64,000 nt of DNA, taken from NCBI RefSeq assembly GCF_009936375.1, contig NZ_AP022332.1:3566501-3630500 (forward strand), given 5' to 3'. Numbering within the stretch: position 1 is the first letter of the stretch; each line of letters begins with the position of its first letter. Shown here piece by piece: positions 1 through 64,000 of this stretch. The notes beneath the pieces were generated by a model that saw only the letters and a list, made by a program, of their open reading frames with translations, searched no databases and was not told where the DNA came from. This stretch comes from Methylosinus sp. C49 (GTDB taxonomy: Bacteria > Pseudomonadota > Alphaproteobacteria > Rhizobiales > Beijerinckiaceae). The position numbers were made by a program, and so were the translations under genes.

Positions 1-66
1 GAGCGAGCGCTGAGCGGACCACTCCGGTCCTTGCCGCCTCGCTCCTCTCGTCGGCCGCCACTGCGC

Positions 67-109
67 GGCGCTCCCTTCTCCCCCGGAGGGAGCGCCGCCC
101 TTGGGCGGC
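67..109. repeat. Overlapping GC-rich hairpins downstream of the FAH gene
   Basis: Two palindromes overlap here. One has perfect 10-bp arms at 67-76 and 87-96; the other has 7-bp arms at 94-100 and 103-109 around TT. They lie just past the 3' end of the leftward FAH-family gene, so they may form a transcript-end structure without a T-run. They also resemble the other GC-rich palindromic intergenic elements in this window. Confidence 0.5.
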
Positions 110-124
110 CTCTCCCCTCGCTTC

Positions 125-1141
125 CTAATTCTCGCTGGCCGCGACCACCTCCTGCTCGATCGCTCCGAAGATCGAATGGCCGGCGGAATCACGCATCTCG
201 ATGCGGATGCGGTCGCCCGGCTGCAAAAATCGCGTGCGCGCCGCGCCGCCGAGCAGGCTCTCGACGACGCGCTGCTCGGCGAGGCAGGAATAGCCCACCC
301 CGCCCTCGGCGATCGGCCTGCCCGGCCCGCCATCGGCCGCGCGATTTGACACTGTGCCGGAGCCGATGATGGCGCCGGCGCAAAGCGCGCGCGTGCGCGC
401 CGCATGGGCGATGAGGCGGCCGAAATCGAAGGTCATGTCGACGCCGGCGTCGGGCCGGCCGAGCGGCGCGCCATTGATGAAGGAGAGCAGCGGCGCGGAG
501 AGCGTCGCGCCGTCCCATGCAGCGCCGAGCTCGTCCGGCGTCACGGCGACGGGAGAAAAGGCCGAGGCGGGCTTGGATTGGAAAAAGCCGAACCCCTTGG
601 CCAGCTCGCTGGCCGTGAGGCCGCGCAAGGTCACGTCATTGGCCAGCATGACGAGCGCGACGCGCGCCCGCGCCGCTTCGGCGTCCAGGCCGAGCGGAAC
701 ATCGTCGGTTACGACGGCGACCTCCGCCTCGAGATCGAGGCCGAATATCTCGTCGAGAAAAGGGATGGGATCGCGCGGCCCCAGAAACCCGTCCGAGCCG
801 CCCTGATAGATGAGCGGATCGCTCCAAAAGGAGGGCGGCATCTCCACGCCGCGCGCCTTTCGCACCAGAGCGACGTGATTCACATAGGCCGAGCCGTCGG
901 CCCATTGATAGGCGCGCGGCAGCGGCGAAGCGCACTCATGCTCGCGAAAGCGAAAGGAGGGGATCAGCCCCGCCTCCAGCCGCTCGGCCAGCTCGGCGAG
1001 CGGCGGCGCGGCGCGCGGCCAATCATCCAGCGCCGCCTGCAGAGTGGGCGCGACCTCCGTCGCCTCCGCAGCGCGCGTCAAATCCCGCGAGACGACGACG
1101 AGCCTGCCATCGCGTCCGCCTTTCAAAGAAGCGAGCTTCAT
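125..1141 (-). CDS. Fumarylacetoacetate hydrolase family protein
   Basis: Predicted to catalyse the last step of tyrosine/homogentisate breakdown, splitting fumarylacetoacetate into fumarate and acetoacetate in the cytoplasm. The 338-residue protein starts MKLASLKGG and has the FAH-fold core. A metal-binding Glu-x-Glu lies in DLEAEVAVV, after the GGSDGFLGPRDPIPF segment. It lies 9 bp downstream of hmgA on the same strand, in a gene order hpd-hmgA-fah that makes the assignment strong. The short bacterial FAH form (about 330-340 aa) fits. Other FAH-superfamily hydrolases share the fold, so the substrate is inferred from context. Confidence 0.9.
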   Translation of the reverse strand: MKLASLKGGRDGRLVVVSRDLTRAAEATEVAPTLQAALDDWPRAAPPLAELAERLEAGLIPSFRFREHECASPLPRAYQWADGSAYVNHVALVRKARGVEMPPSFWSDPLIYQGGSDGFLGPRDPIPFLDEIFGLDLEAEVAVVTDDVPLGLDAEAARARVALVMLANDVTLRGLTASELAKGFGFFQSKPASAFSPVAVTPDELGAAWDGATLSAPLLSFINGAPLGRPDAGVDMTFDFGRLIAHAARTRALCAGAIIGSGTVSNRAADGGPGRPIAEGGVGYSCLAEQRVVESLLGGAARTRFLQPGDRIRIEMRDSAGHSIFGAIEQEVVAASEN

Positions 1142-1150
1142 CGCTTGTCC

Positions 1151-2449
1151 TCACGGCGTCCCGTCGAAGCGGCGCGCGAGCCCCGCCCAGCAATCGGCAT
1201 AGTCATTCTGATATGTCTCGAGCCGCGCGGCGTAGCGCGTCAAATGTTGCGGCAGCCGCGTCTCCAGCATGAAGGCGAGCGTGCCCTCGAGCTTTTGCGG
1301 GGCCAGCGCCTCCGCGCTCGCCTGCGCGAAGCTCTGCGCATCCGGCCCATGCGGCAGCATGCTGTTGTGCAGCGAGACGCCGCCGGGCGCGAACCCCTCC
1401 GCCTTGGCGTCATAGCGCCCGTAGATCAGCCCCATGAATTCGCTCATAACATTCATATGGAACCAGGGCGGACGAAACGTATGCTCGGCGACCAGCCAAC
1501 GCTCGGGGAAAATCAGAAAATCGATATTGGCCGTTCCCTCCCGCTCCGAGGGCGCCGTCAGCACGCAGAAGATCGATGGATCGGGATGGTCGAAGAGCAG
1601 CGCGCCGACCGGCGCGAAACGCCGAAGATCATATTTGTAGGGCGCGTAATCGCCGTGCCAGGCGACGACGTCGAGCGGCGAATGATCGAGCCCGCAGATG
1701 AAGAATTTGCCGCCCCATTTCACCGTGAGCCGGCACGGCCGCTCGGCGTCCCCGAAAGCCGCGACGGGCGTCTCGAAATCGCGGGCGTTGGCGAGGCAAT
1801 TGGCGCCGATCGGCCCGCGATTCGGCAGAGTGAAAGGCGCGCCGTAATTTTCGCACAGATAGCCGCGCGCCGGCCCTGTGACCAGCTCCGCCTTGAATTT
1901 CACGCCGCGCGGTAGGACGCCGATCTCGCCGGGCGCGATTTCCATCACGCCGAACTCGGTGACGAGGCGCAGCGCGCCCTTCTGCGGCAGCAGCAGCAAT
2001 TCGCCATCGGCGTCGTAGAAATAATCGTCGATCATGGAACGCGTGACGAAATAGAGCCCCGCCGCCATGCCGCTCTGCGCATCGGCGTCGCCGGCCGTCG
2101 TCATCATGCGCACGCCGGCGAGAAAAGTGAGCGCGCAATCGGGCATGGGCGGCGGCCCCCAGCGATAGCGGCCGAGCGGCAGATCATGCTCCTCGCGCGA
2201 CGGCGCGCTTTGCCAGAAGGGAAGCTCGAGCCGCTCGAAGCGCCCGACATGCCGCACGGAAGGGCGAATGCGATAGAGCCAGCTGCGCGTGTTGGCGCCG
2301 CGCGGCGCGGTGAAGGGCGAGCCCGACAATTGCTCCGCATAGAGCTTATACGGGCAATGCTGCGGCGAATTCTGCCCCACGGGAAGAGCGCCCGGCAGCG
2401 CCTCGCTGGCGAATTCATTGCCGAAGCCGGACATGTAGCGGAGCGTCAT
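1151..2449 (-). CDS. hmgA: Homogentisate 1,2-dioxygenase
   Basis: Opens the aromatic ring of homogentisate to maleylacetoacetate with a non-haem Fe(II). The 432-residue length is typical. The N-terminus ([25 protein letters not shown]) is diagnostic of the family. Candidate iron ligands are the His and Glu in [13 protein letters not shown] and the His in LPHGPD. It is the middle gene of the leftward catabolic unit, between hpd and the FAH gene; a repeat-containing spacer of 178 bp separates it from hpd. Confidence 0.96.
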
Positions 2450-2478
2450 GGCTAATCTCCGAATGGCGGCGCGCGCCC

Positions 2479-2606
2479 CACCCTCCCCTTTAGGGGGAGG
2501 GTCGGACCGCGAAGCGGTCCGGGGTGGGGTCGCTTCCCGAGATGCGGGCGCCCCCCCTCTCGCCCGCCTTCGGCGGTCGACCTCCCCCCTCGAGGGGGAG
2601 GTAGGG
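2479..2606. repeat. Palindromic intergenic repeats between hpd and hmgA
   Basis: The spacer holds several strong dyads: CCCTCCCC/GGGGGAGGG at about 2480-2500, CGGACCGC/GCGGTCCG just after it, and CCTCCCCC/GGGGGAGG near 2581-2602. They look like REP-type dispersed elements. Inside a transcribed spacer they could pause polymerase or protect RNA between the two dioxygenase genes; that role is inference. Confidence 0.55.
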
Positions 2607-2627
2607 TCCGCGCAGCGTCGAAACCCC

Positions 2628-3692
2628 TCACCCTCCCCCGCGCAGCACGCCGCGCTTCACCTGATCGTCCTCGATCGACTGGAACAGAGCGCGGAAATTT
2701 CCCTCGCCGAATCCCTCGTCGCCCTTGCGCTCGATGAACTCGAAGAAGATCGGCCCGATCACCGTCTTCGAGAAAATCTGCAGCAGCAGCTTGCGCCCCT
2801 CGCCGTCGATGAGAATGCCCAGCTCGCGCAATCGCTCCAGCCGCTCGCCATGGCCGGGAAGCCGCTCCTCGACGCGCGCGTAATAAGAATCCGGCGGCGC
2901 CGGCATGAATTGCAGCCCGCGCGCCCGCAGCGCCGTCACCGTGCGATAAATGTCGTCGCAGGCGCAGGCGACATGCTGAATGCCTTCTCCCCGATAAGCG
3001 ACGAGATATTCCTCGATCTGACTCTTGTCGTCGACGCTCTCGTTGATCGGAATTCGTATCTTCCCGCAGGGGCTGGTCATGGCGCGCGAATGCAGGCCGG
3101 TGAGCTTGCCCTCTATGTCGAAATAGCGAATTTGCCGAAAGGCGAAGAAGCGCTCGTACCACCCGGCCCATTCGTCCATATGGCCGCGATAGACATTATG
3201 GGTGAGGTGATCGATGACGGTGAGGCCGACGCCTTCTGGATGCGGATCGCGCGCGCCGGTCCAGCGAAAATCGACGTCGAAGATCGAGCCGCGCTCGCCA
3301 TAGCGATCGACGAGATAGATCAATGCGCCGCCGACGCCGACGAGCGCGGGAATCTTCAATTCCATCGGCCCGATCTTGGTCTCCGCCGCGCTCGCGCCCA
3401 AGGCGAGCGCGCGCTCATAGGCGACGCGCGCATCCGCCACGCGAAAGCCCATGGCGCAGGCGCAAGGCCCGTGCGCGCGGGCGAAATCCGCAGCGAAGCT
3501 GTCTGGCTCGGCGTTGAGCACATAATTCACGTCGCCCTGGCGATAGAGCGTCACATCCTTGGAGCGATGACGCGCGACGGCGACGAAGCCCATCTGCTCG
3601 AGCAGAGCCGCCAGCTTCGCCGGCTCGGGATGGGCGAACTCGACGAATTCGAAACCATCCGTCCCCATCGGATTTTCCGGCGAAGGCGACAT
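2628..3692 (-). CDS. hpd: 4-Hydroxyphenylpyruvate dioxygenase
   Basis: Converts 4-hydroxyphenylpyruvate to homogentisate, the entry step of the pathway encoded here. Two VOC-type halves are visible. Candidate Fe(II) ligands are the His of DHLTHNV, the His of [11 protein letters not shown] and the Glu of FFEFIERKG near the C-terminus. I chose the ATG at 3692 (354 aa, near the family length) because a perfect AAGGAGG ribosome site precedes it by about 6 nt; an upstream extension in frame to 3779 would overlap maiA and lacks such a site. It is divergent from maiA across 86 bp. Confidence 0.95.
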
Positions 3693-3778
3693 TGCGGCCT
3701 CCTTGCGAATGACGCACTCCTTCAACATATTGCGCGCGGCCAGCGATTCCAGAGCGGGCGGCGGCGGAGGCGACGACA

Positions 3779-4411
3779 ATGAAGCTCTATGACTATTTCC
3801 GCTCCTCGGCCGCCTATCGCGTGCGCATCGCGATCGAGCTGAAAGGCTTGGATGTCGAGCGCATCCCCGTGCATCTGGCGCGCGGCGAGCAACGCCGAGC
3901 CGATTATCTCGCGAAGAATCCGCAAGGCCTCGCGCCGGCGCTCGAGCTCGACAACGGGACCATCATCACCCAATCATTGGCGATCATCGATTATCTCGAC
4001 ACGCTCGCGCCGCAACCGCTGCTGACGCCGAAAGATCCGCTGCTCGCGGCCAAGGCGCGCGGAGTCGCGCTCGCCATCGCCTGCGACATTCATCCGCTCA
4101 ACAATCGCCGCGTGCTGGACTATTTGCGCGAACGGCTGGGGCAGGACGATTCCGGCGTCGACGCCTGGATCCATCATTGGGTTCTGCAGGGCGGGCTCGA
4201 GGCGGTGGAGCGGCTCGTCGAGCCCGGCCCCTTCTGCTTCGGCGCGCAGCCGACGATTGCCGATGTCTGCCTCGTGCCGCAGCTCTTCGCGGCGCGGCGC
4301 TTCTCGACGCCGCTCGAGACGCTGCCGAAGCTTCTCGCCGTGGAGGCGCATTGCCTCGCCCATCCGGCCTTCGCCGCGGCGGAGCCGTCGCGACAGGCGG
4401 ACGCCGAATAA
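3779..4411 (+). CDS. maiA: Maleylacetoacetate isomerase (zeta-class GST)
   Basis: Isomerises maleylacetoacetate to fumarylacetoacetate with glutathione. The protein has 210 residues. The N-terminal thioredoxin-like domain carries the zeta-class signature (YFRSSAAYRVRIA), followed by NPQGLAPALELDNG and TQSLAIIDYLD, then the all-helical GST domain. It is transcribed divergently from hpd, so one intergenic region probably controls the whole pathway hpd-hmgA-fah/maiA. No local regulator gene is visible. Confidence 0.95.
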   Translation: MKLYDYFRSSAAYRVRIAIELKGLDVERIPVHLARGEQRRADYLAKNPQGLAPALELDNGTIITQSLAIIDYLDTLAPQPLLTPKDPLLAAKARGVALAIACDIHPLNNRRVLDYLRERLGQDDSGVDAWIHHWVLQGGLEAVERLVEPGPFCFGAQPTIADVCLVPQLFAARRFSTPLETLPKLLAVEAHCLAHPAFAAAEPSRQADAE

Positions 4412-4585
4412 ATCCGACTAGACCTCGGCTTTTCGCCGCCGGCTCTGCGATGATCGAGCCTGTCACGCCCGCGCCGCCGCTCCATATGGCTTAGTGGCGA
4501 GGATGCGCCGTCGTGGGCGGCGCCGTTCCGCTTTTCGCCTTTTTCGTCGTCGACAAAGACCGTCGGAATCGATCGGAAGAACGTC

Positions 4586-5356
4586 ATGTCGCTTCGTCTG
4601 CGTCTCGTCCTCGGCGTCGCCGCTCTGCTCGCCAATGCGGGCTCTGCGACGGCGCAATATTATTTCTGGCCGGAGTCGACCCAGAACGGCGCGGCGGCCG
4701 ATCCCGACGCCGAGACGCAGCCGCGCCGCCAGCGCGCGCGCGCCAATTGGCCGTTCGACGAGGAGCGCCGCGAAGCTCCGCGAGCGCGCGGCAGGGAAAA
4801 TCGCGAGCGTGACAATCGCGACCGGGACCGCCTCGCCGCCCTGCCGCCGGACGCCGATCCGAATTATTCGACGCCGATCGATTATGACGACGATGTCGAC
4901 ATGCGGCAGACGCGGCGCCGTTTCATCGGCGACCCCACCGCCGAGGAGCCCGGCACGCTGACGATCGACACGCGCGCGCGGCGTCTCTATCTCTCGCTCG
5001 AGGACGGCAAGGCGGTGGAATATGCGATCGGCGTCGGCCGCACGGGCTTCGCCTGGAAGGGCGAGGCGAAGATCGGCCGCAAAGCCTTCTGGCCGGGCTG
5101 GACGCCGCCGCCGGAAATGCTGGAGCGCCGCCCCGATCTGCCCGAGCATATGGACGGGGGCTTGAGAAATCCGCTCGGCGCGCGGGCGCTGTATCTGTTC
5201 CAGGGGCAGAAGGACACTTTGTTCCGCATTCACGGAACCAATGAGCCGGAAAGCATAGGACGCGCGGTCTCTTCCGGCTGCATCCGCATGCTCAATGCGG
5301 ATGTGATCGATCTCTATAAGCGCGTCGCCAAAGGCGCCCGCGTCGTGGTGCGGTGA
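4586..5356 (+). CDS. L,D-transpeptidase (YkuD family), secreted
   Basis: Likely forms 3-3 peptidoglycan cross-links or attaches lipoproteins to peptidoglycan in the periplasm. The 256-residue protein has a signal peptide (cleavage near ATAQ), a low-complexity Arg/Asp-rich linker to about residue 110, and a YkuD domain starting at GTLTIDTRARRLYL. The catalytic block is present: HGTNEP followed by SSGCIRM, with Cys as nucleophile and a conserved His upstream. It ends one base before the convergent acyl-carrier-like gene. The exact reaction cannot be read from sequence. Confidence 0.9.
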   Translation: MSLRLRLVLGVAALLANAGSATAQYYFWPESTQNGAAADPDAETQPRRQRARANWPFDEERREAPRARGRENRERDNRDRDRLAALPPDADPNYSTPIDYDDDVDMRQTRRRFIGDPTAEEPGTLTIDTRARRLYLSLEDGKAVEYAIGVGRTGFAWKGEAKIGRKAFWPGWTPPPEMLERRPDLPEHMDGGLRNPLGARALYLFQGQKDTLFRIHGTNEPESIGRAVSSGCIRMLNADVIDLYKRVAKGARVVVR

Positions 5357-5647
5357 TCAAGCCGCCCGCGCGCGCGCCTCGGATTGGAGCAGATCGCCGA
5401 TGAGCGCGGCGATCGTCGCCATGGTCGCCATGCTGCGGCGCTGCAGCATGGACTTCGGAAACTCCACATCGAGCGCGGCCTCGAGCCACAGCATCACCTG
5501 AATGGCGCAGAAGGGCGAGAGCCCGGCGGCGTAGAGATCGGCCTCGGCGGCGAGGCTCGCCGCGGCGACCCGCAGACCGCCTTTGGCCTCTATGGCGCGG
5601 CGGATAATCTCGATCGACGTTTCGCTGCTGATGATTTCGGTCTTCAT
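5357..5647 (-). CDS. Acyl-carrier-protein-like small protein lacking the usual Ser
   Basis: This 96-residue protein has the size and pattern of a phosphopantetheine-binding carrier protein: helix 1 (SIEIIRRAIEAKGG), then DLYAAGL-S-P-F, helix 2 (AIQVMLWLEAALDVEFPKSML) and helix 3/4 (MATIAALIGDLL). In a normal carrier the motif reads GLDSL or GLTSF. Here it reads GLSPF, so Pro stands where the phosphopantetheine-bearing Ser should be and Ser is one place early. Start ATG at 5647 is chosen because homology-like sequence begins there. It converges with the L,D-transpeptidase gene. It may be a non-acylated relative. Confidence 0.7.
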   Translation of the reverse strand: MKTEIISSETSIEIIRRAIEAKGGLRVAAASLAAEADLYAAGLSPFCAIQVMLWLEAALDVEFPKSMLQRRSMATMATIAALIGDLLQSEARARAA

Positions 5648-5849
5648 GGCCCGCCCCCTCGCTTCGCGCTCTCGTGTCGTCGAGCGTGAGAGAAGCATAG
5701 GAGGCGCCGCCCGGCGCGGCTGTGCGCCTTCGCACGAGCCTCGCCGCGAGCGCGGCCGTCGCCGATTGCCGATGCATCGGCGCGGCCTATATGGCCGGCT
5801 GTTCGACGGCGCCGAAAAAGGCGCGACCTTTGCCCCAGGATGAGAGCCG

Positions 5850-7175
5850 ATGGCGACGCGGCCGATGGCGCGACCGGATGTGGCTTCGCCTCCACATGGC
5901 GACCCTCCCCTCGAGACCGAGCCATTGCGCGCCCGGCTCGCGGCGACGCGCGCGCGCACTCTGGCGCTCGCCGCGCCGCTCGGCCCCGAGGATATGGCGG
6001 CGCAGGCGATAGAGGAGGCGAGCCCCACGAAGTGGCATCTCGCCCATACGAGCTGGTTCTTCGAGACCTTCGTGCTGGCGCGCTTTCTGCCCGGCTATCG
6101 CCTCTTCGATCCCGCTTTCGGCTATTGCTTCAACTCCTATTACGAGAGCGCCGGCGCCAGGCAGCCGCGGCCAAGACGCGGCCTGCTGAGCCAGCCTTCG
6201 CTCGAGCGCGTCATGGCCTATCGCCGCCATGTCGAGGAGGCGCTGGAACAGCTCTTCGACTCGGGCCTCGCGCCTCAGAGCGAGGCGGCGAGGCTGCTGG
6301 AGCTCGGGCTGCAGCATGAGCAGCAGCATCAGGAACTGATCCTCAGCGACATTCTCGCGCTCTTCGCCGCCAATCCGCTGCGGCCTGCCTATCGCGCCGC
6401 GCCGCCGCGCAGCCTCTGCGGCGCGCCGGAGCCGCTGCGCTGGATCGGCTACGCCGGCGGAATCATGCGCATCGGAAGCGACGCAGACGACGAGCATTTC
6501 GCCTTCGATAATGAGGCGCCGCGCCATGACGCGCTGATCCACCCTTTCGAGATCGCCGATCGGCCCGTGACCAACGCCGAATGGCTGGAGTTCATCGAGG
6601 ATGGCGGCTATGGCGATCCCGCCTTCTGGCTTTTCGACGGCTGGGCGACGATCCAGCGCGAGGGCTGGGAGGCGCCGGCCTATTGGGAGCGGCGCGGCGA
6701 CCTCTGGCTTGCCATGACGCTGGAAGGATTGCGGCCGCTGGAGCCCGCCGCCCCTGTCGTCCATGTCAGCTTCTACGAGGCCGACGCCTTCGCCCGCTGG
6801 GCCGGCGCGCGCCTGCCCACCGAATTCGAATGGGAAACGGCAGCGCAGCAGGAGCCGATCGTCGGCAATCTGCTCGAAGGCGGCGCGCTGCGCCCGCTGC
6901 CGCCGGCGGAGACCTTCCAGGGCCATGCGCGCCAGCTCTTCGGCGATGTGTGGGAGTGGACCGGCAGCGCCTATCTCCCCTACCCCGCCTATCGCCGGCC
7001 GGCCGGCGCCATAGGCGAATACAACGCCAAATTCATGTGCGACCAGCATGTGCTGCGTGGCGGCTGCTGCGCGACGCCGCAGAGCCATATTCGCGCGAGC
7101 TATCGCAACTTCCTCTATGCGCGCCAACGCTGGCTGTTCGCCGGCCTGCGCCTCGCCAGGGATGTCGGCCGATGA
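5850..7175 (+). CDS. egtB: Ergothioneine biosynthesis sulfoxide synthase EgtB
   Basis: Iron-dependent C-S bond formation between trimethylhistidine (hercynine) and a thiol donor in ergothioneine synthesis. The 441-residue protein has an N-terminal DinB-like domain with the iron-site histidines (WHLAHTSWFFETF and HEQQHQELIL) and a C-terminal formylglycine-generating-enzyme-type domain (GDVWEWTGSAYLPYPAYRR, LRGGCCATPQSHIRASYRNF). Its stop codon overlaps the start of egtD (ATGA), so the two are translationally coupled. egtA, egtC and egtE are absent nearby, which matches the short EgtB-EgtD version common in proteobacteria. Confidence 0.95.
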   Translation: MATRPMARPDVASPPHGDPPLETEPLRARLAATRARTLALAAPLGPEDMAAQAIEEASPTKWHLAHTSWFFETFVLARFLPGYRLFDPAFGYCFNSYYESAGARQPRPRRGLLSQPSLERVMAYRRHVEEALEQLFDSGLAPQSEAARLLELGLQHEQQHQELILSDILALFAANPLRPAYRAAPPRSLCGAPEPLRWIGYAGGIMRIGSDADDEHFAFDNEAPRHDALIHPFEIADRPVTNAEWLEFIEDGGYGDPAFWLFDGWATIQREGWEAPAYWERRGDLWLAMTLEGLRPLEPAAPVVHVSFYEADAFARWAGARLPTEFEWETAAQQEPIVGNLLEGGALRPLPPAETFQGHARQLFGDVWEWTGSAYLPYPAYRRPAGAIGEYNAKFMCDQHVLRGGCCATPQSHIRASYRNFLYARQRWLFAGLRLARDVGR

Positions 7176-8134
7176 CCAATGATATCGATCGCGCGGAGCC
7201 TGCCGCGCCGAAGGGCCGCGGCTTCGCCGCGGATGTGCTCGACGGTCTCTCACGCGCAGAAAAGCGCCTCTCCTGCCTCTATTTCTACGATGCGACAGGC
7301 AGCGAGCTGTTCGACGAGATCACGCGGCTGCCAGACTATTATCCGACGCGCGTCGAGACGGACATTCTCGCCGCGCATGGCGAGGAGATGCTCGACGGCG
7401 CCGGAGAGGACGCAGCGCTGGTCGAGTTCGGCTCCGGCTCCAGCCGCAAGACCGAAATATTGCTCGAGCGCGCGCCGCGCCTCGCCCTCTATGCGCCGAT
7501 CGACGTCTGCGCCAGCGCGCTGGAGAAAGCGCGCGCGCGTCTTTCCGCGCGCTTCCCGCATTTGCGCGTCTGCCCCATCGTCGCCGATTTCTCGCGGCCG
7601 GCGCCGCTGCCCGCCGATCTCGCCGATCGCCGCCGCATCGGCTTCTTTCCCGGCTCGACGATCGGCAATTTCGCGCCGGACGAAGCGCGCGCTCTGCTGA
7701 TGGCCATGCGCGTGTTGCTCGGGCCGGGCGGGCGGCTCATCGTCGGCGTCGATCTGAAGAAGGACCCGTCGCGCCTCATCGCCGCCTACAACGACGCGCA
7801 TGGCGTGACGGCCGCCTTCAATCTCAATCTATTGGCGCGCATAAATCGCGAGCTCGGCGGCGGCTTCGATCTCTCGGGCTTTTGCCATCAGGCGATCTAT
7901 GACGCGCGCGCCGGCCGCATAGAAATGCGCCTCGTCAGCCGCCGCCGCCAGACGGCGAAGATCGGCGGCCACGACTTCGCCTTCTCGCGCGGCGAGGCGA
8001 TCCATACCGAGGACTGCTACAAATATGGCGTGGACGAGTTCCGCGTCACGGCGAGCGACGCCGGCTGGGCGCCCGGCCGCGTATGGATGGACGCGGAGGC
8101 GCTGTTCAGCGTGCATGAGCTGCGGGCGCCGTAG
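7172..8134 (+). CDS. egtD: L-histidine N-alpha-methyltransferase EgtD
   Basis: Methylates histidine three times with S-adenosylmethionine to give hercynine, the EgtB substrate. The 320-residue protein shows the SAM loop LVEFGSGSSRKTEILL, the FFPGSTIGNF motif, the YNDAHGVTAAFN histidine-pocket segment and the terminal HTEDCYKY block. The ATG overlaps the egtB stop. A block of palindromic repeats follows the gene, which may end the operon. Confidence 0.95.
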   Translation: MTNDIDRAEPAAPKGRGFAADVLDGLSRAEKRLSCLYFYDATGSELFDEITRLPDYYPTRVETDILAAHGEEMLDGAGEDAALVEFGSGSSRKTEILLERAPRLALYAPIDVCASALEKARARLSARFPHLRVCPIVADFSRPAPLPADLADRRRIGFFPGSTIGNFAPDEARALLMAMRVLLGPGGRLIVGVDLKKDPSRLIAAYNDAHGVTAAFNLNLLARINRELGGGFDLSGFCHQAIYDARAGRIEMRLVSRRRQTAKIGGHDFAFSRGEAIHTEDCYKYGVDEFRVTASDAGWAPGRVWMDAEALFSVHELRAP

Positions 8135-8520
8135 GGAGCGCTCTCGATCCTGGCGATCTGTTGCGACCCTCATCCGACCTCGCTTCGCGAGGCCACCTTC
8201 TCCCACAAGTGGGAGAAGGAATGCGCCATACGATTGTGGAGCCAAAAGAGGTTCGCGCTCCTTCTCCCGCTCGCGGGAGAAGTTGGCCCTCGCGTCAGCG
8301 AGGGTCGGATGAGGGCTCTTCACAAGACGCAAGCTTTCTAAGCCTTCATCGATGAAATAGCAGCCGCGGCAGATCGCGCATAGCACGGCGCCAGCTCGCG
8401 GTATAGATTTCACAGTTGCAGCTCATAGCATCATCGTTGCAGGACGGGGCCACGCGCCGTCACGATCATTTCATGAATTTCACGTCGACATAAGCCGTCA
8501 CCTCGACAGGAGCGACCGCG
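8135..8520. other. Non-coding gap between egtD and phaC
   Basis: 386 bp without a credible gene. The left half holds a long inverted pair of palindromic repeats (8167-8219 and about 8260-8313). The right half, about 8330-8510, is more A/T-rich and probably carries the phaC promoter and leader; AGGAG at about 8508 serves as the phaC ribosome site. Confidence 0.6.
8167..8219 (+). repeat. Dispersed 53-bp palindromic intergenic repeat, copy 1
   Basis: The 53 bases here recur without change at 47849-47901. Each copy contains two hairpins, a short one (CTCGC-TTC-GCGAG) and a longer one (CTTCTCCCAC/GTGGGAGAAG). A diverged copy in opposite orientation lies at about 8260-8313, ending GGTCGGATGAGGG, so the pair forms one large inverted repeat. 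This fits a REP-like family. Confidence 0.85.
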
Positions 8521-10317
8521 ATGAACATCGTCTCTCCCACCGTCACTTCGCCGCCGCTCGCAGAAGCGACCCCGCGGGAGATCGACCTCAGCGGCGAAAT
8601 CCCCTCCTTCGACACGCTGGATCGCGCCGCCCGCGCCTTTGCGGCGCGCTTCACGCAGGGCGTCTCGCCGCTCGCGCAAATGTCGGCCTGGCTCGATTGG
8701 GCGACGCATCTCTCCCGCGCGCCGGGACGGCAGATCGAACTCTCGCTCGCCGCCATGCAGGACGCCGCCAGATACGCCCAATTCGTCGCTCATGCGGCGC
8801 GCGGCGAGGCCGTCGCGGCGCCCTTCGCGCCCGCGCCTTTCGACAAGCGTTTCGACGACCCCGCCTGGGACGCGCCGCCTTTCGCCTTTTGGAAGCAGGG
8901 CTTTCTCGCGAGCGAGCATTGGTGGCGGCAGGCGACGCGCGAGGCGCGCGGCATGACGCCCAATGACGCCGCCCGCGTCGCCTTCATGGCGCAGCAATGG
9001 CTCGCGCTGTTCTCGCCCTCCAACGCCTTCTGGCTCAATCCCACGGTCATCGACCGCACGATGAAGGAAGGCGGCGCCAATCTCCTGCGCGGCGCGGAAA
9101 ATTTCATCGAGGACTATACACGCACGCTTCTGAACACGCCCAATGGCGGCAATGGCTTTCGCGTCGGCATCGACGTGGCGGCGACGCCGGGCGAGGTGAT
9201 CTTCCGCAATGAGCTGATCGAGCTCATTCAATACGGCCCCTCGACCGAGACCGTCCACGCCGAGCCCATATTGATCGTCCCGGCCTGGATCATGAAATAT
9301 TACGTGCTCGATCTGCGGCCGCAGAATTCGCTGACGCGCTATCTCGTCTCGCAGGGCTTCACCGTCTTCATGATCTCCTGGCGCAATCCGACGCCGGAAG
9401 ATCGCGATCTCTCCTTCGACGATTATCGCGTCTGCGGCGTGCTCGCCGCGCTGAATGCGATCGACGCCGTGCTGCCCGGCCGCAAGGTCCACGGCTGCGG
9501 CTATTGCCTCGGCGGCACGCTGCTCTCCATCACGGCAGCGGCGATGGCGCGCGATCACGACGAGCGTCTCGCAAGCCTCACTCTGCTCGCCGCGCAGACC
9601 GATTTCAGCGAGCCGGGCGAGCTGATGCTGTTCGTCGATGCGGCGCAAGTGGCGTTTTTGGAAGACATGATGTGGGATCAGGGCGTGCTCGACACGCGGC
9701 AGATGGCGGGCGCCTTCGCCGCGCTGCGTTCCAATGAGCTGGTCTGGGCCAAGGCGGTGCGCGAATATCTGCTCGGCGAGCGGCAGAAGCCCAATGATCT
9801 GATGGCCTGGAGCGCCGATCAGACGCGCATGCCCTATCGCATGCATTCGCAATATTTGCGCGGGCTTTTCCTCGAGAATCGCCTCACCGCCGGCCGCTAC
9901 GCCGTGGAGGGCGAGGTGGTGGCGCTGAAGGATATTTCCGCGCCAATGTTCGTCATCGGCACGGAGACCGACCATATCGCGCCCTGGCGCTCCGTGTACA
10001 AGGTCCATCTCTTCACCGACAATGAGCTGACCTTCGCGCTCACCACCGGCGGACATAACGCCGGCGTCGTCTCGGAGCCCGGCCGTCGCGGCCGCTCCTA
10101 TCATGTCGGCCTGCGCCCGGCGGGCGGCCACTATGTCTCCGCCGACAAATGGCTGGCCGCGGCGCGGCGGGAGGAAGGCTCCTGGTGGCCGCTCTGGGCG
10201 GAATGGCTCGCCGCCCATGGCTCGGCGGAGCGCGTTTCGCCGCCGCCCATGGGAGAAGCGACGCGAGGCTTTCCGCCGCTCTGCGCCGCGCCCGGAAACT
10301 ATGTCCACGAACATTGA
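8521..10317 (+). CDS. phaC: Poly(3-hydroxyalkanoate) synthase, class I type
   Basis: Polymerises (R)-3-hydroxyacyl-CoA into PHA granules in the cytoplasm. The 598-residue length fits class I enzymes. After an N-terminal domain comes an alpha/beta-hydrolase core with lipase-box-like GYCLGG (Cys329), Asp484 in TETDHIAPW and His512 in TGGHNAG, completing the Cys-Asp-His triad. The gene stands alone: no thiolase, reductase, phasin or phaR is adjacent. The downstream Crp-family gene starts 69 bp later and could be co-transcribed. Confidence 0.94.
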
Positions 10318-10386
10318 GCGCTTTCCGCTCGACGCGCGGCGAAATACTCGTCAAAGTGCGATCGTGGCTCTGGGCGGGGCGATACC

Positions 10387-11079
10387 GTGTCGAATTCTTT
10401 GTTGCGCATTGCTTATTTCGAGGGGCTCGACCCCGCCGAGGCGGAGCGGATCGCCCGCAAATGCATTTGGCGGCGCGTCGATGAGCGCGAGCTCGTCGTC
10501 GATTACGACGACCGCTCGACCGACGTCTATTTCATCGTCTCCGGCGATCTGCGCGTGCTCATCCGCACGCCGGCAGGCAAGGAGGTCATTCTCTGCGATC
10601 TCCATCCCGGCCAGATTTTCGGGGAGATGGCGGCGATCGACGGGGCGGAACGCTCAGCCAATGTCTCGGCTCTGACCAAATCCGAGCTGTGCATCATGCC
10701 GTCGAGCGTGTTCAAAACCGTGCTGTTCAGCCAGCCGGCGGTCTGCGAGAAGGTGCTGCGCCTGCTGACGAAACGCATTCGCGATCTCAATTCCCGTCTG
10801 TTCGAGCGCTCCGTGCTCGATCTGCGCCACCGGCTCTACGCCGAGCTGCTGCGGCTGGCCCTGCCGCGCAAGGGCCATGAGGGCCAGTCGATCATCTCGC
10901 CGCCGCCGCTGCAGCACGATCTCGCCGCGCGCATCGGCTGCCGCCGCGAGCAGGTCAATCGCGAGGTGCAGGCGATGATCCACGAGGGCCTCGCCGAGAA
11001 GATCCGCGGCGGGCTGGTGCTGCTGCGCCCCTCGACGCTGGAGCAGCGTCTGACCGCCTGCCTCGAGCAGGCCGGCTGA
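10387..11079 (+). CDS. Crp/Fnr-family transcription regulator with intact cyclic-nucleotide pocket
   Basis: A DNA-binding regulator of 230 residues starting at GTG. The N-terminal cyclic-nucleotide-binding domain runs to about residue 120 and keeps the pocket signature IFGEMAAIDGAERSANV; the Glu and the Arg-Ser pair contact cAMP in Crp. The C-terminal winged helix-turn-helix (DLAARIGCRREQVNREVQAMIHEGL) is of Crp type. No Cys cluster of the Fnr kind is present. A class III cyclase gene is about 640 bp downstream on the same strand, so a local cAMP-Crp circuit is plausible. Confidence 0.88.
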   Translation: MSNSLLRIAYFEGLDPAEAERIARKCIWRRVDERELVVDYDDRSTDVYFIVSGDLRVLIRTPAGKEVILCDLHPGQIFGEMAAIDGAERSANVSALTKSELCIMPSSVFKTVLFSQPAVCEKVLRLLTKRIRDLNSRLFERSVLDLRHRLYAELLRLALPRKGHEGQSIISPPPLQHDLAARIGCRREQVNREVQAMIHEGLAEKIRGGLVLLRPSTLEQRLTACLEQAG

Positions 11080-11082
11080 GCC

Positions 11083-11110
11083 CGCCTCTGTGCGCTCTCG
11101 CACAGAGGCG
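11083..11110. terminator. Hairpin after the Crp-family gene
   Basis: A perfect dyad with 12-bp arms (11083-11094 and 11099-11110) and a 4-base CTCT loop sits 4 bp after the stop codon. It lacks a T-run, so it may pause rather than fully terminate transcription. Confidence 0.6.
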
Positions 11111-11180
11111 CGACCGCGCACCCGCCTAATATGGCGATACGCGCTCGACCAGAGCGCCCAACCCGCCGGACGAGCCCGCA

Positions 11181-11666
11181 ATGTCCTTTGCTCTCATCTC
11201 CCTTTCTCTTTGCGCCGAGCTCTGCGGGCTCGGCCCCCATGAGATGATTCCCGGCGCCACGCCCTCGCCCGCTCATCGATCCCTTTACGAGAGCTATCTG
11301 ATGCTCTGTGATCGTGGCGCTGATTTCGTTCGCGATCTCATCGTCTCCGACATGCGCCGAGCGCTCGACATAGGCGCGACCCGCCGCGCCGCCGAGCTGC
11401 TGCTGGTGCTGCGCCGCTTCCTCTCGGTTCCACGCGGCGCGCCGCGCTTTCGGGCGCCGCCGCCGGACGCGATGGCGCTGGAAGCCGCTCTCGGGGTCAT
11501 CGACAGGCTCGCTGCGCTGCGCCCGTCGCCCGAGGCGTCGCGCCTCTCCCGATACGGTCATGCGCGGGGCCGGCCTCTCGACGTGACCTGCCGGCGACAG
11601 CCGGGCGGCTTATGCGCGGCGCGGCCCGGCCCGGCTTGCGCGCCGCGGCGTTTCGAGTCAGCTTGA
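11181..11666 (+). CDS. Hypothetical protein, 161 aa
   Basis: I do not recognise this protein. It has no membrane segment or signal peptide beyond a mildly hydrophobic start. The central part (residues about 35-80, ESYLMLCDRGADFVRDLIVSDMRRALDIGATRRAAELLLVLRR) reads as plausible helices. The tail after about residue 120 is Arg/Pro-rich and looks less like real protein. The ribosome site is weak. It fills the gap between the Crp-family gene and the cyclase gene on the same strand; a shorter gene or a chance frame is possible. Confidence 0.4.
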   Translation: MSFALISLSLCAELCGLGPHEMIPGATPSPAHRSLYESYLMLCDRGADFVRDLIVSDMRRALDIGATRRAAELLLVLRRFLSVPRGAPRFRAPPPDAMALEAALGVIDRLAALRPSPEASRLSRYGHARGRPLDVTCRRQPGGLCAARPGPACAPRRFESA

Positions 11667-11721
11667 ACCGCGCCTTCGGCGAACATCTCGTGTCCTCCAT
11701 GGACGCGCAAAGGAGGCGTGA

Positions 11722-13956
11722 TTGAAGCGGTCGCGGCGACGCAGGCCCGCCTATTTTCTCGCGACGGCCACGGCGGCCGTCGCCCTGCTCGCGATCGGCC
11801 GGCTGCAGCCGCCGGCCTTGGACGATCTGCGCAATTTCGTCTTCGACTCCTATCAGCGCCTCGCCCCACGCCCCTATGATCCCGGCCTTCCCGTGCGCGT
11901 GATCGCGGTGGATGAGGACAGCCTCGCCGCCTTCGGCCAATGGCCGTGGCCGCGCACGCGGCTCGCCACGCTGCTCGACAAGCTCGTCGAGGCGGGCGCG
12001 GCGGCCGTCGCCTTCGATATCGTCTTCGCCGAGACGGATCAGACCAGCCTCGATCATTATGCGCGAGGCCTGCCGGACGGCCCCGCCAAGACGCAGATCG
12101 CCACCATCGCCGCCGGCGCCATTCCCAATGATCGGATTTTCGCGCAGTCCATCGCCGCCGCTCCGGCGGCGCTCGGCCTCACCCTCTCGAGCGCCGGGCA
12201 AGAGCGCGCGCCGCCGCAAAAGGCGGGCGTCGCCATCGCCGGCGACGATCCCTCCGCCTTCCTCGCCGCCTTCCCCGCCGCTGTCGCGCCGATCGCGGAA
12301 CTGGCCGCGGCGGCGCGCGGCCTCGGCGCGACCAATTGGGCGCCCGATCGCGACGGCGTCGTGCGCCGCATTCCGCTGCTCGCCATAGGCCCCGGCGGCG
12401 GCGTCACGCCCTCCCTCGCGCTGGAGGCGCTACGCGTCGCCCAGGGCGCCTCGACGATCATCGTCCGCTCTTCCAACGCCAGCGGCGAAACCGCCTTCGG
12501 ACGCCAGACCGGCGTCAATGCGGTCAAGGTGGGCGCCTTCGAGATCGCCGTCGGCTCCATAGCGGATATTCGCCCACGCTATGGAGCCGAGGCGCCCCGG
12601 CGCATCGTCTCGGCGGCCGCAATTCTCGAGGATCGCGCGCCGCGCGACGAGATCGACGGGCGCATCATATTCATCGGCACCACCGCCGTCGGCCTCGGCG
12701 ATATTCGCGCGACGCCGCTGCAGCCGACCATTCCCGGCGTCGAGATTCATGCGCAAATTCTCGAATCGCTGCTCTCGGGCGCGCTGCTATCGAGGCCCGA
12801 TTGGGCCAATGGCCTCGAGCTCGTGGTCGCCGGCGCGGCATTCCTGCTCATCGCCGCGCTGCTGCCGCTGGTCGCGCCCTTGATCTCGGCGCTCGCCGCG
12901 ATCGGCTCGATCGGCGCGCTCTTCGCCGCGTCTTTCCTCGCTTTCGATCGCTACGGCCTGCTCGTCGACGCTGCTTTCCCCAGCCTCTCGGTCGCTCTCG
13001 CCTATGGCGTCGGCGCCGTGGCGTTATGGCGCCAAGATCAAGCTGCGCGGCGCCATGTGCATATGGCTTTCGGCAAATTCATCGCGCCCGCCGTCGTCGA
13101 GGGCCTCGTCGAGCACCCCGAGCGGCTGGTGCTCGGCGGCGAGACGCGCGAGCTCACCGTGCTGTTCTCCGATCTGCGCGATTTCTCGACCATCTCGGAG
13201 GGGCTGAGCGCGCAAGAGCTCACGCATTTCATGAACGCCTATCTGACGCCGATGACGGACGCCATTCTCGATCGCGAAGGCACGGTCGACAAATATATAG
13301 GCGACGCCATCATGGCGTTCTGGAATGCGCCGCTCGATATCGCCGATCATCCGCGCAAGGCTATTCGAGCCGCGCTCGATATGCGCGCGGCCATGGCGCG
13401 TTTCAACGACGAGCGCGCCGCCGAGGCGACGCGCGAAGGACGCGACTATCGCAAGGCGGCGATGGGCATAGGACTCAATCTGGGGCCTTGCAGCGTCGGC
13501 AATATGGGCTCGACGCGACGCTTCGACTATTCGATCCTCGGCGACGTGGTGAATCTCACGTCGCGGCTCGAAGGACTGTGTAAATGGTTTCGCGTGGATA
13601 TTCTCGTTTCCGGCGATTTGCGCGACGCCGCCGCGGGCTTCGCCTGGCTCGATCTCGGCGCGGCGCAAGTCGTCGGACGTTCGACGCCGACGCGCATCTA
13701 TGCGCTCGCCGGAGACGAGAGCTTTGCGGCGAGCCCGGCTTTCATGGCATGGCGTGACGAACATGTGAGGATGATGCGTTATCATGCCGAATGGGAATTC
13801 GCCCGCGCCCGCGTCGCAGCGGCGGAATTGAGGGCGTCCGTCGAATCGCATTGGAGTGGTTGCTATATGGCTATGGAACAGCGATTTGCAGCCTTCGAGG
13901 CGGCTCCCCCCATGCGGAACGGAGGCGCGCCCATTTGGAAGATGGACAGCAAATGA
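11722..13956 (+). CDS. CHASE2-domain class III adenylate/guanylate cyclase
   Basis: A membrane sensor cyclase of 744 residues. It starts at TTG, backed by a perfect AGGAGG five bases upstream. After an N-terminal membrane anchor comes an extracytoplasmic CHASE2 region (residues about 40-350), three hydrophobic segments (about 365-440) and a cytoplasmic cyclase domain. Catalytic residues are all visible: the metal Asp in VLFSDLRDFS and GDAIMAF, Lys in TVDKYIGD, and Asn/Arg in NLTSRLEG. The Lys suggests ATP as substrate. It shares a region with a Crp-family regulator and overlaps the HD-domain gene by ATGA. Confidence 0.92.
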   Translation: MKRSRRRRPAYFLATATAAVALLAIGRLQPPALDDLRNFVFDSYQRLAPRPYDPGLPVRVIAVDEDSLAAFGQWPWPRTRLATLLDKLVEAGAAAVAFDIVFAETDQTSLDHYARGLPDGPAKTQIATIAAGAIPNDRIFAQSIAAAPAALGLTLSSAGQERAPPQKAGVAIAGDDPSAFLAAFPAAVAPIAELAAAARGLGATNWAPDRDGVVRRIPLLAIGPGGGVTPSLALEALRVAQGASTIIVRSSNASGETAFGRQTGVNAVKVGAFEIAVGSIADIRPRYGAEAPRRIVSAAAILEDRAPRDEIDGRIIFIGTTAVGLGDIRATPLQPTIPGVEIHAQILESLLSGALLSRPDWANGLELVVAGAAFLLIAALLPLVAPLISALAAIGSIGALFAASFLAFDRYGLLVDAAFPSLSVALAYGVGAVALWRQDQAARRHVHMAFGKFIAPAVVEGLVEHPERLVLGGETRELTVLFSDLRDFSTISEGLSAQELTHFMNAYLTPMTDAILDREGTVDKYIGDAIMAFWNAPLDIADHPRKAIRAALDMRAAMARFNDERAAEATREGRDYRKAAMGIGLNLGPCSVGNMGSTRRFDYSILGDVVNLTSRLEGLCKWFRVDILVSGDLRDAAAGFAWLDLGAAQVVGRSTPTRIYALAGDESFAASPAFMAWRDEHVRMMRYHAEWEFARARVAAAELRASVESHWSGCYMAMEQRFAAFEAAPPMRNGGAPIWKMDSK

Positions 13957-14645
13957 CGGGCGCGACAGTGGAAAACGCGGATGAGACGCGCAGGCTGCGC
14001 TATTGGCGGCGAATCGCGGAGGCGCATGAGCCGGGCGCCTATGAGGCGCTCGACCAAGCCTATCGCCAGCCGCATCGCGCCTATCACAGCTGGGCGCATA
14101 TAGACGAGCTGCTCGCCGGACTCGAGCGTTTCGATTCGCTCGCCGCGCGGCCCGATCTCGTCACCGCGGCGATCTTCTGGCACGACGCCGTGCATCTGGC
14201 GCGCGATCCAGATGGAAAGACGCGGCTCGACCGGCAGAATGTGCGCGACAGCGTCGCCGCCTTCCGTCGCCACACGGTTCTCGCGGGAAGCGAAGCGCAG
14301 GCCGTCGAAGATCTGGTGATGGCGACCTCCGATCACGCCGGCGCGCGCGCAACGACGGAGCATTACGAGGGCTTCTCCGGCGATCTCGATCTCTTCGTCG
14401 ATCTCGATCTCAGCCCGCTCGCCGCGCCTTGGGAAATCTTCGCCGCCAACACGCAGAAGATTCGTTCGGAATCCATCGGCGTCGAGGAGGCGGAATTCGC
14501 CGCTAATCAGGCGAAGATGCTGGAGGGGCTGGCGCAAGGCGACAGGCCGGTGTTTCGCCGCGCGGAAACGCACGCGGCGTGGGACGCGATCGCGCGCGTC
14601 AATCTCGCGCGCTGCATCGCCGGGCTGCGCGCCGCGGGACGCTGA
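13953..14645 (+). CDS. HD-domain predicted metal-dependent phosphohydrolase
   Basis: A cytosolic protein of 230 residues. The HD signature is visible as HRAYHSWAHIDELL (first His) and AAIFWHDAVH (His-Asp pair), with later SDHAG. The family hydrolyses phosphate bonds of unknown substrates, sometimes nucleotides. Its ATG overlaps the stop of the cyclase gene, so the two are translationally coupled; a role in removing or balancing a nucleotide signal is only inference. It ends about 30 bp before a shared terminator. Confidence 0.8.
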   Translation: MTGATVENADETRRLRYWRRIAEAHEPGAYEALDQAYRQPHRAYHSWAHIDELLAGLERFDSLAARPDLVTAAIFWHDAVHLARDPDGKTRLDRQNVRDSVAAFRRHTVLAGSEAQAVEDLVMATSDHAGARATTEHYEGFSGDLDLFVDLDLSPLAAPWEIFAANTQKIRSESIGVEEAEFAANQAKMLEGLAQGDRPVFRRAETHAAWDAIARVNLARCIAGLRAAGR

Positions 14646-14675
14646 CGCAGAAGACCCAAAGAAACGCACGAAAAA

Positions 14676-14697
14676 AAGCCCGGCTCACGCCGGGCTT
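14676..14697. terminator. Bidirectional intrinsic terminator
   Basis: A perfect 9-bp stem (14676-14684/14689-14697) with a TCAC loop has a run of seven A on its left (14671-14677, partly inside the stem) and TTCTT on its right. It lies between the convergent HD-domain gene and ftsH and can stop transcription from both sides. Confidence 0.88.
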
Positions 14698-14719
14698 CTT
14701 GCTTTCGAGGGACGTCCGA

Positions 14720-16645
<1,926 letters not shown>

Positions 16646-16930
16646 CGACGACCTCCGACGGACCGTCAGCCGGCCGCGGGAGACACATTTCCCGCGTCGA
16701 CGGCGCGTGTCGCTTTTATGACCTTACGACAGCATTCCCAAGTCGCCAAATTAAATGCAGTCATGCGCCATGGCGAGAAAACATGAGCCGGGCCGCGGTC
16801 CGAGCGTCGTCTGCGCCGCGGCCGCGCTCTACCGCGCGACCGAGACAAAAAGTCGCAGCGCCGCTCCGTCGCGGGCGCCTTTTTCCGAGCCTGCGCTCAG
16901 ACAGATATGATTTGAAAAGGAGAGCGGCGG

Positions 16931-18571
16931 ATGGAGGAGGCGAGCGTCGGCTCTGCGACACTCGGCTTTCGCGCGCGCGGGATGCATTGCCACGGCTGCG
17001 AGCGCGCCATAGAGCGCGCCGTCGGCGAGCTTCCCGGCATTGCGAGCGTGAAGGCCGATTATCCGACCGAGCGCGTGAGCGTGGCCTATGACCCCGCCGC
17101 CGTCACGCCCGAGGCGATCCGCGCCGCGGTCGAGCGCCAGGGCTATCGCGCCGTCCCCACGGAGGAGCCCGCCGGCGGCCGCCTCGGCAAGATTCTCGGC
17201 GTCCTCCTCGGCCTCGCGGGCGTCGCTCTGCTGATCTTCATCGACACGCATTGGATCGGCGAGGCCGGCGCGCCGGACGTCAGCCGCCATATGAGCCTCG
17301 AGCTGATTTTCCTGCTCGGCCTGCTCACCGGCTTTCATTGCATCGGAATGTGCGGCGGCTTCGTGCTGAGCTACACGGCCGATGACGCGCGGCTCGGACG
17401 TCCATCCTATCGCTCGCATCTGCTCTATGGCGCGGGCAAGACGATCTCCTACACGGCGATCGGCGCCTTGTTCGGCCTCGTCGGCGCCTTCATCGCCTTC
17501 ACGCCCATGCTGCGCGGCGTCGCCGGCGTCGCGGCGGGCGCTTTTCTGATCGTCTTCGGCCTCAACATGCTCGGCCTGTTCGCGCCGCTGCGGCGCTTTC
17601 GCTTCGCTCTGCCCGCGCCCTTGCAGCGCTCTGTCGACCGGCGTGCGGCGGGCTCGCATCGGCCTTTCGTCATCGGCCTCTTGAACGGGCTGATGATCGC
17701 CTGCGGGCCGCTGCAGGCGATGTATGTGATGGCGGCGGGAACCGGCAGCGCGCTCGAGGGCGCGAAAATGCTGCTCGCTTTCGGGCTCGGCACGCTGCCC
17801 GTCATGATGAGCTTCGGCGCTCTGTCGACTCTGGTCTCTGCCTCGCTGACGCATCGCCTGCTGATGGCCTCCGGTGCGATCGTCGTGGCGCTCGGCGCGG
17901 TGATGATCAATCGCGGCATGATCCTCACGGGCTGGGGCTATGATCTGCAATCCATGATCGGAAACTTGCGCGGCGCAGCCGAGCGCTCGATTCTTTCACC
18001 TGCGCCTGCGCCCTCCCCTGCGCCGGCAGCCGCGCCCGCTGTGGGGCCGCAGGCTTCGGCGCCGCAGCCGCGCGGCGCCTATCAGACGATCGAGATGGAT
18101 GTCGTCGCCACGGGCTTCTTGCCCAATCGTTTCACGCTCGCCAAGGGAGTCCCCGTGCATTGGGTGATCGACGGCAAGGAGATCACCAATTGCAACAAGC
18201 GCATCGTCGTTCCGAGTCTCGCCCTCGAATTCGACGTGAAGCCCGGCGTCCAGACGATCGAGTTCACGCCGCGCGCGGCCGGCGTCATTCATTGGAGCTG
18301 CTGGATGGGCATGCTGCGCGGCGAGTTCGACGTGCAGAACGCGCCCGCGCCGGCCATCGCCGCGAAGCCTGCGGAAGAAAGGCCGAGCGCGCGCTCCGTC
18401 GCGCATGACGACCTCTATCGCATCGCCGCGGGCGACACGCTGCGCAACATCGCCGTGAAGCTCTATGGCGACGGCACGCGCTGGAAGGAGATTCTCGCCG
18501 CCAATCCGGGGCTCGATCCGCGGCGGCTGAAGCCCGGCGAAACGATAAGGGCGCCGCGCGACGAGCGCTGA
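16931..18571 (+). CDS. HMA - SafE/UreH-like membrane - cupredoxin - LysM fusion protein
   Basis: A 546-residue membrane protein with four parts. Residues about 9-75 form a heavy-metal-associated domain with the metal motif MHCHGCE (Cys20, Cys23). Residues about 85-340 form a six-to-seven helix TauE/SafE (UreH-like) membrane domain beginning FLLGLLTGFHCIGMCGGF. After a Pro/Ala linker, residues about 380-470 form a cupredoxin-like domain ending HWSCWMGMLRGEF. The last 55 residues are a LysM domain (DDLYRIAAGDTLRNIAVKLYG...). Copper or metal trafficking at the envelope is likely; the LysM end suggests anchoring to peptidoglycan. Direction and substrate are unknown. Confidence 0.85.
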   Translation: MEEASVGSATLGFRARGMHCHGCERAIERAVGELPGIASVKADYPTERVSVAYDPAAVTPEAIRAAVERQGYRAVPTEEPAGGRLGKILGVLLGLAGVALLIFIDTHWIGEAGAPDVSRHMSLELIFLLGLLTGFHCIGMCGGFVLSYTADDARLGRPSYRSHLLYGAGKTISYTAIGALFGLVGAFIAFTPMLRGVAGVAAGAFLIVFGLNMLGLFAPLRRFRFALPAPLQRSVDRRAAGSHRPFVIGLLNGLMIACGPLQAMYVMAAGTGSALEGAKMLLAFGLGTLPVMMSFGALSTLVSASLTHRLLMASGAIVVALGAVMINRGMILTGWGYDLQSMIGNLRGAAERSILSPAPAPSPAPAAAPAVGPQASAPQPRGAYQTIEMDVVATGFLPNRFTLAKGVPVHWVIDGKEITNCNKRIVVPSLALEFDVKPGVQTIEFTPRAAGVIHWSCWMGMLRGEFDVQNAPAPAIAAKPAEERPSARSVAHDDLYRIAAGDTLRNIAVKLYGDGTRWKEILAANPGLDPRRLKPGETIRAPRDER

Positions 18572-18575
18572 CCGC

Positions 18576-18869
18576 TCACGCCAAATATTTGGGCAGCTCG
18601 CGCTCGAATTCGGGAAAATACAGCGAAATCACGCTCACATCGAATTGTCCGAGAATCTGCTCCTTGGGCTCGCGCTCGAGCAGGAAGCGAAAGGCCGCGT
18701 CGAGACATTGCTCGGCGCTGGAAACGCCGCCGCCCAATCGCTCGGCGAGCACGCGCGACATGGTCACGCGATGGCGCGACTTGCTCGCGGCGTCACGCAC
18801 GACGACATCGAAGGTGAGGGTATTGGGAGCGCCATTGTCGCGGCGCGCAATATCGATCGCGATGGTCAT
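18576..18869 (-). CDS. Hypothetical protein, 97 aa, downstream of glutathione peroxidase
   Basis: Not recognised as a named family. A soluble 97-residue protein that begins MTIAIDIARRDNG, followed by beta-strand-like sequence (TLTFDVVVRDAASKSRHRVTMSR) and a helical segment with a Cys (SAEQCLDAAFRFLLERE). It ends with an acidic motif SVISLYFPEFERELPKYL. Its ATG overlaps the stop of the upstream glutathione peroxidase gene, which argues for a real, coupled gene. It converges with the metal-fusion gene at a 4-bp gap. Confidence 0.72.
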   Translation of the reverse strand: MTIAIDIARRDNGAPNTLTFDVVVRDAASKSRHRVTMSRVLAERLGGGVSSAEQCLDAAFRFLLEREPKEQILGQFDVSVISLYFPEFERELPKYLA

Positions 18870-19372
18870 GCAGCCTCCGCCAGAAGCGTCTCTATATCCG
18901 CCGCGATCGCCTGCGGCCGATCGGTCGGCGCATAGCGCTTCACGACGCGGCCCTTTCGATCGACGAGAAATTTGGTGAAATTCCATTTGATCGCCTGCGT
19001 GCCCAAAACTCCGGGCGCCTGCGCCTTCAAGAAACGATAGAGCGGATGCGCGTTCTCGCCATTCACGTCGATCTTGGCGAAGAGCGGAAAGGTGACGTCA
19101 TAGCTCGCCGAGCAGAAGGCGCCGATGGCGGCCTCGTCGCCGGGCTCCTGATGGCCGAACTGGTTGCAGGGAAAGCCGAGCACGGCGAAGCCGCGGTCGC
19201 GATAGGCGCGCCACAGCGCCTCGAGCCCCTGATATTGCGGAGTGAAGCCGCATTTGCTCGCGACATTGACGATCAGCAGCGCCTGGCCGGCCCAATCGGC
19301 GAGGCTCACGCTGTCGCCGTTCAGGCGACGCGCTTCGAAATCATGGACGCGATTCTCGCGGACAGGGCTCAT
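18866..19372 (-). CDS. Glutathione peroxidase family protein (Cys type), copy 1
   Basis: Thiol-dependent peroxidase of 168 residues. The peroxidatic Cys is in NVASKCGFTPQY, the Gln in GFPCNQFG and the Trp in IKWNFTKF, the catalytic triad of the family. Cys replaces selenocysteine, as in most bacteria. The start at 19372 gives the family length; a longer frame upstream is Arg-rich and unlikely. It is followed in the same operon by a 97-residue unknown and preceded by a second peroxidase of the same family 170 bp away. Confidence 0.92.
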   Translation of the reverse strand: MSPVRENRVHDFEARRLNGDSVSLADWAGQALLIVNVASKCGFTPQYQGLEALWRAYRDRGFAVLGFPCNQFGHQEPGDEAAIGAFCSASYDVTFPLFAKIDVNGENAHPLYRFLKAQAPGVLGTQAIKWNFTKFLVDRKGRVVKRYAPTDRPQAIAADIETLLAEAA

Positions 19373-19543
19373 GGCCGAGGCGACCTTTCGACATATTCGC
19401 CTCGATCGCGGCGCGCGAGGGGCTCCCCGAAACCGCCGCTGAACGGCGGATCGGCGGAGCCACTCGGCCAATATGGCGCAGACTCGCGCTTTCGTCACCG
19501 CGCCCGCCGGCATCTAGAGCCGATAGCGGGCACTTTCCGTCTC

Positions 19544-20026
19544 TCAGGCCTCGGCGAGCAGGGCGTGAATGTCGGGCTCCATCTGGCGCGGCGTGTTGGT
19601 GGCCTGGAAGCGCTTCACCACATTGCCCTTGCGGTCGATGAGGAATTTGGTGAAGTTCCACTTCACGTCTTCCGCCGGACCCGGGTCCTTCTCCTTCAGC
19701 AGCTTGTAGAGCGGGTGCTGATTGTCGCCATTCACCTCGATCTTGCTGAACAGCGGGAAGGTCACGATGAAGCGGGTGGAGCAGAAGGTCTTGATCTCCT
19801 CGTCCGTTCCCGGCTCCTGATTGCTGAACTGGTTGCAAGGGAAGCCCAGAATGACGAACCCCTTGTCGCGGTTCTCGTTCCAGATCGCCTCGAGGCCATT
19901 GTATTGCAGCGTGAAGCCGCATCGGCTCGCCACATTGACGATCAGGATCACCTTGCCGGCGTAGTCGCCGATCTTGACGGTTTCGCCGTCGATCGTGCGC
20001 GCTTCGATATCATAGAGCTCGGACAT
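19544..20026 (-). CDS. Glutathione peroxidase family protein (Cys type), copy 2
   Basis: A 160-residue peroxidase with the triad residues in NVASRCGFTLQY, GFPCNQFSN and VKWNFTKFLIDRKGNVVKRF. It is clearly related to the next gene downstream but is diverged across most of its length, so the two are old paralogues or separate acquisitions rather than a recent duplication. Both face left and could be co-transcribed. Confidence 0.93.
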   Translation of the reverse strand: MSELYDIEARTIDGETVKIGDYAGKVILIVNVASRCGFTLQYNGLEAIWNENRDKGFVILGFPCNQFSNQEPGTDEEIKTFCSTRFIVTFPLFSKIEVNGDNQHPLYKLLKEKDPGPAEDVKWNFTKFLIDRKGNVVKRFQATNTPRQMEPDIHALLAEA

Positions 20027-20152
20027 GACTGAGAAGGTCTCCGTTCTTTGCGCGGCGCCCGAGAGCGCGCGGCGCATTCTGGGCGCAGAATGGCCGCGCG
20101 CGCTTTTTTGGGCAAGCCGGGAAACGCCTAAATTCGCGGCGCCTTCGCCTCT

Positions 20153-21637
20153 TCAGGCGGCGTCGACATTCTCGTCCATCTCCTCGCCGAGCCCGTACTC
20201 CTTCATTTTGCGGTAGAGCGTCGAGCGGCCTATGCCCAGACGACGCGCAATCTCCGACATCTGACCGCGATAATGGACGAGGGCGAATTTGATGACCTCG
20301 GCCTCCAGCTCCTCGAGGCGGCGCATGTCGCCATGCGGACCGAGCAGCGCCATCACATTGGGATCGCGAATCTCGACGCGGACGATCTCCCGCTCCGGCG
20401 CGGCGCCGGGCGCGGCCGGCGCCGGGACCGGCGGGACGCGGGCGGAAAAGCCCTCCACATGGGCGGCGATCTGCGGGAACTCGTTGACCGTCAGCTCGTC
20501 GCCATCGGCCAGCACCACGGCGCGGAACACGGCGTTCTCGAGCTGGCGGACATTGCCCGGCCAGTCATAGCTGGCCAGCAGCGTCGTCGCCTCATGCGAG
20601 ATGCCGCGCAGGCGCTTGTTCTCCTCCGCCGCGAAGCGGATGGCGAAGCGGCGCGCCAGATCGCCGATATCGTCGCGGCGCGCGCGCAGCGGCGGAATGG
20701 TGATGGGGAAGACGTTGAGGCGGTAGAACAGATCCTCGCGGAACTGGCCGCGCTTCACCTGCTCGATCAGATTTTGATTCGTCGCCGAGATGAGGCGAAT
20801 ATCGACGCGCACCGGACGCTTGGAGCCGACGGGATCGATCTCGCCCTCCTGCAGGGCGCGCAGCAGCTTCACCTGCGTCTCGAGCGGCAATTCGCCGATC
20901 TCGTCGAGGAAGAGCGTGCCGCCATTGGCCTCGAGGAATTTGCCCGCATGCTTCTCGGTCGCGCCGGTGAAGGCCCCCTTCTCATGGCCGAAGAGGATGG
21001 ATTCGACGAGATTGGCCGGCAAAGCCCCGCAATTGACCGTGACGAAGGCCTTGCCGCGGCGATCCGAGCCGCCCTGAATGGCGCGCGCGACGATCTCCTT
21101 GCCGACGCCCGACTCGCCCTCGATGAGCACGGGAATATTGGAATGAGCGGCGCGCTCGCCGAGGCGAATGACGCGCGCCATCTCCTCGCTGCGCGACACG
21201 AGATCGCGGAAGGTCAGCGCGCCGTCCCGGCGGCGATTGACGCGACGCAGCTCCCCGGCGAGGGCGTCTGCGGACAGCGCATTTTTGATGGAGACCTGCA
21301 GGCGCTCGGCGCCGACCGGCTTCACGACGAAATCATGCGCGCCGGCGCGCATCGCCGAGATCACCGTCTCGATGGAGCCATTGGCGGTCTGCACGATGAC
21401 GGGCACGTCGATCTTGAGGTCGCGCAGGCGCGTCAGCACGCCCATGCCGTCGAGATCGGGCATGACGAGATCGAGAATCAGCAGATCGACCGGCGTCGCG
21501 CCATTCTGCGTCAGCCGCGCCAGCGCCTGCTCGCCGCCCTCGACAGTCTCCACCTCATAGCCGAAGCGCCGCGCCGAAGCCTCGAGCAAGCGGCGCTGGA
21601 CCGGATCGTCGTCGGCGATCAGAATCGTAGAAGTCAT
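20153..21637 (-). CDS. Sigma-54-dependent response regulator (NtrC/AtoC type)
   Basis: Activates sigma-54 promoters when phosphorylated. The 494 residues hold a receiver domain (acidic DDD near residue 10, phospho-acceptor Asp in LLILDLVMPDLDG), an AAA+ domain with Walker A GESGVGKE and the sigma-54 contact loop GAFTGA, and a C-terminal Fis-type helix-turn-helix (MSEIARRLGIGRSTLYRKMKEYGL). No histidine kinase gene is adjacent, so it is an orphan regulator whose targets cannot be inferred from position. Confidence 0.94.
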   Translation of the reverse strand: MTSTILIADDDPVQRRLLEASARRFGYEVETVEGGEQALARLTQNGATPVDLLILDLVMPDLDGMGVLTRLRDLKIDVPVIVQTANGSIETVISAMRAGAHDFVVKPVGAERLQVSIKNALSADALAGELRRVNRRRDGALTFRDLVSRSEEMARVIRLGERAAHSNIPVLIEGESGVGKEIVARAIQGGSDRRGKAFVTVNCGALPANLVESILFGHEKGAFTGATEKHAGKFLEANGGTLFLDEIGELPLETQVKLLRALQEGEIDPVGSKRPVRVDIRLISATNQNLIEQVKRGQFREDLFYRLNVFPITIPPLRARRDDIGDLARRFAIRFAAEENKRLRGISHEATTLLASYDWPGNVRQLENAVFRAVVLADGDELTVNEFPQIAAHVEGFSARVPPVPAPAAPGAAPEREIVRVEIRDPNVMALLGPHGDMRRLEELEAEVIKFALVHYRGQMSEIARRLGIGRSTLYRKMKEYGLGEEMDENVDAA

Positions 21638-21922
21638 TGATCCTCTTGAAATCTCTTAGGCCTGCGCGGCGGGGGCTCGGACGGATCGCGACGATCCGCG
21701 GCGTGCAATAGAGGATGTGGACGACGCCACCTTCCGGCCATGCTCGGAGATCAGGGTAAAGGCGTCGTTAACGTGAGCCTCGCCGTCGGGAGGAATCCAA
21801 AGGCCGGGGACGGGAAAAGCTCCTGTGCGGCTCGCGACCAGGCGGCCTGCGACTTGCATTTTTTCCGTTCCGTGCCCGATATTCGGCGAAGCGCCCTTCA
21901 TCCTCAACTCCCGGTTCGAACC

Positions 21923-23773
21923 ATGCCGCATCTTCACGCCCGCGTCCAAGGCCCCCTTCGCGACTCCGTCTCCGAGGCTCAGGCCGGCGGCCCCGGCTCC
22001 GCGCTCCCCGAATGGAATCTCGCCGACCTCTACGCCGCGCCGGATTCGCCGGCGCTGGCCGCCGACATTGCGGCGGCGGAGAAGGAGGCCTCAGCCTTCG
22101 CAGCCGAGCTGCGCGGCCGCCTGAGCGAATTGGCGGGCGGCGCGGCGGCGAGCGAGACGCTCGGCGAGGCCGTGCGGCGCTATGAGGCGCTACAGGACCT
22201 GTTGGGCCGAATCATGTCCTATGCGGGACTGATCTACGCCGGCGACACCACCGATCCGGCCCGCGCCAAATTCTATGGCGACATTCAGGACAAGATCACT
22301 GAAATCTCCACGCAATTGCTGTTCTTCCAGCTCGAGCTGAACCGTATCGACGACGCAATTCTGGACGCCGCCGCGGCGACGGCGCCGCTCGCGCATTGGA
22401 AGCCCTGGCTCGAAGATATTCGGATGGAGAAGCCCTATGAGCTCTCCGACGAGCTGGAGCGGCTCTTCCACGAAAAATCCGCCACCGGCCGCGCGGCCTG
22501 GAACCGCCTCTTCGACGAGACCATCGCCTCGCTGCGCTTCTCGATCGGCGGCAAGGAGCTGACGATCGAGCCTGCGCTCAATCTAATGCAGGATTCGCGC
22601 GAGGAGGTGCGACGCGAAGCCGCGCTCGCCGTCGGCGCGACGCTGAAGGCCAATCTGCGCACCTTCGCGCTCGTCACCAACACGCTGGCCAAGGACAAGG
22701 AGATCGGCGATCGTTGGCGCGGCTTCGAGGATGTCGCCGACTCGCGCCATCTCTCCAACCGCGTCGAGCCGGAGGTGGTCGCGGCTCTGGTGGAGAGCGT
22801 GACGAAAGCGCATCCGCGGCTCTCGCATCGCTATTACAAGCTCAAGGCCAAATGGTTCGGCAAGGAGGCGCTGGATTATTGGGACCGCAACGCGCCGCTG
22901 CCCTCCGTGCCTTCGCACAATTATAGCTGGGACGAGGCGCGCGACATCGTTCTCACCGCCTATTCGGGCTTCGCGCCGCAAATGGCGGAGATCGCCTCGC
23001 GCTTCTTCGACAAGAGCTGGATCGACGCGCCGGTGCGGCCGGGCAAGGCGCCGGGCGCCTTCGCGCATCCGACCGTGCCCTCCGCGCATCCTTATGTGCT
23101 GGTCAATTTCCAGGGCAAGACGCGCGATGTGATGACGCTGGCCCATGAGCTCGGCCATGGCGTGCATCAGGTGCTGGCCTCGCGCCAAGGCGCGCTGATG
23201 GCGCCGACGCCGCTGACGCTCGCCGAGACGGCCTCCGTCTTCGGCGAGATGCTGACCTTCCGCTCGCTATTGGCGCAAACGACCGACATCGAGAAGAAAC
23301 GCGCGCTGCTCGCCGCCAAAGTGGAGGATATGCTCAACACTGTGGTGCGGCAGATCGCCTTCTATTCCTTCGAGCGCAAGGTCCATACCGAGCGCAAGAA
23401 TGGCGAACTGACCGCCGACAAGCTCTGCGAGCTGTGGATGAGCGTGCAGAGCGACAGTCTCGGCCCGGCCATCCGGCTCGGCGAAGGCTATGAATCCTTC
23501 TGGGCCTATATTCCGCATTTCGTGCATTCGCCTTTCTATGTCTACGCCTACGCCTTCGGCGATTGTCTCGTGAACTCGCTCTATGGCGTCTATCAAAAGG
23601 CGGAGACGGGTTTCGCCGAGCGTTATTTCGGCCTGCTCGAGGCCGGCGGCGCCAAGCCCTACAATGAGCTGCTCGCGCCCTTCGGCCTGGATGCGCGCGA
23701 TCCGGCTTTTTGGGGCATAGGGCTCGAGATGATCGAGGGGCTGATCGCGGAGCTGGAGGCGATGGAGAGGTAG
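21923..23773 (+). CDS. pepF: M3-family oligoendopeptidase F
   Basis: Zinc metallopeptidase that cleaves small peptides in the cytoplasm. The 616-residue protein (start ATG at 21923, just before LPEWNLADLYA) has the HELGHGVHQ zinc motif and the family block SVFGEMLTF that supplies the third ligand. It belongs to the M3B group. Its stop lies 27 bp before the paired-TIR cassette on the same strand, so read-through transcription into that cassette is possible. Confidence 0.93.
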   Translation: MPHLHARVQGPLRDSVSEAQAGGPGSALPEWNLADLYAAPDSPALAADIAAAEKEASAFAAELRGRLSELAGGAAASETLGEAVRRYEALQDLLGRIMSYAGLIYAGDTTDPARAKFYGDIQDKITEISTQLLFFQLELNRIDDAILDAAAATAPLAHWKPWLEDIRMEKPYELSDELERLFHEKSATGRAAWNRLFDETIASLRFSIGGKELTIEPALNLMQDSREEVRREAALAVGATLKANLRTFALVTNTLAKDKEIGDRWRGFEDVADSRHLSNRVEPEVVAALVESVTKAHPRLSHRYYKLKAKWFGKEALDYWDRNAPLPSVPSHNYSWDEARDIVLTAYSGFAPQMAEIASRFFDKSWIDAPVRPGKAPGAFAHPTVPSAHPYVLVNFQGKTRDVMTLAHELGHGVHQVLASRQGALMAPTPLTLAETASVFGEMLTFRSLLAQTTDIEKKRALLAAKVEDMLNTVVRQIAFYSFERKVHTERKNGELTADKLCELWMSVQSDSLGPAIRLGEGYESFWAYIPHFVHSPFYVYAYAFGDCLVNSLYGVYQKAETGFAERYFGLLEAGGAKPYNELLAPFGLDARDPAFWGIGLEMIEGLIAELEAMER

Positions 23774-23800
23774 GTTTCATCACATTCATCGGGTGGACGC

Positions 23801-24211
23801 GTGACATATTCGATCTTCGTTTCCCACGGCTGGCATGATCGATGGGTGGCCAGACAAATGGCGCGTTCGATCTCCGATGCGGGAGGCGCGCCATTCATCG
23901 ACATATTCGACATCAAGAAGGGCGACCGTATCGAAGAACGCGTCCGCACGGGGATCGAGCACTGCGCCGAGCTGGTCGCCCTGCTCACGCCCTGGTCGGT
24001 CGGCCGCAATTGGGTCTGGACCGAGGTCGCCGCCGCCTGGGCGTTGAAAAAGCGCTTCGTCGGGGTGACCTATGGCGTGACGATCGAGGAAATCGAAAGG
24101 AATCACGGCGGGATGGCCTGTCTCGGCCCGACCAATGTCGTTGCCCTCGACGACTTCGACGCATACATTCGGGAGCTGGCCGAGCGCATCCATTCGGGAG
24201 ATCGCGAATGA
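23801..24211 (+). CDS. TIR-domain protein 1
   Basis: A stand-alone TIR domain of 136 residues starting at GTG. The fold markers are clear: strand A YSIFVSHGWHD, the BB-loop region IDIFDIKKGDRIEERV and strand-helix D segment LVALLTPWSVGRNWVWTEVAAAWA. Glu75 in NWVWTE sits where NAD-cleaving TIR proteins carry their catalytic Glu. No other domain is attached. Its stop overlaps the ATG of a second, different TIR gene (ATGA). In bacteria such proteins often act in anti-phage immunity as NADases or signal makers; which applies here is unknown. Confidence 0.85.
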   Translation: MTYSIFVSHGWHDRWVARQMARSISDAGGAPFIDIFDIKKGDRIEERVRTGIEHCAELVALLTPWSVGRNWVWTEVAAAWALKKRFVGVTYGVTIEEIERNHGGMACLGPTNVVALDDFDAYIRELAERIHSGDRE

Positions 24212-24591
24212 AGCTTTTCATTTCCTACAGCCATGGAGACGAGCCCTTCGCCCGCTCCTTGCGCGAGGGACTCGAGCGAATGGGCGTCTGCGTGATCGAT
24301 CCCGCGATCAGCACGCGCCCAGGAGATTCGCTCGGTCAAGCGCTGCGGCAGGCGATCGACGAATCCGACGCGGCGATCCTCGTCATTCCCGAGTCCGGCT
24401 CCAACGGAGCGAATTTGGCGTTTTTCGAAGCCGGCGCGGCCAAAGCGCTGGGCAAGCGGCTCTTTGTCGTCATGCCAGGCGCCGGAGACCGCGAGATGCC
24501 CTCGATCGCAGATTTCGCCATTCTCGACGCGTCGCGAAAGTCGTCCGACGAAGTCGCAAAAACACTCGTCCACGCGCTCGCAGCGGCATAG
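24208..24591 (+). CDS. TIR-domain protein 2
   Basis: A second stand-alone TIR domain, 127 residues: strand A KLFISYSHGDEPFARSL, BB-loop region ISTRPGDSLGQALRQAI, then AAILVIPESGSNGANLAFFEAGAAKALGKRLFVVM. Glu74 in LAFFEAGAA is the candidate catalytic residue. It is only weakly similar to the upstream TIR protein, so the pair is not a simple duplication. It is coupled to that gene by a 4-base overlap and is followed 9 bp later by a small coiled-coil/membrane gene. Confidence 0.84.
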   Translation: MKLFISYSHGDEPFARSLREGLERMGVCVIDPAISTRPGDSLGQALRQAIDESDAAILVIPESGSNGANLAFFEAGAAKALGKRLFVVMPGAGDREMPSIADFAILDASRKSSDEVAKTLVHALAAA

Positions 24592-24600
24592 GACCGTTCG

Positions 24601-24801
24601 ATGCGCGCGCCGACCGAAGCGATTGCGACCAAAACCGATCTGTCGGCGCTTCAGATGGAATTGCGCGCTTTTGAGCAGAAGCTCGAAGCCAAGATCGCGA
24701 CCACGGCCGCCGATTTGAAGGTCGATATTCTCCGCTGGCTGATCGTGACTCAGCTCGCCCTCGGCGGCTTCCCGTTCGCCGCGATGAAGTTCACGCGCTG
24801 A
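24601..24801 (+). CDS. Small coiled-coil protein with C-terminal membrane segment
   Basis: A 66-residue protein resembling the DUF1640/XhlA-like pattern: an N-terminal coiled coil (ATKTDLSALQMELRAFEQKLEAKIATTAADLK) followed by one membrane helix (LRWLIVTQLALGGFPFAAM) and a short basic tail. An AGGA site overlaps the end of TIR gene 2. As the third gene of the cassette it could anchor or oligomerise the TIR proteins at the membrane; that is inference. Confidence 0.65.
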   Translation: MRAPTEAIATKTDLSALQMELRAFEQKLEAKIATTAADLKVDILRWLIVTQLALGGFPFAAMKFTR

Positions 24802-24815
24802 AGCGGGAGCCGCAC

Positions 24816-24932
24816 TCACTCAACATTCTGCGCGATCCGCCATAGCACGCTTGACGGATAGAAGCGCTTTGAGAGCTCATAATCCTTCGCCGGCACGAAG
24901 GCCTTCAATTCGATCGTTTGCAAATTCGACAT
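24816..24932 (-). pseudogene. Remnant of a VOC/glyoxalase-family gene with internal deletion
   Basis: A 38-codon frame begins like an intact VOC-family gene (SNLQTIELKAFVPAKDYELSKRFY) and then jumps directly to what looks like the usual C-terminal end of such proteins (SSVLWRIAQNVE, stop). A full gene would be about 120-140 codons, so roughly 300 bp appear to be missing from the middle. It lies immediately downstream of the TIR cassette and points toward it. I read it as a deletion scar. Confidence 0.65.
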
Positions 24933-24982
24933 GAACGGCTCCCGAGAAACAGAACGCCGCGCAACATGTCACGAAACGCCGG

Positions 24983-25909
24983 TCACGTCCCGCGATCCGG
25001 CCCGCCCCACAGCCAGGCCGCGCCGCGCACGCCGCCCGAGTCGCCATGCACATTGCGCAATATGCGCGTGTCGATGGCGTCCGAGAATGCCTGCTTCTCG
25101 ACCAGATCGCGCAGGCCCTCGTAAATAAAATCGATATTGGACACGCCGCCGCCGAGCACGATGACATCCGGGTCGAGCAGATTGACGATTGCCGCCAGCG
25201 CGCGCGACAGGCGGTCGCGATAGACTTCCAGCGCATGGCGCGCCGCCGCCTCGCCCGCCGCGGCGCGCGCCGCGATCTCCTCGCCATTCGCCTCGGCGCC
25301 GCTGCGCTGGCCATAATCGAAGGCGAGCGCCGGGCCGGCGAGAAAAGTCTCCACGCAGCCGTAATGGCCGCAATAGCAGAGCCGCCCGGGAAACTCGTCC
25401 GGCGTCATCCAGGGCAGAGGCGTGTGGCCCCATTCGCCCGCCACCTTGTTGACGCCTTGCAGAACCTTGCCGTCCACGACGATGCCGCCGCCGACGCCGG
25501 TCCCCAAAATCACGCCGAAGACGCTGCGCGCGCCCGCCCCGGCGCCGTCCACGGCCTCCGACAGCGCGAAGCAATTGGCGTCGTTCTCGAGCCGCACCGG
25601 ACGCTCGAGCAGCGCCGCGAGATCCTTGTCCAGCGGTCTGCCGTTGAGCCCAGTCGTGTTGGAGTTTTTCACGAGGCCGGTGCGCGGCGAGATGACGCCC
25701 GGCGTGCCGACGCCGACGCTGCCGCGCCCGCCGATCTCGCGCTCGAGATCGAGCACGAGGCCGCCGATGGTCGCCAGAACGGCGGCGTAATCATGAGCGG
25801 GCGTCGGGGCGCGCCGACGCGCCAGCGTCTCGCCCGTAGGACCCATGGCGATCGCCTCGGTCTTGGTGCCGCCGAGATCGACGCCGATGCGGAAGGGTTC
25901 TCTTGTCAT
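24983..25909 (-). CDS. ROK-family sugar kinase
   Basis: Phosphorylates a hexose or N-acetylhexosamine with ATP. The 308-residue protein has the phosphate loop GVDLGGTKTEA, the sugar-binding block GEWGHTPL, the zinc motif CYCGHYGCVETFLAGPAL and the adenosine motif VIVLGGGVSN. The start at 25909 precedes the phosphate loop by a normal distance. Fructokinase, glucokinase and GlcNAc kinase share these motifs, so the sugar is uncertain. It stands alone. Confidence 0.9.
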   Translation of the reverse strand: MTREPFRIGVDLGGTKTEAIAMGPTGETLARRRAPTPAHDYAAVLATIGGLVLDLEREIGGRGSVGVGTPGVISPRTGLVKNSNTTGLNGRPLDKDLAALLERPVRLENDANCFALSEAVDGAGAGARSVFGVILGTGVGGGIVVDGKVLQGVNKVAGEWGHTPLPWMTPDEFPGRLCYCGHYGCVETFLAGPALAFDYGQRSGAEANGEEIAARAAAGEAAARHALEVYRDRLSRALAAIVNLLDPDVIVLGGGVSNIDFIYEGLRDLVEKQAFSDAIDTRILRNVHGDSGGVRGAAWLWGGPDRGT

Positions 25910-25954
25910 CGCCCTTCGTTCATCTATGGCGGCGGCGCGATCGGGCAGCCCCCG

Positions 25955-26740
25955 TTATTGCAGATAGGCGCGATCCAAATCGACCGCGCCCTTCAGCGTC
26001 GCGGCCGCGCCTCTGTCGATGCGCACGGAATCGAGCGACAGACCCTCGGCCTTGGTTCCCTCGAAGCGCGCGCCGGTGAGATCGGCGCCGGCGGCGTCCA
26101 CATCCTTCAGCGAGGCCTTGTCGAAGATCGCGCCCGCCGCCCGCGCATAACGCATGTCGGCGCGGGAAAGATCGGCGCCGTCGAAATGCGCGCCGTCGAG
26201 CTTGGCGGAGCGCAGAACGGCGCGCATCAGCCCCATGGATTGGTTCTTCATATCGGCGGACATATCCGCGCCGCGGAAGGAGGCGCCGCGCAGATCGGCG
26301 CCGGTGAGATCGGCGGCGAGGCGGCTCTTCGAGAAATCCGCCCCCTCGGCGCGGGTGCGCTGCAGCTGCGCTGCGAAGACATGCGCGCCGCGCAGGCTGG
26401 CGCCGGAGAGATCGGCCTCGAGCAGCCAGGCCTGATCGAGAATGGCGCCGTCGAGCTTGGCCCCGGCGAGCCGCGCCTTCACCAGCCGCGCCGCGCGCAG
26501 ATTGACGCCGGCAAGATCGAGGCCGGAGAGGTCGAGCCCGTTGAGGCTGCGCATGGAGAGATCGAGCGTCTCGCCCGGCTTCCTCGCCGCGAGGCGCGCC
26601 TCAATGTCGGCGCGCGTGAACTCGGACTGCGAATAGGCGGGCTGGGCGAGATCGACATTGCGCAGCATGTCCTGCGCCGGCGCCTCCGCAGAGGCGAGGC
26701 AGAACAGCAGCGACGCTCCGAGAAGATGCCCGCCTCTCAT
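25955..26740 (-). CDS. Secreted pentapeptide-repeat protein
   Basis: A 261-residue protein with a signal peptide (MRGGHLLGASLLFCLASAEAPAQ) followed by many A(D/N)LxG-type repeats from about residue 65 to the end (for example GLDLSGLDLAGVNLRAARL, GADLTGARFEG), predicted to fold as a right-handed quadrilateral beta helix. An N-terminal stretch DMLRNVDLAQPAYSQSEFTRADIEARL is non-repetitive. The ATG overlaps the stop of the upstream membrane HhH gene, so it is the third gene of an envelope operon. The role is unknown; periplasmic location is predicted. Confidence 0.82.
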   Translation of the reverse strand: MRGGHLLGASLLFCLASAEAPAQDMLRNVDLAQPAYSQSEFTRADIEARLAARKPGETLDLSMRSLNGLDLSGLDLAGVNLRAARLVKARLAGAKLDGAILDQAWLLEADLSGASLRGAHVFAAQLQRTRAEGADFSKSRLAADLTGADLRGASFRGADMSADMKNQSMGLMRAVLRSAKLDGAHFDGADLSRADMRYARAAGAIFDKASLKDVDAAGADLTGARFEGTKAEGLSLDSVRIDRGAAATLKGAVDLDRAYLQ

Positions 26741-27534
26741 TGCGCCTGCGCCCGCTCTGCGGCCGGAACGCTCCTGGCGGCGGCGAGTTCCTTGGCCTGC
26801 GCCACCCAGCGGCCGCGCTCGGGACGGCCGGGAACCGCGAGCGTCGCGCCGATCCAAGCGACATTCTCGGAGGACCAGCCGGCGATCTGATCGAAATGAT
26901 AGACGCCGAGCCCGTGCAGCTTCTCGACGCTCTTCGGCCCGAGGCCCTTGATCTTGGCGAGATCGTCCGGCCGGCCGCCGCGCGGTCCCGGCAGGCCTTC
27001 CGGCCGCTGACCCGGGGCCTTGCGCTCGCTTTCGGCGGGGCGCGGCGCTCCGGCGCGACGCCGCGGCTCGGCCACCGGAGCCGGCGCCTCGGTCAGCGAT
27101 GTTTCCGGCGGATCAACTGCGGCGATCGGCTCCGCGGCGACAGGAACGGGAGCCGGCGCGGCTGTCGGGCCATTCTCGACCAGAGCCGCCGCGGCGCCGC
27201 GAAGGGAAACATCCGCGAGCGGCTTTCGCTTCGCCGGCGCGGCGGGAGCGGCGGCGCCGAACAGCAGCCTGACGCCGCCGCCGAAGGGCAGGCCGATCAG
27301 ATAGGCCGTGGCGAGCAGCAGCCCCAATTCGAAGAGGAGGCCGTTGCGGCCGGGGATGGTCTGCAGATTGGCGAGCAAATAGCCGCCGACGAGCGCGAAG
27401 GCCGAGGCCACCACGACGCCATGGCCGGCGAATATCGCGCCGGCCTCTTTTTTTGTCGTCCAAAAGCCGATGACGAGCCCCAGCGCGAGCGCGGCGGCGA
27501 GCCATTGCGTGGAGGCGGCGAGCAGATAGAGCAT
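26737..27534 (-). CDS. Membrane protein with C-terminal helix-hairpin-helix domain
   Basis: A 265-residue protein. Three hydrophobic helices span residues about 5-95 (LYLLAASTQWLAAALALGLVIGFW, ASAFALVGGYLLANL, LGLLLATAYLIGLPFGGGV). An Ala/Pro-rich linker leads to a C-terminal domain (residues about 205-250) of helix-hairpin-helix type, DLAKIKGLGPKSVEKLHGLGVYHFDQIAGW, the kind described as flap-endonuclease-like without nuclease residues. The start at 27534 avoids an Arg-rich extension. It sits between a BON/OmpA gene and a pentapeptide gene, with a coupled stop/start to the latter. Confidence 0.8.
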   Translation of the reverse strand: MLYLLAASTQWLAAALALGLVIGFWTTKKEAGAIFAGHGVVVASAFALVGGYLLANLQTIPGRNGLLFELGLLLATAYLIGLPFGGGVRLLFGAAAPAAPAKRKPLADVSLRGAAAALVENGPTAAPAPVPVAAEPIAAVDPPETSLTEAPAPVAEPRRRAGAPRPAESERKAPGQRPEGLPGPRGGRPDDLAKIKGLGPKSVEKLHGLGVYHFDQIAGWSSENVAWIGATLAVPGRPERGRWVAQAKELAAARSVPAAERAQAQ

Positions 27535-27560
27535 GGGCGTTCTCCCTCGAAAGCCCCGGA

Positions 27561-29252
27561 TCACCGGATCGAGAATTCGATGCGACGGCCGCTCTCGTCG
27601 ACCGCCGCAGCGCCCGAGGCGGAGAGTCGCGCCGCTTCGACGCCCGCCTCGATGAGATAATTGCGAACGGCCTCGGCGCGATGGAGGCCGATGGCCTCAT
27701 TCTCCGCATTCGAGCCGGCGCCCGCGAAAAGTCCCACGATATCGACCGCCGCGCCCGGGCTGCGCAGCAGCACGAAAGCGAGAGCGTCGACGACCGGGAA
27801 GGATGTTTCCGCAATCATATTGTCCGCGCCGAAGGAGAGCCCTTTGGCCGCGGTCTCCGACAGAGCGGCGTAGAGCTGGGTCGGCGGAATCTCGTCCTTC
27901 GTCGCGAGGCCGAGCCGCGCGGCGTGCTCATAGCCCTCCGGCAGCTCGCGGAAGAGGCGCGCGCGAACGTCATATTGCGCCTTGGCGTTATAGGCCGCGC
28001 CTTCCACCGCCAGCTTGCGGTCGGAGAGCGACGCGACGCCGGAGTCGAGCCGCGCCAGCGCCCGCAGAGCCGCGCTCGCCGCCTCGGCGAATCCCTTGGG
28101 CGCGCCATCGGCTATGGCGAGATCGACATCCGTCGCATCGCCGAAATCACGCTTCGCCTGCTCGGCGATGCGCGCGCGCGTCGCGGCGTCCGGCGCGAAG
28201 CCGGCGAGCGCCAGCCCGCTCTCCTGCTTGCGCGCAGTAAAGACGAAAGGCGAGACCGCGCCCGCCGCCACCGCCACCTTGCCGAGGCCGAAGCTCTTCG
28301 GCAGCGCCGCGCGCAGGCTCGCCTCGACGGCCGAGGCGCCGACATTGGTTTTCCCAGAGCCTTCGATGGAGACGACGCCATCGGCGATGGAGGCCTTGCC
28401 GCTGGAGAGCTTGGCGAGCTCGCGCAGAGCGGCGCTCGCCGCTGCGGCGAAATCGCCGGGCGCGCCGCCGGCGACGCGCGTCTGATCGCTGGACTCGCCG
28501 AGGCTCGCCGCCTCGGCGATGAGCGCCTCGCGCGTCGTCTCGCTCGGCGCATAGCCGAACAGCGAGACGATCTCGCCGGCCTTGGCGGCGCTCCAGACGA
28601 AGGGCGAGACGCGCGGCGGCGCGATCTCCGCCTTCACCGCGACGCCCTCGGGCGGAGCTTTCAGCGCCGCCTCGGCGCGATCATAGCCATCGAAGCTGAC
28701 GGCGGCGCCGGTGACGGAAAGCGAAGCGTCGCTGACCGACACTCTGCCGTCGCCGATGGCGTCGAGCAGAGCGACGCCATAGGATGTGAGCGCAGTGTAA
28801 TTCTCGGGCGCGCCCAGCGCCGAGATCGATTTGTCGGAAAGCTCGAGGCCCTTGCCTGCGGCCGCGTCGCGAATTGCGACGCGCTCGCCGGGGACGGGCG
28901 CATTGCCGGAGAGCGCGAGCGTCTTGCCTTTGCGCTCCAACGCGAAGACGAAAGGCTTGGCGAGAGGCGGCGGCGTGGTGGCGTCCACGACGGAGCGCAC
29001 GCCCTCTTGCAATTCGGCGCTGCGGACGGCCTCGGCGACGGCGGTGGGCGAGAGGACGACGCCGGACAGGCGAATGTCGCGACCGTCGACGTCGACGCGC
29101 GCGCCCTCGATCGCGCCGGGGGATTTGTCGAGCGCCGCGCGCACGCGGTCGCCCAAATCTTTTTCGATCTTCTCGACGTCCGACGTCGCGACGATCGTGA
29201 ACAAAGCGGCCAGCACGGGCAGGCCGATCCACCATTTCGCCGGCTGGATCAT
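27561..29252 (-). CDS. BON-repeat and OmpA-like C-terminal domain protein
   Basis: A 563-residue envelope protein. One N-terminal membrane helix (WWIGLPVLAALFTIVA) is followed by BON-like modules (IEKDLGDRVRAALDKSPGAIEGARVDVDGRDIRLSGVV and two or three degenerate repeats with a recurring SPFVF/SPFVW...GFAP or GYAP core). The last 120 residues form an OmpA/MotB-like peptidoglycan-binding domain (VDIVGLFAGAGSNAENEAIGLHRAEAVRNYLIEAG). It opens a three-gene leftward operon with a membrane HhH protein and a pentapeptide-repeat protein. The layout recalls ArfA/OmpATb-type proteins but the operon is unfamiliar to me. Confidence 0.84.
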   Translation of the reverse strand: MIQPAKWWIGLPVLAALFTIVATSDVEKIEKDLGDRVRAALDKSPGAIEGARVDVDGRDIRLSGVVLSPTAVAEAVRSAELQEGVRSVVDATTPPPLAKPFVFALERKGKTLALSGNAPVPGERVAIRDAAAGKGLELSDKSISALGAPENYTALTSYGVALLDAIGDGRVSVSDASLSVTGAAVSFDGYDRAEAALKAPPEGVAVKAEIAPPRVSPFVWSAAKAGEIVSLFGYAPSETTREALIAEAASLGESSDQTRVAGGAPGDFAAAASAALRELAKLSSGKASIADGVVSIEGSGKTNVGASAVEASLRAALPKSFGLGKVAVAAGAVSPFVFTARKQESGLALAGFAPDAATRARIAEQAKRDFGDATDVDLAIADGAPKGFAEAASAALRALARLDSGVASLSDRKLAVEGAAYNAKAQYDVRARLFRELPEGYEHAARLGLATKDEIPPTQLYAALSETAAKGLSFGADNMIAETSFPVVDALAFVLLRSPGAAVDIVGLFAGAGSNAENEAIGLHRAEAVRNYLIEAGVEAARLSASGAAAVDESGRRIEFSIR

Positions 29253-29365
29253 GGCTTCCGTCGCTCCCTGGGGCGAGAATCATTACGTAACCGGCACAGT
29301 TCTACCAGTCGAGAGGCTGCAGACCAACTCGAGGGAAGCGCGTTGCCGCGTCGCAGGAAGCCGAT

Positions 29366-29740
29366 TCAGCCCTTTTTCTTGGACGGCTGCTCGCCCGGCT
29401 GAAGGGGCGGCGCGGGGTAGAGCTCGATCGCCCGATCGATCGTCCAGAAGCAATCCAGCGCGCCGGAAGGGCGCACGCACCACAGCGGGCCGTCGCGCTG
29501 ATCGACGTCAACCTTCTGATCGCGCATGAGCTGCACGCATTGGCCGGCCTGCAGCTTGCCGCGGAAATAGGCGGGGTCGTCCTTGGCCGCCTTGTCCGAA
29601 GCCGGGCGAAAGGCGCGTTTTATGTCCGCCTGATCCCGGCAGGCGAGAACGGCGCCGCGCGCGGCCGCCGCCTGCGCCGCGGAGGCGAGGCCGAGCGTGG
29701 CGCAGAGGGTGGCGGCGACGAGGGCGCGACGGGCGTACAT
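29366..29740 (-). CDS. Hypothetical secreted protein, 124 aa
   Basis: Not recognised. It has a signal peptide (MYARRALVAATLCATLGLASAAQA) and a mature part of about 100 residues with four Cys (LACRDQ, GQCVQL, LWCVRP, LDCFWT), spaced so that two disulfides are possible in the periplasm. It ends in a basic Lys tail. It is preceded by its own short spacer and is followed by the BON/OmpA operon on the same strand. Confidence 0.72.
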   Translation of the reverse strand: MYARRALVAATLCATLGLASAAQAAAARGAVLACRDQADIKRAFRPASDKAAKDDPAYFRGKLQAGQCVQLMRDQKVDVDQRDGPLWCVRPSGALDCFWTIDRAIELYPAPPLQPGEQPSKKKG

Positions 29741-29816
29741 GTCGCGAATCTAACGCATTGGCGCGGGCTTTACCAGCCATGCCGACGCTGGCCGAAAGGC
29801 GCTTTTCGGCGCCCTT

Positions 29817-30488
29817 TTACGATTTTGCCGGGCCGGTCCGCCGCTCGATCTCGGTTTTCACCCTTTTCCACAGATCGATCGCGCGCGGCCTCGCCCATTC
29901 ATAGCCCTCGATGGCCCGCGGACGCGCCCAATCATAGAGCGCGACGCTCCATTCGCCGAGCAGCCGGCCCGTGGCCTTGGCGAAATCGACGCCCTTGTCG
30001 AACCAGGGCAGGAATTGGCTGTCCGCCGGAATCTTGGCCCGCGCCCAGGCGACGGCGTCCGCGGCGATCTGTGAGATCGCGCGCCAGAGCTGGCTCCAGG
30101 GCTCGTCCACCGGCGTGCTCGTCACCTTGTCGCGATAACGCGCGAAATCTCCCGCGAGACTCGCCTTGGCGCGGCGCTCGTCGTCGAGCTGGCGCTGCAG
30201 ATCGGCGGCGCGCTTTTCCGCCTCCTGCGCCTTGCGGGCGTCGCCATCGGCCTTTTGCGCATTGCGCCTGGCCTCGAGCTGGGCGTCGTCGATCTCGCGG
30301 GTCGACTCGTCCACCTGCAGCGCCATCGCCTCATATTTGGAGAGCACGTCGTCGCGCTGCTCGATGACGCTGCGCAGAAGCGAGACGAGCGCGTCACGCC
30401 CGAGCTTGTCATAATCCTCGCCGGCGGCGGGGGTCGCGGCCGCCACAGCGGCGCTTCTATTGCGATTGTCGGACAGTTCGGCCTCCAT
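29817..30488 (-). CDS. Hypothetical coiled-coil protein, 223 aa
   Basis: Not recognised as a named family. Residues about 25-125 form a long heptad-like coiled coil (LVSLLRSVIEQRDDVLSKYEAMALQVDEST... through EKRAADLQRQLDDERRAKASLAGDFARYRDKV). The C-terminal part is Trp-rich and contains a short internal repeat, YDWARPRAIEGYEWARPRAIDLWKR, with two near-identical WARPRAI units. There is no signal peptide or clear membrane helix; the amphipathic repeat might touch the membrane. Confidence 0.72.
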   Translation of the reverse strand: MEAELSDNRNRSAAVAAATPAAGEDYDKLGRDALVSLLRSVIEQRDDVLSKYEAMALQVDESTREIDDAQLEARRNAQKADGDARKAQEAEKRAADLQRQLDDERRAKASLAGDFARYRDKVTSTPVDEPWSQLWRAISQIAADAVAWARAKIPADSQFLPWFDKGVDFAKATGRLLGEWSVALYDWARPRAIEGYEWARPRAIDLWKRVKTEIERRTGPAKS

Positions 30489-30610
30489 CGACTTTTTTCG
30501 CGCCGCGGCCTATGCGCCGGCGCTTCGCCGATGCGGTTAGATAAGAAGGCCGCGCCCGCCGACCAGCCATGCCTCGCGGCCATCGGCGCCATCTGCGGCG
30601 ACGAAACGCC

Positions 30611-31351
30611 TCACGGCGCGCGCTGGAACAAGCCGAAGGTCAAGAGCGCGCCGATGACGACCACGATGATGCGCAGCCATTTGTCTGGAATGTGATGCAG
30701 CATGCGCGCGCCGGCGACGCCGCCGATGGTGGCGCCGAGCGAGGTGACGAGCGCTTGGAGAAGGTGCAGATCCGGCGAGAACAGAAATATCGCCACGGCG
30801 GAGGCGTTCATCACCGCGGCGAGCACGTTTTTGGTCGCGGCGGCAATGCGCACATTCTGCCCCGCCATGGTCAGCGCCGCGACCATCAGAAAGCCGATGC
30901 CGCCGCCGAAATAGCCGCCATAGACGGAGATGAGGAATTGCGCCACGCCGGCGCCGCGCGTCGAAAGATGCGCATCGGCCTCGCCGGGCTTGCGCAGAAA
31001 GCTGCCATAAGCGAACACCACGGTCGCGAACAGAACCAGCCAGGGCACGAGCTTGGCGAAGAAGGCGGGCGGCGTCAGCAGCAGGATCGCCGCCCCCACG
31101 GCCCCGCCGACGATGCTGATGATGAACAGCGTGCGCAGGCCGAGGCCGGCCGCGCCGCGCGAGAGATCGCGCCCCGCCCAGCCGGTGGCGACCTGCGCGG
31201 GAAACAGCGCGACGCAGGATGTGACATTGGCGGCGCGGGCGTCCATGCCGGTGAGCATGAGCATCGGCAATGTGAGAAAGGAGCCGCCGCCGGCCAGCGC
31301 ATTTTGCGCGCCCGCCCACATCGCGACGAAAAAGAGCAGAATCAGTAGCAT
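30611..31351 (-). CDS. TauE/SafE (TSUP) family permease
   Basis: An inner-membrane protein of 246 residues with about seven to eight hydrophobic helices. The family pattern is clear: N-terminal helix with GAQNALAGGGSFLTLPML and a second-half repeat YGGYFGGGIGFLMVAAL. Members move sulfite, sulfoacetate, taurine-derived or other small organic anions; the substrate cannot be told here. It is convergent with nothing and sits between a coiled-coil gene and a TetR regulator, all leftward. Confidence 0.88.
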   Translation of the reverse strand: MLLILLFFVAMWAGAQNALAGGGSFLTLPMLMLTGMDARAANVTSCVALFPAQVATGWAGRDLSRGAAGLGLRTLFIISIVGGAVGAAILLLTPPAFFAKLVPWLVLFATVVFAYGSFLRKPGEADAHLSTRGAGVAQFLISVYGGYFGGGIGFLMVAALTMAGQNVRIAAATKNVLAAVMNASAVAIFLFSPDLHLLQALVTSLGATIGGVAGARMLHHIPDKWLRIIVVVIGALLTFGLFQRAP

Positions 31352-31426
31352 GGGTCGGCGCGCCTTTTAAACTTCCCAAACCCGATATTTCAGCTCGGGC
31401 TCTGGAAGGCAAGCCATAGCTCGAAA

Positions 31427-32098
31427 TCAGCCGTTTCGGGACGCTTCGCCGCAGGGCCGCGCGGTCAGCCCGCCCGCGAAGGCGCGCACCAGCCGCTCGA
31501 GCTCGCCCTCCAGCGCCGCCTCCGACATTGGCGCGAGCTTCTCCTCGAGGCCGAGCGAGACGACCCCATGCACGGCGGAAAACAAGGTGCGCGCGAGCAG
31601 GACGCGCGAGGCCGCCGGCTCGTCCGGCAGCAGGCGCGCCAGCGGCGCCTCGACCAAAGCGAAAAGCCGACCTTGATCCTCGAGATACCAGGCCGGCGCG
31701 GGGCGGCCGCCGGCCAGCCTGTGCTCGAACAACGCCCGCCACAGCGCCTTATTGGCGCGGGCGAAGGCGAGATAGAAGCGCGACAGGCGCAGCAGCTCTT
31801 CCGCCGGCTCGGGCGCCGGGCCGGGCGGCGCGGCGAGCCCCTGCTCCAGACGCGCGAGCGTATCCGCGCCGATGCGCAGGATCAGATCGTCGAGATCGTC
31901 GAACACATTGTAGATCGCGCCCACGGCGCAGCCCGCGGCGGCGGCGAGGTCGCGCGCCCTCAAATTCTGCAGCCCGCCCTCGGCTATGGCCGCGCGGCCC
32001 ACCGCCACCAGCCGCGCGCGCAGATCGGCGCGGCGCGCGGAGGTCTTGACGCCGGGGCGCTCCGCAGAGTCGGATCCAGATTTTTGAACGTCGTTCAT
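31427..32098 (-). CDS. TetR-family repressor with WHG-type ligand domain
   Basis: A 223-residue regulator. The N-terminal helix-turn-helix runs from ARLVAVGRAAIAEGGLQNLRARDLAAAAGCAVGAIYNVFDDLDDLILRI, and the C-terminal domain (residues about 90-200, FYLAFARANKALWRALFEHRL) is of the TetR_C_33/WHG type. It is divergent from the large acyltransferase fusion gene. Three copies of a TGAACG-N-TGTTCA-like site lie in the shared spacer, the first overlapping its own start codon, so it probably represses both itself and the acyltransferase gene. Confidence 0.9.
   Translation of the reverse strand: MNDVQKSGSDSAERPGVKTSARRADLRARLVAVGRAAIAEGGLQNLRARDLAAAAGCAVGAIYNVFDDLDDLILRIGADTLARLEQGLAAPPGPAPEPAEELLRLSRFYLAFARANKALWRALFEHRLAGGRPAPAWYLEDQGRLFALVEAPLARLLPDEPAASRVLLARTLFSAVHGVVSLGLEEKLAPMSEAALEGELERLVRAFAGGLTARPCGEASRNG
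32085..32097. promoter_or_regulatory. Putative TetR operator 1 (overlaps the tetR start codon)
   Basis: A 13-bp perfect palindrome, TGAACG-T-CGTTCA, centred at 32091. It matches two other sites at 22-bp and 55-bp distance. Its position over the start codon of the TetR gene suggests autorepression. Confidence 0.7.
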
Positions 32099-32105
32099 TT
32101 TTCTC

Positions 32106-32133
32106 TTGAGCGCTGTTCAGATCGTGCTATGGT
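32106..32133 (+). promoter_or_regulatory. Putative promoter for the acyltransferase fusion gene
   Basis: A sigma-70-like pair, TTGAGC at 32106-32111 and TATGGT at 32128-32133, is separated by 16 bp. Operator 2 covers the -35 element and operator 3 lies just downstream of the -10, which is the expected layout for repression. The leader to the predicted start is about 240 bp and includes a GC-rich palindrome near 32196-32245. Confidence 0.5.
32107..32119. promoter_or_regulatory. Putative TetR operator 2
   Basis: TGAGCG-C-TGTTCA, an imperfect copy of the 13-bp palindrome, centred at 32113, exactly 22 bp from the centre of operator 1. It overlaps the candidate -35 element. Confidence 0.6.
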
Positions 32134-32139
32134 CGCTCC

Positions 32140-32152
32140 TGAACGATGTTCA
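32140..32152. promoter_or_regulatory. Putative TetR operator 3
   Basis: TGAACG-A-TGTTCA, centred at 32146, exactly 33 bp from operator 2. The 22- and 33-bp spacings put all three sites near the same DNA face if the helical repeat is taken as 11 bp. Confidence 0.65.
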
Positions 32153-32384
32153 TAACAGGAGGCCGCGAATGTTCAAGCCGCCTTTTCGATGACAGCGCGC
32201 ACCCCCTCCCCGCCCCTCCCCCGGCTTCGCGAGGGAGGGGGCAGCCCGAGCCGAGAATCTCATCGCCGCGGGCCTCGCTCGCGGCGTAATATGTGCGGGC
32301 GCGCAACGCCCGCCGACCAACCCATCCTTAAACAGAATCGGCGAAACCTCCATGTTCTCGCCGCGCGCCGACGGAATTTCTCAC

Positions 32385-35300
32385 ATGTCCGACAATCTGC
32401 TCCTCACCAAACGTTTCGCGCCTTTGTTCTGGTGCCAGTTCTTCGCCGCCTTCAACGATAATTTCCTGAAGAACGCGCTGGTTCTGCTCATATTATTCAA
32501 GATCGGCGGGCATGAGGGCGAGTCGCTCGTCACGCTCGCCGGCGCCATTTTCATCGCGCCCTATTTCGTTCTCTCGGCGCTCGGCGGGCAGATCGCCGAC
32601 AAATACGACAAGGCCCTGGTCGCGCGGCGCTTGAAATTCGTCGAGATGGGCGCGGCGCTGATCGCCGTCGCCGGCTTCGCGCTCTCTTCTGTTCCCGTGC
32701 TCTTCGCGGCGCTATTCTCCTTCGGCGTGCTCGGCGCGCTGTTCGGCCCGGTGAAATACGGCATTCTTCCCGATCATCTGCGCCAGGAGGAATTGCCGGC
32801 CGGCAATGCGCTGGTGGAAGGCGCGACCTTCCTCGCCATTCTGACCGGCACCATCGCCGGCGGCCTCGCCATGCATGGCGGCGGCGAGCCGATCATCACC
32901 ACCATCGGCGTCACCGCCGCGGCCGTGGCCGCCTGGGGCGCCGCGCGGCTCATACCCCCCACCGACCGCGCCGCGCCCGATCTGCGCATCGATCCCAATA
33001 TTCTGCGCTCCACCGCCGTGCTGCTGCGTGAATTGTGGAAGGACAAGAAGCTGTGGCGCGTCGGCGTGGTGACGGGAATTTTCTGGCTCGTCGGCGTCAT
33101 CGCAATGTCGCTGCTGGCGCCGCTGGTGACACATGTGATGCACGGCTCGGAGTTGGTCGTCACTTTGTTCCTCGCCGTCTTCGCCATCGCCATTGCGGTG
33201 GGCTCGGGCCTCGCCTCTTTCTTGCTGGCGGGACGCATCGTGCTGCTGCCGGCGGCGATCGGCGCGGCGATCATCGCCGGCGCCTCGCTCGATCTCGGCT
33301 GGACTCTCGCGACGCTCGCGCCGCAGGAGGCGACCACGCCGCTCGAGATCGCCGAATTCTTCGAGCTCTCCGGCGCCTGGCGCGTGACCATCGATCTCGC
33401 TTCTCTCGCCATCGCCGGCGGACTGATGATCGTGCCGAGCTTCGCCGCGCTGCAGGCCTATGCGCCGGCTCATGAGCGCTCGCGCATCATCGCCGCGGTC
33501 AATGTGCTCAACGCCGCCTTCATGGCCGGCGGCGCTTTCGCCGTCGCGCTGCTGCAGAGCAAAGGCGTCTCCGTGCCGGATCTCTTCCTCGGCATGGGCG
33601 CGCTGATGGCGCTCGCCGCGATATGGATCTACAAAGCGGTCGTCGTCTCCCCTTTTCGTGACGCCCTGTCGATCATCTTCCGCGCCTTCTATCGGCTCGA
33701 GGTGAAAGGCTTCGGCAATTTCGCCAGGGCGGGCAAAAATCCGATCATCGCGCTCAATCATGTGAGCTTCCTCGACGCCGCCGCCATTCTCTGCGTGCTG
33801 CCGGTCGATCCTGTCTTCGCCATCGACTCGACGATCGCGACGAAATGGTGGGTGCGGCCTTTCCTGCGCTATGTGCGCGCCATTCCGCTAGATCCGACGC
33901 GCCCACTCGGCACGCGCACGCTGGTCAATGCGGTTCGCAACGGCGACCCGCTGATCATCTTCCCCGAGGGGCGCCTCACCGTCACCGGCAGCCTGATGAA
34001 GGTCTATGACGGCGCCGGACTCATCGCGGAAAAATCCGGCTCCTGGGTCGTGCCGGTGCGCATAGAAGGACCGGAGGCGACGATGTTCTCGCGCTTGACC
34101 CGCGAGCAGGCGCGCCGCCGCTTCTTCCCCAAATTCACGCTCACCGTGCTGGAGCCGACGCGTCTCGAGGTCGATCCCGCATTGCGCGGCAAGGCGCGGC
34201 GCATCGCCTCCGGCGCGGCGCTCTATGAGATCATGTCCGATCTCGTCTTCCGCACCAGCCCCATCGATCGCACGCTACATCAGGCGCTGGTCGACGCGGC
34301 GCGCGAGCATGGCGCCGGCCGCGTCGCGACACAGGACCCGATCACCGGCGCGCTCACCTATAAGCGCATCATGATCGGCGCCCATGCGCTGGGCCGCAAG
34401 CTGCAGCGCATCTCGCAGACGGGCGAGGCGCTCGGCGTCATGCTGCCCAACTCCAACGCCGCCGGCGTGACCATCTTCGCCGTCGTCGGCGCCGGACGCG
34501 TCGCGGCCATGGTGAATTTCACCGCCGGCGCCGCCAATATCGCCTCGGGCCTCAAATCCGCGCAGGCGACGACGCTGCTGACCTCGCGCGCCTTTGTGGA
34601 GAAGGGCAAGCTCGACGCGCTGATCGCCGCGCTCGATAAGGAGTTCCGCATCGTCTATCTCGAGGATGTGCGCGGCGAGATCACGCGCGCCGACAAGCTC
34701 TCCGCTTTGCTACGCCACAAGCGCCCGCTGGAGAAGCGCAGCCCCGACGATGCGGCGGCCATTCTCTTCACCTCGGGCTCGGAAGGCGCGCCCAAGGGCG
34801 TCGTGCTCTCGCACAAAAACCTGCTCGCCAACGCCGCCCAAGCGGCTGCGCGCATAGACTTCGGCCGCACCGACAAATTGTTCAGCGTGCTGCCGGTGTT
34901 CCATTGCTTCGGCCTCAATGTCGGCTTCATCCTGCCGATCGTCTCCGGCGTGCCGGTCTATTTCTACCCCTCGCCGCTTCACTATAAGATCGTGCCGGAG
35001 CTCGTCTACAATTCCAACGCCACTGTGCTGCTCGGCACGGACACATTCCTCAACGGCTATGCGCGCGTCGCGCATTCTTATGACTTCCGCTCGCTGCGCT
35101 ATGTCATCGCCGGCGCCGAGCCGGTGAAGCAGGGAACGCGCGAGGTCTATCTCGAGAAATTCGGCATTCGCATTCTCGAGGGCTATGGCGTCACCGAGAC
35201 GGCGCCGGCGCTGGCGCTCAACACGCCCATGTTCAACCGCTTCGGCAGCGTCGGCCGGCTGCTGCCGGGCATGGAGCTGCGCCTCGAGACTGTTCCCGGC

Positions 35301-35849
35301 GTCGCCGAGGGCGGCCGTCTCTTCGTGCGCGGCCCCAATGTGATGCTCGGCTATCTTCTGGCCGACGATCCCGGCGTGCTGAAGCCGCCGGCGGAGGGCT
35401 GGCACGACACGGGCGACATCGTCACCGTCGATGCGCAGGGCTATATAAAAATTCAGGGCCGCGCCAAGCGCTTCGCCAAGATCGGCGGCGAGATGATCTC
35501 GCTCGCCGCGGTGGAGACGCTCGCCGCGGAGCTGTGGCCCAATTCGCTGTCGGCGGCGGCGCGCGAGCTCGATCCGCGCAAGGGCGAGCGCATCGTGCTG
35601 GTGACGCAGCAGAAGGACGCGACGCGTCCCGAATTCCTCGCCTTCGCCAAATCGAAAGGCGCGTCGGAGCTGATGGTCCCGGCGGAATTCATGATCGTCG
35701 ACAAATTGCCGCTGCTCGGCTCCGGCAAGCTCGATTTCGCGGGCGTCGCCACAATGGTGCGCGACCGCAACCGTTATGTTCTGCCCAGCCCGCGCATTCC
35801 CAACGGCCTCGGCCGCATCGTCGGCGATGCGACGACGCAGAACGCCTGA
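32385..35849 (+). CDS. Lysophospholipid transporter - acyltransferase - acyl-ACP synthetase fusion
   Basis: Three activities in one chain of 1154 residues: an LplT-like MFS transporter (residues about 1-410, LLLTKRFAPLFWCQFFAAFNDNFLKNALV), a PlsC acyltransferase (about 425-630, NHVSFLDAAA and FPEGRL motifs) and an AMP-binding acyl-ACP synthetase (about 640-1150, TSGSEGAPKGVVLSHKN, GYGVTET, GWHDTGD). It should flip lysophospholipids inward and reacylate them, a membrane repair route. The ATG at 32385 is preferred because the family-like sequence begins there; one at 32352 is possible. The TetR gene opposite likely represses it. Confidence 0.93.
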   Translation: MSDNLLLTKRFAPLFWCQFFAAFNDNFLKNALVLLILFKIGGHEGESLVTLAGAIFIAPYFVLSALGGQIADKYDKALVARRLKFVEMGAALIAVAGFALSSVPVLFAALFSFGVLGALFGPVKYGILPDHLRQEELPAGNALVEGATFLAILTGTIAGGLAMHGGGEPIITTIGVTAAAVAAWGAARLIPPTDRAAPDLRIDPNILRSTAVLLRELWKDKKLWRVGVVTGIFWLVGVIAMSLLAPLVTHVMHGSELVVTLFLAVFAIAIAVGSGLASFLLAGRIVLLPAAIGAAIIAGASLDLGWTLATLAPQEATTPLEIAEFFELSGAWRVTIDLASLAIAGGLMIVPSFAALQAYAPAHERSRIIAAVNVLNAAFMAGGAFAVALLQSKGVSVPDLFLGMGALMALAAIWIYKAVVVSPFRDALSIIFRAFYRLEVKGFGNFARAGKNPIIALNHVSFLDAAAILCVLPVDPVFAIDSTIATKWWVRPFLRYVRAIPLDPTRPLGTRTLVNAVRNGDPLIIFPEGRLTVTGSLMKVYDGAGLIAEKSGSWVVPVRIEGPEATMFSRLTREQARRRFFPKFTLTVLEPTRLEVDPALRGKARRIASGAALYEIMSDLVFRTSPIDRTLHQALVDAAREHGAGRVATQDPITGALTYKRIMIGAHALGRKLQRISQTGEALGVMLPNSNAAGVTIFAVVGAGRVAAMVNFTAGAANIASGLKSAQATTLLTSRAFVEKGKLDALIAALDKEFRIVYLEDVRGEITRADKLSALLRHKRPLEKRSPDDAAAILFTSGSEGAPKGVVLSHKNLLANAAQAAARIDFGRTDKLFSVLPVFHCFGLNVGFILPIVSGVPVYFYPSPLHYKIVPELVYNSNATVLLGTDTFLNGYARVAHSYDFRSLRYVIAGAEPVKQGTREVYLEKFGIRILEGYGVTETAPALALNTPMFNRFGSVGRLLPGMELRLETVPGVAEGGRLFVRGPNVMLGYLLADDPGVLKPPAEGWHDTGDIVTVDAQGYIKIQGRAKRFAKIGGEMISLAAVETLAAELWPNSLSAAARELDPRKGERIVLVTQQKDATRPEFLAFAKSKGASELMVPAEFMIVDKLPLLGSGKLDFAGVATMVRDRNRYVLPSPRIPNGLGRIVGDATTQNA

Positions 35850-35868
35850 AACGAAAGGTCGTAACGCA

Positions 35869-36918
35869 ATGGACTATCGCAAATTGGGCCGCACTGATCT
35901 CAGCGTGTCGGCGATCATGCTCGGCACGATGACATGGGGCCAGCAGAACACCGAGGCCGAGGGACATGCGCAGCTCGACTATGCGCTCGATCGCGGCGTC
36001 AATTTCATCGACACGGCGGAAATCTATTCCATCCCGCCGCGCGCCGAGACGCAGGGCTCGACCGAGCGCATCATCGGCTCCTGGCTCGCGGCGCGAAAGA
36101 ACCGCGACAGAGTGATTTTGGCGACGAAGGTCTCGGGCCGCAGCGACAGCGCCTATCTGCGCCCCGACTCCAAGGGTACCAGGCTCGATCGCAAGAACAT
36201 AGAATATGCGATCGACGGATCGCTGAAGCGCCTGCAGACGGATTATGTCGATCTCTATCAGCTGCATTGGCCGGATCGCCCGCTGCCGCTGTTCGGCGCC
36301 GGCGGGACCATCTATCGCGCGCCGCCGAAGGTCGACGAAATTCCCATAGAGGAAACGCTGGAGGCGCTCGCCGATCTGGTGAAGGCGGGCAAGATTCGCC
36401 ATATCGCGCTCTCCAATGAGACGAGCTGGGGCGTCGCGCGCTTTCTGAGCGCGGCGGAGAAGGGCCATGGGCCGCGTGTCGTCTCGATCCAGAACGCCTA
36501 CAATCTCATCAATCGCACTTTCGAGATCGGCCTCGCCGAATTCGCGACGCGCGAAGATGTCGGCCTGCTCGCCTATTCGCCATTGGCGCAGGGCTATCTC
36601 ACCGGCAAATATCAAAATGGCGCACGTCCCGCCGGCGCGCGCACCACTTTGTTCGAGCGCGGCCAGCGCTATGAGAAGCCCGGCGTCACGCAGGCAATCG
36701 ACGCTTATCTCGCGCTGGCGAAGGAGATCGGCGTGTCGCCGGCGAAGCTCGCCCTTGCCTTCGTCACCTCGCGGCCCTTCGTGACGTCCAATATCATCGG
36801 CGCGACGACGACGGCGCAATTGCAGGAAGATTTGGATTCGCTCGAGGTGACGATCACGCCGGAAATCGAAGCGCGTATCGACGAGATTCATCAGCTGCAC
36901 AGCAATCCCGCGCCGTGA
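35869..36918 (+). CDS. Aldo/keto reductase (Tas-like)
   Basis: An NADPH-dependent oxidoreductase of 349 residues. The family markers are YRKLGRTDLSVSAIMLGTMTWG, the catalytic Asp/Tyr in VNFIDTAEIYS, Lys in ILATKVSG, His in LYQLHWPDR, and a C-terminal cofactor segment (NIIGATTTAQLQEDLDSL). The similarity is closest to the Tas group. It starts 19 bp after the acyltransferase fusion gene, so the two may share a transcript. The substrate is unknown. Confidence 0.9.
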   Translation: MDYRKLGRTDLSVSAIMLGTMTWGQQNTEAEGHAQLDYALDRGVNFIDTAEIYSIPPRAETQGSTERIIGSWLAARKNRDRVILATKVSGRSDSAYLRPDSKGTRLDRKNIEYAIDGSLKRLQTDYVDLYQLHWPDRPLPLFGAGGTIYRAPPKVDEIPIEETLEALADLVKAGKIRHIALSNETSWGVARFLSAAEKGHGPRVVSIQNAYNLINRTFEIGLAEFATREDVGLLAYSPLAQGYLTGKYQNGARPAGARTTLFERGQRYEKPGVTQAIDAYLALAKEIGVSPAKLALAFVTSRPFVTSNIIGATTTAQLQEDLDSLEVTITPEIEARIDEIHQLHSNPAP

Positions 36919-36939
36919 GGCGAAAGAGAAAGGCGCGTC

Positions 36940-37407
36940 ATGGATGTGAGACTGCGGCTCGCGCCGCTCGAGGAAAAGCGAGAGATCGCCGCTCTGCTGC
37001 GGCGCTATCTCATCGAGCTCGGCCCTTGGGGATATGACGAGCCCGACAATTATCCTTTTCTCGATTCCTATTGGCGCGAGCCGCGTCGCTCTCCTTATGT
37101 GATCGAAGCCGATGGCGCCGCCGCCGGCTTCACCCTCGTCAACGCCATCTCCATCTCCGGCTACCCGGTCGAAGCTTCCATAGCGGAATTCTACGTGCTG
37201 CCGCATCTGCGCCGCGGCGGCTGCGGCGGCGCGGCGGCGCGGCAGGCCTTTCTGACGCGCGCCGGCTGGTGGGAGCTCTCCTTCCATCGCGACAACGCCG
37301 CCGCCCGCGCCTTCTGGCCGAAGACCGCCGAACGCGCCGGCGGCAAGCGCATTCAGTTTTTCGACGTCGGCGAGAGTCGCATATTGCGCTTTCGCATGAC
37401 GAAATGA
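36940..37407 (+). CDS. GNAT-family acetyltransferase
   Basis: A 155-residue protein with the GNAT fold: an acidic helix start (LAPLEEKREIAALLRRYLIEL), strands ending ASIAEFYVLPHLRRGGCGGAAARQAF (the acetyl-CoA loop, here RRGGCGGAA instead of the usual Q/RxxGxG/A pattern but equivalent), and HRDNAAARAFW near the end. It follows the aldo/keto reductase gene by 21 bp. The acceptor is unknown. Confidence 0.82.
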   Translation: MDVRLRLAPLEEKREIAALLRRYLIELGPWGYDEPDNYPFLDSYWREPRRSPYVIEADGAAAGFTLVNAISISGYPVEASIAEFYVLPHLRRGGCGGAAARQAFLTRAGWWELSFHRDNAAARAFWPKTAERAGGKRIQFFDVGESRILRFRMTK

Positions 37408-37420
37408 TTCGGCGCGCCGA

Positions 37421-37876
37421 TCACTTCACCGGAATGAGCAGATCGGTGATCAGCCCTTCGGGCGGCGCGTCATAGGGCGTGTTGCGATAGATCTCGAGCG
37501 CGGGGCGATCGTCCGGCTCATGGCCGCTCGTCGGCAGCCATTCGCCATAGAGCTTCTGAAAGGCCGCGCTGATCCCGCTATAGGGGCCGACATGCCGATA
37601 GGAGGCGTAGCGCCCGCCGACGATATCGGCGATCGTCACCTCGCCGGAAGCGGCGACGCCGTCTGGAAAAACCAGGCCGGCGCAATAGCGAAAGCCGCAA
37701 CCTGCTTCCGGGTCGTCATAGGAGACGCCGATGGGATAGAGCGCCCGCCCGGCGAGGCCCGCCTGCATATGCCAGCGCCACAGACCCGCCCATGTCTCCG
37801 GTATCGACGCCACCGGCCCCTTGTGCTCGAGAAGATGCGCGCGGATCGGCGCCTGCTCGACGATTTCGACATTCAT
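37421..37876 (-). CDS. GyrI-like/AraC effector-binding domain protein
   Basis: A 151-residue small-molecule-binding domain of the GyrI/AraC_E_bind type (MNVEIVEQAPIRAHLLEHKGPVASIPETWAGLWRW...), with the typical GRYASYRHVGPYSGI and C-terminal LEIYRNTPYDAPPEGLITDLLIPV. The ATG at 37876 has a good AAAGGA site 7 bases upstream. Upstream in the same frame are the last residues of an AraC-type helix-turn-helix, cut by a stop, so this looks like the ligand half of a former two-domain regulator that may still be made alone. It converges with the GNAT gene. Confidence 0.75.
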   Translation of the reverse strand: MNVEIVEQAPIRAHLLEHKGPVASIPETWAGLWRWHMQAGLAGRALYPIGVSYDDPEAGCGFRYCAGLVFPDGVAASGEVTIADIVGGRYASYRHVGPYSGISAAFQKLYGEWLPTSGHEPDDRPALEIYRNTPYDAPPEGLITDLLIPVK

Positions 37877-38044
37877 GGCTGCGTCCTTTCTCGTGACGAC
37901 GACGGGGGAAGGCAAAGTGAAATCGGCGGCGGCGCGATGCGTCGCGCGAAATTGCGTAGGGCTCACGGCGACGAAGCCGCGAAAGGCGCGCGCGAAGCTC
38001 AGCGCATTCTCATAGCCCGCCTCCATCATTGCGTGTCGTCTGCT
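37877..38044 (-). pseudogene. Truncated AraC-type helix-turn-helix
   Basis: The frame that leads into the GyrI-like domain encodes AGYENALSFARAFRGFVAVSPTQFRATHR, the second helix-turn-helix of an AraC-family DNA-binding domain. The roughly 70 residues that should precede it (first helix-turn-helix) are absent: a TGA at 38045-38047 blocks the frame and neither other frame resumes the motif. The DNA-binding half therefore seems lost. Confidence 0.6.
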
Positions 38045-38099
38045 TCATGGAATTCGAGCATAAAGGGGCGCCGCGCCGGGCGCATTGCAGAGATTGCTC

Positions 38100-38122
38100 A
38101 TTTTCGCCCTATGCGCGAAAAT
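38100..38122. promoter_or_regulatory. Inverted repeat between the AraC/GyrI remnant and the GST gene
   Basis: ATTTTCGC and GCGAAAAT form perfect 8-bp arms around a 7-bp spacer, about 78 bp upstream of the GST start. It could be an operator, possibly for the now truncated AraC-type regulator, or a hairpin in the GST leader. Confidence 0.45.
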
Positions 38123-38199
38123 CGCAAAGGTCGTCGAATTATCGCATTTGTCGCAATGATGGCGTCTTTGGGCCGGGGCGAGCGAGAAGGAATTTGCAA

Positions 38200-38814
38200 A
38201 TGCGTCTCATCGGAATGCTGGATTCGCCCTATGTCAGACGCGTCGCCGTATCGCTGAACGCATTCGGCCTGCCCTTCGTGCACGAGCCATTGTCGGTGTT
38301 TCGCGATTTCGACGCCTTCGCCGGAATCAATCCGATCGTGAAGGCGCCGACGCTGGTCACCAATGAAGGGGTGACGCTGCTCGATTCGACTCTGATCCTC
38401 GATTATCTGGAACGCCTCGTTCCCGCCGAGCGCCGGCTGACGCCGGAAAGGAACGAAGATTTCGCGCGCGCGCAACGAATCATCGGGCTGGCGCTGGCGG
38501 CGAATGAGAAGACCGTGCAGCTCGTCTATGAGTCGAAGCGGCCGGACGAGAAACACTATGCGCCCTGGGTCGAGCGCGTCGAAATCCAGCTTTTGGCGGC
38601 CTATCGCCTGCTGGAAAAAGAGGTCGCGGAGGCCCAGGACAATTTTCTCTTCGGCGCGCGCCTGCTGCAGGCGGACATAACGACCGCCGTCGCCTGGCGA
38701 TTCTCGCGCTTCGTGCTCGCCGATCGCCTCGACCCCGCCGATTATCCGGCTCTCGCGAATTTTTCCCTGCGCGCGGAGGCGCTGCCGGAATTCATCGCCG
38801 CGGATTTCGACTGA
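38200..38814 (+). CDS. Glutathione S-transferase family protein
   Basis: A 204-residue protein with an N-terminal thioredoxin-like half (MRLIGMLDSPYVRRVAVSLNAFGLPF, NPIVKAPTLVTNEGVTLLDSTLILDYLE) and a helical C-terminal half ending DYPALANFSLRAEALPEFIAADFD. Ser9 in LDSPYVRR is the likely glutathione-activating residue. A GAAGGA ribosome site precedes the ATG. It is divergent from the decayed AraC/GyrI gene. The electrophile it acts on is not known. Confidence 0.9.
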   Translation: MRLIGMLDSPYVRRVAVSLNAFGLPFVHEPLSVFRDFDAFAGINPIVKAPTLVTNEGVTLLDSTLILDYLERLVPAERRLTPERNEDFARAQRIIGLALAANEKTVQLVYESKRPDEKHYAPWVERVEIQLLAAYRLLEKEVAEAQDNFLFGARLLQADITTAVAWRFSRFVLADRLDPADYPALANFSLRAEALPEFIAADFD

Positions 38815-38878
38815 GGAATGCGAGCCGGAAGGCGCGGGGTCCGAAATGTCTCGGACCCCGCGAGCCTTTCGGCGACGC

Positions 38879-39973
38879 TCAGCGCCGCAGCTTGCCCAGC
38901 AGCCAGTCGAGCGCCTCGGGGAACACCAGCTCCTGAGTCGCGGCGATCTCCTCCGCGCTCCACCATTTCCAGCCGAGCACGTCGCTGCGCTCTATCTCGG
39001 TGAAGCCGCTGGTGTCTGGCGTGAACTCGCCCGTGCGAATAGCGTAGAAACGCTCGTCGGCCTGGAACCAATCCTCGCCGAGCTGCATCGGAAACTCGCG
39101 CGAGAAGACGATATCGCCGATCGCGACGCCGGTGAGCCCGGTCTCCTCGGCGAGCTCGCGGCGGGCGGCGGCGTCGAAGGTCTCGCCGGGCTCCAAGGCT
39201 CCGCCGATCGAGCCCCAGAAATGCGAATGTCCCTGCTCGACGAACACCGGCGACAGGCGCGTCGAATAGCGGAACAGAAGAACGCGATTCTGCTCGTCCA
39301 ATGGCAGCAGCCGCGCGGCCGGACGACGCTCCAGCTTGCGCCCGTCATAGGGCATGACGACGCGCTCGCGCGCGCCCTCCTCCGCCCAGCGCTCGAGCGT
39401 CCAGCGTCCGTCCTCATAGAGAAACCAATTGGGCGCGGCGTGCAGCACCGGCGGATCGCGCTTCTCGGAAAGGCCGAGGCCGGTCGCGAGGCGATAGCCA
39501 ATGTCCAGCACGCCCGCATGGGCGACGACGAGCACGGTCTCGCCCGGATGCCGCGCCGCTATCGCGGTCAGCTCATCGCCGACGCGCGCGGCGAAAGCGG
39601 AGAGCGTCTCGCCGCCAGGAATGAGAAAATCCGCCTGACGCTGGCGGTGCTTGGCGTGCTCGCTCGGAAAGGCGCGGTCGACATCGTCGAAGGTCATGCC
39701 GTGCCAGTCGCCATCGTCCTTCTCGCGCAGCGCGACGCTCGTCTCTATGGGCAGGCCGAGCCGGCGCGCCAGCGGCGTGACGGTCTGCATGGCGCGTTTC
39801 AGATCGCTGCTGTAGATGCGGTCGAAACGGGTCGAGCCGAGTTCGCGCGCCAGCGCCTCGGCCTGCGCCAGTCCTCTCACATTCAGGGGGATGTTCAGCT
39901 GCCCCTGAACGCGCCTCTCGAGATTCCAATTGGTTTCGCCATGCCGGGCGAGACAGATGCGCGTGCGCGCCAT
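38879..39973 (-). CDS. Histidine phosphatase - Nudix hydrolase fusion
   Basis: A 364-residue protein with two catalytic domains. Residues about 3-195 form a histidine-phosphatase (phosphoglycerate-mutase-like) domain with CLARHGETNWN (His11), SSDLKRAMQT and the second catalytic His in LVVAHAG. Residues about 205-364 form a Nudix domain with an intact box, GALEPGETFDAAARRELAEETGL. The start at 39973 has a GGAGAAGG site and begins directly at the phosphatase fold. Sequential removal of phosphates from a nucleotide is a reasonable guess; the substrate is unknown. Confidence 0.88.
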   Translation of the reverse strand: MARTRICLARHGETNWNLERRVQGQLNIPLNVRGLAQAEALARELGSTRFDRIYSSDLKRAMQTVTPLARRLGLPIETSVALREKDDGDWHGMTFDDVDRAFPSEHAKHRQRQADFLIPGGETLSAFAARVGDELTAIAARHPGETVLVVAHAGVLDIGYRLATGLGLSEKRDPPVLHAAPNWFLYEDGRWTLERWAEEGARERVVMPYDGRKLERRPAARLLPLDEQNRVLLFRYSTRLSPVFVEQGHSHFWGSIGGALEPGETFDAAARRELAEETGLTGVAIGDIVFSREFPMQLGEDWFQADERFYAIRTGEFTPDTSGFTEIERSDVLGWKWWSAEEIAATQELVFPEALDWLLGKLRR

Positions 39974-40469
39974 TGACCTTCTCCGGGATAGCCGCACGTC
40001 CTAGCGATGAAACGGCGTTCCGTCCAGCGGGACTGTGCGCCGCACAATTGTAGGCGACAAATCCTATGGGCGTCGCAGATTTCTTCCGTCGACCGCCGCG
40101 CGCGGACGGCCACGCCCGGGCCGGCCCGATAACGCGAGCGCGGCCGCCCGCGCCACGGCAGTATTCTAGTGAATTAATGATGCGATCGCAGCACAAAGCG
40201 CGCACGCACGGGGCGGAGCCCTTTCAACGACATAAATTTTCGGCCGGGCGACGGATTCGATGCTGGCGTTTTCCTTCTTGCGTGATAGTCGATATATCTA
40301 TTCTATTCGCTTCGCCGCCCATGGGTTTCGGCGCGCCCCCTCGCGTTTCGCCATCAAGAAAGCGCCTCGCTCGAGGCGGAGATCGCGAGACAGCCCATGG
40401 GGTTTACCGACTTGCCGGAGGCGAGGCTCGCGCTCACTGCGGCGCGTGGACGGGAGAGATTGCGAAGCG
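39974..40469. other. 496-bp gap upstream of the Rrf2 gene
   Basis: No credible gene. The left part (about 40030-40140) is GC-rich. From about 40150 to 40310 the DNA becomes more A/T-rich, with TATTCTAGTGAATTAAT near 40160 and GATAGTCGATATATCTATT at 40284-40302, the latter an imperfect dyad that could bind the Rrf2 regulator. This part probably holds the promoters of the flanking divergent genes. Confidence 0.5.
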
Positions 40470-40904
40470 ATGCTGTCCAACAAAGCGAAATACGGGCTCA
40501 AGGCGCTGATCCATCTCGCCGGCGCCGAAGGGCAGTGCCTCGCCGGCGACATGGCGACGCAGAACAACATCCCGCGCAAGTTCCTCGACGCGATCCTGCT
40601 GGAATTGCGCAACGCCGGCATTCTCAACAGCAAGAAGGGCAAGGGCGGCGGCTATCACCTCGCCCGTCCCGCCGACAAGATCACCGTCGGCCAGATCATC
40701 CGCATTCTCGACGGGCCGCTCGCGCCCATCGCCTGCGCCAGCCGCACCGCCTATCAGCGCTGCAACGACTGCCCGGACGAGGACGCCTGCGCGATTCGCG
40801 ATCTGATGCTGGATGTGCGCGACGCCATGGCGCTCATCCTCGATCGCACCAGTATCGCCTCGCTGCGCGGCAGGGGACGGCGGTCGGCGCAAATCCTGCG
40901 CTGA
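40470..40904 (+). CDS. Rrf2-family transcription regulator with Cys cluster
   Basis: A 144-residue winged-helix regulator. The DNA-binding part is MLSNKAKYGLKALIHLA through QNNIPRKFLDAILLELRNAGILNSKKGKGGGYHLARP. A Cys-rich loop follows (CASRTAYQRCNDCPDEDACAIR), with Cys residues suited to hold an Fe-S cluster as in IscR/NsrR/RirA-type proteins, though the spacing differs from E. coli IscR. No iron-sulfur assembly, cysteine or nitric-oxide genes are adjacent, so the regulon is unclear. Its stop lies 2 bp from the convergent thiD stop. Confidence 0.87.
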   Translation: MLSNKAKYGLKALIHLAGAEGQCLAGDMATQNNIPRKFLDAILLELRNAGILNSKKGKGGGYHLARPADKITVGQIIRILDGPLAPIACASRTAYQRCNDCPDEDACAIRDLMLDVRDAMALILDRTSIASLRGRGRRSAQILR

Positions 40905-40906
40905 TT

Positions 40907-41716
40907 TCAGCTTTTCCAGAGAGATTGGAGAAGGTGCGGCGGCCCGCGCCCGCCGCCGAGCGCGAGCGCATCCGCGGCGCCGAGCGCCTCTGTCAGAAAA
41001 TCCTTGGCCGCGCGAATAGCCGGGACCAGCTCGGCGCCATGCGCCAGATTCGCCGCTATGGCGGAGGAGAGCGCGCAACCCGTGCCGTGAAGATTGCGCG
41101 TCGCCACGCGCGCGCCGTGGAACGCGTGAACATTCTCGCCCTCGATGAGAATATCGAGCGGCTCGCCCTCGAGATGCCCGCCCTTCATCAGCACGGCGCG
41201 GGCGCCGCGCGCCGCCAGCGCGCTTCCCTGCTCCGCCATCTCCTGCGGCGTCGCCGCCTCGCTCGCGCCGAGCAGGGCGGCCGCCTCCGGCAAATTGGGC
41301 GTGACCAGAGCCGCGAGAGGAAAGAGCCGCGCGATCATCGTCTCGATGAGCCCGGCGGAGGAGAGCGAATCCCCGCTCGTCGCGACCAGCACGGGATCGA
41401 GGACGATGCGCCGCGCGCCGGCGCGGGCGAGGGAGTCGGCCGCCGCCAGCGCTATGGCGGGCTCGGCCAGCATGCCGATCTTGACCGCATCCACCTCTAT
41501 ATCGGCGAAGATCGCGTCGATCTGCGCGGCGACGACCGGAGCCGGAACCGCATGGACGAGGCTGACGCCGCGCGTGTTCTGCGCGGTCAGCGCCGTGATC
41601 GCCGCCATGCCATAGCAGCGAAGCGCCGAAAATGTCTTGAGATCGCCCTGCACGCCGGCGCCGCCGCTCGGATCGGAGCCGGCGATCGACAGAAGCTTGG
41701 GAATTTGGGCGGCCAT
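40907..41716 (-). CDS. thiD: Hydroxymethylpyrimidine/phosphomethylpyrimidine kinase
   Basis: Phosphorylates HMP and HMP-P for thiamine synthesis. The 269 residues match the ribokinase-fold family: SIAGSDPSGGAGVQGDLKTFSAL at the N-terminus, the DPVLVATSGDSL block, TPNLPEA, and the anion hole/catalytic base in NLHGTGCALSSAIA. No TPP riboswitch is visible upstream; the gene lies 20 bp downstream of the WD40 gene on the same strand and may be co-transcribed with it. Confidence 0.93.
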   Translation of the reverse strand: MAAQIPKLLSIAGSDPSGGAGVQGDLKTFSALRCYGMAAITALTAQNTRGVSLVHAVPAPVVAAQIDAIFADIEVDAVKIGMLAEPAIALAAADSLARAGARRIVLDPVLVATSGDSLSSAGLIETMIARLFPLAALVTPNLPEAAALLGASEAATPQEMAEQGSALAARGARAVLMKGGHLEGEPLDILIEGENVHAFHGARVATRNLHGTGCALSSAIAANLAHGAELVPAIRAAKDFLTEALGAADALALGGGRGPPHLLQSLWKS

Positions 41717-41736
41717 CTCGCCTCCCGCTCTTTGTC

Positions 41737-42750
41737 TTATTTCTTCGGCAGCATCAGCACGCCGGCCGCGCCATTCTCGGCGCCGACGAGGAGCCGCGTT
41801 CCCTTGGCGTCCCAGCTCAGAGCCGAAATGCGCGCCGGCTCGCCCCGGTCCGGCGCGCGCACCAGCAGCTCGGAGGCGTCGGTGAGGCGACAGAGCAGCA
41901 CCATTCCATCCTCATAGCCGATCGCCACGGCGAGCGCGCTCGGATGGAAAGCGACTCGCGTCACCTTCACCTCCGCCCGCACGCCGCATTCGCGCGGCGC
42001 CTCGCCCATCGGCCCGTCCTTGGTTTGGAAGGGCCAGACGACGCAGGCGTCGGCGCCGGAAGTAGCGAGCCATTTGCCGTCATGCGACCAGGACAGCGAG
42101 CGCGTCTTCGCCGGATAGCCGGCCATGCGCATATTCTTGCCATCGGAAACGCGCCAGCCATGCAGCATGTTCTCCTGCATGGCGGTGAGCACGAATTTGC
42201 CGTCCGGCGAGACCGTGGCGTCGATATGCGAGCCCTTCCACTCCAGAAACTCCGGCGCGCCCGCATTGGGGAACCAAAGCGAGACGCCATTGTAGTGAGC
42301 AATGGCGAGCCGATAGCCTTTGGGAAAAAAGGCGATCCCGCGCGAGCTCGACGGCAGCGGCAGCGTCTTGACCTCGCCCTTGGGCGTGCGTGCGCGCAGC
42401 TCGCGGCCGGCGGACCAGGCGAGCGTCCCATCGAAGCGCGCGGCGACGGCGTCGATCCATTTGCCCTTCTCGTCGGCGATGATCTCGAGCCCGCCGGCGC
42501 TGTCCGACGCGACGACGCAGCCATCGTCGCCGCCGGTGATCAGCCGCCGCCCATCGCTCGCCGCGACCAATATGGCGCCGTCCGCATGGGCGAGGACGTG
42601 ACGAGGCGCATCGCCTTCGAGAAGGGCGAGCCGCCCATCGGCGAGCGCCAGCACGGGCGTCTCGCCGAGAAAGGCGGCGGCGACGACCTCCGCGCCGGCG
42701 TCGAAGGGCGTGAAAGCGGAAGTGAGAGAGGGAGCAGCGCCAAAGGTCAC
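41737..42750 (-). CDS. WD40-repeat protein
   Basis: A 337-residue predicted seven-bladed beta propeller, starting at GTG (MTFGAAPSLTSAF). Degenerate WD-type repeats recur about every 40 residues, for example LITGGDDGCVVASDSAG, VLTAMQENMLHGWRVSDG, LATSGADACVVWPFQTKDG and VAIGYEDGMVLLCRLTD. There is no signal peptide, so it is cytoplasmic. Such proteins act as binding scaffolds; no partner is evident apart from thiD just downstream. Confidence 0.83.
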   Translation of the reverse strand: MTFGAAPSLTSAFTPFDAGAEVVAAAFLGETPVLALADGRLALLEGDAPRHVLAHADGAILVAASDGRRLITGGDDGCVVASDSAGGLEIIADEKGKWIDAVAARFDGTLAWSAGRELRARTPKGEVKTLPLPSSSRGIAFFPKGYRLAIAHYNGVSLWFPNAGAPEFLEWKGSHIDATVSPDGKFVLTAMQENMLHGWRVSDGKNMRMAGYPAKTRSLSWSHDGKWLATSGADACVVWPFQTKDGPMGEAPRECGVRAEVKVTRVAFHPSALAVAIGYEDGMVLLCRLTDASELLVRAPDRGEPARISALSWDAKGTRLLVGAENGAAGVLMLPKK

Positions 42751-42891
42751 GATCAGGAACGCCTCGGGGGAAAGGCCGCGGCGGCGCGGCGGCTTCTCTA
42801 TAGCGGATTTGCGGGGCCGGGCTCAAATGGCGCCGCATGTGGCGCCGTTCTTTCATGCAAGCTCGGTTTCGAGCCGGCAGGGAGGAGCCCA

Positions 42892-43218
42892 ATGCAGCAA
42901 AAGCCCGACAGCGACGATTATCTCGCTCTTTTCGGCCGCTACAAGGAGGATTTCGGGGACGTCTACATGGAGCCGGAGGACGAGCGCTTTCGGCTGCTCT
43001 TCGACCAGATCTGCCGCATGCTCACGCAGCCTTCCTCTTTCAACCTCGGCCTGCCCGAGCAATTTCGAACGACCGCCTCCCGCTATCTCGCCGGCGACGC
43101 TCACACGGTCGCCCATATGAAGACGATCGAGAACCGCCATTTCATGCTCAGCGACCTTTTCGACTATATCCATCTCGTGAAGACGATGGGCGGCTCCTGG
43201 GATCAGCGCGGCCGGTGA
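42892..43218 (+). CDS. Hypothetical protein, 108 aa
   Basis: Not recognised. A soluble, acidic, largely helical protein (DDYLALFGRYKEDFGDVYMEPEDERFRLLFDQICRMLTQP, then AGDAHTVAHMKTIENRHFMLSDLFDYIHLVKTMGGSW). A strong GGAGGAG site lies 5 bases before the ATG, which supports translation. It is divergent from the WD40 gene and ends 15 bp before the convergent GGDEF-EAL gene. Confidence 0.7.
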   Translation: MQQKPDSDDYLALFGRYKEDFGDVYMEPEDERFRLLFDQICRMLTQPSSFNLGLPEQFRTTASRYLAGDAHTVAHMKTIENRHFMLSDLFDYIHLVKTMGGSWDQRGR

Positions 43219-43233
43219 CTCTATGTCGTTCGG

Positions 43234-45213
43234 TCACGCGGCCGAGACAGCCGTCGGCGTCGACGCGGCGGCGGCGGCCATCGCCAGAAAAGCGCCGAGC
43301 GGCATCGGCCGGCCGAACAAAAAGCCCTGCAGGCGCTGGCAGCCGGCGAGGCCTAGCACGTAAGCCTGCTCCTCTGTCTCCACGCCCTCGGCGGTCACGG
43401 CCATGTCGAGCGCATTGGCCATGTGAATGGCGCCGGCGACGAGCACGCCGGTCGATTTCTCGATCGTCACCCGATCGACGAGGGATTTGTCCAGCTTGAT
43501 GCGGTCGAAGCCATATTTCCGCAGATAGGCGATGCTGGTGTAGCCGGCGCCGAAATCATCCAGCGCCACGGCGACGCCCAGCGTCTTCAGGAAGGAGATC
43601 ACCGCCGCCGCCCGCTGCGGATGATCGATCAGATAGCCCTCCGTCACCTCGAGCTCGAGACGCGCGGAAGAAAAGCCGGTCTCCAGCAATGTCCGCATCA
43701 CCGCGCGCTCGAAATCGGGATCGCGGAACTGCGCGGGCGAGACATTGACGGCGACCTTGATCGTCTCGACGCCGAGAAAATCCTCGCAGGCCCGGCGCAG
43801 CACGAACATCCCGAGCTGATTGATGAGCCCGCTGCGCTCGGCGACCGGCACGAACTGATCGGGCATGAGCTCGCCCTCCGGCCGTCGCGGCCAGCGCACC
43901 AGCGCCTCGACGGCGACGACGCGATTTTCCCCCGCGCCGACGATGGGCTGATAGACCACCTCCAGCTCGTCGGCCCGCAGGGCGCGGCGCAGCTGATCCT
44001 CGATGTCCTGCTGGCGCTGGCGCTCGAGATCGAGATCGGGCGTGTAAATCCTCATGCCCGATTTGCCATTGGCCTTGACGTGATACATTGCGATATCGGC
44101 GCGGCGGAACAGCTCCTGCGCGTCGCAGCCGTCCGCCTCCGTGCAGCAGACGCCGACGCTCGCGCCAATCTGCACCACGCGATCGCCGATACGGATCGGC
44201 CGCGCCAGAACCGTGAGCGCGCTGCTGGCGAAGGCGCGCGCCGCGCGCTCGGCGTCCGCGGCCGAGACCACCGCCGCGAACTCGTCGCCGCCGACGCGCG
44301 CCAGCATCGCGCCCTGAGGCAGAAGGCGGAGAAACTCTTTGGCCACTATGTCGATCAGCCGATCGCCGGTCGAATGTCCGTAAGTGTCGTTGACGTCCTT
44401 GAAGCCATCGAGATCGATATAGACGACGGCAGTCGGCGTCGCGCCGGCGCCGCGGCTGCACTGGTCGAGCCTCGTCATCAGCGCGCGGCGGTTGGGCAGG
44501 CCGCTCAGCGCGTCCATATTGGCGAGGCGCGAATTCTCGTCGCTGAGCCGCTGCGTCTCCGCCTGCTTCTCCGCCAGCGAGCGGCGCGAGGCCACGAGAT
44601 GCGCGAAATCGCGGTAATAGATCATCAATATCGCGATCATGCCGACGGCGGCGAGCGCCAGATTGACCGACGCAGCGCGAAAATGCCCATCATCCGCGAA
44701 GAAGAAGAACAGACTGAAAGGCGCGACGCCGACCAAGGTCACATTGAGCGCCGCCGACCGAAGATGCATCAGGCAGAAGTTGCAGCTGATCATCGTCAAG
44801 GCCAGGAAGAAGACGATCTGCGCCTTCGCATAGGCGTCGCCGTCGCCATAGCTGTAGAGCGACAGGCCCCAGGCGGTGAAGGCCACAGCGATGAAAAAGG
44901 CCAATCTGTTGGTGCGCTGCATGTAGCGGATGGCGATGTCGTCCGGCACATGCGAGCGCCCGATCCGCCACCAGGCGACGCCGCGCAGAAGGCAGAGGCC
45001 GCAGAGCGCGCTCGGCGCATAGACGGACAGCCAAGGATGACCGAATTTCGCGAAGGTGAACATCACAGCGAGCGCATTGGTCGCCAGGATGAAATAGAGA
45101 AGCGGGATCTGCCGCGCGAAGGCGCGAAACTGCGCACGGACCAGCTCCAAGTCGTCGGTCGGAACGCTGAACAAATAATGTAGTTTTTTGATGAGACTAT
45201 TCTTCAAGATCAA
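43234..45213 (-). CDS. Membrane GGDEF-EAL protein (cyclic-di-GMP turnover)
   Basis: A 659-residue regulator of cyclic-di-GMP. About six membrane helices occupy residues 30-205, followed by a short coiled coil, a GGDEF domain with intact active site RVGGDEF (residues about 225-385) and an EAL domain with EALVRW, the DDFGAGYTS loop and AVTAEGVE catalytic segment. Both active sites look complete, so it may make or degrade the signal. The predicted start is TTG with AAAGG upstream. Confidence 0.92.
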   Translation of the reverse strand: MILKNSLIKKLHYLFSVPTDDLELVRAQFRAFARQIPLLYFILATNALAVMFTFAKFGHPWLSVYAPSALCGLCLLRGVAWWRIGRSHVPDDIAIRYMQRTNRLAFFIAVAFTAWGLSLYSYGDGDAYAKAQIVFFLALTMISCNFCLMHLRSAALNVTLVGVAPFSLFFFFADDGHFRAASVNLALAAVGMIAILMIYYRDFAHLVASRRSLAEKQAETQRLSDENSRLANMDALSGLPNRRALMTRLDQCSRGAGATPTAVVYIDLDGFKDVNDTYGHSTGDRLIDIVAKEFLRLLPQGAMLARVGGDEFAAVVSAADAERAARAFASSALTVLARPIRIGDRVVQIGASVGVCCTEADGCDAQELFRRADIAMYHVKANGKSGMRIYTPDLDLERQRQQDIEDQLRRALRADELEVVYQPIVGAGENRVVAVEALVRWPRRPEGELMPDQFVPVAERSGLINQLGMFVLRRACEDFLGVETIKVAVNVSPAQFRDPDFERAVMRTLLETGFSSARLELEVTEGYLIDHPQRAAAVISFLKTLGVAVALDDFGAGYTSIAYLRKYGFDRIKLDKSLVDRVTIEKSTGVLVAGAIHMANALDMAVTAEGVETEEQAYVLGLAGCQRLQGFLFGRPMPLGAFLAMAAAAASTPTAVSAA

Positions 45214-45446
45214 CGACCTTTCAGGCGCTCGTCACCCGCAAATCGACAAATGGCCGCATCGGAAGCTTAGGCAAGAGCGGTGGAGAACCGGTTAAGATCG
45301 GGAAAATAATTCCACGCGACGACGGACGCGGCGGCGCCCGGCGGAGGCCTGGACGAAACGCGAAACGGACCAATGTCATGCGGAGGCCGGCTCCCCCGTC
45401 GGAGAGCCGTCGTCTCGCGGCATTCGAAAATTCCGAGGAGCCAAGC

Positions 45447-46082
45447 ATGAGCACGAGCAGCGTATCCGGCGATCCGTTTCGCGGCAGCCCGTTCGATCTG
45501 AACAAGCTCGAAGCGAAGAACGCCATTCTCGCCCATAATTGGTGGGCTATCGGCCTGCGCGGCCTCGCGGCGATCATCTTCGGGCTCATCGCCGTCTTTC
45601 AGCCCGGCGTGACCATATTGTCGCTGGTGCTGGTCTTCGCGATCTTCGCCGCCGTGGACGGCATAGCGACGATCATCGCCGCCGTGCGCGCCGCGCGGCA
45701 GGGCGAGGCTTGGCTGTTTCTCTTCCTCGCTGGTCTGGTGAAGATCGCCGCCGGCGCCTTCGCGGCCTTCTGGCCGGGCATCACCGCTCTCATCTTCGTG
45801 GCCGTGTTCGGCGCGGGCGAGGTCGTCGGCGGCGCGCTGACCTTCGGCTCCGCGCTCGATCTGAAGGAGGATCACGGCCGCTGGTGGCTGGCGCTGGGCG
45901 GCCTTCTCGCCGTGGTGTTCGGCCTGTTCCTGCTGCTGACGCCGGTCATCGGCGCTGTGGTGCTCACCTGGTGGCTCGGCATCTACGCCATAGCGCTCGG
46001 CATTGTGGAACTGATCCTGGCCTTCCGGCTGCACGCCCGCCATGTCGAGCATCCGCCGCTGGCGCATCCGCAGGGCGCGTGA
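45447..46082 (+). CDS. HdeD-family membrane protein (DUF308)
   Basis: A 211-residue inner-membrane protein with six hydrophobic helices in three pairs, typical of HdeD-like proteins (NWWAIGLRGLAAIIFGLIAVFQPGVTILSLVLVFAIFAAVDGIATII and later repeats with GRWWLALGGLLAVVFGLFLLLTP). A GAGGAG site precedes the ATG at 45447. HdeD of E. coli is linked to acid resistance; here the role is unknown. Confidence 0.88.
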   Translation: MSTSSVSGDPFRGSPFDLNKLEAKNAILAHNWWAIGLRGLAAIIFGLIAVFQPGVTILSLVLVFAIFAAVDGIATIIAAVRAARQGEAWLFLFLAGLVKIAAGAFAAFWPGITALIFVAVFGAGEVVGGALTFGSALDLKEDHGRWWLALGGLLAVVFGLFLLLTPVIGAVVLTWWLGIYAIALGIVELILAFRLHARHVEHPPLAHPQGA

Positions 46083-46105
46083 TCGCCGGATCGGACAAAA
46101 AAATC

Positions 46106-46131
46106 GGGGCGCCCGCAGCCACAGGCGCCCC
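46106..46131 (-). terminator. Intrinsic terminator for the 88-aa gene
   Basis: GGGGCGCC/GGCGCCCC arms (46106-46113 and 46124-46131) form a stem with a 10-base loop. Read leftward it is followed by a seven-T run (A-run at 46097-46103 on the top strand), so it ends transcription of the leftward gene beginning at 46434. Confidence 0.82.
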
Positions 46132-46167
46132 GTCCCCCCTCTCCGCCCCCGCGGAAAGCTCGAAAAA

Positions 46168-46434
46168 TCAGTCGATCGAGGAAATCTTGATCGGCGAATC
46201 GAGATCGGCGTGCACGACCTTGAGGCCCGCCTTGGCGACGGCGGCCTCATCGGCGTACCAGGTCGACTCGTGGTCGAGCCCGCCATATTTGTTGAAGACC
46301 ATCACATATTTGGCCTTCAGATCCACCTCGCAGCGCAGCCCTTTGCCGGGCTGGCCGATGGGCCGCATCTTGCCGTCCCAATCGATGAAATAGCCCCCGG
46401 TCTCTTCGGACATTTCCTGTTCCCTTTCGGACAT
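46168..46434 (-). CDS. Hypothetical protein, 88 aa
   Basis: Not recognised. A small soluble protein with aromatic-rich strands: YFIDWDGKMRPIGQPGKGLRCEVDLKAKYVMVFNKYGGLDHESTWYADEAAVAKAGLKVVHADLDSPIKISSID. GGAG about 8 bases upstream supports the start at 46434; a second Met at 46413 also has an AGGA site. It has its own intrinsic terminator, which argues for a real single-gene unit. Confidence 0.7.
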   Translation of the reverse strand: MSEREQEMSEETGGYFIDWDGKMRPIGQPGKGLRCEVDLKAKYVMVFNKYGGLDHESTWYADEAAVAKAGLKVVHADLDSPIKISSID

Positions 46435-46555
46435 TTGTCTCCGTCTTCGCGAGGAAGCAGGTTTCGGGCCAGGGAGGTCGGGAGCCATGAGCGAGCTGCG
46501 CTATTCGCTGATCGCTCATATTGCAGAGCCCCGCGCATTTCCCTAACTTCCGTCC

Positions 46556-47713
46556 ATGACTCTCTCCCCCGCCCTTTCCATCACCCGCGATCTCCTTCGC
46601 TGCCCCTCCGTCACCCCGGCCGACGCCGGCGCGCTCGGCGTGCTCGAGCAGCGCTTGAAGGATGCCGGCTTCACGACGCATCGGCTCGTCTTCACAGAGG
46701 AAGGCACGCCGGATATCGACAATCTCTTCGCCAAGATCGGCGAGGGCCGGCCGCATCTCGTCTTCGCCGGCCATACGGATGTGGTGCCGAGCGGCGCCCC
46801 CGAGCGCTGGCGCTTCGATCCCTTTTCCGGCGAGATCGCCGATGGCAAGATTTTCGGCCGCGGCGCCTCCGATATGAAGGGCGGTATCGCCGCCTTCGCC
46901 GCCGCCGCCATCGATTATGTGAAGGAGCATGGCGCGCCCAAGGGCGCGATCTCCTTCCTCATCACCGGCGACGAGGAAGGACCGGCCGTCAATGGCACGG
47001 TGAAGATGCTCGATTGGGCGAAAGCGCATGGCGAGGTCTTCGACCATTGCATCGTCGGCGAGCCGACCAATGTCAAAGAGCTCGGCGACACGATCAAGAT
47101 CGGCCGGCGCGGCTCGCTCAACGGACGCCTCACCGTGCGCGGCAAGCAGGGCCATTCCGCCCATCCGCATCGCGCCGAAAATCCCACCCCCGCCGTGGCG
47201 CGCATCGTCACCGCTCTATCGACTCACGTCTTCGACGAAGGGACGGAGCATTTCGACCGCTCCAATCTCGAGGTGACGTCGATCGACATCGGCAATCAGG
47301 CGGCCAATGTCATTCCCGGCGAGGCGCGCGCGCGCTTCAACATTCGCTTCAACAATGTGTGGACGCTGGAGACGCTGCAGGCGGAAATCCGCCGCGTGAT
47401 CGAGACGGCCGCAGCGGGCGCGAAAGTGGAGGTGGAGTTCCTGCCCTGCAATTCGCTGCCTTTCCTCACCGCGCCGGGCGATTTCAGCGCGCTGGTCGCC
47501 GGCGCGATCGAGGAGATGACGGGCCGCCGTCCGGGCCTTTCGACCAGCGGCGGAACCTCGGATGCGCGCTTCATCACGCGCGATTGTCCAGTGCTGGAGT
47601 TCGGCCTCCTCAACGAGTCGATCCATGCGGTGGACGAGCATGCGTGCATCGCGGATGTCGATAGGCTGACGGCGATCTACAAGCGCATCATCGAGACGTA
47701 TTTCGCGCGCTGA
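46556..47713 (+). CDS. dapE: Succinyl-diaminopimelate desuccinylase
   Basis: Releases succinate from N-succinyl-L,L-diaminopimelate in lysine and peptidoglycan-precursor synthesis; two zinc ions are needed. The 385 residues carry the M20 metal site: [12 protein letters not shown] (His-x-Asp), [23 protein letters not shown] (Glu-Glu), and the dimerisation/His segment [15 protein letters not shown], ending with [12 protein letters not shown]. Gene order gives no partner; a repeat block follows the stop codon. Confidence 0.95.
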
Positions 47714-47735
47714 AGACCCGAAGCGACAATGGTTC

Positions 47736-47796
47736 GCGCTCCCTTCTCCCGCGCAGGGGGAGAAGGTGGCCCGACGAAGTCGGGTCGGATGAGGGC
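47736..47796 (-). repeat. Inverted, diverged copy of the intergenic repeat
   Basis: A related palindromic copy in reverse orientation (CTTCTCCC...GGGAGAAGGTGGCCCGAC...GGTCGGATGAGGG). Together with 47849-47901 it forms a facing pair between dapE and the histidine kinase gene, the same architecture as at 8167-8313. Confidence 0.7.
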
Positions 47797-47848
47797 TCGC
47801 GCCGCCACAGCATTATTTGCGACTCAGAGCGCCGCAAACCCGCAGCCG

Positions 47849-47901
47849 CCCTCATCCGACCTCGCTTCGCGAGGCCACCTTCTCCCACAAGTGGGAGAAG
47901 G
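47849..47901 (+). repeat. Dispersed 53-bp palindromic intergenic repeat, copy 2
   Basis: Identical over 53 bases to 8167-8219, about 40 kb away. It lies immediately past the stop codon of the leftward histidine kinase gene, where the hairpins could act at the transcript end. Confidence 0.85.
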
Positions 47902-47911
47902 GAGCGCGCCT

Positions 47912-48973
47912 TCATTCCGCCAGCGCCTGCGCCGCCGGCACGGCGAGCGTCCATTCGAAGCCGTCGGGCGGAAAGCCGATCGTCGCCTCGCCGCCGAGCG
48001 CCTGCGCGACGAGGCGCTTGATGACCTTGTGGCCGAAGCCTTCGGACGGCGCCTCGGAAACGACCGGGCCGCCGAACTCGCGCCACTCTACCACGAAGCG
48101 CCCGTCCTCGAGGCGCCAATGCAGCTCTATGCGCCCGTCCGGCTGCGCCAGCGAGCCATGCGTCAGCGCATTCACCGAAAGCTCGTGCAATGCGAGGCCG
48201 ATGTTCTGCGCGGCCTCCGGCTTCAGCATCAGATTGGGGCCGCCCGCGCGCGTCTGCTCCTCGACGCAGCCGACGTCGAGGCAATAGGACAATTGCGCGC
48301 GCGCCAGCTCCACCATGGATGCGCCGCGCCAGTCCTGCGACACGAGCAGATCATGCGCCATGGAGAGCGCCTGCAGACGCGCCGCGAATTTGCGTTGGAA
48401 ATCGGCGAGCGAAGGCGCGCCCGCCGCCGTCTGCCGCGCCATGGCCTGCACCACGGCGAGAAGATTTTTGGAGCGATGCACCAGCTCGCGCAGCAGCACA
48501 TGGACATGATCCTCGCGCCGCTTGCGATCGGTGATGTCGCGAGCCGTGCCGATGATGCGCGCGGCGCGTCCGCCTTCGAAGAAAGTGCGGCCGCGCACCG
48601 CGATCCAGCGCTCCACGCCGTCGGTCTGGCCGATGATGCGATATTCCGCCTCATAATCGCCGAGCGCGCCGGGATCGAGCGCGGCCTGAACGGCCTCGCG
48701 CGTCTGCGCCTTATCGTCCTTGTGCATGGCGTTGCGGAAAATCTCGAAGCTGCCCGGCGCATCGTCCGGCAGCGCCCAGAGCGCGCGCACGCGCTCATCG
48801 AGATGCACCTCGCCAGTGACGAGATCCCAATCCCAAATTCCAGTGAGGCTCGCGTCGAGCGCCATGCGCATGCGCTCGAGCGCCAGAGCTTCGTCGCGAT
48901 CATCCCGCCGCTGCGGCGCAGACGCTTCGCTTCTTCCGTCGATCTCTGTCAAGCTCGACCTCTCGACGCCCAT
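47912..48973 (-). CDS. PAS-HWE histidine kinase
   Basis: A soluble sensor kinase of 353 residues. Residues about 20-155 form a PAS/PAC unit (LDASLTGIWDWDLVTGEVHLDERVRALW; EAEYRIIGQTDGVERWIAVRGR). The kinase part has the HWE-type H box with phospho-acceptor His (LLRELVHRSKNLLAVVQAMARQT) and N box LALHELSVNALTHGSL, with the HWE-specific late DGFEWTL. It lacks a membrane segment. No response regulator is adjacent. ATG at 48973 is preferred over a TTG at 49006. Confidence 0.88.
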   Translation of the reverse strand: MGVERSSLTEIDGRSEASAPQRRDDRDEALALERMRMALDASLTGIWDWDLVTGEVHLDERVRALWALPDDAPGSFEIFRNAMHKDDKAQTREAVQAALDPGALGDYEAEYRIIGQTDGVERWIAVRGRTFFEGGRAARIIGTARDITDRKRREDHVHVLLRELVHRSKNLLAVVQAMARQTAAGAPSLADFQRKFAARLQALSMAHDLLVSQDWRGASMVELARAQLSYCLDVGCVEEQTRAGGPNLMLKPEAAQNIGLALHELSVNALTHGSLAQPDGRIELHWRLEDGRFVVEWREFGGPVVSEAPSEGFGHKVIKRLVAQALGGEATIGFPPDGFEWTLAVPAAQALAE

Positions 48974-49107
48974 CGCCCGCTTCGAGTGGGGCGGACCATA
49001 GCCCAATGGCCGCCGGTGGGCGAGAAATTCATTTCCAAATCACGCGTCGCCAATGCGCTCCGTTTCACGAAACGGTAAACGTCGCCGCCCGGCCCGCGGT
49101 TCCCGCG

Positions 49108-51123
49108 TCACACATCCAATTCCGTGGCGAAAGCGGCGCGCTCCTGAATGAAGGCGAAACGCGCCTCCGGCTTGGCGCCCATCAGCCGCTCGACGCAATC
49201 GGCGGTCTCCTCGCGCTCCTCTCCGGCGATCACGACCTTGAGCAGAGTGCGCTTCCTGGCGTCCATCGTCGTTTCCTTGAGCTGAGCCGGCATCATCTCG
49301 CCGAGGCCTTTGAAGCGGCTCGTCTCGATCTTGCCCTTGCCGGTCAGCACTTTCTTCACCAGCTCGTCGCGATGCGCATCGTCGCGCGCATAGACGGTCT
49401 TGGCGCCTTGCGTGAGCTTATACAGCGGCGGCACGGCGAGATAGAGATGGCCGCCGTCGATGAGCTTGGGCATTTGCCGAAAGAAGAAAGTGATGAGCAG
49501 CGACGCGATATGCGCGCCGTCCACATCGGCGTCGGTCATCACGATGATCTTGTCGTAGCGCAAATCCTCGTCGCGATAATGCGAGCCGATTCCGCAGCCG
49601 AGCGCCTGCACGAGATCGGCGAGCTGCTGATTGGCGGCGAGCTTCTCTCGGCCGGCGGATGCGACATTGAGAATCTTGCCGCGCAGAGGCAGCACGGCCT
49701 GACTGGCGCGATCGCGCGCCGCTTTGGCGGAGCCGCCGGCGGAATCGCCCTCGACGATGAAAATCTCCGAGCCTTGCGATGACGTATTGGTGCAATCGGC
49801 GAGCTTGCCCGGCAGGCGCAATTTGCGCGTCGGGGATTTGCGCGCCTGCTCCTTCTCGGCGCGGCGGCGCATGCGCTCCTCGGCGCGCTCCACCGCGAAA
49901 TCGAGCAGCTTGGTCGCCTGCGACGGCGCGCCGGCGAGCCAATGATCGAAAGCGTCGCGCACCGTCCCTTCGACGAGGCGCGAGGCCTCGACATTCATCA
50001 GCCGCGTCTTGTTCTGCCCCTGAAACTCCGGCTCGCGAATGAAGACGGAGATCATCGCCGCGGACTGGCCCATGAGATCATCCGCCGTCACATTGGCGGC
50101 GCGCTTGGCCTGGCCGATGCGCTCGGCGTGATCCTTCAAGCCGCGCAATAATGCGAGGCGAAATCCCGCCTCATGCGTGCCGCCGTCGGGCGTCGGAATC
50201 GTGTTGCAATAAGAGTGGGAAAACCCATCCTCATTGGCGAACCAGGCGATGGCCCATTCGAGCGAGCCATGGCCGCCCTCGCGCTGCACCTTGCCGACGA
50301 AGGGCTGATCGGCGACCAGCTCCTTGCCCTCGGTCTCACGCGCGAGATAATCGCGCAACCCGCCGGGAAAGCGCAGCACCGCCTCGGCCGGCACATCCGA
50401 GCCCGGCTCGATCAGCTCTTTGGCGCAACGCCAGCGGATTTCGACGCCGCCGAAGAGATAGGCCTTGGAGCGCGCCATGCGGAACAGCCGCGCCGGCCGC
50501 CAATGCGCCGCCGGGCCGAAGATGTCCACATCCGGCTTGAAGCGCACCTTAGTGCCGCGGCGATTGGAGATGCGGCCCAATTGCTCGAGCTTCCCCTGCG
50601 GCAGGCCGCGCGAGAAGATCATGCGATAGAGCTGCTGGTCGGTCGCCACCTCCACCTCGAGCCGCTCGGACAGCGCATTGACCACGGACACGCCGACGCC
50701 ATGCAGGCCGCCGGAGGTCTGATAGGCGCCCGAATCGAACTTGCCGCCGGCGTGCAGCATGGTCATGACCACTTCCAACGCCGACTTCTTGGGGAATTTC
50801 GGATGCGGCCCGACCGGAATGCCGCGGCCATTGTCGAAGACGGTGAGCCAGCCCTCCGGCTCGAGCGTGACCTCTATGAAGCTGGCGTGGCCGGCGACGG
50901 CCTCGTCCATCGCATTGTCCAGCACCTCCGCGAAGAGGTGATGCATGGCGGCCTCGTCCTTGCCGCCGATATACATTCCCGGCCGCCGCCGGACCGGCTC
51001 CAGCCCCTCGAGCACCTCTATGGAGGCGGCGTCATACTCCGCCGGCGCCTTGGGCGCTTTCGCGGCGGGAGCGGCGGCCGGCTTGCGCGGGGCGCCGCCG
51101 AAGAGATCATCGGATTTGGCCAT
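49108..51123 (-). CDS. parE: DNA topoisomerase IV subunit B
   Basis: ATPase subunit that works with ParC to decatenate chromosomes. The 671-residue protein shows the GHKL ATPase (IEVLEGLEPVRRRPGMYIGG, DNAMDEAVAGHA, DNGRGIPV, GGLHGVGVSVVNALS), the transducer, and a TOPRIM region (IFIVEGDSAGGSAKAARDR, MTDADVDGAHIASLLITFF). The length and these motifs favour ParE over GyrB, which has a longer chain in many relatives. ATG at 51123 is chosen because family-like sequence starts there. Confidence 0.94.
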   Translation of the reverse strand: MAKSDDLFGGAPRKPAAAPAAKAPKAPAEYDAASIEVLEGLEPVRRRPGMYIGGKDEAAMHHLFAEVLDNAMDEAVAGHASFIEVTLEPEGWLTVFDNGRGIPVGPHPKFPKKSALEVVMTMLHAGGKFDSGAYQTSGGLHGVGVSVVNALSERLEVEVATDQQLYRMIFSRGLPQGKLEQLGRISNRRGTKVRFKPDVDIFGPAAHWRPARLFRMARSKAYLFGGVEIRWRCAKELIEPGSDVPAEAVLRFPGGLRDYLARETEGKELVADQPFVGKVQREGGHGSLEWAIAWFANEDGFSHSYCNTIPTPDGGTHEAGFRLALLRGLKDHAERIGQAKRAANVTADDLMGQSAAMISVFIREPEFQGQNKTRLMNVEASRLVEGTVRDAFDHWLAGAPSQATKLLDFAVERAEERMRRRAEKEQARKSPTRKLRLPGKLADCTNTSSQGSEIFIVEGDSAGGSAKAARDRASQAVLPLRGKILNVASAGREKLAANQQLADLVQALGCGIGSHYRDEDLRYDKIIVMTDADVDGAHIASLLITFFFRQMPKLIDGGHLYLAVPPLYKLTQGAKTVYARDDAHRDELVKKVLTGKGKIETSRFKGLGEMMPAQLKETTMDARKRTLLKVVIAGEEREETADCVERLMGAKPEARFAFIQERAAFATELDV

Positions 51124-51184
51124 GGAGGGGATTTTAGCGATTCGCGGGGGGGAGCGCGAGGGGGCGGGCATCCTTGCGACGCAA

Positions 51185-51616
51185 TTACACTACCCCGGAG
51201 GACACAATTGCATAGACGCACATGCTCAGAAACGCCAAAATAAACGATGTATAGATCGCGATGAATTGGTGCCAATGACGCAAAAACCACCTCGGCTTCA
51301 TGGACCGAGCATTTAGAAATCCCTCACCCTCGCCAAATAGTACAATTTCCTCTTTGGACATCCGTGCCTCAATCGTGTCGAGCATCTGCCTGCTCCTCAA
51401 GTAAATAAGAAGCGAAACAACCGCTATGAAAGCGCCAAAGCCGGAGATAAACGGAGCCACAACGGATCTTAGCTGCGGATTTTGCATGGATTGAATGTAC
51501 GCATTGATTATTAGGCCACACAATACCATGAAATAGTTGAACATAGTATTCACATGCACCTGATATAGTTTGTAAATATCAATCAAATAGGATAAACGCT
51601 TATTGTCCTCGGTCAC
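51185..51616 (-). CDS. Small multi-pass membrane protein, AT-rich cassette gene 3
   Basis: Not recognised. A 143-residue protein starting at GTG with a strong AGGAGG site. Three membrane helices are predicted (residues about 25-43 FNYFMVLCGLIINAYI, 56-73 FISGFGAFIAVVSLLIYL, 115-138 FIAIYTSFILAFLSMCVYAIV) with a charged cytoplasmic loop (RSRQMLDTIEARMSKEEIVLFGEGE) between the second and third. Codon use is more A/T-rich than in parE. It is the last gene of a tight three-gene leftward unit. Confidence 0.72.
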   Translation of the reverse strand: MTEDNKRLSYLIDIYKLYQVHVNTMFNYFMVLCGLIINAYIQSMQNPQLRSVVAPFISGFGAFIAVVSLLIYLRSRQMLDTIEARMSKEEIVLFGEGEGFLNARSMKPRWFLRHWHQFIAIYTSFILAFLSMCVYAIVSSGVV

Positions 51617-51625
51617 GATCCCCTC

Positions 51626-51721
51626 CTATTCGCCTTGCACAAGAAATCGGTATACGGGCGCTGCAAACTCAAACCAGTCGACGCCGTCGGCTCCATACTT
51701 GTCGAGTTTGTAGTTGCTCAT
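51626..51721 (-). CDS. 31-aa ORF in AT-rich cassette, gene 2
   Basis: A tiny frame encoding MSNYKLDKYGADGVDWFEFAAPVYRFLVQGE (given here in two parts: MSNYKLDKYGADGVDW and FEFAAPVYRFLVQGE). It fits exactly between two longer genes with gaps of 6 and 9 bp, and its stop is directly followed by the ribosome site of the next gene. The packed arrangement suggests translation. It has no membrane helix and no known relatives that I can name. Confidence 0.45.
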   Translation of the reverse strand: MSNYKLDKYGADGVDWFEFAAPVYRFLVQGE

Positions 51722-51727
51722 AATCGC

Positions 51728-51997
51728 TCAGTGCCAAAACAATTTTACCGCTATCACCACCTGAAACGCCAGCACGAGCCCCATCATCCATTTGATGACG
51801 AGGAGTTCGCCCTTCAAAGCCGACACATCATCATCGCGATTGCTCGGCGCGGTCGCGGATTTCAATGTCTTGTCCCCGCGAATATCGATAGTCCGAACGC
51901 TCGAAACACTCTCGTAGGCGCAAAAGCTAGCACCGAATTGCGCGCCGAGAAACAGAACGAAGCCAAAGCTCGAAACAGATCGCGTTAGTTTCCTCAT
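51728..51997 (-). CDS. Small membrane protein with XhlA/DUF1640-like tail, AT-rich cassette gene 1
   Basis: An 89-residue protein with an N-terminal hydrophobic segment (SSFGFVLFLGAQFGASFCAY, signal or anchor), a polar middle (TIDIRGDKTLKSATAPSNRDDDV) and a C-terminal helix-plus-membrane unit (SALKGELLVIKWMMGLVLAFQVVIAVKLFWH). That last part resembles the coiled-coil/membrane tails of XhlA- or DUF1640-type proteins and of the small gene in the TIR cassette at 24601. It is the first gene of the three-gene unit. Confidence 0.65.
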   Translation of the reverse strand: MRKLTRSVSSFGFVLFLGAQFGASFCAYESVSSVRTIDIRGDKTLKSATAPSNRDDDVSALKGELLVIKWMMGLVLAFQVVIAVKLFWH

Positions 51998-52038
51998 TCT
52001 GAGCCCGCGCAGCGGGCGCCTCGAAGGAGGAGGAAACC

Positions 52039-52206
52039 GTGAGCGCGGCCTTCTGGCACCCGCTCTCGCGCGTCGAGACGGCGGCGAAGTCGCCTCAGCA
52101 TGATGGCGAGGGGGATTGCCCTTCCCGCGCCCGTCTCACCCAGCAATTTATCGAAAATCTCCCATCGGCAAAGGCGCTCGCGCAGCGCGTCGGACGCACC
52201 TCGTGA
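52039..52206 (+). pseudogene. Possible 5' remnant of a gene with a strong ribosome site
   Basis: A perfect AAGGAGGAGG stands just before GTG at 52039, followed by a 55-codon frame (SAAFWHPLSRVETAAKSP, then sequence that reads like chance). It overlaps, on the other strand, the 3' end of the 2OG-oxygenase gene from 52095. A good start signal with no gene behind it suggests a start left behind by deletion or insertion at about 52095. I cannot name the lost gene. Confidence 0.3.
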
Positions 52207-52727
52207 AACGCGGCCGAGGGAAAAGCGACGAGACGATCATAGGCCGGCGCTATGTCCGCAAAGCCATCCGGCGAAAAGAGCCGCAGCGCGCCGCCGTCGA
52301 AACGCTTCGGCAGCGCGTGAAAATAATAGACGAGCGTGAGCGCCCGCACGCTGTCGTGTCCATCCGGTCGCGGCGGCGCATCGGCGTGGCGCTTGAAGAA
52401 GCCGCCGTCGCCATAGCGCACCATCTCGATCTCTTTTTTCGTTTCGGACGGCAGACAAAGATTCAGCTCGCGCGCCAGACGCGCCAGAACCACATCGACA
52501 GACGCGGCGAAAGCCGCGCGCAGCGGGCCGAGCTCGAGAAGATGCGAAGAATCACGCACCGACGTATCGACGCGCGCCTCGCGCTCGGCCGTGTAGAAAC
52601 GCGATTGCGAAAATTCGCTCTCATGCGCCAGCGCAAATTGCATCAGCTCGCCTGCGCGCGCCGCGCCGAGAAAGCCGTCGATGACGACATGCGCAGGCGT
52701 GGCGGCGGCGATCATGGGCGCATCCAT
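52095..52727 (-). CDS. 2-Oxoglutarate/Fe(II)-dependent oxygenase
   Basis: A soluble oxygenase of 210 residues with the double-stranded beta-helix motif of the prolyl-4-hydroxylase-like group: His-x-Asp in FFKRHADAPP, a distal His in FHEVRPT and the 2-oxoglutarate-binding Arg in DGRFSINCWVRR. The substrate is unknown; relatives hydroxylate proteins or small molecules. The 3' end runs into the possible gene remnant at 52039. Confidence 0.85.
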   Translation of the reverse strand: MDAPMIAAATPAHVVIDGFLGAARAGELMQFALAHESEFSQSRFYTAEREARVDTSVRDSSHLLELGPLRAAFAASVDVVLARLARELNLCLPSETKKEIEMVRYGDGGFFKRHADAPPRPDGHDSVRALTLVYYFHALPKRFDGGALRLFSPDGFADIAPAYDRLVAFPSAAFHEVRPTRCASAFADGRFSINCWVRRAREGQSPSPSC

Positions 52728-52787
52728 TGCGACGACAGAAGCGCTCGATAGAGCACAGAAAGCCGCAATGGAAAAGCCGCGCCGCGC

Positions 52788-53456
52788 TCAGCCATGCAAG
52801 GCCGCAAAACGCGCCTTTCGCTCGGCGAAACGCGGCGACACGAATTCGACTAGCGCTTCGCCCGCCGTCTCCGGGCGCCCGCTGTCGAAAGGCGGCGCCG
52901 GCGTATATTCGATCGACAATTGAATCGCGCGCGCGACCTGCTCGCCGGCGATATCGGCTGCGAGCGTCAAAGCGAAATCAATGCCCGCCGTCACGCCGCC
53001 GCCGGTGACGACGCGGCCGTCGCGCACGACGCGCGCGGCGTCTGGAACGGCGCCGAACAATGGCAGGAGATCGCGCCAGGCCCAATGGCACGCGGCGCGC
53101 TTGCCGCGCAGCAGGTCGGCGGCGCCCAGCAGCAGCGAGCCGTTGCAGACCGAGGTCACATAGCGCGCGCCTTCCGCGAGCCGCGCGATCTGCTCCAGAT
53201 ATTCGCGATCGACCGACGCCGCCTCGACGCCGGGACCGCCGGGAACGCAGAGGAGATCGCAGCGCTCCACGCCGGCGAGCGCGCGCGTCGAGCCGAATTC
53301 GAGCCCGGTGTCGGAAGCGACGGCCCCACCCTCGCGCGAGGCGACGACGACCTCCGCGCCGGGCAGTCGCGACAGCACCTCGAAAGGCCCGGTGAAATCG
53401 AGCTGGGTGAGCCGCGGAAAAATCGCGAAGACGATGCGCAGGCTTTGGTCGGACAT
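52788..53456 (-). CDS. DJ-1/PfpI-family protein, isonitrile-hydratase-like
   Basis: A 222-residue protein with the DJ-1 fold. It starts RIVFAIFPRLTQLDFTGPFEVLSRLPG and has the nucleophile elbow YVTSVCNGSLLLGAADLL with the active Cys, then RAACHWAWRDLL and GGGVTAGIDFAL, all as in Pseudomonas InhA isonitrile hydratase. It is divergent from a GlxA-type regulator that has a DJ-1 domain of its own. Assignment to isonitriles is from family likeness only. Confidence 0.85.
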   Translation of the reverse strand: MSDQSLRIVFAIFPRLTQLDFTGPFEVLSRLPGAEVVVASREGGAVASDTGLEFGSTRALAGVERCDLLCVPGGPGVEAASVDREYLEQIARLAEGARYVTSVCNGSLLLGAADLLRGKRAACHWAWRDLLPLFGAVPDAARVVRDGRVVTGGGVTAGIDFALTLAADIAGEQVARAIQLSIEYTPAPPFDSGRPETAGEALVEFVSPRFAERKARFAALHG

Positions 53457-53498
53457 TGCGAGCCTCCCCTTGTTGACGAAGGCAGAGTAGCGCCGCTA

Positions 53499-53543
53499 GG
53501 CTCTGTCTCAAATGACGGTTTTCCCACTTTTTCGGACAGAGCC
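53499..53543. promoter_or_regulatory. Spaced inverted repeat in the divergent DJ-1/GlxA promoter region
   Basis: Perfect 9-bp arms, GGCTCTGTC at 53499-53507 and GACAGAGCC at 53535-53543, are separated by 27 bp. The right arm touches the start codon of the GlxA-type gene. The arms could be the two half-sites of that regulator, giving control of both divergent genes. Confidence 0.55.
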
Positions 53544-54491
53544 ATGAGCGCGCGGATCATCGCTCTGCTGATCTTCGAGGAGTTTCAGATTCTCGACGCC
53601 GCGGGTCCGATCGCCGCTTTCGAGATCGCCGCGCGCATCGTCCCCGGCGCCTATACGCTACGGACGATCGCCGCCGCTCCGGGCCTGGTGCGCTCCTCTT
53701 CCGGCGTCGCCATAGCGGCCGGGGGCCTCGCCGCGGCGCGACGTTGCGACACGCTGCTGATCGCCGGAGGCCTCGGCACGCGCGGCGCCGCCATGGACAG
53801 AAACACGCTGGCTTTCGTCGCCCGCGCAGCGACGCGCGCGCGACGCGTGGCGAGCGTGTGCTCGGGCGCCTATGTGCTGGCGGCGGCCGGGCTGCTCGAC
53901 GGCCGCAGAGCGACGACGCACTGGAGCCGCAGCGGCGATTTTCAAAGGCGCTTTCCGAAGGTTCGGCTGGAGCCGGATTTGATCTTCGTGCACGACGGGC
54001 CGATCTGGAGCTCCGCTGGAATCACCGCCGGAATCGATCTCGCGCTGGCGATGATCGACGACGATCTCGGCGAGGATGTCGCGCGCGCCGTGGCGCGGCA
54101 GCTCGTCGTCTATCATCGGCGCCCGGGCGGGCAATCGCAATTTTCCGCGCTGCTGGAATTGGAGAGCCGGCAAGACAAGTTCGCGACGCTGCTGCGCTGG
54201 GCGAGCGAACGTCTACGCCAACGCCTCACCGTGGAGGAGCTGGCCGCGCAGGCCGCGATGAGCCCACGCAATTTCGCGCGCGCCTTCTCCCGCGCCACCG
54301 GCGCGACGCCCGCCAAGGCGATCGAGCGCCTGCGGCTCGACCGAGCGAAGAGCGCGCTGGAGAACGGCGCCGACACGATCGAGCAAATCGCGCGCGACAG
54401 CGGCTTTCGCGATCCAGAACGAATGCGACGGGCGTTTCTGCGCGTCTACGGGCAGCCGCCGCAGGCGTTTCGGCGTGGAGGAAGGCTATAG
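53544..54491 (+). CDS. GlxA-family transcription regulator (DJ-1 plus AraC HTH)
   Basis: A 315-residue regulator. Residues 1-190 form a DJ-1/PfpI-like domain (IIALLIFEEFQILDAAGPIAAFEIA, ASVCSGAYVLAAAGLLDGRRATTHW) and residues about 215-312 an AraC-type helix-turn-helix (LTVEELAAQAAMSPRNFARAFSRATG, TIEQIARDSGFRDPERMRRAFLRVYGQPPQAFRR). It faces away from the isonitrile-hydratase-like gene, and the inverted repeat in between suggests it controls that gene and itself. The ligand is unknown. Confidence 0.92.
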   Translation: MSARIIALLIFEEFQILDAAGPIAAFEIAARIVPGAYTLRTIAAAPGLVRSSSGVAIAAGGLAAARRCDTLLIAGGLGTRGAAMDRNTLAFVARAATRARRVASVCSGAYVLAAAGLLDGRRATTHWSRSGDFQRRFPKVRLEPDLIFVHDGPIWSSAGITAGIDLALAMIDDDLGEDVARAVARQLVVYHRRPGGQSQFSALLELESRQDKFATLLRWASERLRQRLTVEELAAQAAMSPRNFARAFSRATGATPAKAIERLRLDRAKSALENGADTIEQIARDSGFRDPERMRRAFLRVYGQPPQAFRRGGRL

Positions 54492-54508
54492 AGGTCTATC
54501 CCTCACCA

Positions 54509-54732
54509 TCATCTTTTTATCGCCTCCTGCTTTTCTGGCTTCGATTGATCGAGCAAGTTTCTGATTCTCTCGATCATGCGATCTTCGCTTTTGTTATTGG
54601 CTATTTCGAGTGTGCGCTGATGCTTATCGATAAAAAATTGCGCTCAGTCGCATCGAGCCTCTCGATCAATTTCGAAAGCTTTAGTGACTTCTGAGAAGGC
54701 GGCAGAGGCCTCGCTTCAATGCCCAACGCCAT
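54509..54732 (-). CDS. Small coiled-coil ORF with possible -1 frameshift
   Basis: An ATG at 54732, inside the end of the Fic gene, opens a frame of 43 codons (MALGIEARPLPPSQKSLK, LSKLIERLDATERNFLSIS...) that stops at 54601. At 54631-54637 (read leftward) the frame contains T-TTT-TTA, a classic -1 slippery heptamer. Moving to the -1 frame there gives a longer, charged, coiled-coil product of about 74 residues (IDKHQRTLEIANNK, SEDRMIERIRNLLDQSKPEKQ...) ending at 54509. Either the gene is recoded or a one-base error or mutation has broken it. Confidence 0.4.
54631..54637 (-). promoter_or_regulatory. Slippery heptamer T-TTT-TTA
   Basis: In the zero frame of the small ORF the codons are AAT TTT TTA. 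This is the same heptamer type used for -1 frameshifting in retroviruses and usable in bacteria. I did not identify a firm downstream pseudoknot or an upstream Shine-Dalgarno-like stimulator. Confidence 0.4.
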
Positions 54733-55426
54733 CGCTTTCCGCTGGCGTTTCGCCGTCGCCATTCAAAGGGCGCCCGCCGGCTTCGGCATAGTAGGACGTG
54801 AGCTGCTTAGCCAACATGCCGCTAAGGAGTTCCTCCATCTCCGTCACATCGATCTTACCTGCGAGAGCAGCTGCGTCCGCAGCGTCAAGCGCTGCGAAAT
54901 AGCCGCTCCGGTCGTTTTGAATTTGTGCCGGGATGGTGTCCTTGCCCGGCGGGACAAACGCCGACTTCACCACAAGGACAAGAAAGGAAGCAATACGAGA
55001 CGTTCGGCCGTTCCCATCGGCAAACGGATGAATCCAGTTCAACCGCCACATGACGTAGGCTGCAAGGTGAATAGCTGTCGCAGCATGCCAGTGCTCATTC
55101 ACATAATCACATAATTCCTCAACGAGTTCGGGCACAAGATGCGCATCAGGCGGCTTATGATTGCTCTTGGTAATGTTGACAGGCCCGGGTCGAAAATTTC
55201 CCGCGTAACTACTGATGCCGCGCAACGCTTCTCGGTGAAGTGTCAACAGCATGGAAGCGCGAAGCTTGAAGCTTCCGCGTTCGATAGCATCCAGCGCCAT
55301 CGCAACGCCGGCATCGTATTGGCGGAAGCCGTTTCTAACCTCGGCTTCCGCGCGCTCCATTGGGTCTTTGATGAGTTCTGGATCGTCTGCGCGGCTGTCT
55401 CGCCGGTCGTTATTTCCGGCGTTCAT
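54716..55426 (-). CDS. Fic-domain protein (AMP-transferase-type toxin)
   Basis: A 236-residue Fic protein. The catalytic loop HPFADGNGRTSR (residues 133-144) is complete, including the His base and the metal/phosphate residues, so it should transfer AMP or a similar group to a target protein. The flap region (around ITKSNHKPP) is present. No inhibitory helix is visible inside this chain, which fits a class I system in which the antitoxin is a separate small protein. It overlaps the antitoxin gene by 17 bp. Confidence 0.9.
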   Translation of the reverse strand: MNAGNNDRRDSRADDPELIKDPMERAEAEVRNGFRQYDAGVAMALDAIERGSFKLRASMLLTLHREALRGISSYAGNFRPGPVNITKSNHKPPDAHLVPELVEELCDYVNEHWHAATAIHLAAYVMWRLNWIHPFADGNGRTSRIASFLVLVVKSAFVPPGKDTIPAQIQNDRSGYFAALDAADAAALAGKIDVTEMEELLSGMLAKQLTSYYAEAGGRPLNGDGETPAESDGVGH

Positions 55427-55604
55427 TTGGTTCCCGCTCGACGTGCGCAGCTTGCTTATCGACCATTTCCCGCGTGATTAGGCTGTTTTCAAAGGCGGTG
55501 TTGCCGTAGACGAAGGAGCGCCGCTGTTCTTCGCGATGTTGCGGCGAGGGCGCAGCCTTTTTTGCCGCTTCGATCAGCGTTTGCAGATCGCGAGTCATTT
55601 TCAT
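55410..55604 (-). CDS. Fic antitoxin (VbhA-like small protein)
   Basis: A 64-residue protein upstream of the Fic gene. It carries SFVYGNTAFENSLITREMVDKQ, which resembles the inhibitory helix motif (Ser/Thr-x-x-x-Glu-Gly/Asn) of Fic antitoxins; here Asn35 takes the Ser/Thr position and Glu39-Asn40 fit the end. The Glu would block ATP binding in the Fic active site. An AGGGGG site suits the second Met (55598) as well as the first. The overlap with fic supports a toxin-antitoxin pair. Confidence 0.75.
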   Translation of the reverse strand: MKMTRDLQTLIEAAKKAAPSPQHREEQRRSFVYGNTAFENSLITREMVDKQAAHVEREPNERRK

Positions 55605-56192
55605 CCCCCTGGAATCGGCGTTCGGTTTTCTTACTTTGTGTCGGTTTACCTTGCGTCAACAAGGTGGCGCAATATGGGATCATAGGCGCGTATTGCTCAA
55701 AAAAGTGCCTCGCCTGCTATAAGGCGCGGAACAAGCCACCATAACCGCCGAGCGTTCACAATAGTTCGGCGCTTGACCAAAAAATAGGCATGTCCGCCAC
55801 GCTCAACCGCGTCCCTACTTAAATGCGGCGTGAGACGCTCACTCTCCCTGGCGCTGTCGGTCTCGCCGCAGCCCGAAACACCTCGAATGGGCGTTCCGCC
55901 GGGATCAGGCAGCGCGCTCCGCTTCGCGCGATCCGACGGACACCTCGACGTTGAACATCGCCGGGAAGACGAGGCGGCCACCGGCCCCGATCATTGTTGC
56001 GCCGCGTCGCGCTGCGACACCGCGGCAAGGCGCCGGACATTACATCGACCACGCTTCGCGGTCCGCGCCGAGGAGGAAACCGAACGACCGCGCACGGATG
56101 TATTACGCCGCAATGCGTCTCACCCAATCCCAAGCCTAAAGTGGGCCGATTTGCAAATTAGTTCTAATATATTGATTTTAAAATAGCCTACT
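55605..56192. other. 588-bp gap between the Fic locus and tRNA-Ser
   Basis: I see no convincing gene. The part next to the Fic locus (55605-55800) and the last 50 bp before the tRNA (56140-56190, with AAATTAGTTCTAATATATTGATTTTAAAAT) are A/T-rich. The middle (55820-56130) is GC-rich with several short open frames on both strands but no recognisable protein; decayed coding sequence is possible. No integrase or transposase was found. Confidence 0.5.
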
Positions 56193-56282
56193 GGCGGAAG
56201 GGGTGGGATTCGAACCCACGGTGAAGTTTCCCCCACGGCGGTTTTCAAGACCGCTGCCTTAAACCACTCGGCCACCCTTCCG
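56193..56282 (-). tRNA. tRNA-Ser (anticodon UGA)
   Basis: A 90-base type II tRNA with encoded CCA. The acceptor stem GGAAGGG pairs with CCCTTCC, the anticodon loop reads CTTGAAA with TGA in the middle, a long variable arm (GTGGGGGAAACTTCAC) is present, and the T loop is GGGTTCGAATCCC. It decodes UCA-type serine codons. Its 3' end faces the atypical DNA carrying the Fic locus. Confidence 0.95.
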
Positions 56283-56356
56283 AACCCGGAGCCGGACCCA
56301 GCTCGCGGCGAAGCCTATCGCTTCTCTATGACCGCGCGTCAACCGGTCGCGCGCGC

Positions 56357-56449
56357 CTAGCGGAACCAGACATAGACGATCGCCGCCGCCAGAGCCAGGA
56401 CGAGGCCGATCGCCGTGCTGCGCAGAAAGCCGCCTTCGAACTCCTCCAT
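56357..56449 (-). CDS. 30-aa single-pass membrane protein
   Basis: A very small gene: MEEFEGGFLRSTAIG followed by LVLALAAAIVYVWFR and a stop. An excellent GGAGGACGGAA ribosome site lies just before the ATG. It has an acidic N-terminus, one membrane helix and a basic last residue. It lies between tRNA-Ser and an orphan terminator. The function is unknown; such small proteins often modulate a membrane complex. Confidence 0.6.
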   Translation of the reverse strand: MEEFEGGFLRSTAIGLVLALAAAIVYVWFR

Positions 56450-56560
56450 TTCCGTCCTCCCTTCTCGCCCTCGCGTCGATTCGACGCATTTCTAAAACTG
56501 CATCCAACGCTGAGAATAGTCGATGAGGGTGGTTAATTCCCAGGGGCCGCTCTCGGTTGG

Positions 56561-56590
56561 GAGCCCGGCGCAGGCCGGGCTCTTTTTCTT
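56561..56590 (+). terminator. Orphan intrinsic terminator
   Basis: GAGCCCGGC/GCCGGGCTC, a perfect 9-bp stem with GCAG loop (56561-56582), followed by TTTTTCTTT. It faces right, yet no rightward gene lies before it for more than 2 kb. It may end a small RNA transcribed from about 56480 on. Confidence 0.8.
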
Positions 56591-56665
56591 TCCGCGAGGG
56601 GCGCCGCGGCGCCTCGCTCGCCGCGGCGCTATACGCTAAGGTCCGCCGCCGCACGGAAAGACCAC

Positions 56666-57115
56666 ATGCCTCTCTATTTCGCCTATGGCGCCAATATGGA
56701 CGTCGCCGCAATGGCTGTCCGCTGTCCGCATTCGCGGCCGCTCGGCCTCGGCCGGCTGGCGCGCTATCGTTTCGCCATTCTGGAGACGGGCTACGCCACG
56801 GTCGTACCGGACGCGCGGGCGCAGGTTCATGGCCTGCTCTATGACCTCGCCGTGGCGGATGTGCCGGCGCTCGACCGTTACGAGGAGATCGGCCGCGGCC
56901 TCTACCGCAAGGTCGTGCAGCCGGTGCTGCGCGCGCCGGTGGGCTCGGCGCGGGCGCTCGTCTATATCGGAACCGCGACGCGCGAGGGGCCGGCGGCGCC
57001 CGGCTATGTCGAGAATATCGTCGCCTCGGCGCGCGCGCTCGGCCTGCCCGGCGCCTATATCGCCTTTCTGGAGAGCCATGCGCCCAATGCGCAGCAGAGG
57101 ATGAGCCGAAGATGA
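56666..57115 (+). CDS. Gamma-glutamylcyclotransferase-like protein
   Basis: A 149-residue protein of the GGCT/AIG2 fold, with the substrate-loop signature YFAYGANM at the N-terminus and the expected acidic catalytic region (LDRYEEIGRGLYRK, Glu in RYEE). Members convert gamma-glutamyl-amino acids or glutathione to 5-oxoproline. It is the first of four tightly packed genes with panC, an acylphosphatase and cysQ, and overlaps panC by ATGA. Confidence 0.88.
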   Translation: MPLYFAYGANMDVAAMAVRCPHSRPLGLGRLARYRFAILETGYATVVPDARAQVHGLLYDLAVADVPALDRYEEIGRGLYRKVVQPVLRAPVGSARALVYIGTATREGPAAPGYVENIVASARALGLPGAYIAFLESHAPNAQQRMSRR

Positions 57116-57978
57116 GCGCTTTTCCCGTTCCCACCGTCCATACGCTGGCCGAGCTGCGCGAGCGCGTCGCGCAATGGCGCGCGCGCGGCGAGCGCGTCGG
57201 CTTCGTTCCCACAATGGGCGCGCTGCATCGGGGCCATCTCGCTCTGGTGGAGGAGGCGCGCCGGCGCGCCGATCGCGTGATGGTCTCGGTCTTCGTCAAT
57301 CCGACACAATTTTCCGCAGGCGAGGATTTCGACCGCTATCCGCGCACGCTCGCCGCCGATGTCGAGAAGCTCGCGAGCGTTGCGGCCGATCTCTGCTATG
57401 CGCCGGCGGTGGAGGAGATGTATCCGCCGGACTTTTCCACCACGGTCGCGGTGGGCGGGCCGGCGATCGCCGATCTCGAGGATCATTTCCGGCCGACGCA
57501 TTTCGCCGGCGTCGCGCTCGTCGTCGCCAAGCTGCTCAATCAGGCCGATTGCGACGTCGCCGTCTTCGGCGAGAAGGATTATCAGCAATTGCTGGTGATA
57601 AAGCGCTTGGCGCGCGATCTCGATCTGCGCGCGGAGATCGTCGGCGCGCCGACTTTGCGGGAGGCGGACGGCCTCGCAATGTCCTCGCGCAACATCTATC
57701 TTGCGGCCGAGGAGCGGCGCGTCGCGCCGACGCTCTATCGCGCGCTGAGCAAAGCGGCGCAGCGCATCGCCGCAGGCGAGCCGATCGGCCATGTGATGGC
57801 GGAAGCGCGCGAGCAGATAGCCGCCGAGGGCTTCCTCATCGATTATCTCGAGGCGCGCCACGCGCAGACTCTGGCGCGCGTCGCGCGGCGTCACGAGGGG
57901 CCGATTCGCCTGCTGGTCGCGGCGAAGCTCGGCGCGACGCGGCTCATCGACAATGTCGCCGTGGAGGCGGCGCAATGA
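57112..57978 (+). CDS. panC: Pantothenate synthetase
   Basis: Joins pantoate and beta-alanine with ATP to give pantothenate, the CoA precursor. The 288 residues carry the HIGH-like MGALHRGHLALVEEAR, the pantoate/ATP block FVNPTQF, VFGEKDYQQL, and the KMSKS-like MSSRNIYL. Both ends overlap neighbouring genes by four bases, showing translational coupling. panB is not in this window. Confidence 0.96.
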   Translation: MSAFPVPTVHTLAELRERVAQWRARGERVGFVPTMGALHRGHLALVEEARRRADRVMVSVFVNPTQFSAGEDFDRYPRTLAADVEKLASVAADLCYAPAVEEMYPPDFSTTVAVGGPAIADLEDHFRPTHFAGVALVVAKLLNQADCDVAVFGEKDYQQLLVIKRLARDLDLRAEIVGAPTLREADGLAMSSRNIYLAAEERRVAPTLYRALSKAAQRIAAGEPIGHVMAEAREQIAAEGFLIDYLEARHAQTLARVARRHEGPIRLLVAAKLGATRLIDNVAVEAAQ

Positions 57979-58262
57979 GCGAGACGCGCCGCGTGTTCCG
58001 CATCACCGTGCGCGGGCGCGTGCAGGGCGTCGGCTTTCGCGCCTTTGTCGCGCGGGAGGCCGGGCGCCTCGCGCTCGCCGGCTGGGCGCGCAATTGCGAC
58101 GATGGCGCGGTGGAGATCGTCGCCGCCGGGCCGCAGGGCGCACTGCAAGCGCTGGTGGAAGCGGCGCGGCGCGGGCCGCCCGCGGGACGCGTCGACGATC
58201 TGCGCGCGGAAGAGACGAACGAGGCGGCTCTCGTCGAGCGGCGCGGCGATTTGGAGTTTTGA
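57975..58262 (+). CDS. acyP: Acylphosphatase
   Basis: A 95-residue enzyme that hydrolyses acyl phosphates. The active-site loop GRVQGVGFRAFVAREA supplies the phosphate-binding Arg and WARNCDDGAVEI the catalytic Asn. The length and fold pattern are standard. It is coupled to panC by ATGA overlap and followed 4 bp later by cysQ. It lacks a carbamoyltransferase domain, so it is not HypF. Confidence 0.93.
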   Translation: MSETRRVFRITVRGRVQGVGFRAFVAREAGRLALAGWARNCDDGAVEIVAAGPQGALQALVEAARRGPPAGRVDDLRAEETNEAALVERRGDLEF

Positions 58263-58266
58263 CGGC

Positions 58267-59091
58267 GTGCGGCTCGAGAAAGACGCGGATTTCGATGCGC
58301 TGGCGGCCGCCTTCGCCGATCTGACGACGCACGCCGGCGCCATCGCCATGGAGGTTCTCGCCGCGCCGGCGATAGAGGCCCGCGCGAAGAAGGACGCCAG
58401 CCCGGTCTGCGAGGCGGACGAGCGAATCGAAGCTTTTCTCGCGCCGCGTCTCGCCGAGCTGCTGCCCGGCCTTCCCATCGTCGCGGAAGAGGCGGCCGCC
58501 GCGGGCGCGCAATTCGCCCGCGCCGAGACTTTCCTGCTCGTCGATCCGCTCGACGGCACGCGCGAGTTTCTGGCGCGTAGCGGCGAGTTCACCATCAATA
58601 TCGGCCTCATCGTCGCGGGCGCGCCGCGCGCCGGCGCGGTCTATGCTCCCGCGCTCGGGCGATTATGGTTCGCGGGCGCGCGCGCCTTCGCCGCCGATTC
58701 GCAGCCCGGCCTGCCGGCGCCGCCGCGCACGGCCTGGCGCCCGCTGCGCGTGCGCGCTCTGCCGGCCGAAGGGCCGACGGCGCTGGTCAGCCGCTCGCAT
58801 CTCGACGCGGCGACCACCGCTTTTCTGGAAGAGCGACGCGTCGCCGCGACGCGCGATGTCGGCTCCTCGATCAAATTCTGCCTGCTGGCGGAAGGCGCGG
58901 CCGATCTCTATCCGCGCTTCGGCCCGACGATGGAATGGGATACGGCGGCCGGCGACGCCGTGCTGCGCGCGGCCGGCGGCGGCGTTGTCGATCCTGCGGG
59001 CCGCCCGCTTCTCTACGGCAAGGCGGGCGAAGCCTATCGCAACGGACCTTTCATCGCTTTCGGCGATCCCGCAGCCGCAAGACTTTGTTAA
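58267..59091 (+). CDS. cysQ: 3'(2'),5'-bisphosphate nucleotidase
   Basis: Removes the 3'-phosphate of adenosine 3',5'-bisphosphate in sulfate assimilation and in CoA-phosphopantetheine chemistry. The 274 residues show the metal sites of the inositol-monophosphatase fold: VAEEAAA, LVDPLDGTREF and MEWDTAAGDAVL. GTG at 58267 is preferred because a TTGGAG site precedes it and it gives the usual N-terminal helix. Last gene of the panC unit. Confidence 0.92.
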   Translation: MRLEKDADFDALAAAFADLTTHAGAIAMEVLAAPAIEARAKKDASPVCEADERIEAFLAPRLAELLPGLPIVAEEAAAAGAQFARAETFLLVDPLDGTREFLARSGEFTINIGLIVAGAPRAGAVYAPALGRLWFAGARAFAADSQPGLPAPPRTAWRPLRVRALPAEGPTALVSRSHLDAATTAFLEERRVAATRDVGSSIKFCLLAEGAADLYPRFGPTMEWDTAAGDAVLRAAGGGVVDPAGRPLLYGKAGEAYRNGPFIAFGDPAAARLC

Positions 59092-59209
59092 GAACGCGGC
59101 GAGATTCTTCCTCTCGCGAAGAAGAGCCGTCGCGGCGCCACAGGCGCGACACGATCGCATCCAAACTTCGGCAGATCGATTCGCAAACGCCCAATGGGGA
59201 AGCCTCGTC

Positions 59210-59851
59210 ATGCGCGCCGCAAATTCAACTCGCCGAGAGACGCGCGCAACGCGCAGAGAAGCGACGCTCGCAACACGCAGAGAGATGCTGGCTCTCACCG
59301 CAGCCGCCGCGCTGTCGCCGCTGACGCCGGCGCGCGCCGCCTATGACGTGCGGGCGGAGCCGAGACCCGAGCCCATGTCCGGCGACGAAGTGGTGCGTAA
59401 CGGCCATCGCTTCTTCGGCTCCATAGCGCGCGATCTCGCGCAGGGCGTCGAGCAGATGGCGCGGCGCTGGGGCCGCCCCAACGCCTATGTGCTGGGACAG
59501 GAAGGCTCGGGCGCCTTCGTCGGCGGCCTGCGCTATGGCGAGGGCGTGATGTACACGCGCAACGCCGGCCAGCGGCGCGTCTATTGGCAAGGTCCGTCGC
59601 TCGGCTTCGACGCCGGCGCCAATGGCGACCGCACCATGATGCTGATCTATAATTTGCCTTCTGTCGATGCGATCTTCACCCGCTTCGGCGGCGTCGCCGG
59701 CTCCGCCTATCTCGTCGGCGGACTGGGCTTCACCGAGCTCACGGCGGACGGCGTCGTCATCGCCCCGATCCGCGCGGGCGTCGGCGCGCGCCTCGGCCTC
59801 AATCTCGGCTATTTGAAATTCACGCCGGAAGCGACGTGGAATCCATTCTGA
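59210..59851 (+). CDS. eipA: EipA-like envelope protein (DUF1134)
   Basis: A secreted protein of 213 residues. It has an Arg-rich N-terminal region followed by a Tat-like or Sec signal segment (RREMLALTAAAALSPLTPARA) and a DUF1134 domain with YVLGQEGSGAFVGGLRYGEGVMYTRNAG, VYWQGPSLGFDAGANGDR, GSAYLVGGLGFTEL and the terminal GYLKFTPEATWNPF. EipA of Brucella maintains envelope integrity. The 3' end overlaps the convergent rsmD gene by 32 bp. Confidence 0.88.
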   Translation: MRAANSTRRETRATRREATLATRREMLALTAAAALSPLTPARAAYDVRAEPRPEPMSGDEVVRNGHRFFGSIARDLAQGVEQMARRWGRPNAYVLGQEGSGAFVGGLRYGEGVMYTRNAGQRRVYWQGPSLGFDAGANGDRTMMLIYNLPSVDAIFTRFGGVAGSAYLVGGLGFTELTADGVVIAPIRAGVGARLGLNLGYLKFTPEATWNPF

Positions 59852-60401
59852 CGCGACGCGCGATGACGATCTGCGTGTCGCCGTAGCGGCGGCGCTCTTC
59901 CTCGACGATTCCCTCGGGCAAGGAGAGAGGGACGTCCGCCGCCTCCTCGACGACGACCAACGCGCCCTCGGCGAGCCAGCCGCCTTCGACGAGCGAGCGC
60001 AGCGCGCGCGTGGCGAGATCGCGCCCATAGGGCGGATCGAGAAAAGCAAGCGTGAACAATTCGCCCGGCGGCGCGAGGCCGAGCTTGGTCGCGTCACGCC
60101 GAAAGACGCGCGTCACGCCGCCCGCGCCCAGCGTCTCGACATTGGCGCGCAGCAGCGCGCGCGCCTCCACGCCATCATCGATGAAGAGGATTTTCGCAGC
60201 GCCGCGCGACAAGGCCTCGAGGCCGAGCGCGCCGGTGCCGGCGAAGAGATCGACGACGCGCGCGCCCGGAACCGGATCGTCATAGGCATGGGCGAGAATG
60301 TCGAAGACGGATTCGCGCAGGCGATCCGAAGTAGGACGGATCGCCTGCGATTGCGGCGTCTTCAGCACGCGGCCGCGAAAGCTGCCGGCGACGATGCGCA
60401 T
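59820..60401 (-). CDS. rsmD: 16S rRNA (guanine966-N2)-methyltransferase
   Basis: Modifies guanine 966 of 16S rRNA with S-adenosylmethionine. The 193 residues match the family: MRIVAGSFRGRVLKTP, RPTSDRLRESVFDIL, the SAM motif VVDLFAGTGALGLEALSRGA and the catalytic LAFLDPPYG. It starts 3 bp after rluB and so follows it in one operon. Its 3' end overlaps eipA on the other strand. Confidence 0.94.
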   Translation of the reverse strand: MRIVAGSFRGRVLKTPQSQAIRPTSDRLRESVFDILAHAYDDPVPGARVVDLFAGTGALGLEALSRGAAKILFIDDGVEARALLRANVETLGAGGVTRVFRRDATKLGLAPPGELFTLAFLDPPYGRDLATRALRSLVEGGWLAEGALVVVEEAADVPLSLPEGIVEEERRRYGDTQIVIARRVRMDSTSLPA

Positions 60402-60404
60402 GGG

Positions 60405-62612
60405 CTAGCGCGGCTTGCGCGGCGCGCCGCCGGGCTTGCGCGGCCCTTTTCCGGCGCCTTTGCCCGCCGGCCCTTTGCCGCCCAGTCCGCCTCTACCCGG
60501 CCCCTTGCCCGCGCCGCTCCGCGGCGGACCGCGACGCTCGCCCGACGACGGACGCGCATCCCCGTCACGACGCGGCCGGCCCTCGCCCGACTTGCGCGGC
60601 GCGCGCTCGCCCCGCGGCGCATCGCCGGAGTCGAAACGCTTGCCGGCGCCCTTGCCCACAAAGCTCTTGCCCGCGAAGCTCTTGCCCGCGCCGGAACTCT
60701 TGCCCGCGCCGGAACTCTTGCGCTCGCCGAAGCTCTTGCGCTCGGCGCGCTCGCCAGAAGGCGCACGGGCAGCCGCTCCTTCGCGACGCGGCGGACGCCC
60801 CTCGCCCTCACGACGCGGCGCGCGTTCACGGCGCGGCCCTTCGCCCGCGCTGAAGCTCGACCCGCGACGCTCGCCACGATCGAAACGCTCTGTCCGCTCG
60901 CCGCGCGGACGCTGCTCCGCCCCCTCGCGACGCGGCGGACGACCTTCGCCCTCACGACGCGGCGCGCGTTCACGGCGCGGCCCATCGCCGGCGCCGAAGC
61001 CCGAACCACGACGCTCCCCGCGATCGAAACGCTCCGTCCGCTCGCCAGATGATGCGCGAGCCGCCGCTCCTTCGCGACGCGGCGGACGCCCTTCGCCCTC
61101 GCGACGCGGCGCACGCTCACGGCGCGGCCCTTCGCCCGCGCTGAAGCTCGACCCGCGACGCTCGCCGCGCTCGAAACGCTCCGTCCGCTCGCCCGAGGAT
61201 GCACGGGCGGCCGCTCCTTCGCGACGCGGCGGACGCCCCTCGCCCTCGCGACGCGGAGCGCGCTCGCGGCGCGGCCCGTCGCCGGCGCCGAAGCTCGACC
61301 CGCGACGCTCGCCGCGATCGAAACGCTCGGTCCGCTCGCCAGCGCGCGGACGCGAAGCAGCGCCCTCGCGACGCGGCGGACGTCCTTCGCCCTCGCGCCG
61401 AGGGCCGCGCTCGCTCCGCTCGAATCGCTCCTTGCGCTCGCCGGAAACGCGCGCGGGCCTCTCTTCTCCCTCGATCCGCTCGGCGCGGAAGCGGCGGGCG
61501 TTGCGCGTCGTCGCCGGCTCCTCGGCGCGGCGCACGGGCACGATCTTCTCGACCGACACGGCGCGACCCTTGCGATCGCTGGTGGCGGCGCGCTCTATGC
61601 GGGCGCGCGGGCCTTTGCCGCGCGTTTCCTCGCGCTCGGCGCGCAGGGTCGTGACATGCTTGCGCGTGCGCGTCTTGGCGCGCTGACGCGCCTCCTCGGC
61701 GGCGACATGCGGCGGCTCGTCCGAGTCGCGGCGCGACGACGAGAAATCGACGCCGGCGAGCTCGGCCAAGCCCTTGCCGAGCTGCTCGCGCAAGGTCTTC
61801 AGCCGCACCTCCTCGACGACGCCCTCCTCCAGCTCGCCGAGCTGGAAGGGGCCGAAGGAAATGCGAATCAGCCGATTGACGTCGAGGCCCAAATGCTCGA
61901 GCACGCGCTTGATCTCGCGATTCTTGCCCTCGCGCAGCGCCATGCTGATCCAGACATTGGCGCCCTGGACGCGATCGAGCTTGGCGTCGATCGGCGCGTA
62001 ATCGACATCGTCGACGGTGACGCCCTTTTTCAACGCGTCCAATTGCGCCTGGTCGATCTCGCCATGGGCGCGCACGCGGTAACGCCGCGTCCAGCCCGTC
62101 GCCGGAAGCTCGAGCGTGCGCGCGAGGCCGCCGTCATTGGTCAGCAGCAGCAGGCCTTCGGTATTGATGTCGAGCCGCCCGACGCTCACCAAGCGCGGCA
62201 GATCGGGAAAGCGCTCCTCGAGGAAGCCGAAGACGGTCTCCCGTCCCTCCGGGTCCTTGGCGCTGGTGACGAGGCCGGCCGGCTTGTGGAACAAAAACAA
62301 GCGCGTCGGCTCGCGCTCGGCGAGCGGCTGGCCGTCCACCTCTATGCGGTCGCCCTCCTGCACATTGAAGGCGGGGCTGTCCAGCACGCGGCCGTTGACG
62401 GAAACGCGCCCTTCCGCGACCCAGATCTCGGCGTCGCGGCGCGAGCAGGCGCCGGCGCGCGCCATGACCTTGGCGATGCGTTCGCCCTCGAAGGCGCTGG
62501 CGGCGGCGTCGGGCTCGGCCGCAGGCGGTTGTTTGGCCGGGGCGCGGCGACGCGGCGGCTGGTCGCCGCCGTCCTTACGGCGGGCGGGTCTTTCTGGCTT
62601 TTTGTCGGTCAT
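60405..62612 (-). CDS. rluB: RluB-type pseudouridine synthase with long Arg/Gly repeat tail
   Basis: Makes pseudouridine in 23S rRNA. Of 735 residues only about 1-300 are the enzyme: an S4 domain (RIAKVMARAGACSRRDAEIWVAEGRVSVNG) and the RsuA/RluB catalytic domain with SVGRLDINTEGLLLLTNDG (catalytic Asp) and REGKNREIKRV. The rest is a basic tail. From about residue 400 it holds near-exact units of 47-49 residues built on GERTERFDRGERRGSSF and ERAPRREGEGRPPRREGA, repeated four to five times, then a Lys/Gly-rich end. The tail should bind RNA. Confidence 0.92.
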   Translation of the reverse strand: MTDKKPERPARRKDGGDQPPRRRAPAKQPPAAEPDAAASAFEGERIAKVMARAGACSRRDAEIWVAEGRVSVNGRVLDSPAFNVQEGDRIEVDGQPLAEREPTRLFLFHKPAGLVTSAKDPEGRETVFGFLEERFPDLPRLVSVGRLDINTEGLLLLTNDGGLARTLELPATGWTRRYRVRAHGEIDQAQLDALKKGVTVDDVDYAPIDAKLDRVQGANVWISMALREGKNREIKRVLEHLGLDVNRLIRISFGPFQLGELEEGVVEEVRLKTLREQLGKGLAELAGVDFSSSRRDSDEPPHVAAEEARQRAKTRTRKHVTTLRAEREETRGKGPRARIERAATSDRKGRAVSVEKIVPVRRAEEPATTRNARRFRAERIEGEERPARVSGERKERFERSERGPRREGEGRPPRREGAASRPRAGERTERFDRGERRGSSFGAGDGPRRERAPRREGEGRPPRREGAAARASSGERTERFERGERRGSSFSAGEGPRRERAPRREGEGRPPRREGAAARASSGERTERFDRGERRGSGFGAGDGPRRERAPRREGEGRPPRREGAEQRPRGERTERFDRGERRGSSFSAGEGPRRERAPRREGEGRPPRREGAAARAPSGERAERKSFGERKSSGAGKSSGAGKSFAGKSFVGKGAGKRFDSGDAPRGERAPRKSGEGRPRRDGDARPSSGERRGPPRSGAGKGPGRGGLGGKGPAGKGAGKGPRKPGGAPRKPR
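60776..61395 (-). repeat. Tandem repeats of about 147 bp inside rluB
   Basis: Four to five units of about 144-150 bp, each encoding some 48-49 residues with the blocks GERTERF, RGERRGSSF, PRRERAPRREGEGRPPRREGA. The units differ by a few bases and by small in-frame changes (for example ARASS versus EQRPR), which points to expansion by recombination or slippage with the reading frame kept. Confidence 0.88.
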
Positions 62613-62794
62613 CACGCCCTGATAGCAGGTCGCGGGGCCAAAGAGAAAGGCGCGACGGCCGCTTTTTCACTCGTCATTCGCCATGAATCCGAGTTATGGC
62701 CTCGAATCCACGTAGGGAGTCCCCCGCTGCCCCGCGAAAGCCGGCCGCGGTCCCCTATTTCGGCGCATAGAAGCAACAGACGTCTGGAGGCGGT

Positions 62795-64000
62795 ATGGCT
62801 CATCTGATCGTGCATGGCGGACGTCCGCTCAGCGGCAGGATCATCCCTTCCGCGAATAAGAACGCCGTGCTGCCCATTCTCTGCGCCACGCTGCTGACCA
62901 GAGAGCCGCTGCGCATCCATGGCGTGCCGGAGATCACGGACGTCAAGAAGATCCTGGAATTGTTCCGCACGCTCGGCAGCGACGTGCGGATGGATTTTGC
63001 GACCGGCCTGCTCGAGCTGCGCCATGAGGACACGCGCTTCGATCCGTCCATCCATCGCCTGCCGGCGGAGATGCGCTCCTCCATCATGCTGGCCCCGCCG
63101 CTGCTCGCGCGCTTCGGCGTCGCCCGCATAGAGGACGACGTAAAGGGCTGCACGCTCGGCGCGCGCGAGATCGACCCGCATATAGAGGTGCTGAAATCCT
63201 TCGGCGCGACGATCGAGCGCAGCGACGATTCGCTCGTCATCCGCTCCGACGGCCCGCTGCGCGCGACGCGGCATTGGCTCGACTACGCCTCCGTCACCAC
63301 CACGGAGAATTTCGTGCTGTGCGCGGCGCTGGCGAGCGGCCAGTCCAAGCTCAACAACGCCGCCTCCGAGCCGCATGTGCAGGAGTTCTGCGCCTTCATG
63401 GAGACGCTCGGCGCGCGCATCTCCGGCATCGGCACCTCGCAGCTCACCATAGACGGGGTCGATTCGCTCTCCGGCGGCGAGTTCCATCTCACGGAAGACT
63501 TCCACGAGGTCGCGACCTTTCTGGCGCTGGGCGCGATCACCGGCGGCGGCGTCGAGGTGAAGAATAGCGCGCCCGATCAGTTTCCGCTGATCGACCGAAC
63601 CTTCGCGAAATTCGGCGTGCATGTCGTCCATGAGGACGGCTGGTCCAAGACCAGGGCCAATGGCCCGCTGAAAGTGGCCGAGCCCTTCACCCGCAATGTG
63701 CTGCAAAAGGTGGAGGCGGCGCCCTGGCCCTATCTGCCGGTCGATCTTCTGCCCATCTTCATCGCGCTCGGCGTCAAGGCCGAGGGCAGCGTGATGTTCT
63801 GGAACAAGGTCTATGACGGCGCGCTCGGCTGGACCGGCGAGCTCTCCAAATTCGGCGCGCATGTGTTTCTGTCGGACCCGCATCGGCTCATCGCCTTCGG
63901 CGGCAAGCCGCTGGTCCCGGCGCAGGTGGAGAGCCCCTATATCATCCGCGTCGCCATCGCTCTGCTGATGCTGGCGGCGAGCATCGAAGGGCGCTCGATG
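62795..64000 (+). CDS. murA: UDP-N-acetylglucosamine 1-carboxyvinyltransferase family (partial)
   Basis: An EPSP-synthase-fold enzyme cut by the right window edge after 402 residues. It begins MAHLIVHGGRPLSGRIIPSANKN, with Lys22 at the MurA position; the PEP-reactive Cys is Cys119 in VKGCTLGAREIDPHI. A TCTGGAGG ribosome site lies 4 bases before the ATG. Compared with standard MurA (SGAKNAAL, GGCAIGARPVD) the sequence is diverged, so it may be a second, MurA-like paralogue rather than the main peptidoglycan enzyme. Confidence 0.85.
   Translation, partial: MAHLIVHGGRPLSGRIIPSANKNAVLPILCATLLTREPLRIHGVPEITDVKKILELFRTLGSDVRMDFATGLLELRHEDTRFDPSIHRLPAEMRSSIMLAPPLLARFGVARIEDDVKGCTLGAREIDPHIEVLKSFGATIERSDDSLVIRSDGPLRATRHWLDYASVTTTENFVLCAALASGQSKLNNAASEPHVQEFCAFMETLGARISGIGTSQLTIDGVDSLSGGEFHLTEDFHEVATFLALGAITGGGVEVKNSAPDQFPLIDRTFAKFGVHVVHEDGWSKTRANGPLKVAEPFTRNVLQKVEAAPWPYLPVDLLPIFIALGVKAEGSVMFWNKVYDGALGWTGELSKFGAHVFLSDPHRLIAFGGKPLVPAQVESPYIIRVAIALLMLAASIEGRSM

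Follow-up and report, generated by a model that had tools for sequence, protein, structure and literature searches.

The locus studied here raises the question of what two bare TIR domains, encoded next to each other in Methylosinus sp. C49, might accomplish together, since known bacterial TIR immunity, to our knowledge, relies on a partner for the TIR, either a dedicated sensor domain or a separate effector. The genes lie in a window of 64,000 nucleotides (the whole stretch of DNA analysed, to which all unlabelled coordinates refer). On the forward strand, TIR1 (23801-24211; 136 aa, GTG start) overlaps TIR2 (24208-24591; 127 aa) by the four bases ATGA (24208-24211), and an ORF of 66 aa (24601-24801, same strand) follows after a gap of 9 bp, exactly as given in a preliminary description that considered the three genes as a cassette of two TIRs with a small membrane partner. 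The start codons of TIR1 and TIR2 match those of their homologues.

Both products are bare TIR_2 domains (Pfam PF13676), scoring 55.7 bits for TIR1 and 47.2 bits for TIR2 against a curated cut-off of 28, while PADLOC and NCBIfam retrieved only sub-domain similarities. In profile comparisons with solved structures, the two proteins match best to TIRs from bacteria, among them AbTir, BtpA/TcpB and PdTIR. A Glu had been noted in each protein at the position of the NAD-cleaving residue, and the alignments agree: the putative catalytic residues Glu75 of TIR1 and Glu74 of TIR2, the latter in a FEAGAAKALGK helix, fall on the Glu that is catalytic in AbTir and BtpA. A Trp (Trp71) four residues ahead of Glu75 is likewise retained in TIR1. 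Across the 13 pairs that were aligned, Glu75 is invariant, and Glu74 is lost only once, in the most distant pair, from genome G044. Judging from their sequences, both proteins would be TIR domains of the kind able to cleave or cyclise NAD+, with catalysis here putative.

The association of the two genes is strict. From a family set of 295 genomes (f36, which contains Rhodopseudomonas rhenobacensis and therefore corresponds to Xanthobacteraceae or Nitrobacteraceae), a TIR1 profile retrieved six strong matches to short ORFs (E ≤ 5.8e-48), and an independent TIR2 profile retrieved strong short-ORF matches (E ≤ 9.5e-19) in the identical six genomes; the chance of two random sets of six genomes being identical is about 1e-12, when kinship between genomes is ignored. 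Likewise, TIR1 and TIR2 occur in the same five of ten Methylosinus genomes. Both are also present in G011, from another genus of the same family as Methylosinus, and in a metagenome-assembled genome (L014), and a related locus (L013) belongs to Methylosinus sp. Ce-a6, the record of genome G005. Even in G044, from another family and with only 26% identity, the two genes are arranged in this way and overlap by four bases. In the loci that were read to the end, TIR2 starts inside the end of TIR1 or at most 12 bp past its stop codon, and every intact TIR1 on a contig that continues is directly followed by TIR2, usually overlapping it. An intact TIR1 lacking its partner was not encountered in the 295 f36 genomes, the ten Methylosinus genomes or the loci read. 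There are, however, broken copies: in G1014, TIR1 is frameshifted and TIR2 is intact, and in the metagenome-assembled genome with locus L016 a stop codon interrupts TIR1 and the contig ends ahead of any TIR2 position. Other TIR_2 matches were inspected in 120 relatives, where adjacent pairs on the same strand are essentially limited to the TIR1-TIR2 family, plus one fused protein. The latter, of 246 aa (L055:4401-5141, in G046), consists of two TIR domains in tandem; it was set aside, as its homology to the pair is not established.

The two genes also share their history. Distance matrices of TIR1 and TIR2 are strongly correlated (Mantel r 0.88 for 13 pairs, and 0.83 for the 10 pairs left after removing near copies), and TIR2 diverges faster than TIR1 in 45 of 45 comparisons. 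TIR1 has a dN/dS of 0.03-0.15 among Methylosinus strains, and TIR2 one of 0.07-0.16; this purifying selection, together with the conserved pairing, excludes a chance association. The TIR2 profile also picks up TIR1, with E values down to 8e-16, and the pair may therefore stem from an old tandem duplication. In all, TIR1-TIR2 is a genuine, obligate two-gene pair, found in scattered soil and methane-eating bacteria.

An obligate, translationally coupled pair of which intact TIR1 is never found alone is also what might be expected of a toxin and its antitoxin, with TIR1 as an intrinsically active NADase, TIR2 capping its filament or active site, and a trigger that removes TIR2 setting TIR1 free. 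The frameshift in TIR1 of G1014, which leaves TIR2 intact, goes in the direction expected if TIR1 is costly, and the lineage of G044 dispenses with the Glu of TIR2. Nevertheless, a pure inhibitor would not need this Glu, which is otherwise kept under purifying selection, and TIR1 leads the operon, whereas antitoxins more often come first; we consider this arrangement unlikely.

The 66-aa ORF does not share in this pairing, so that the co-occurrence proposed for the three genes stands for TIR1 and TIR2, in the same six of 295 and five of ten genomes, and fails for the third, which is missing in other lineages. Each Methylosinus genome tested, whether or not it has the TIRs, contains between one and nine relatives of its product, mostly longer open frames, and small coiled-coil/TM genes of this CCDC90-like type are scattered over the genus in many copies (L065-L081). 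One of them, a 99-codon version, lies directly downstream of pepF in G008, a genome that lacks the TIRs. The alignment with the ORF of the window starts inside the G008 gene, and the N-terminal third is missing from the window ORF; what the latter matches in this CCDC90-like (PF07798) protein of G008 is the C-terminal two thirds. Against this Pfam family the ORF reaches an E value of 0.059, and the full-length G008 homologue one of 3.5e-7 (30.7 bits, slightly below the cut-off of 33.5). Moreover, beside the pair the gene is confined to three closely related Methylosinus genomes; it is precisely missing in G003 (equivalent to window positions 24599-24789), whose TIRs are 95-97% identical, and was not found beside the pair in other lineages at the loci read. 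The truncated ORF shows a dN/dS of 0.12-0.21 in three genomes, and the protein may still be made. We rejected it as a member of the cassette because of its scattered copies, its absence from G003 and other lineages, and its occurrence at the corresponding site of G008, where TIRs are lacking, and judge it to be a 5'-truncated passenger outside the TIR module rather than the small membrane partner first proposed. No other conserved third gene takes its place at the loci read, where the genes after TIR2 are unrelated and non-conserved.

The gene upstream of the pair, pepF (M3 oligoendopeptidase F; 21740-23773, forward strand), ends 27 bp before TIR1 and is possibly co-transcribed with it. It was found in ten of ten genomes searched, including those without the pair, and is therefore a housekeeping gene. 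It neighbours the pair in five lineages, with the order pepF-TIR1-TIR2 seen also in G011, G846, G044 and G870; hardly any gap separates pepF from TIR1 in G011 and G846. When the pairs are arranged in a tree, those linked to pepF fall close to its base and surround the rest, which suggests that this site may be the ancestral position, although branch support is weak and the root is arbitrary. Elsewhere, the pair is located beside glyA (two or three genomes; G878, G1051) or between proA and nadD (G004). In G870, intact pepF is separated from TIR1 by a phosphonate ABC-transport operon (L114, reverse complement, about 500-5560), and the last ~130 bp of pepF recur, nearly identical, beside TIR1, which suggests an insertion at the gene's 3' end. 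The spot downstream of pepF exchanges cargo, as its contents differ in other Methylosinus genomes: a CRISPR-like array in G009, an unassigned ORF in G001 and the CCDC90-like gene in G008. The array is short, with at least five repeat copies spaced 73 bp apart, and lies directly downstream of pepF (L095, reverse complement, about 497-824). In the window, the passenger ORF is followed by a remnant of a glyoxalase-like gene (24816-24932, reverse strand) with an internal deletion of ~250 bp; the gene is intact in G003, and the deleted stretch is present in G002 and G008. Further genes downstream of the pair encode ROK, pentapeptide and OmpA-family proteins.

These housekeeping surroundings in several lineages, the tight pepF spacing in two of them, and the lack of a defence island or of phage-borne copies would fit an ordinary metabolic or regulatory role that does not involve phages, for instance as a redox- or NAD-responsive switch for pepF or other housekeeping genes. 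Presence of the pair is nonetheless very patchy, even among close relatives (five of ten Methylosinus and six of 295 f36 genomes), copies are broken in G1014 and L016, and pepF occurs alone in every pair-less genome tested. Together, these features suggest an accessory function, and make a metabolic role decidedly unlikely.

Searches for partners were consistent with a pair that stands alone. The preliminary description considered an enrichment near defence genes, which did not materialise, the neighbours being housekeeping genes. A scan of ten window neighbours revealed no dedicated defence gene, and the ORFs read beside the pair at other loci included none either; the PADLOC matches in the window are to an AAA of FtsH type and to a cyclase domain at a distance of 7-10 kb, the cyclase-like match being at 11722-13956. 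Adjacent genes contain neither a CBASS or Pycsar cyclase nor a cyclic-nucleotide-sensing domain, and no effector of ThsA type (SIR2-SLOG, macro-TM or caspase-like) lies beside any copy of the pair that was read. A bare TIR-TIR pair was indeed proposed to match no catalogued defence system, and this holds: the TIR1-TIR2 module is absent from the defence library that we searched. Homologues of TIR1 and TIR2 were not found in viral contigs, nor those of TIR1 in phage genomes; plasmids yielded distant matches for TIR1 only, and none for TIR2. Two plasmid loci contain several TIR genes. In Sinorhizobium chiapasense (L018:2758-5912), a ThsB-type TIR, a caspase-domain protein, a TIR and a larger TIR protein form a cluster that resembles type IV Thoeris but has additional TIR genes. 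On pCMU01 of Methylorubrum extorquens (L017:1557-5945), the genes for a TIR, a SLOG-cluster2 protein, a ThsB-type TIR and another, larger TIR protein lie in a row, with the SLOG-cluster2 protein as a candidate effector of this multi-TIR locus. An anti-phage role for TIR1-TIR2 is plausible in view of TIR biology and of its patchy distribution, rather than of any defence-island context.

An effector might be encoded elsewhere, in a split Thoeris where the pair would act in trans by producing an ADPR-type messenger, or else TIR2 might convert or clear the product of TIR1. In favour of this, TIR1 reaches 22.2 bits with the Pfam family ThsB_TIR (PF08937), barely above the cut-off of 21.2 and far below its TIR_2 score, and TIR2 is unlisted. 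A search of the whole genome for STALD domains, which might reveal an orphan ThsA, gave no match, although control genomes were equally silent. TIR2, for its part, shows a weak similarity to nucleoside deoxyribosyltransferases in Pfam searches; FEAGAA-type helices also occur in these enzymes. Structural claims are confined to TIR2, whose AlphaFold model has a pLDDT of 79, as the TIR1 model was built from four sequences and has a pLDDT of 37. The TIR2 model matches the NADase TIRs AbTir, SPARTA and SARM1 with Z of about 13-14, and fits DNPH1 and nucleoside deoxyribosyltransferases about equally well, which makes a second N-glycosidase step conceivable. On the other hand, ThsA-type effectors are lacking beside every copy read, and the TIR1 homologue of G011 has the motif EIGAARALGK, as TIR2 does, so that the motif marks no separate role for TIR2. 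Either form of signalling is, in our opinion, improbable.

We favour, tentatively and at a little less than an even chance, the view that the pair forms a minimal TIR immune module, with both proteins as obligate subunits, that has no effector and destroys NAD+ when triggered. Put more broadly, it would be a heteromeric unit complete in itself, working as a TIR NADase or producing a signal. The trigger in known TIR systems is usually a phage structural protein. The two proteins would be made together by translational coupling behind pepF. As the active site of TIR NADases is a composite of two neighbouring TIR subunits (PMC12847820), TIR1, with its strongly conserved Trp71 and Glu75, would most likely be the catalytic subunit, and TIR2, which diverges faster and has lost its Glu in G044, would most likely be the trigger-sensing partner that completes or restrains the assembly. 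Upon triggering, a mixed assembly in which TIR1 and TIR2 would be in contact would destroy NAD+, and the infection would be aborted; in the absence of a nearby effector, the killing step would be the NAD+ loss itself. It is also possible that one TIR makes a signal to which the other responds, or that they form a mixed filament. Several observations argue against an immune module: the housekeeping loci, the absence of recognised defence neighbours and of phage or viral homologues, the loss of the Glu from TIR2 of G044, and the TIR2 model, which fits nucleoside deoxyribosyltransferases about as well as NADase TIRs. If the immune reading is true, TIR1-TIR2, being an obligate pair of bare domains, would represent the smallest bacterial TIR immune module, a clean two-protein system for examining what switches TIR assemblies on and whether bacteria possess mixed TIR active sites, and an entry missing from the defence library searched.

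How, then, does the pair compare with known systems? AbTir and BtpA/TcpB are among the closest solved relatives of both proteins, with their catalytic Glu aligned, but were studied as single proteins, unlike the TIR1-TIR2 pair, and we know of no paired TIR gene for either. In a literature search for systems with two TIRs and no effector, the only case found was that of ThsB1, ThsB2 and ThsA from the staphylococcal type I Thoeris, which resembles our pair in having two different, cooperating TIR proteins in one operon. This system requires both ThsB1, the sensor, and ThsB2, the enzyme; ThsB1 binds the phage capsid and recruits ThsB2, its own catalytic residues being dispensable (PMC11312562). 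Such a precedent argues for a split between sensor and enzyme, in which TIR1 would compare with ThsB2 and TIR2 with ThsB1. We regard as somewhat doubtful the more specific proposal of a self-sufficient heteromeric immune module, devoid of a separate sensor domain and of a downstream effector, whose composite NADase would be divided between two bare TIRs, one for sensing or regulation and one for catalysis. Staphylococcal Thoeris differs in its effector ThsA, which the TIR1-TIR2 pair does not have beside it, and in size, as the Glu at the catalytic position of ThsB1 is residue 318, indicating a larger protein than the bare TIRs of ~130 aa described here; the likeness is by description and not by alignment. 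Finally, SpbK and other single-protein TIR NADases kill by NAD+ hydrolysis, with an active site between two TIR subunits (PMC12847820), as proposed for the pair; SpbK, however, is one gene with its own sensor domain, whereas TIR1 and TIR2 are two sensor-less genes that form an obligate pair.
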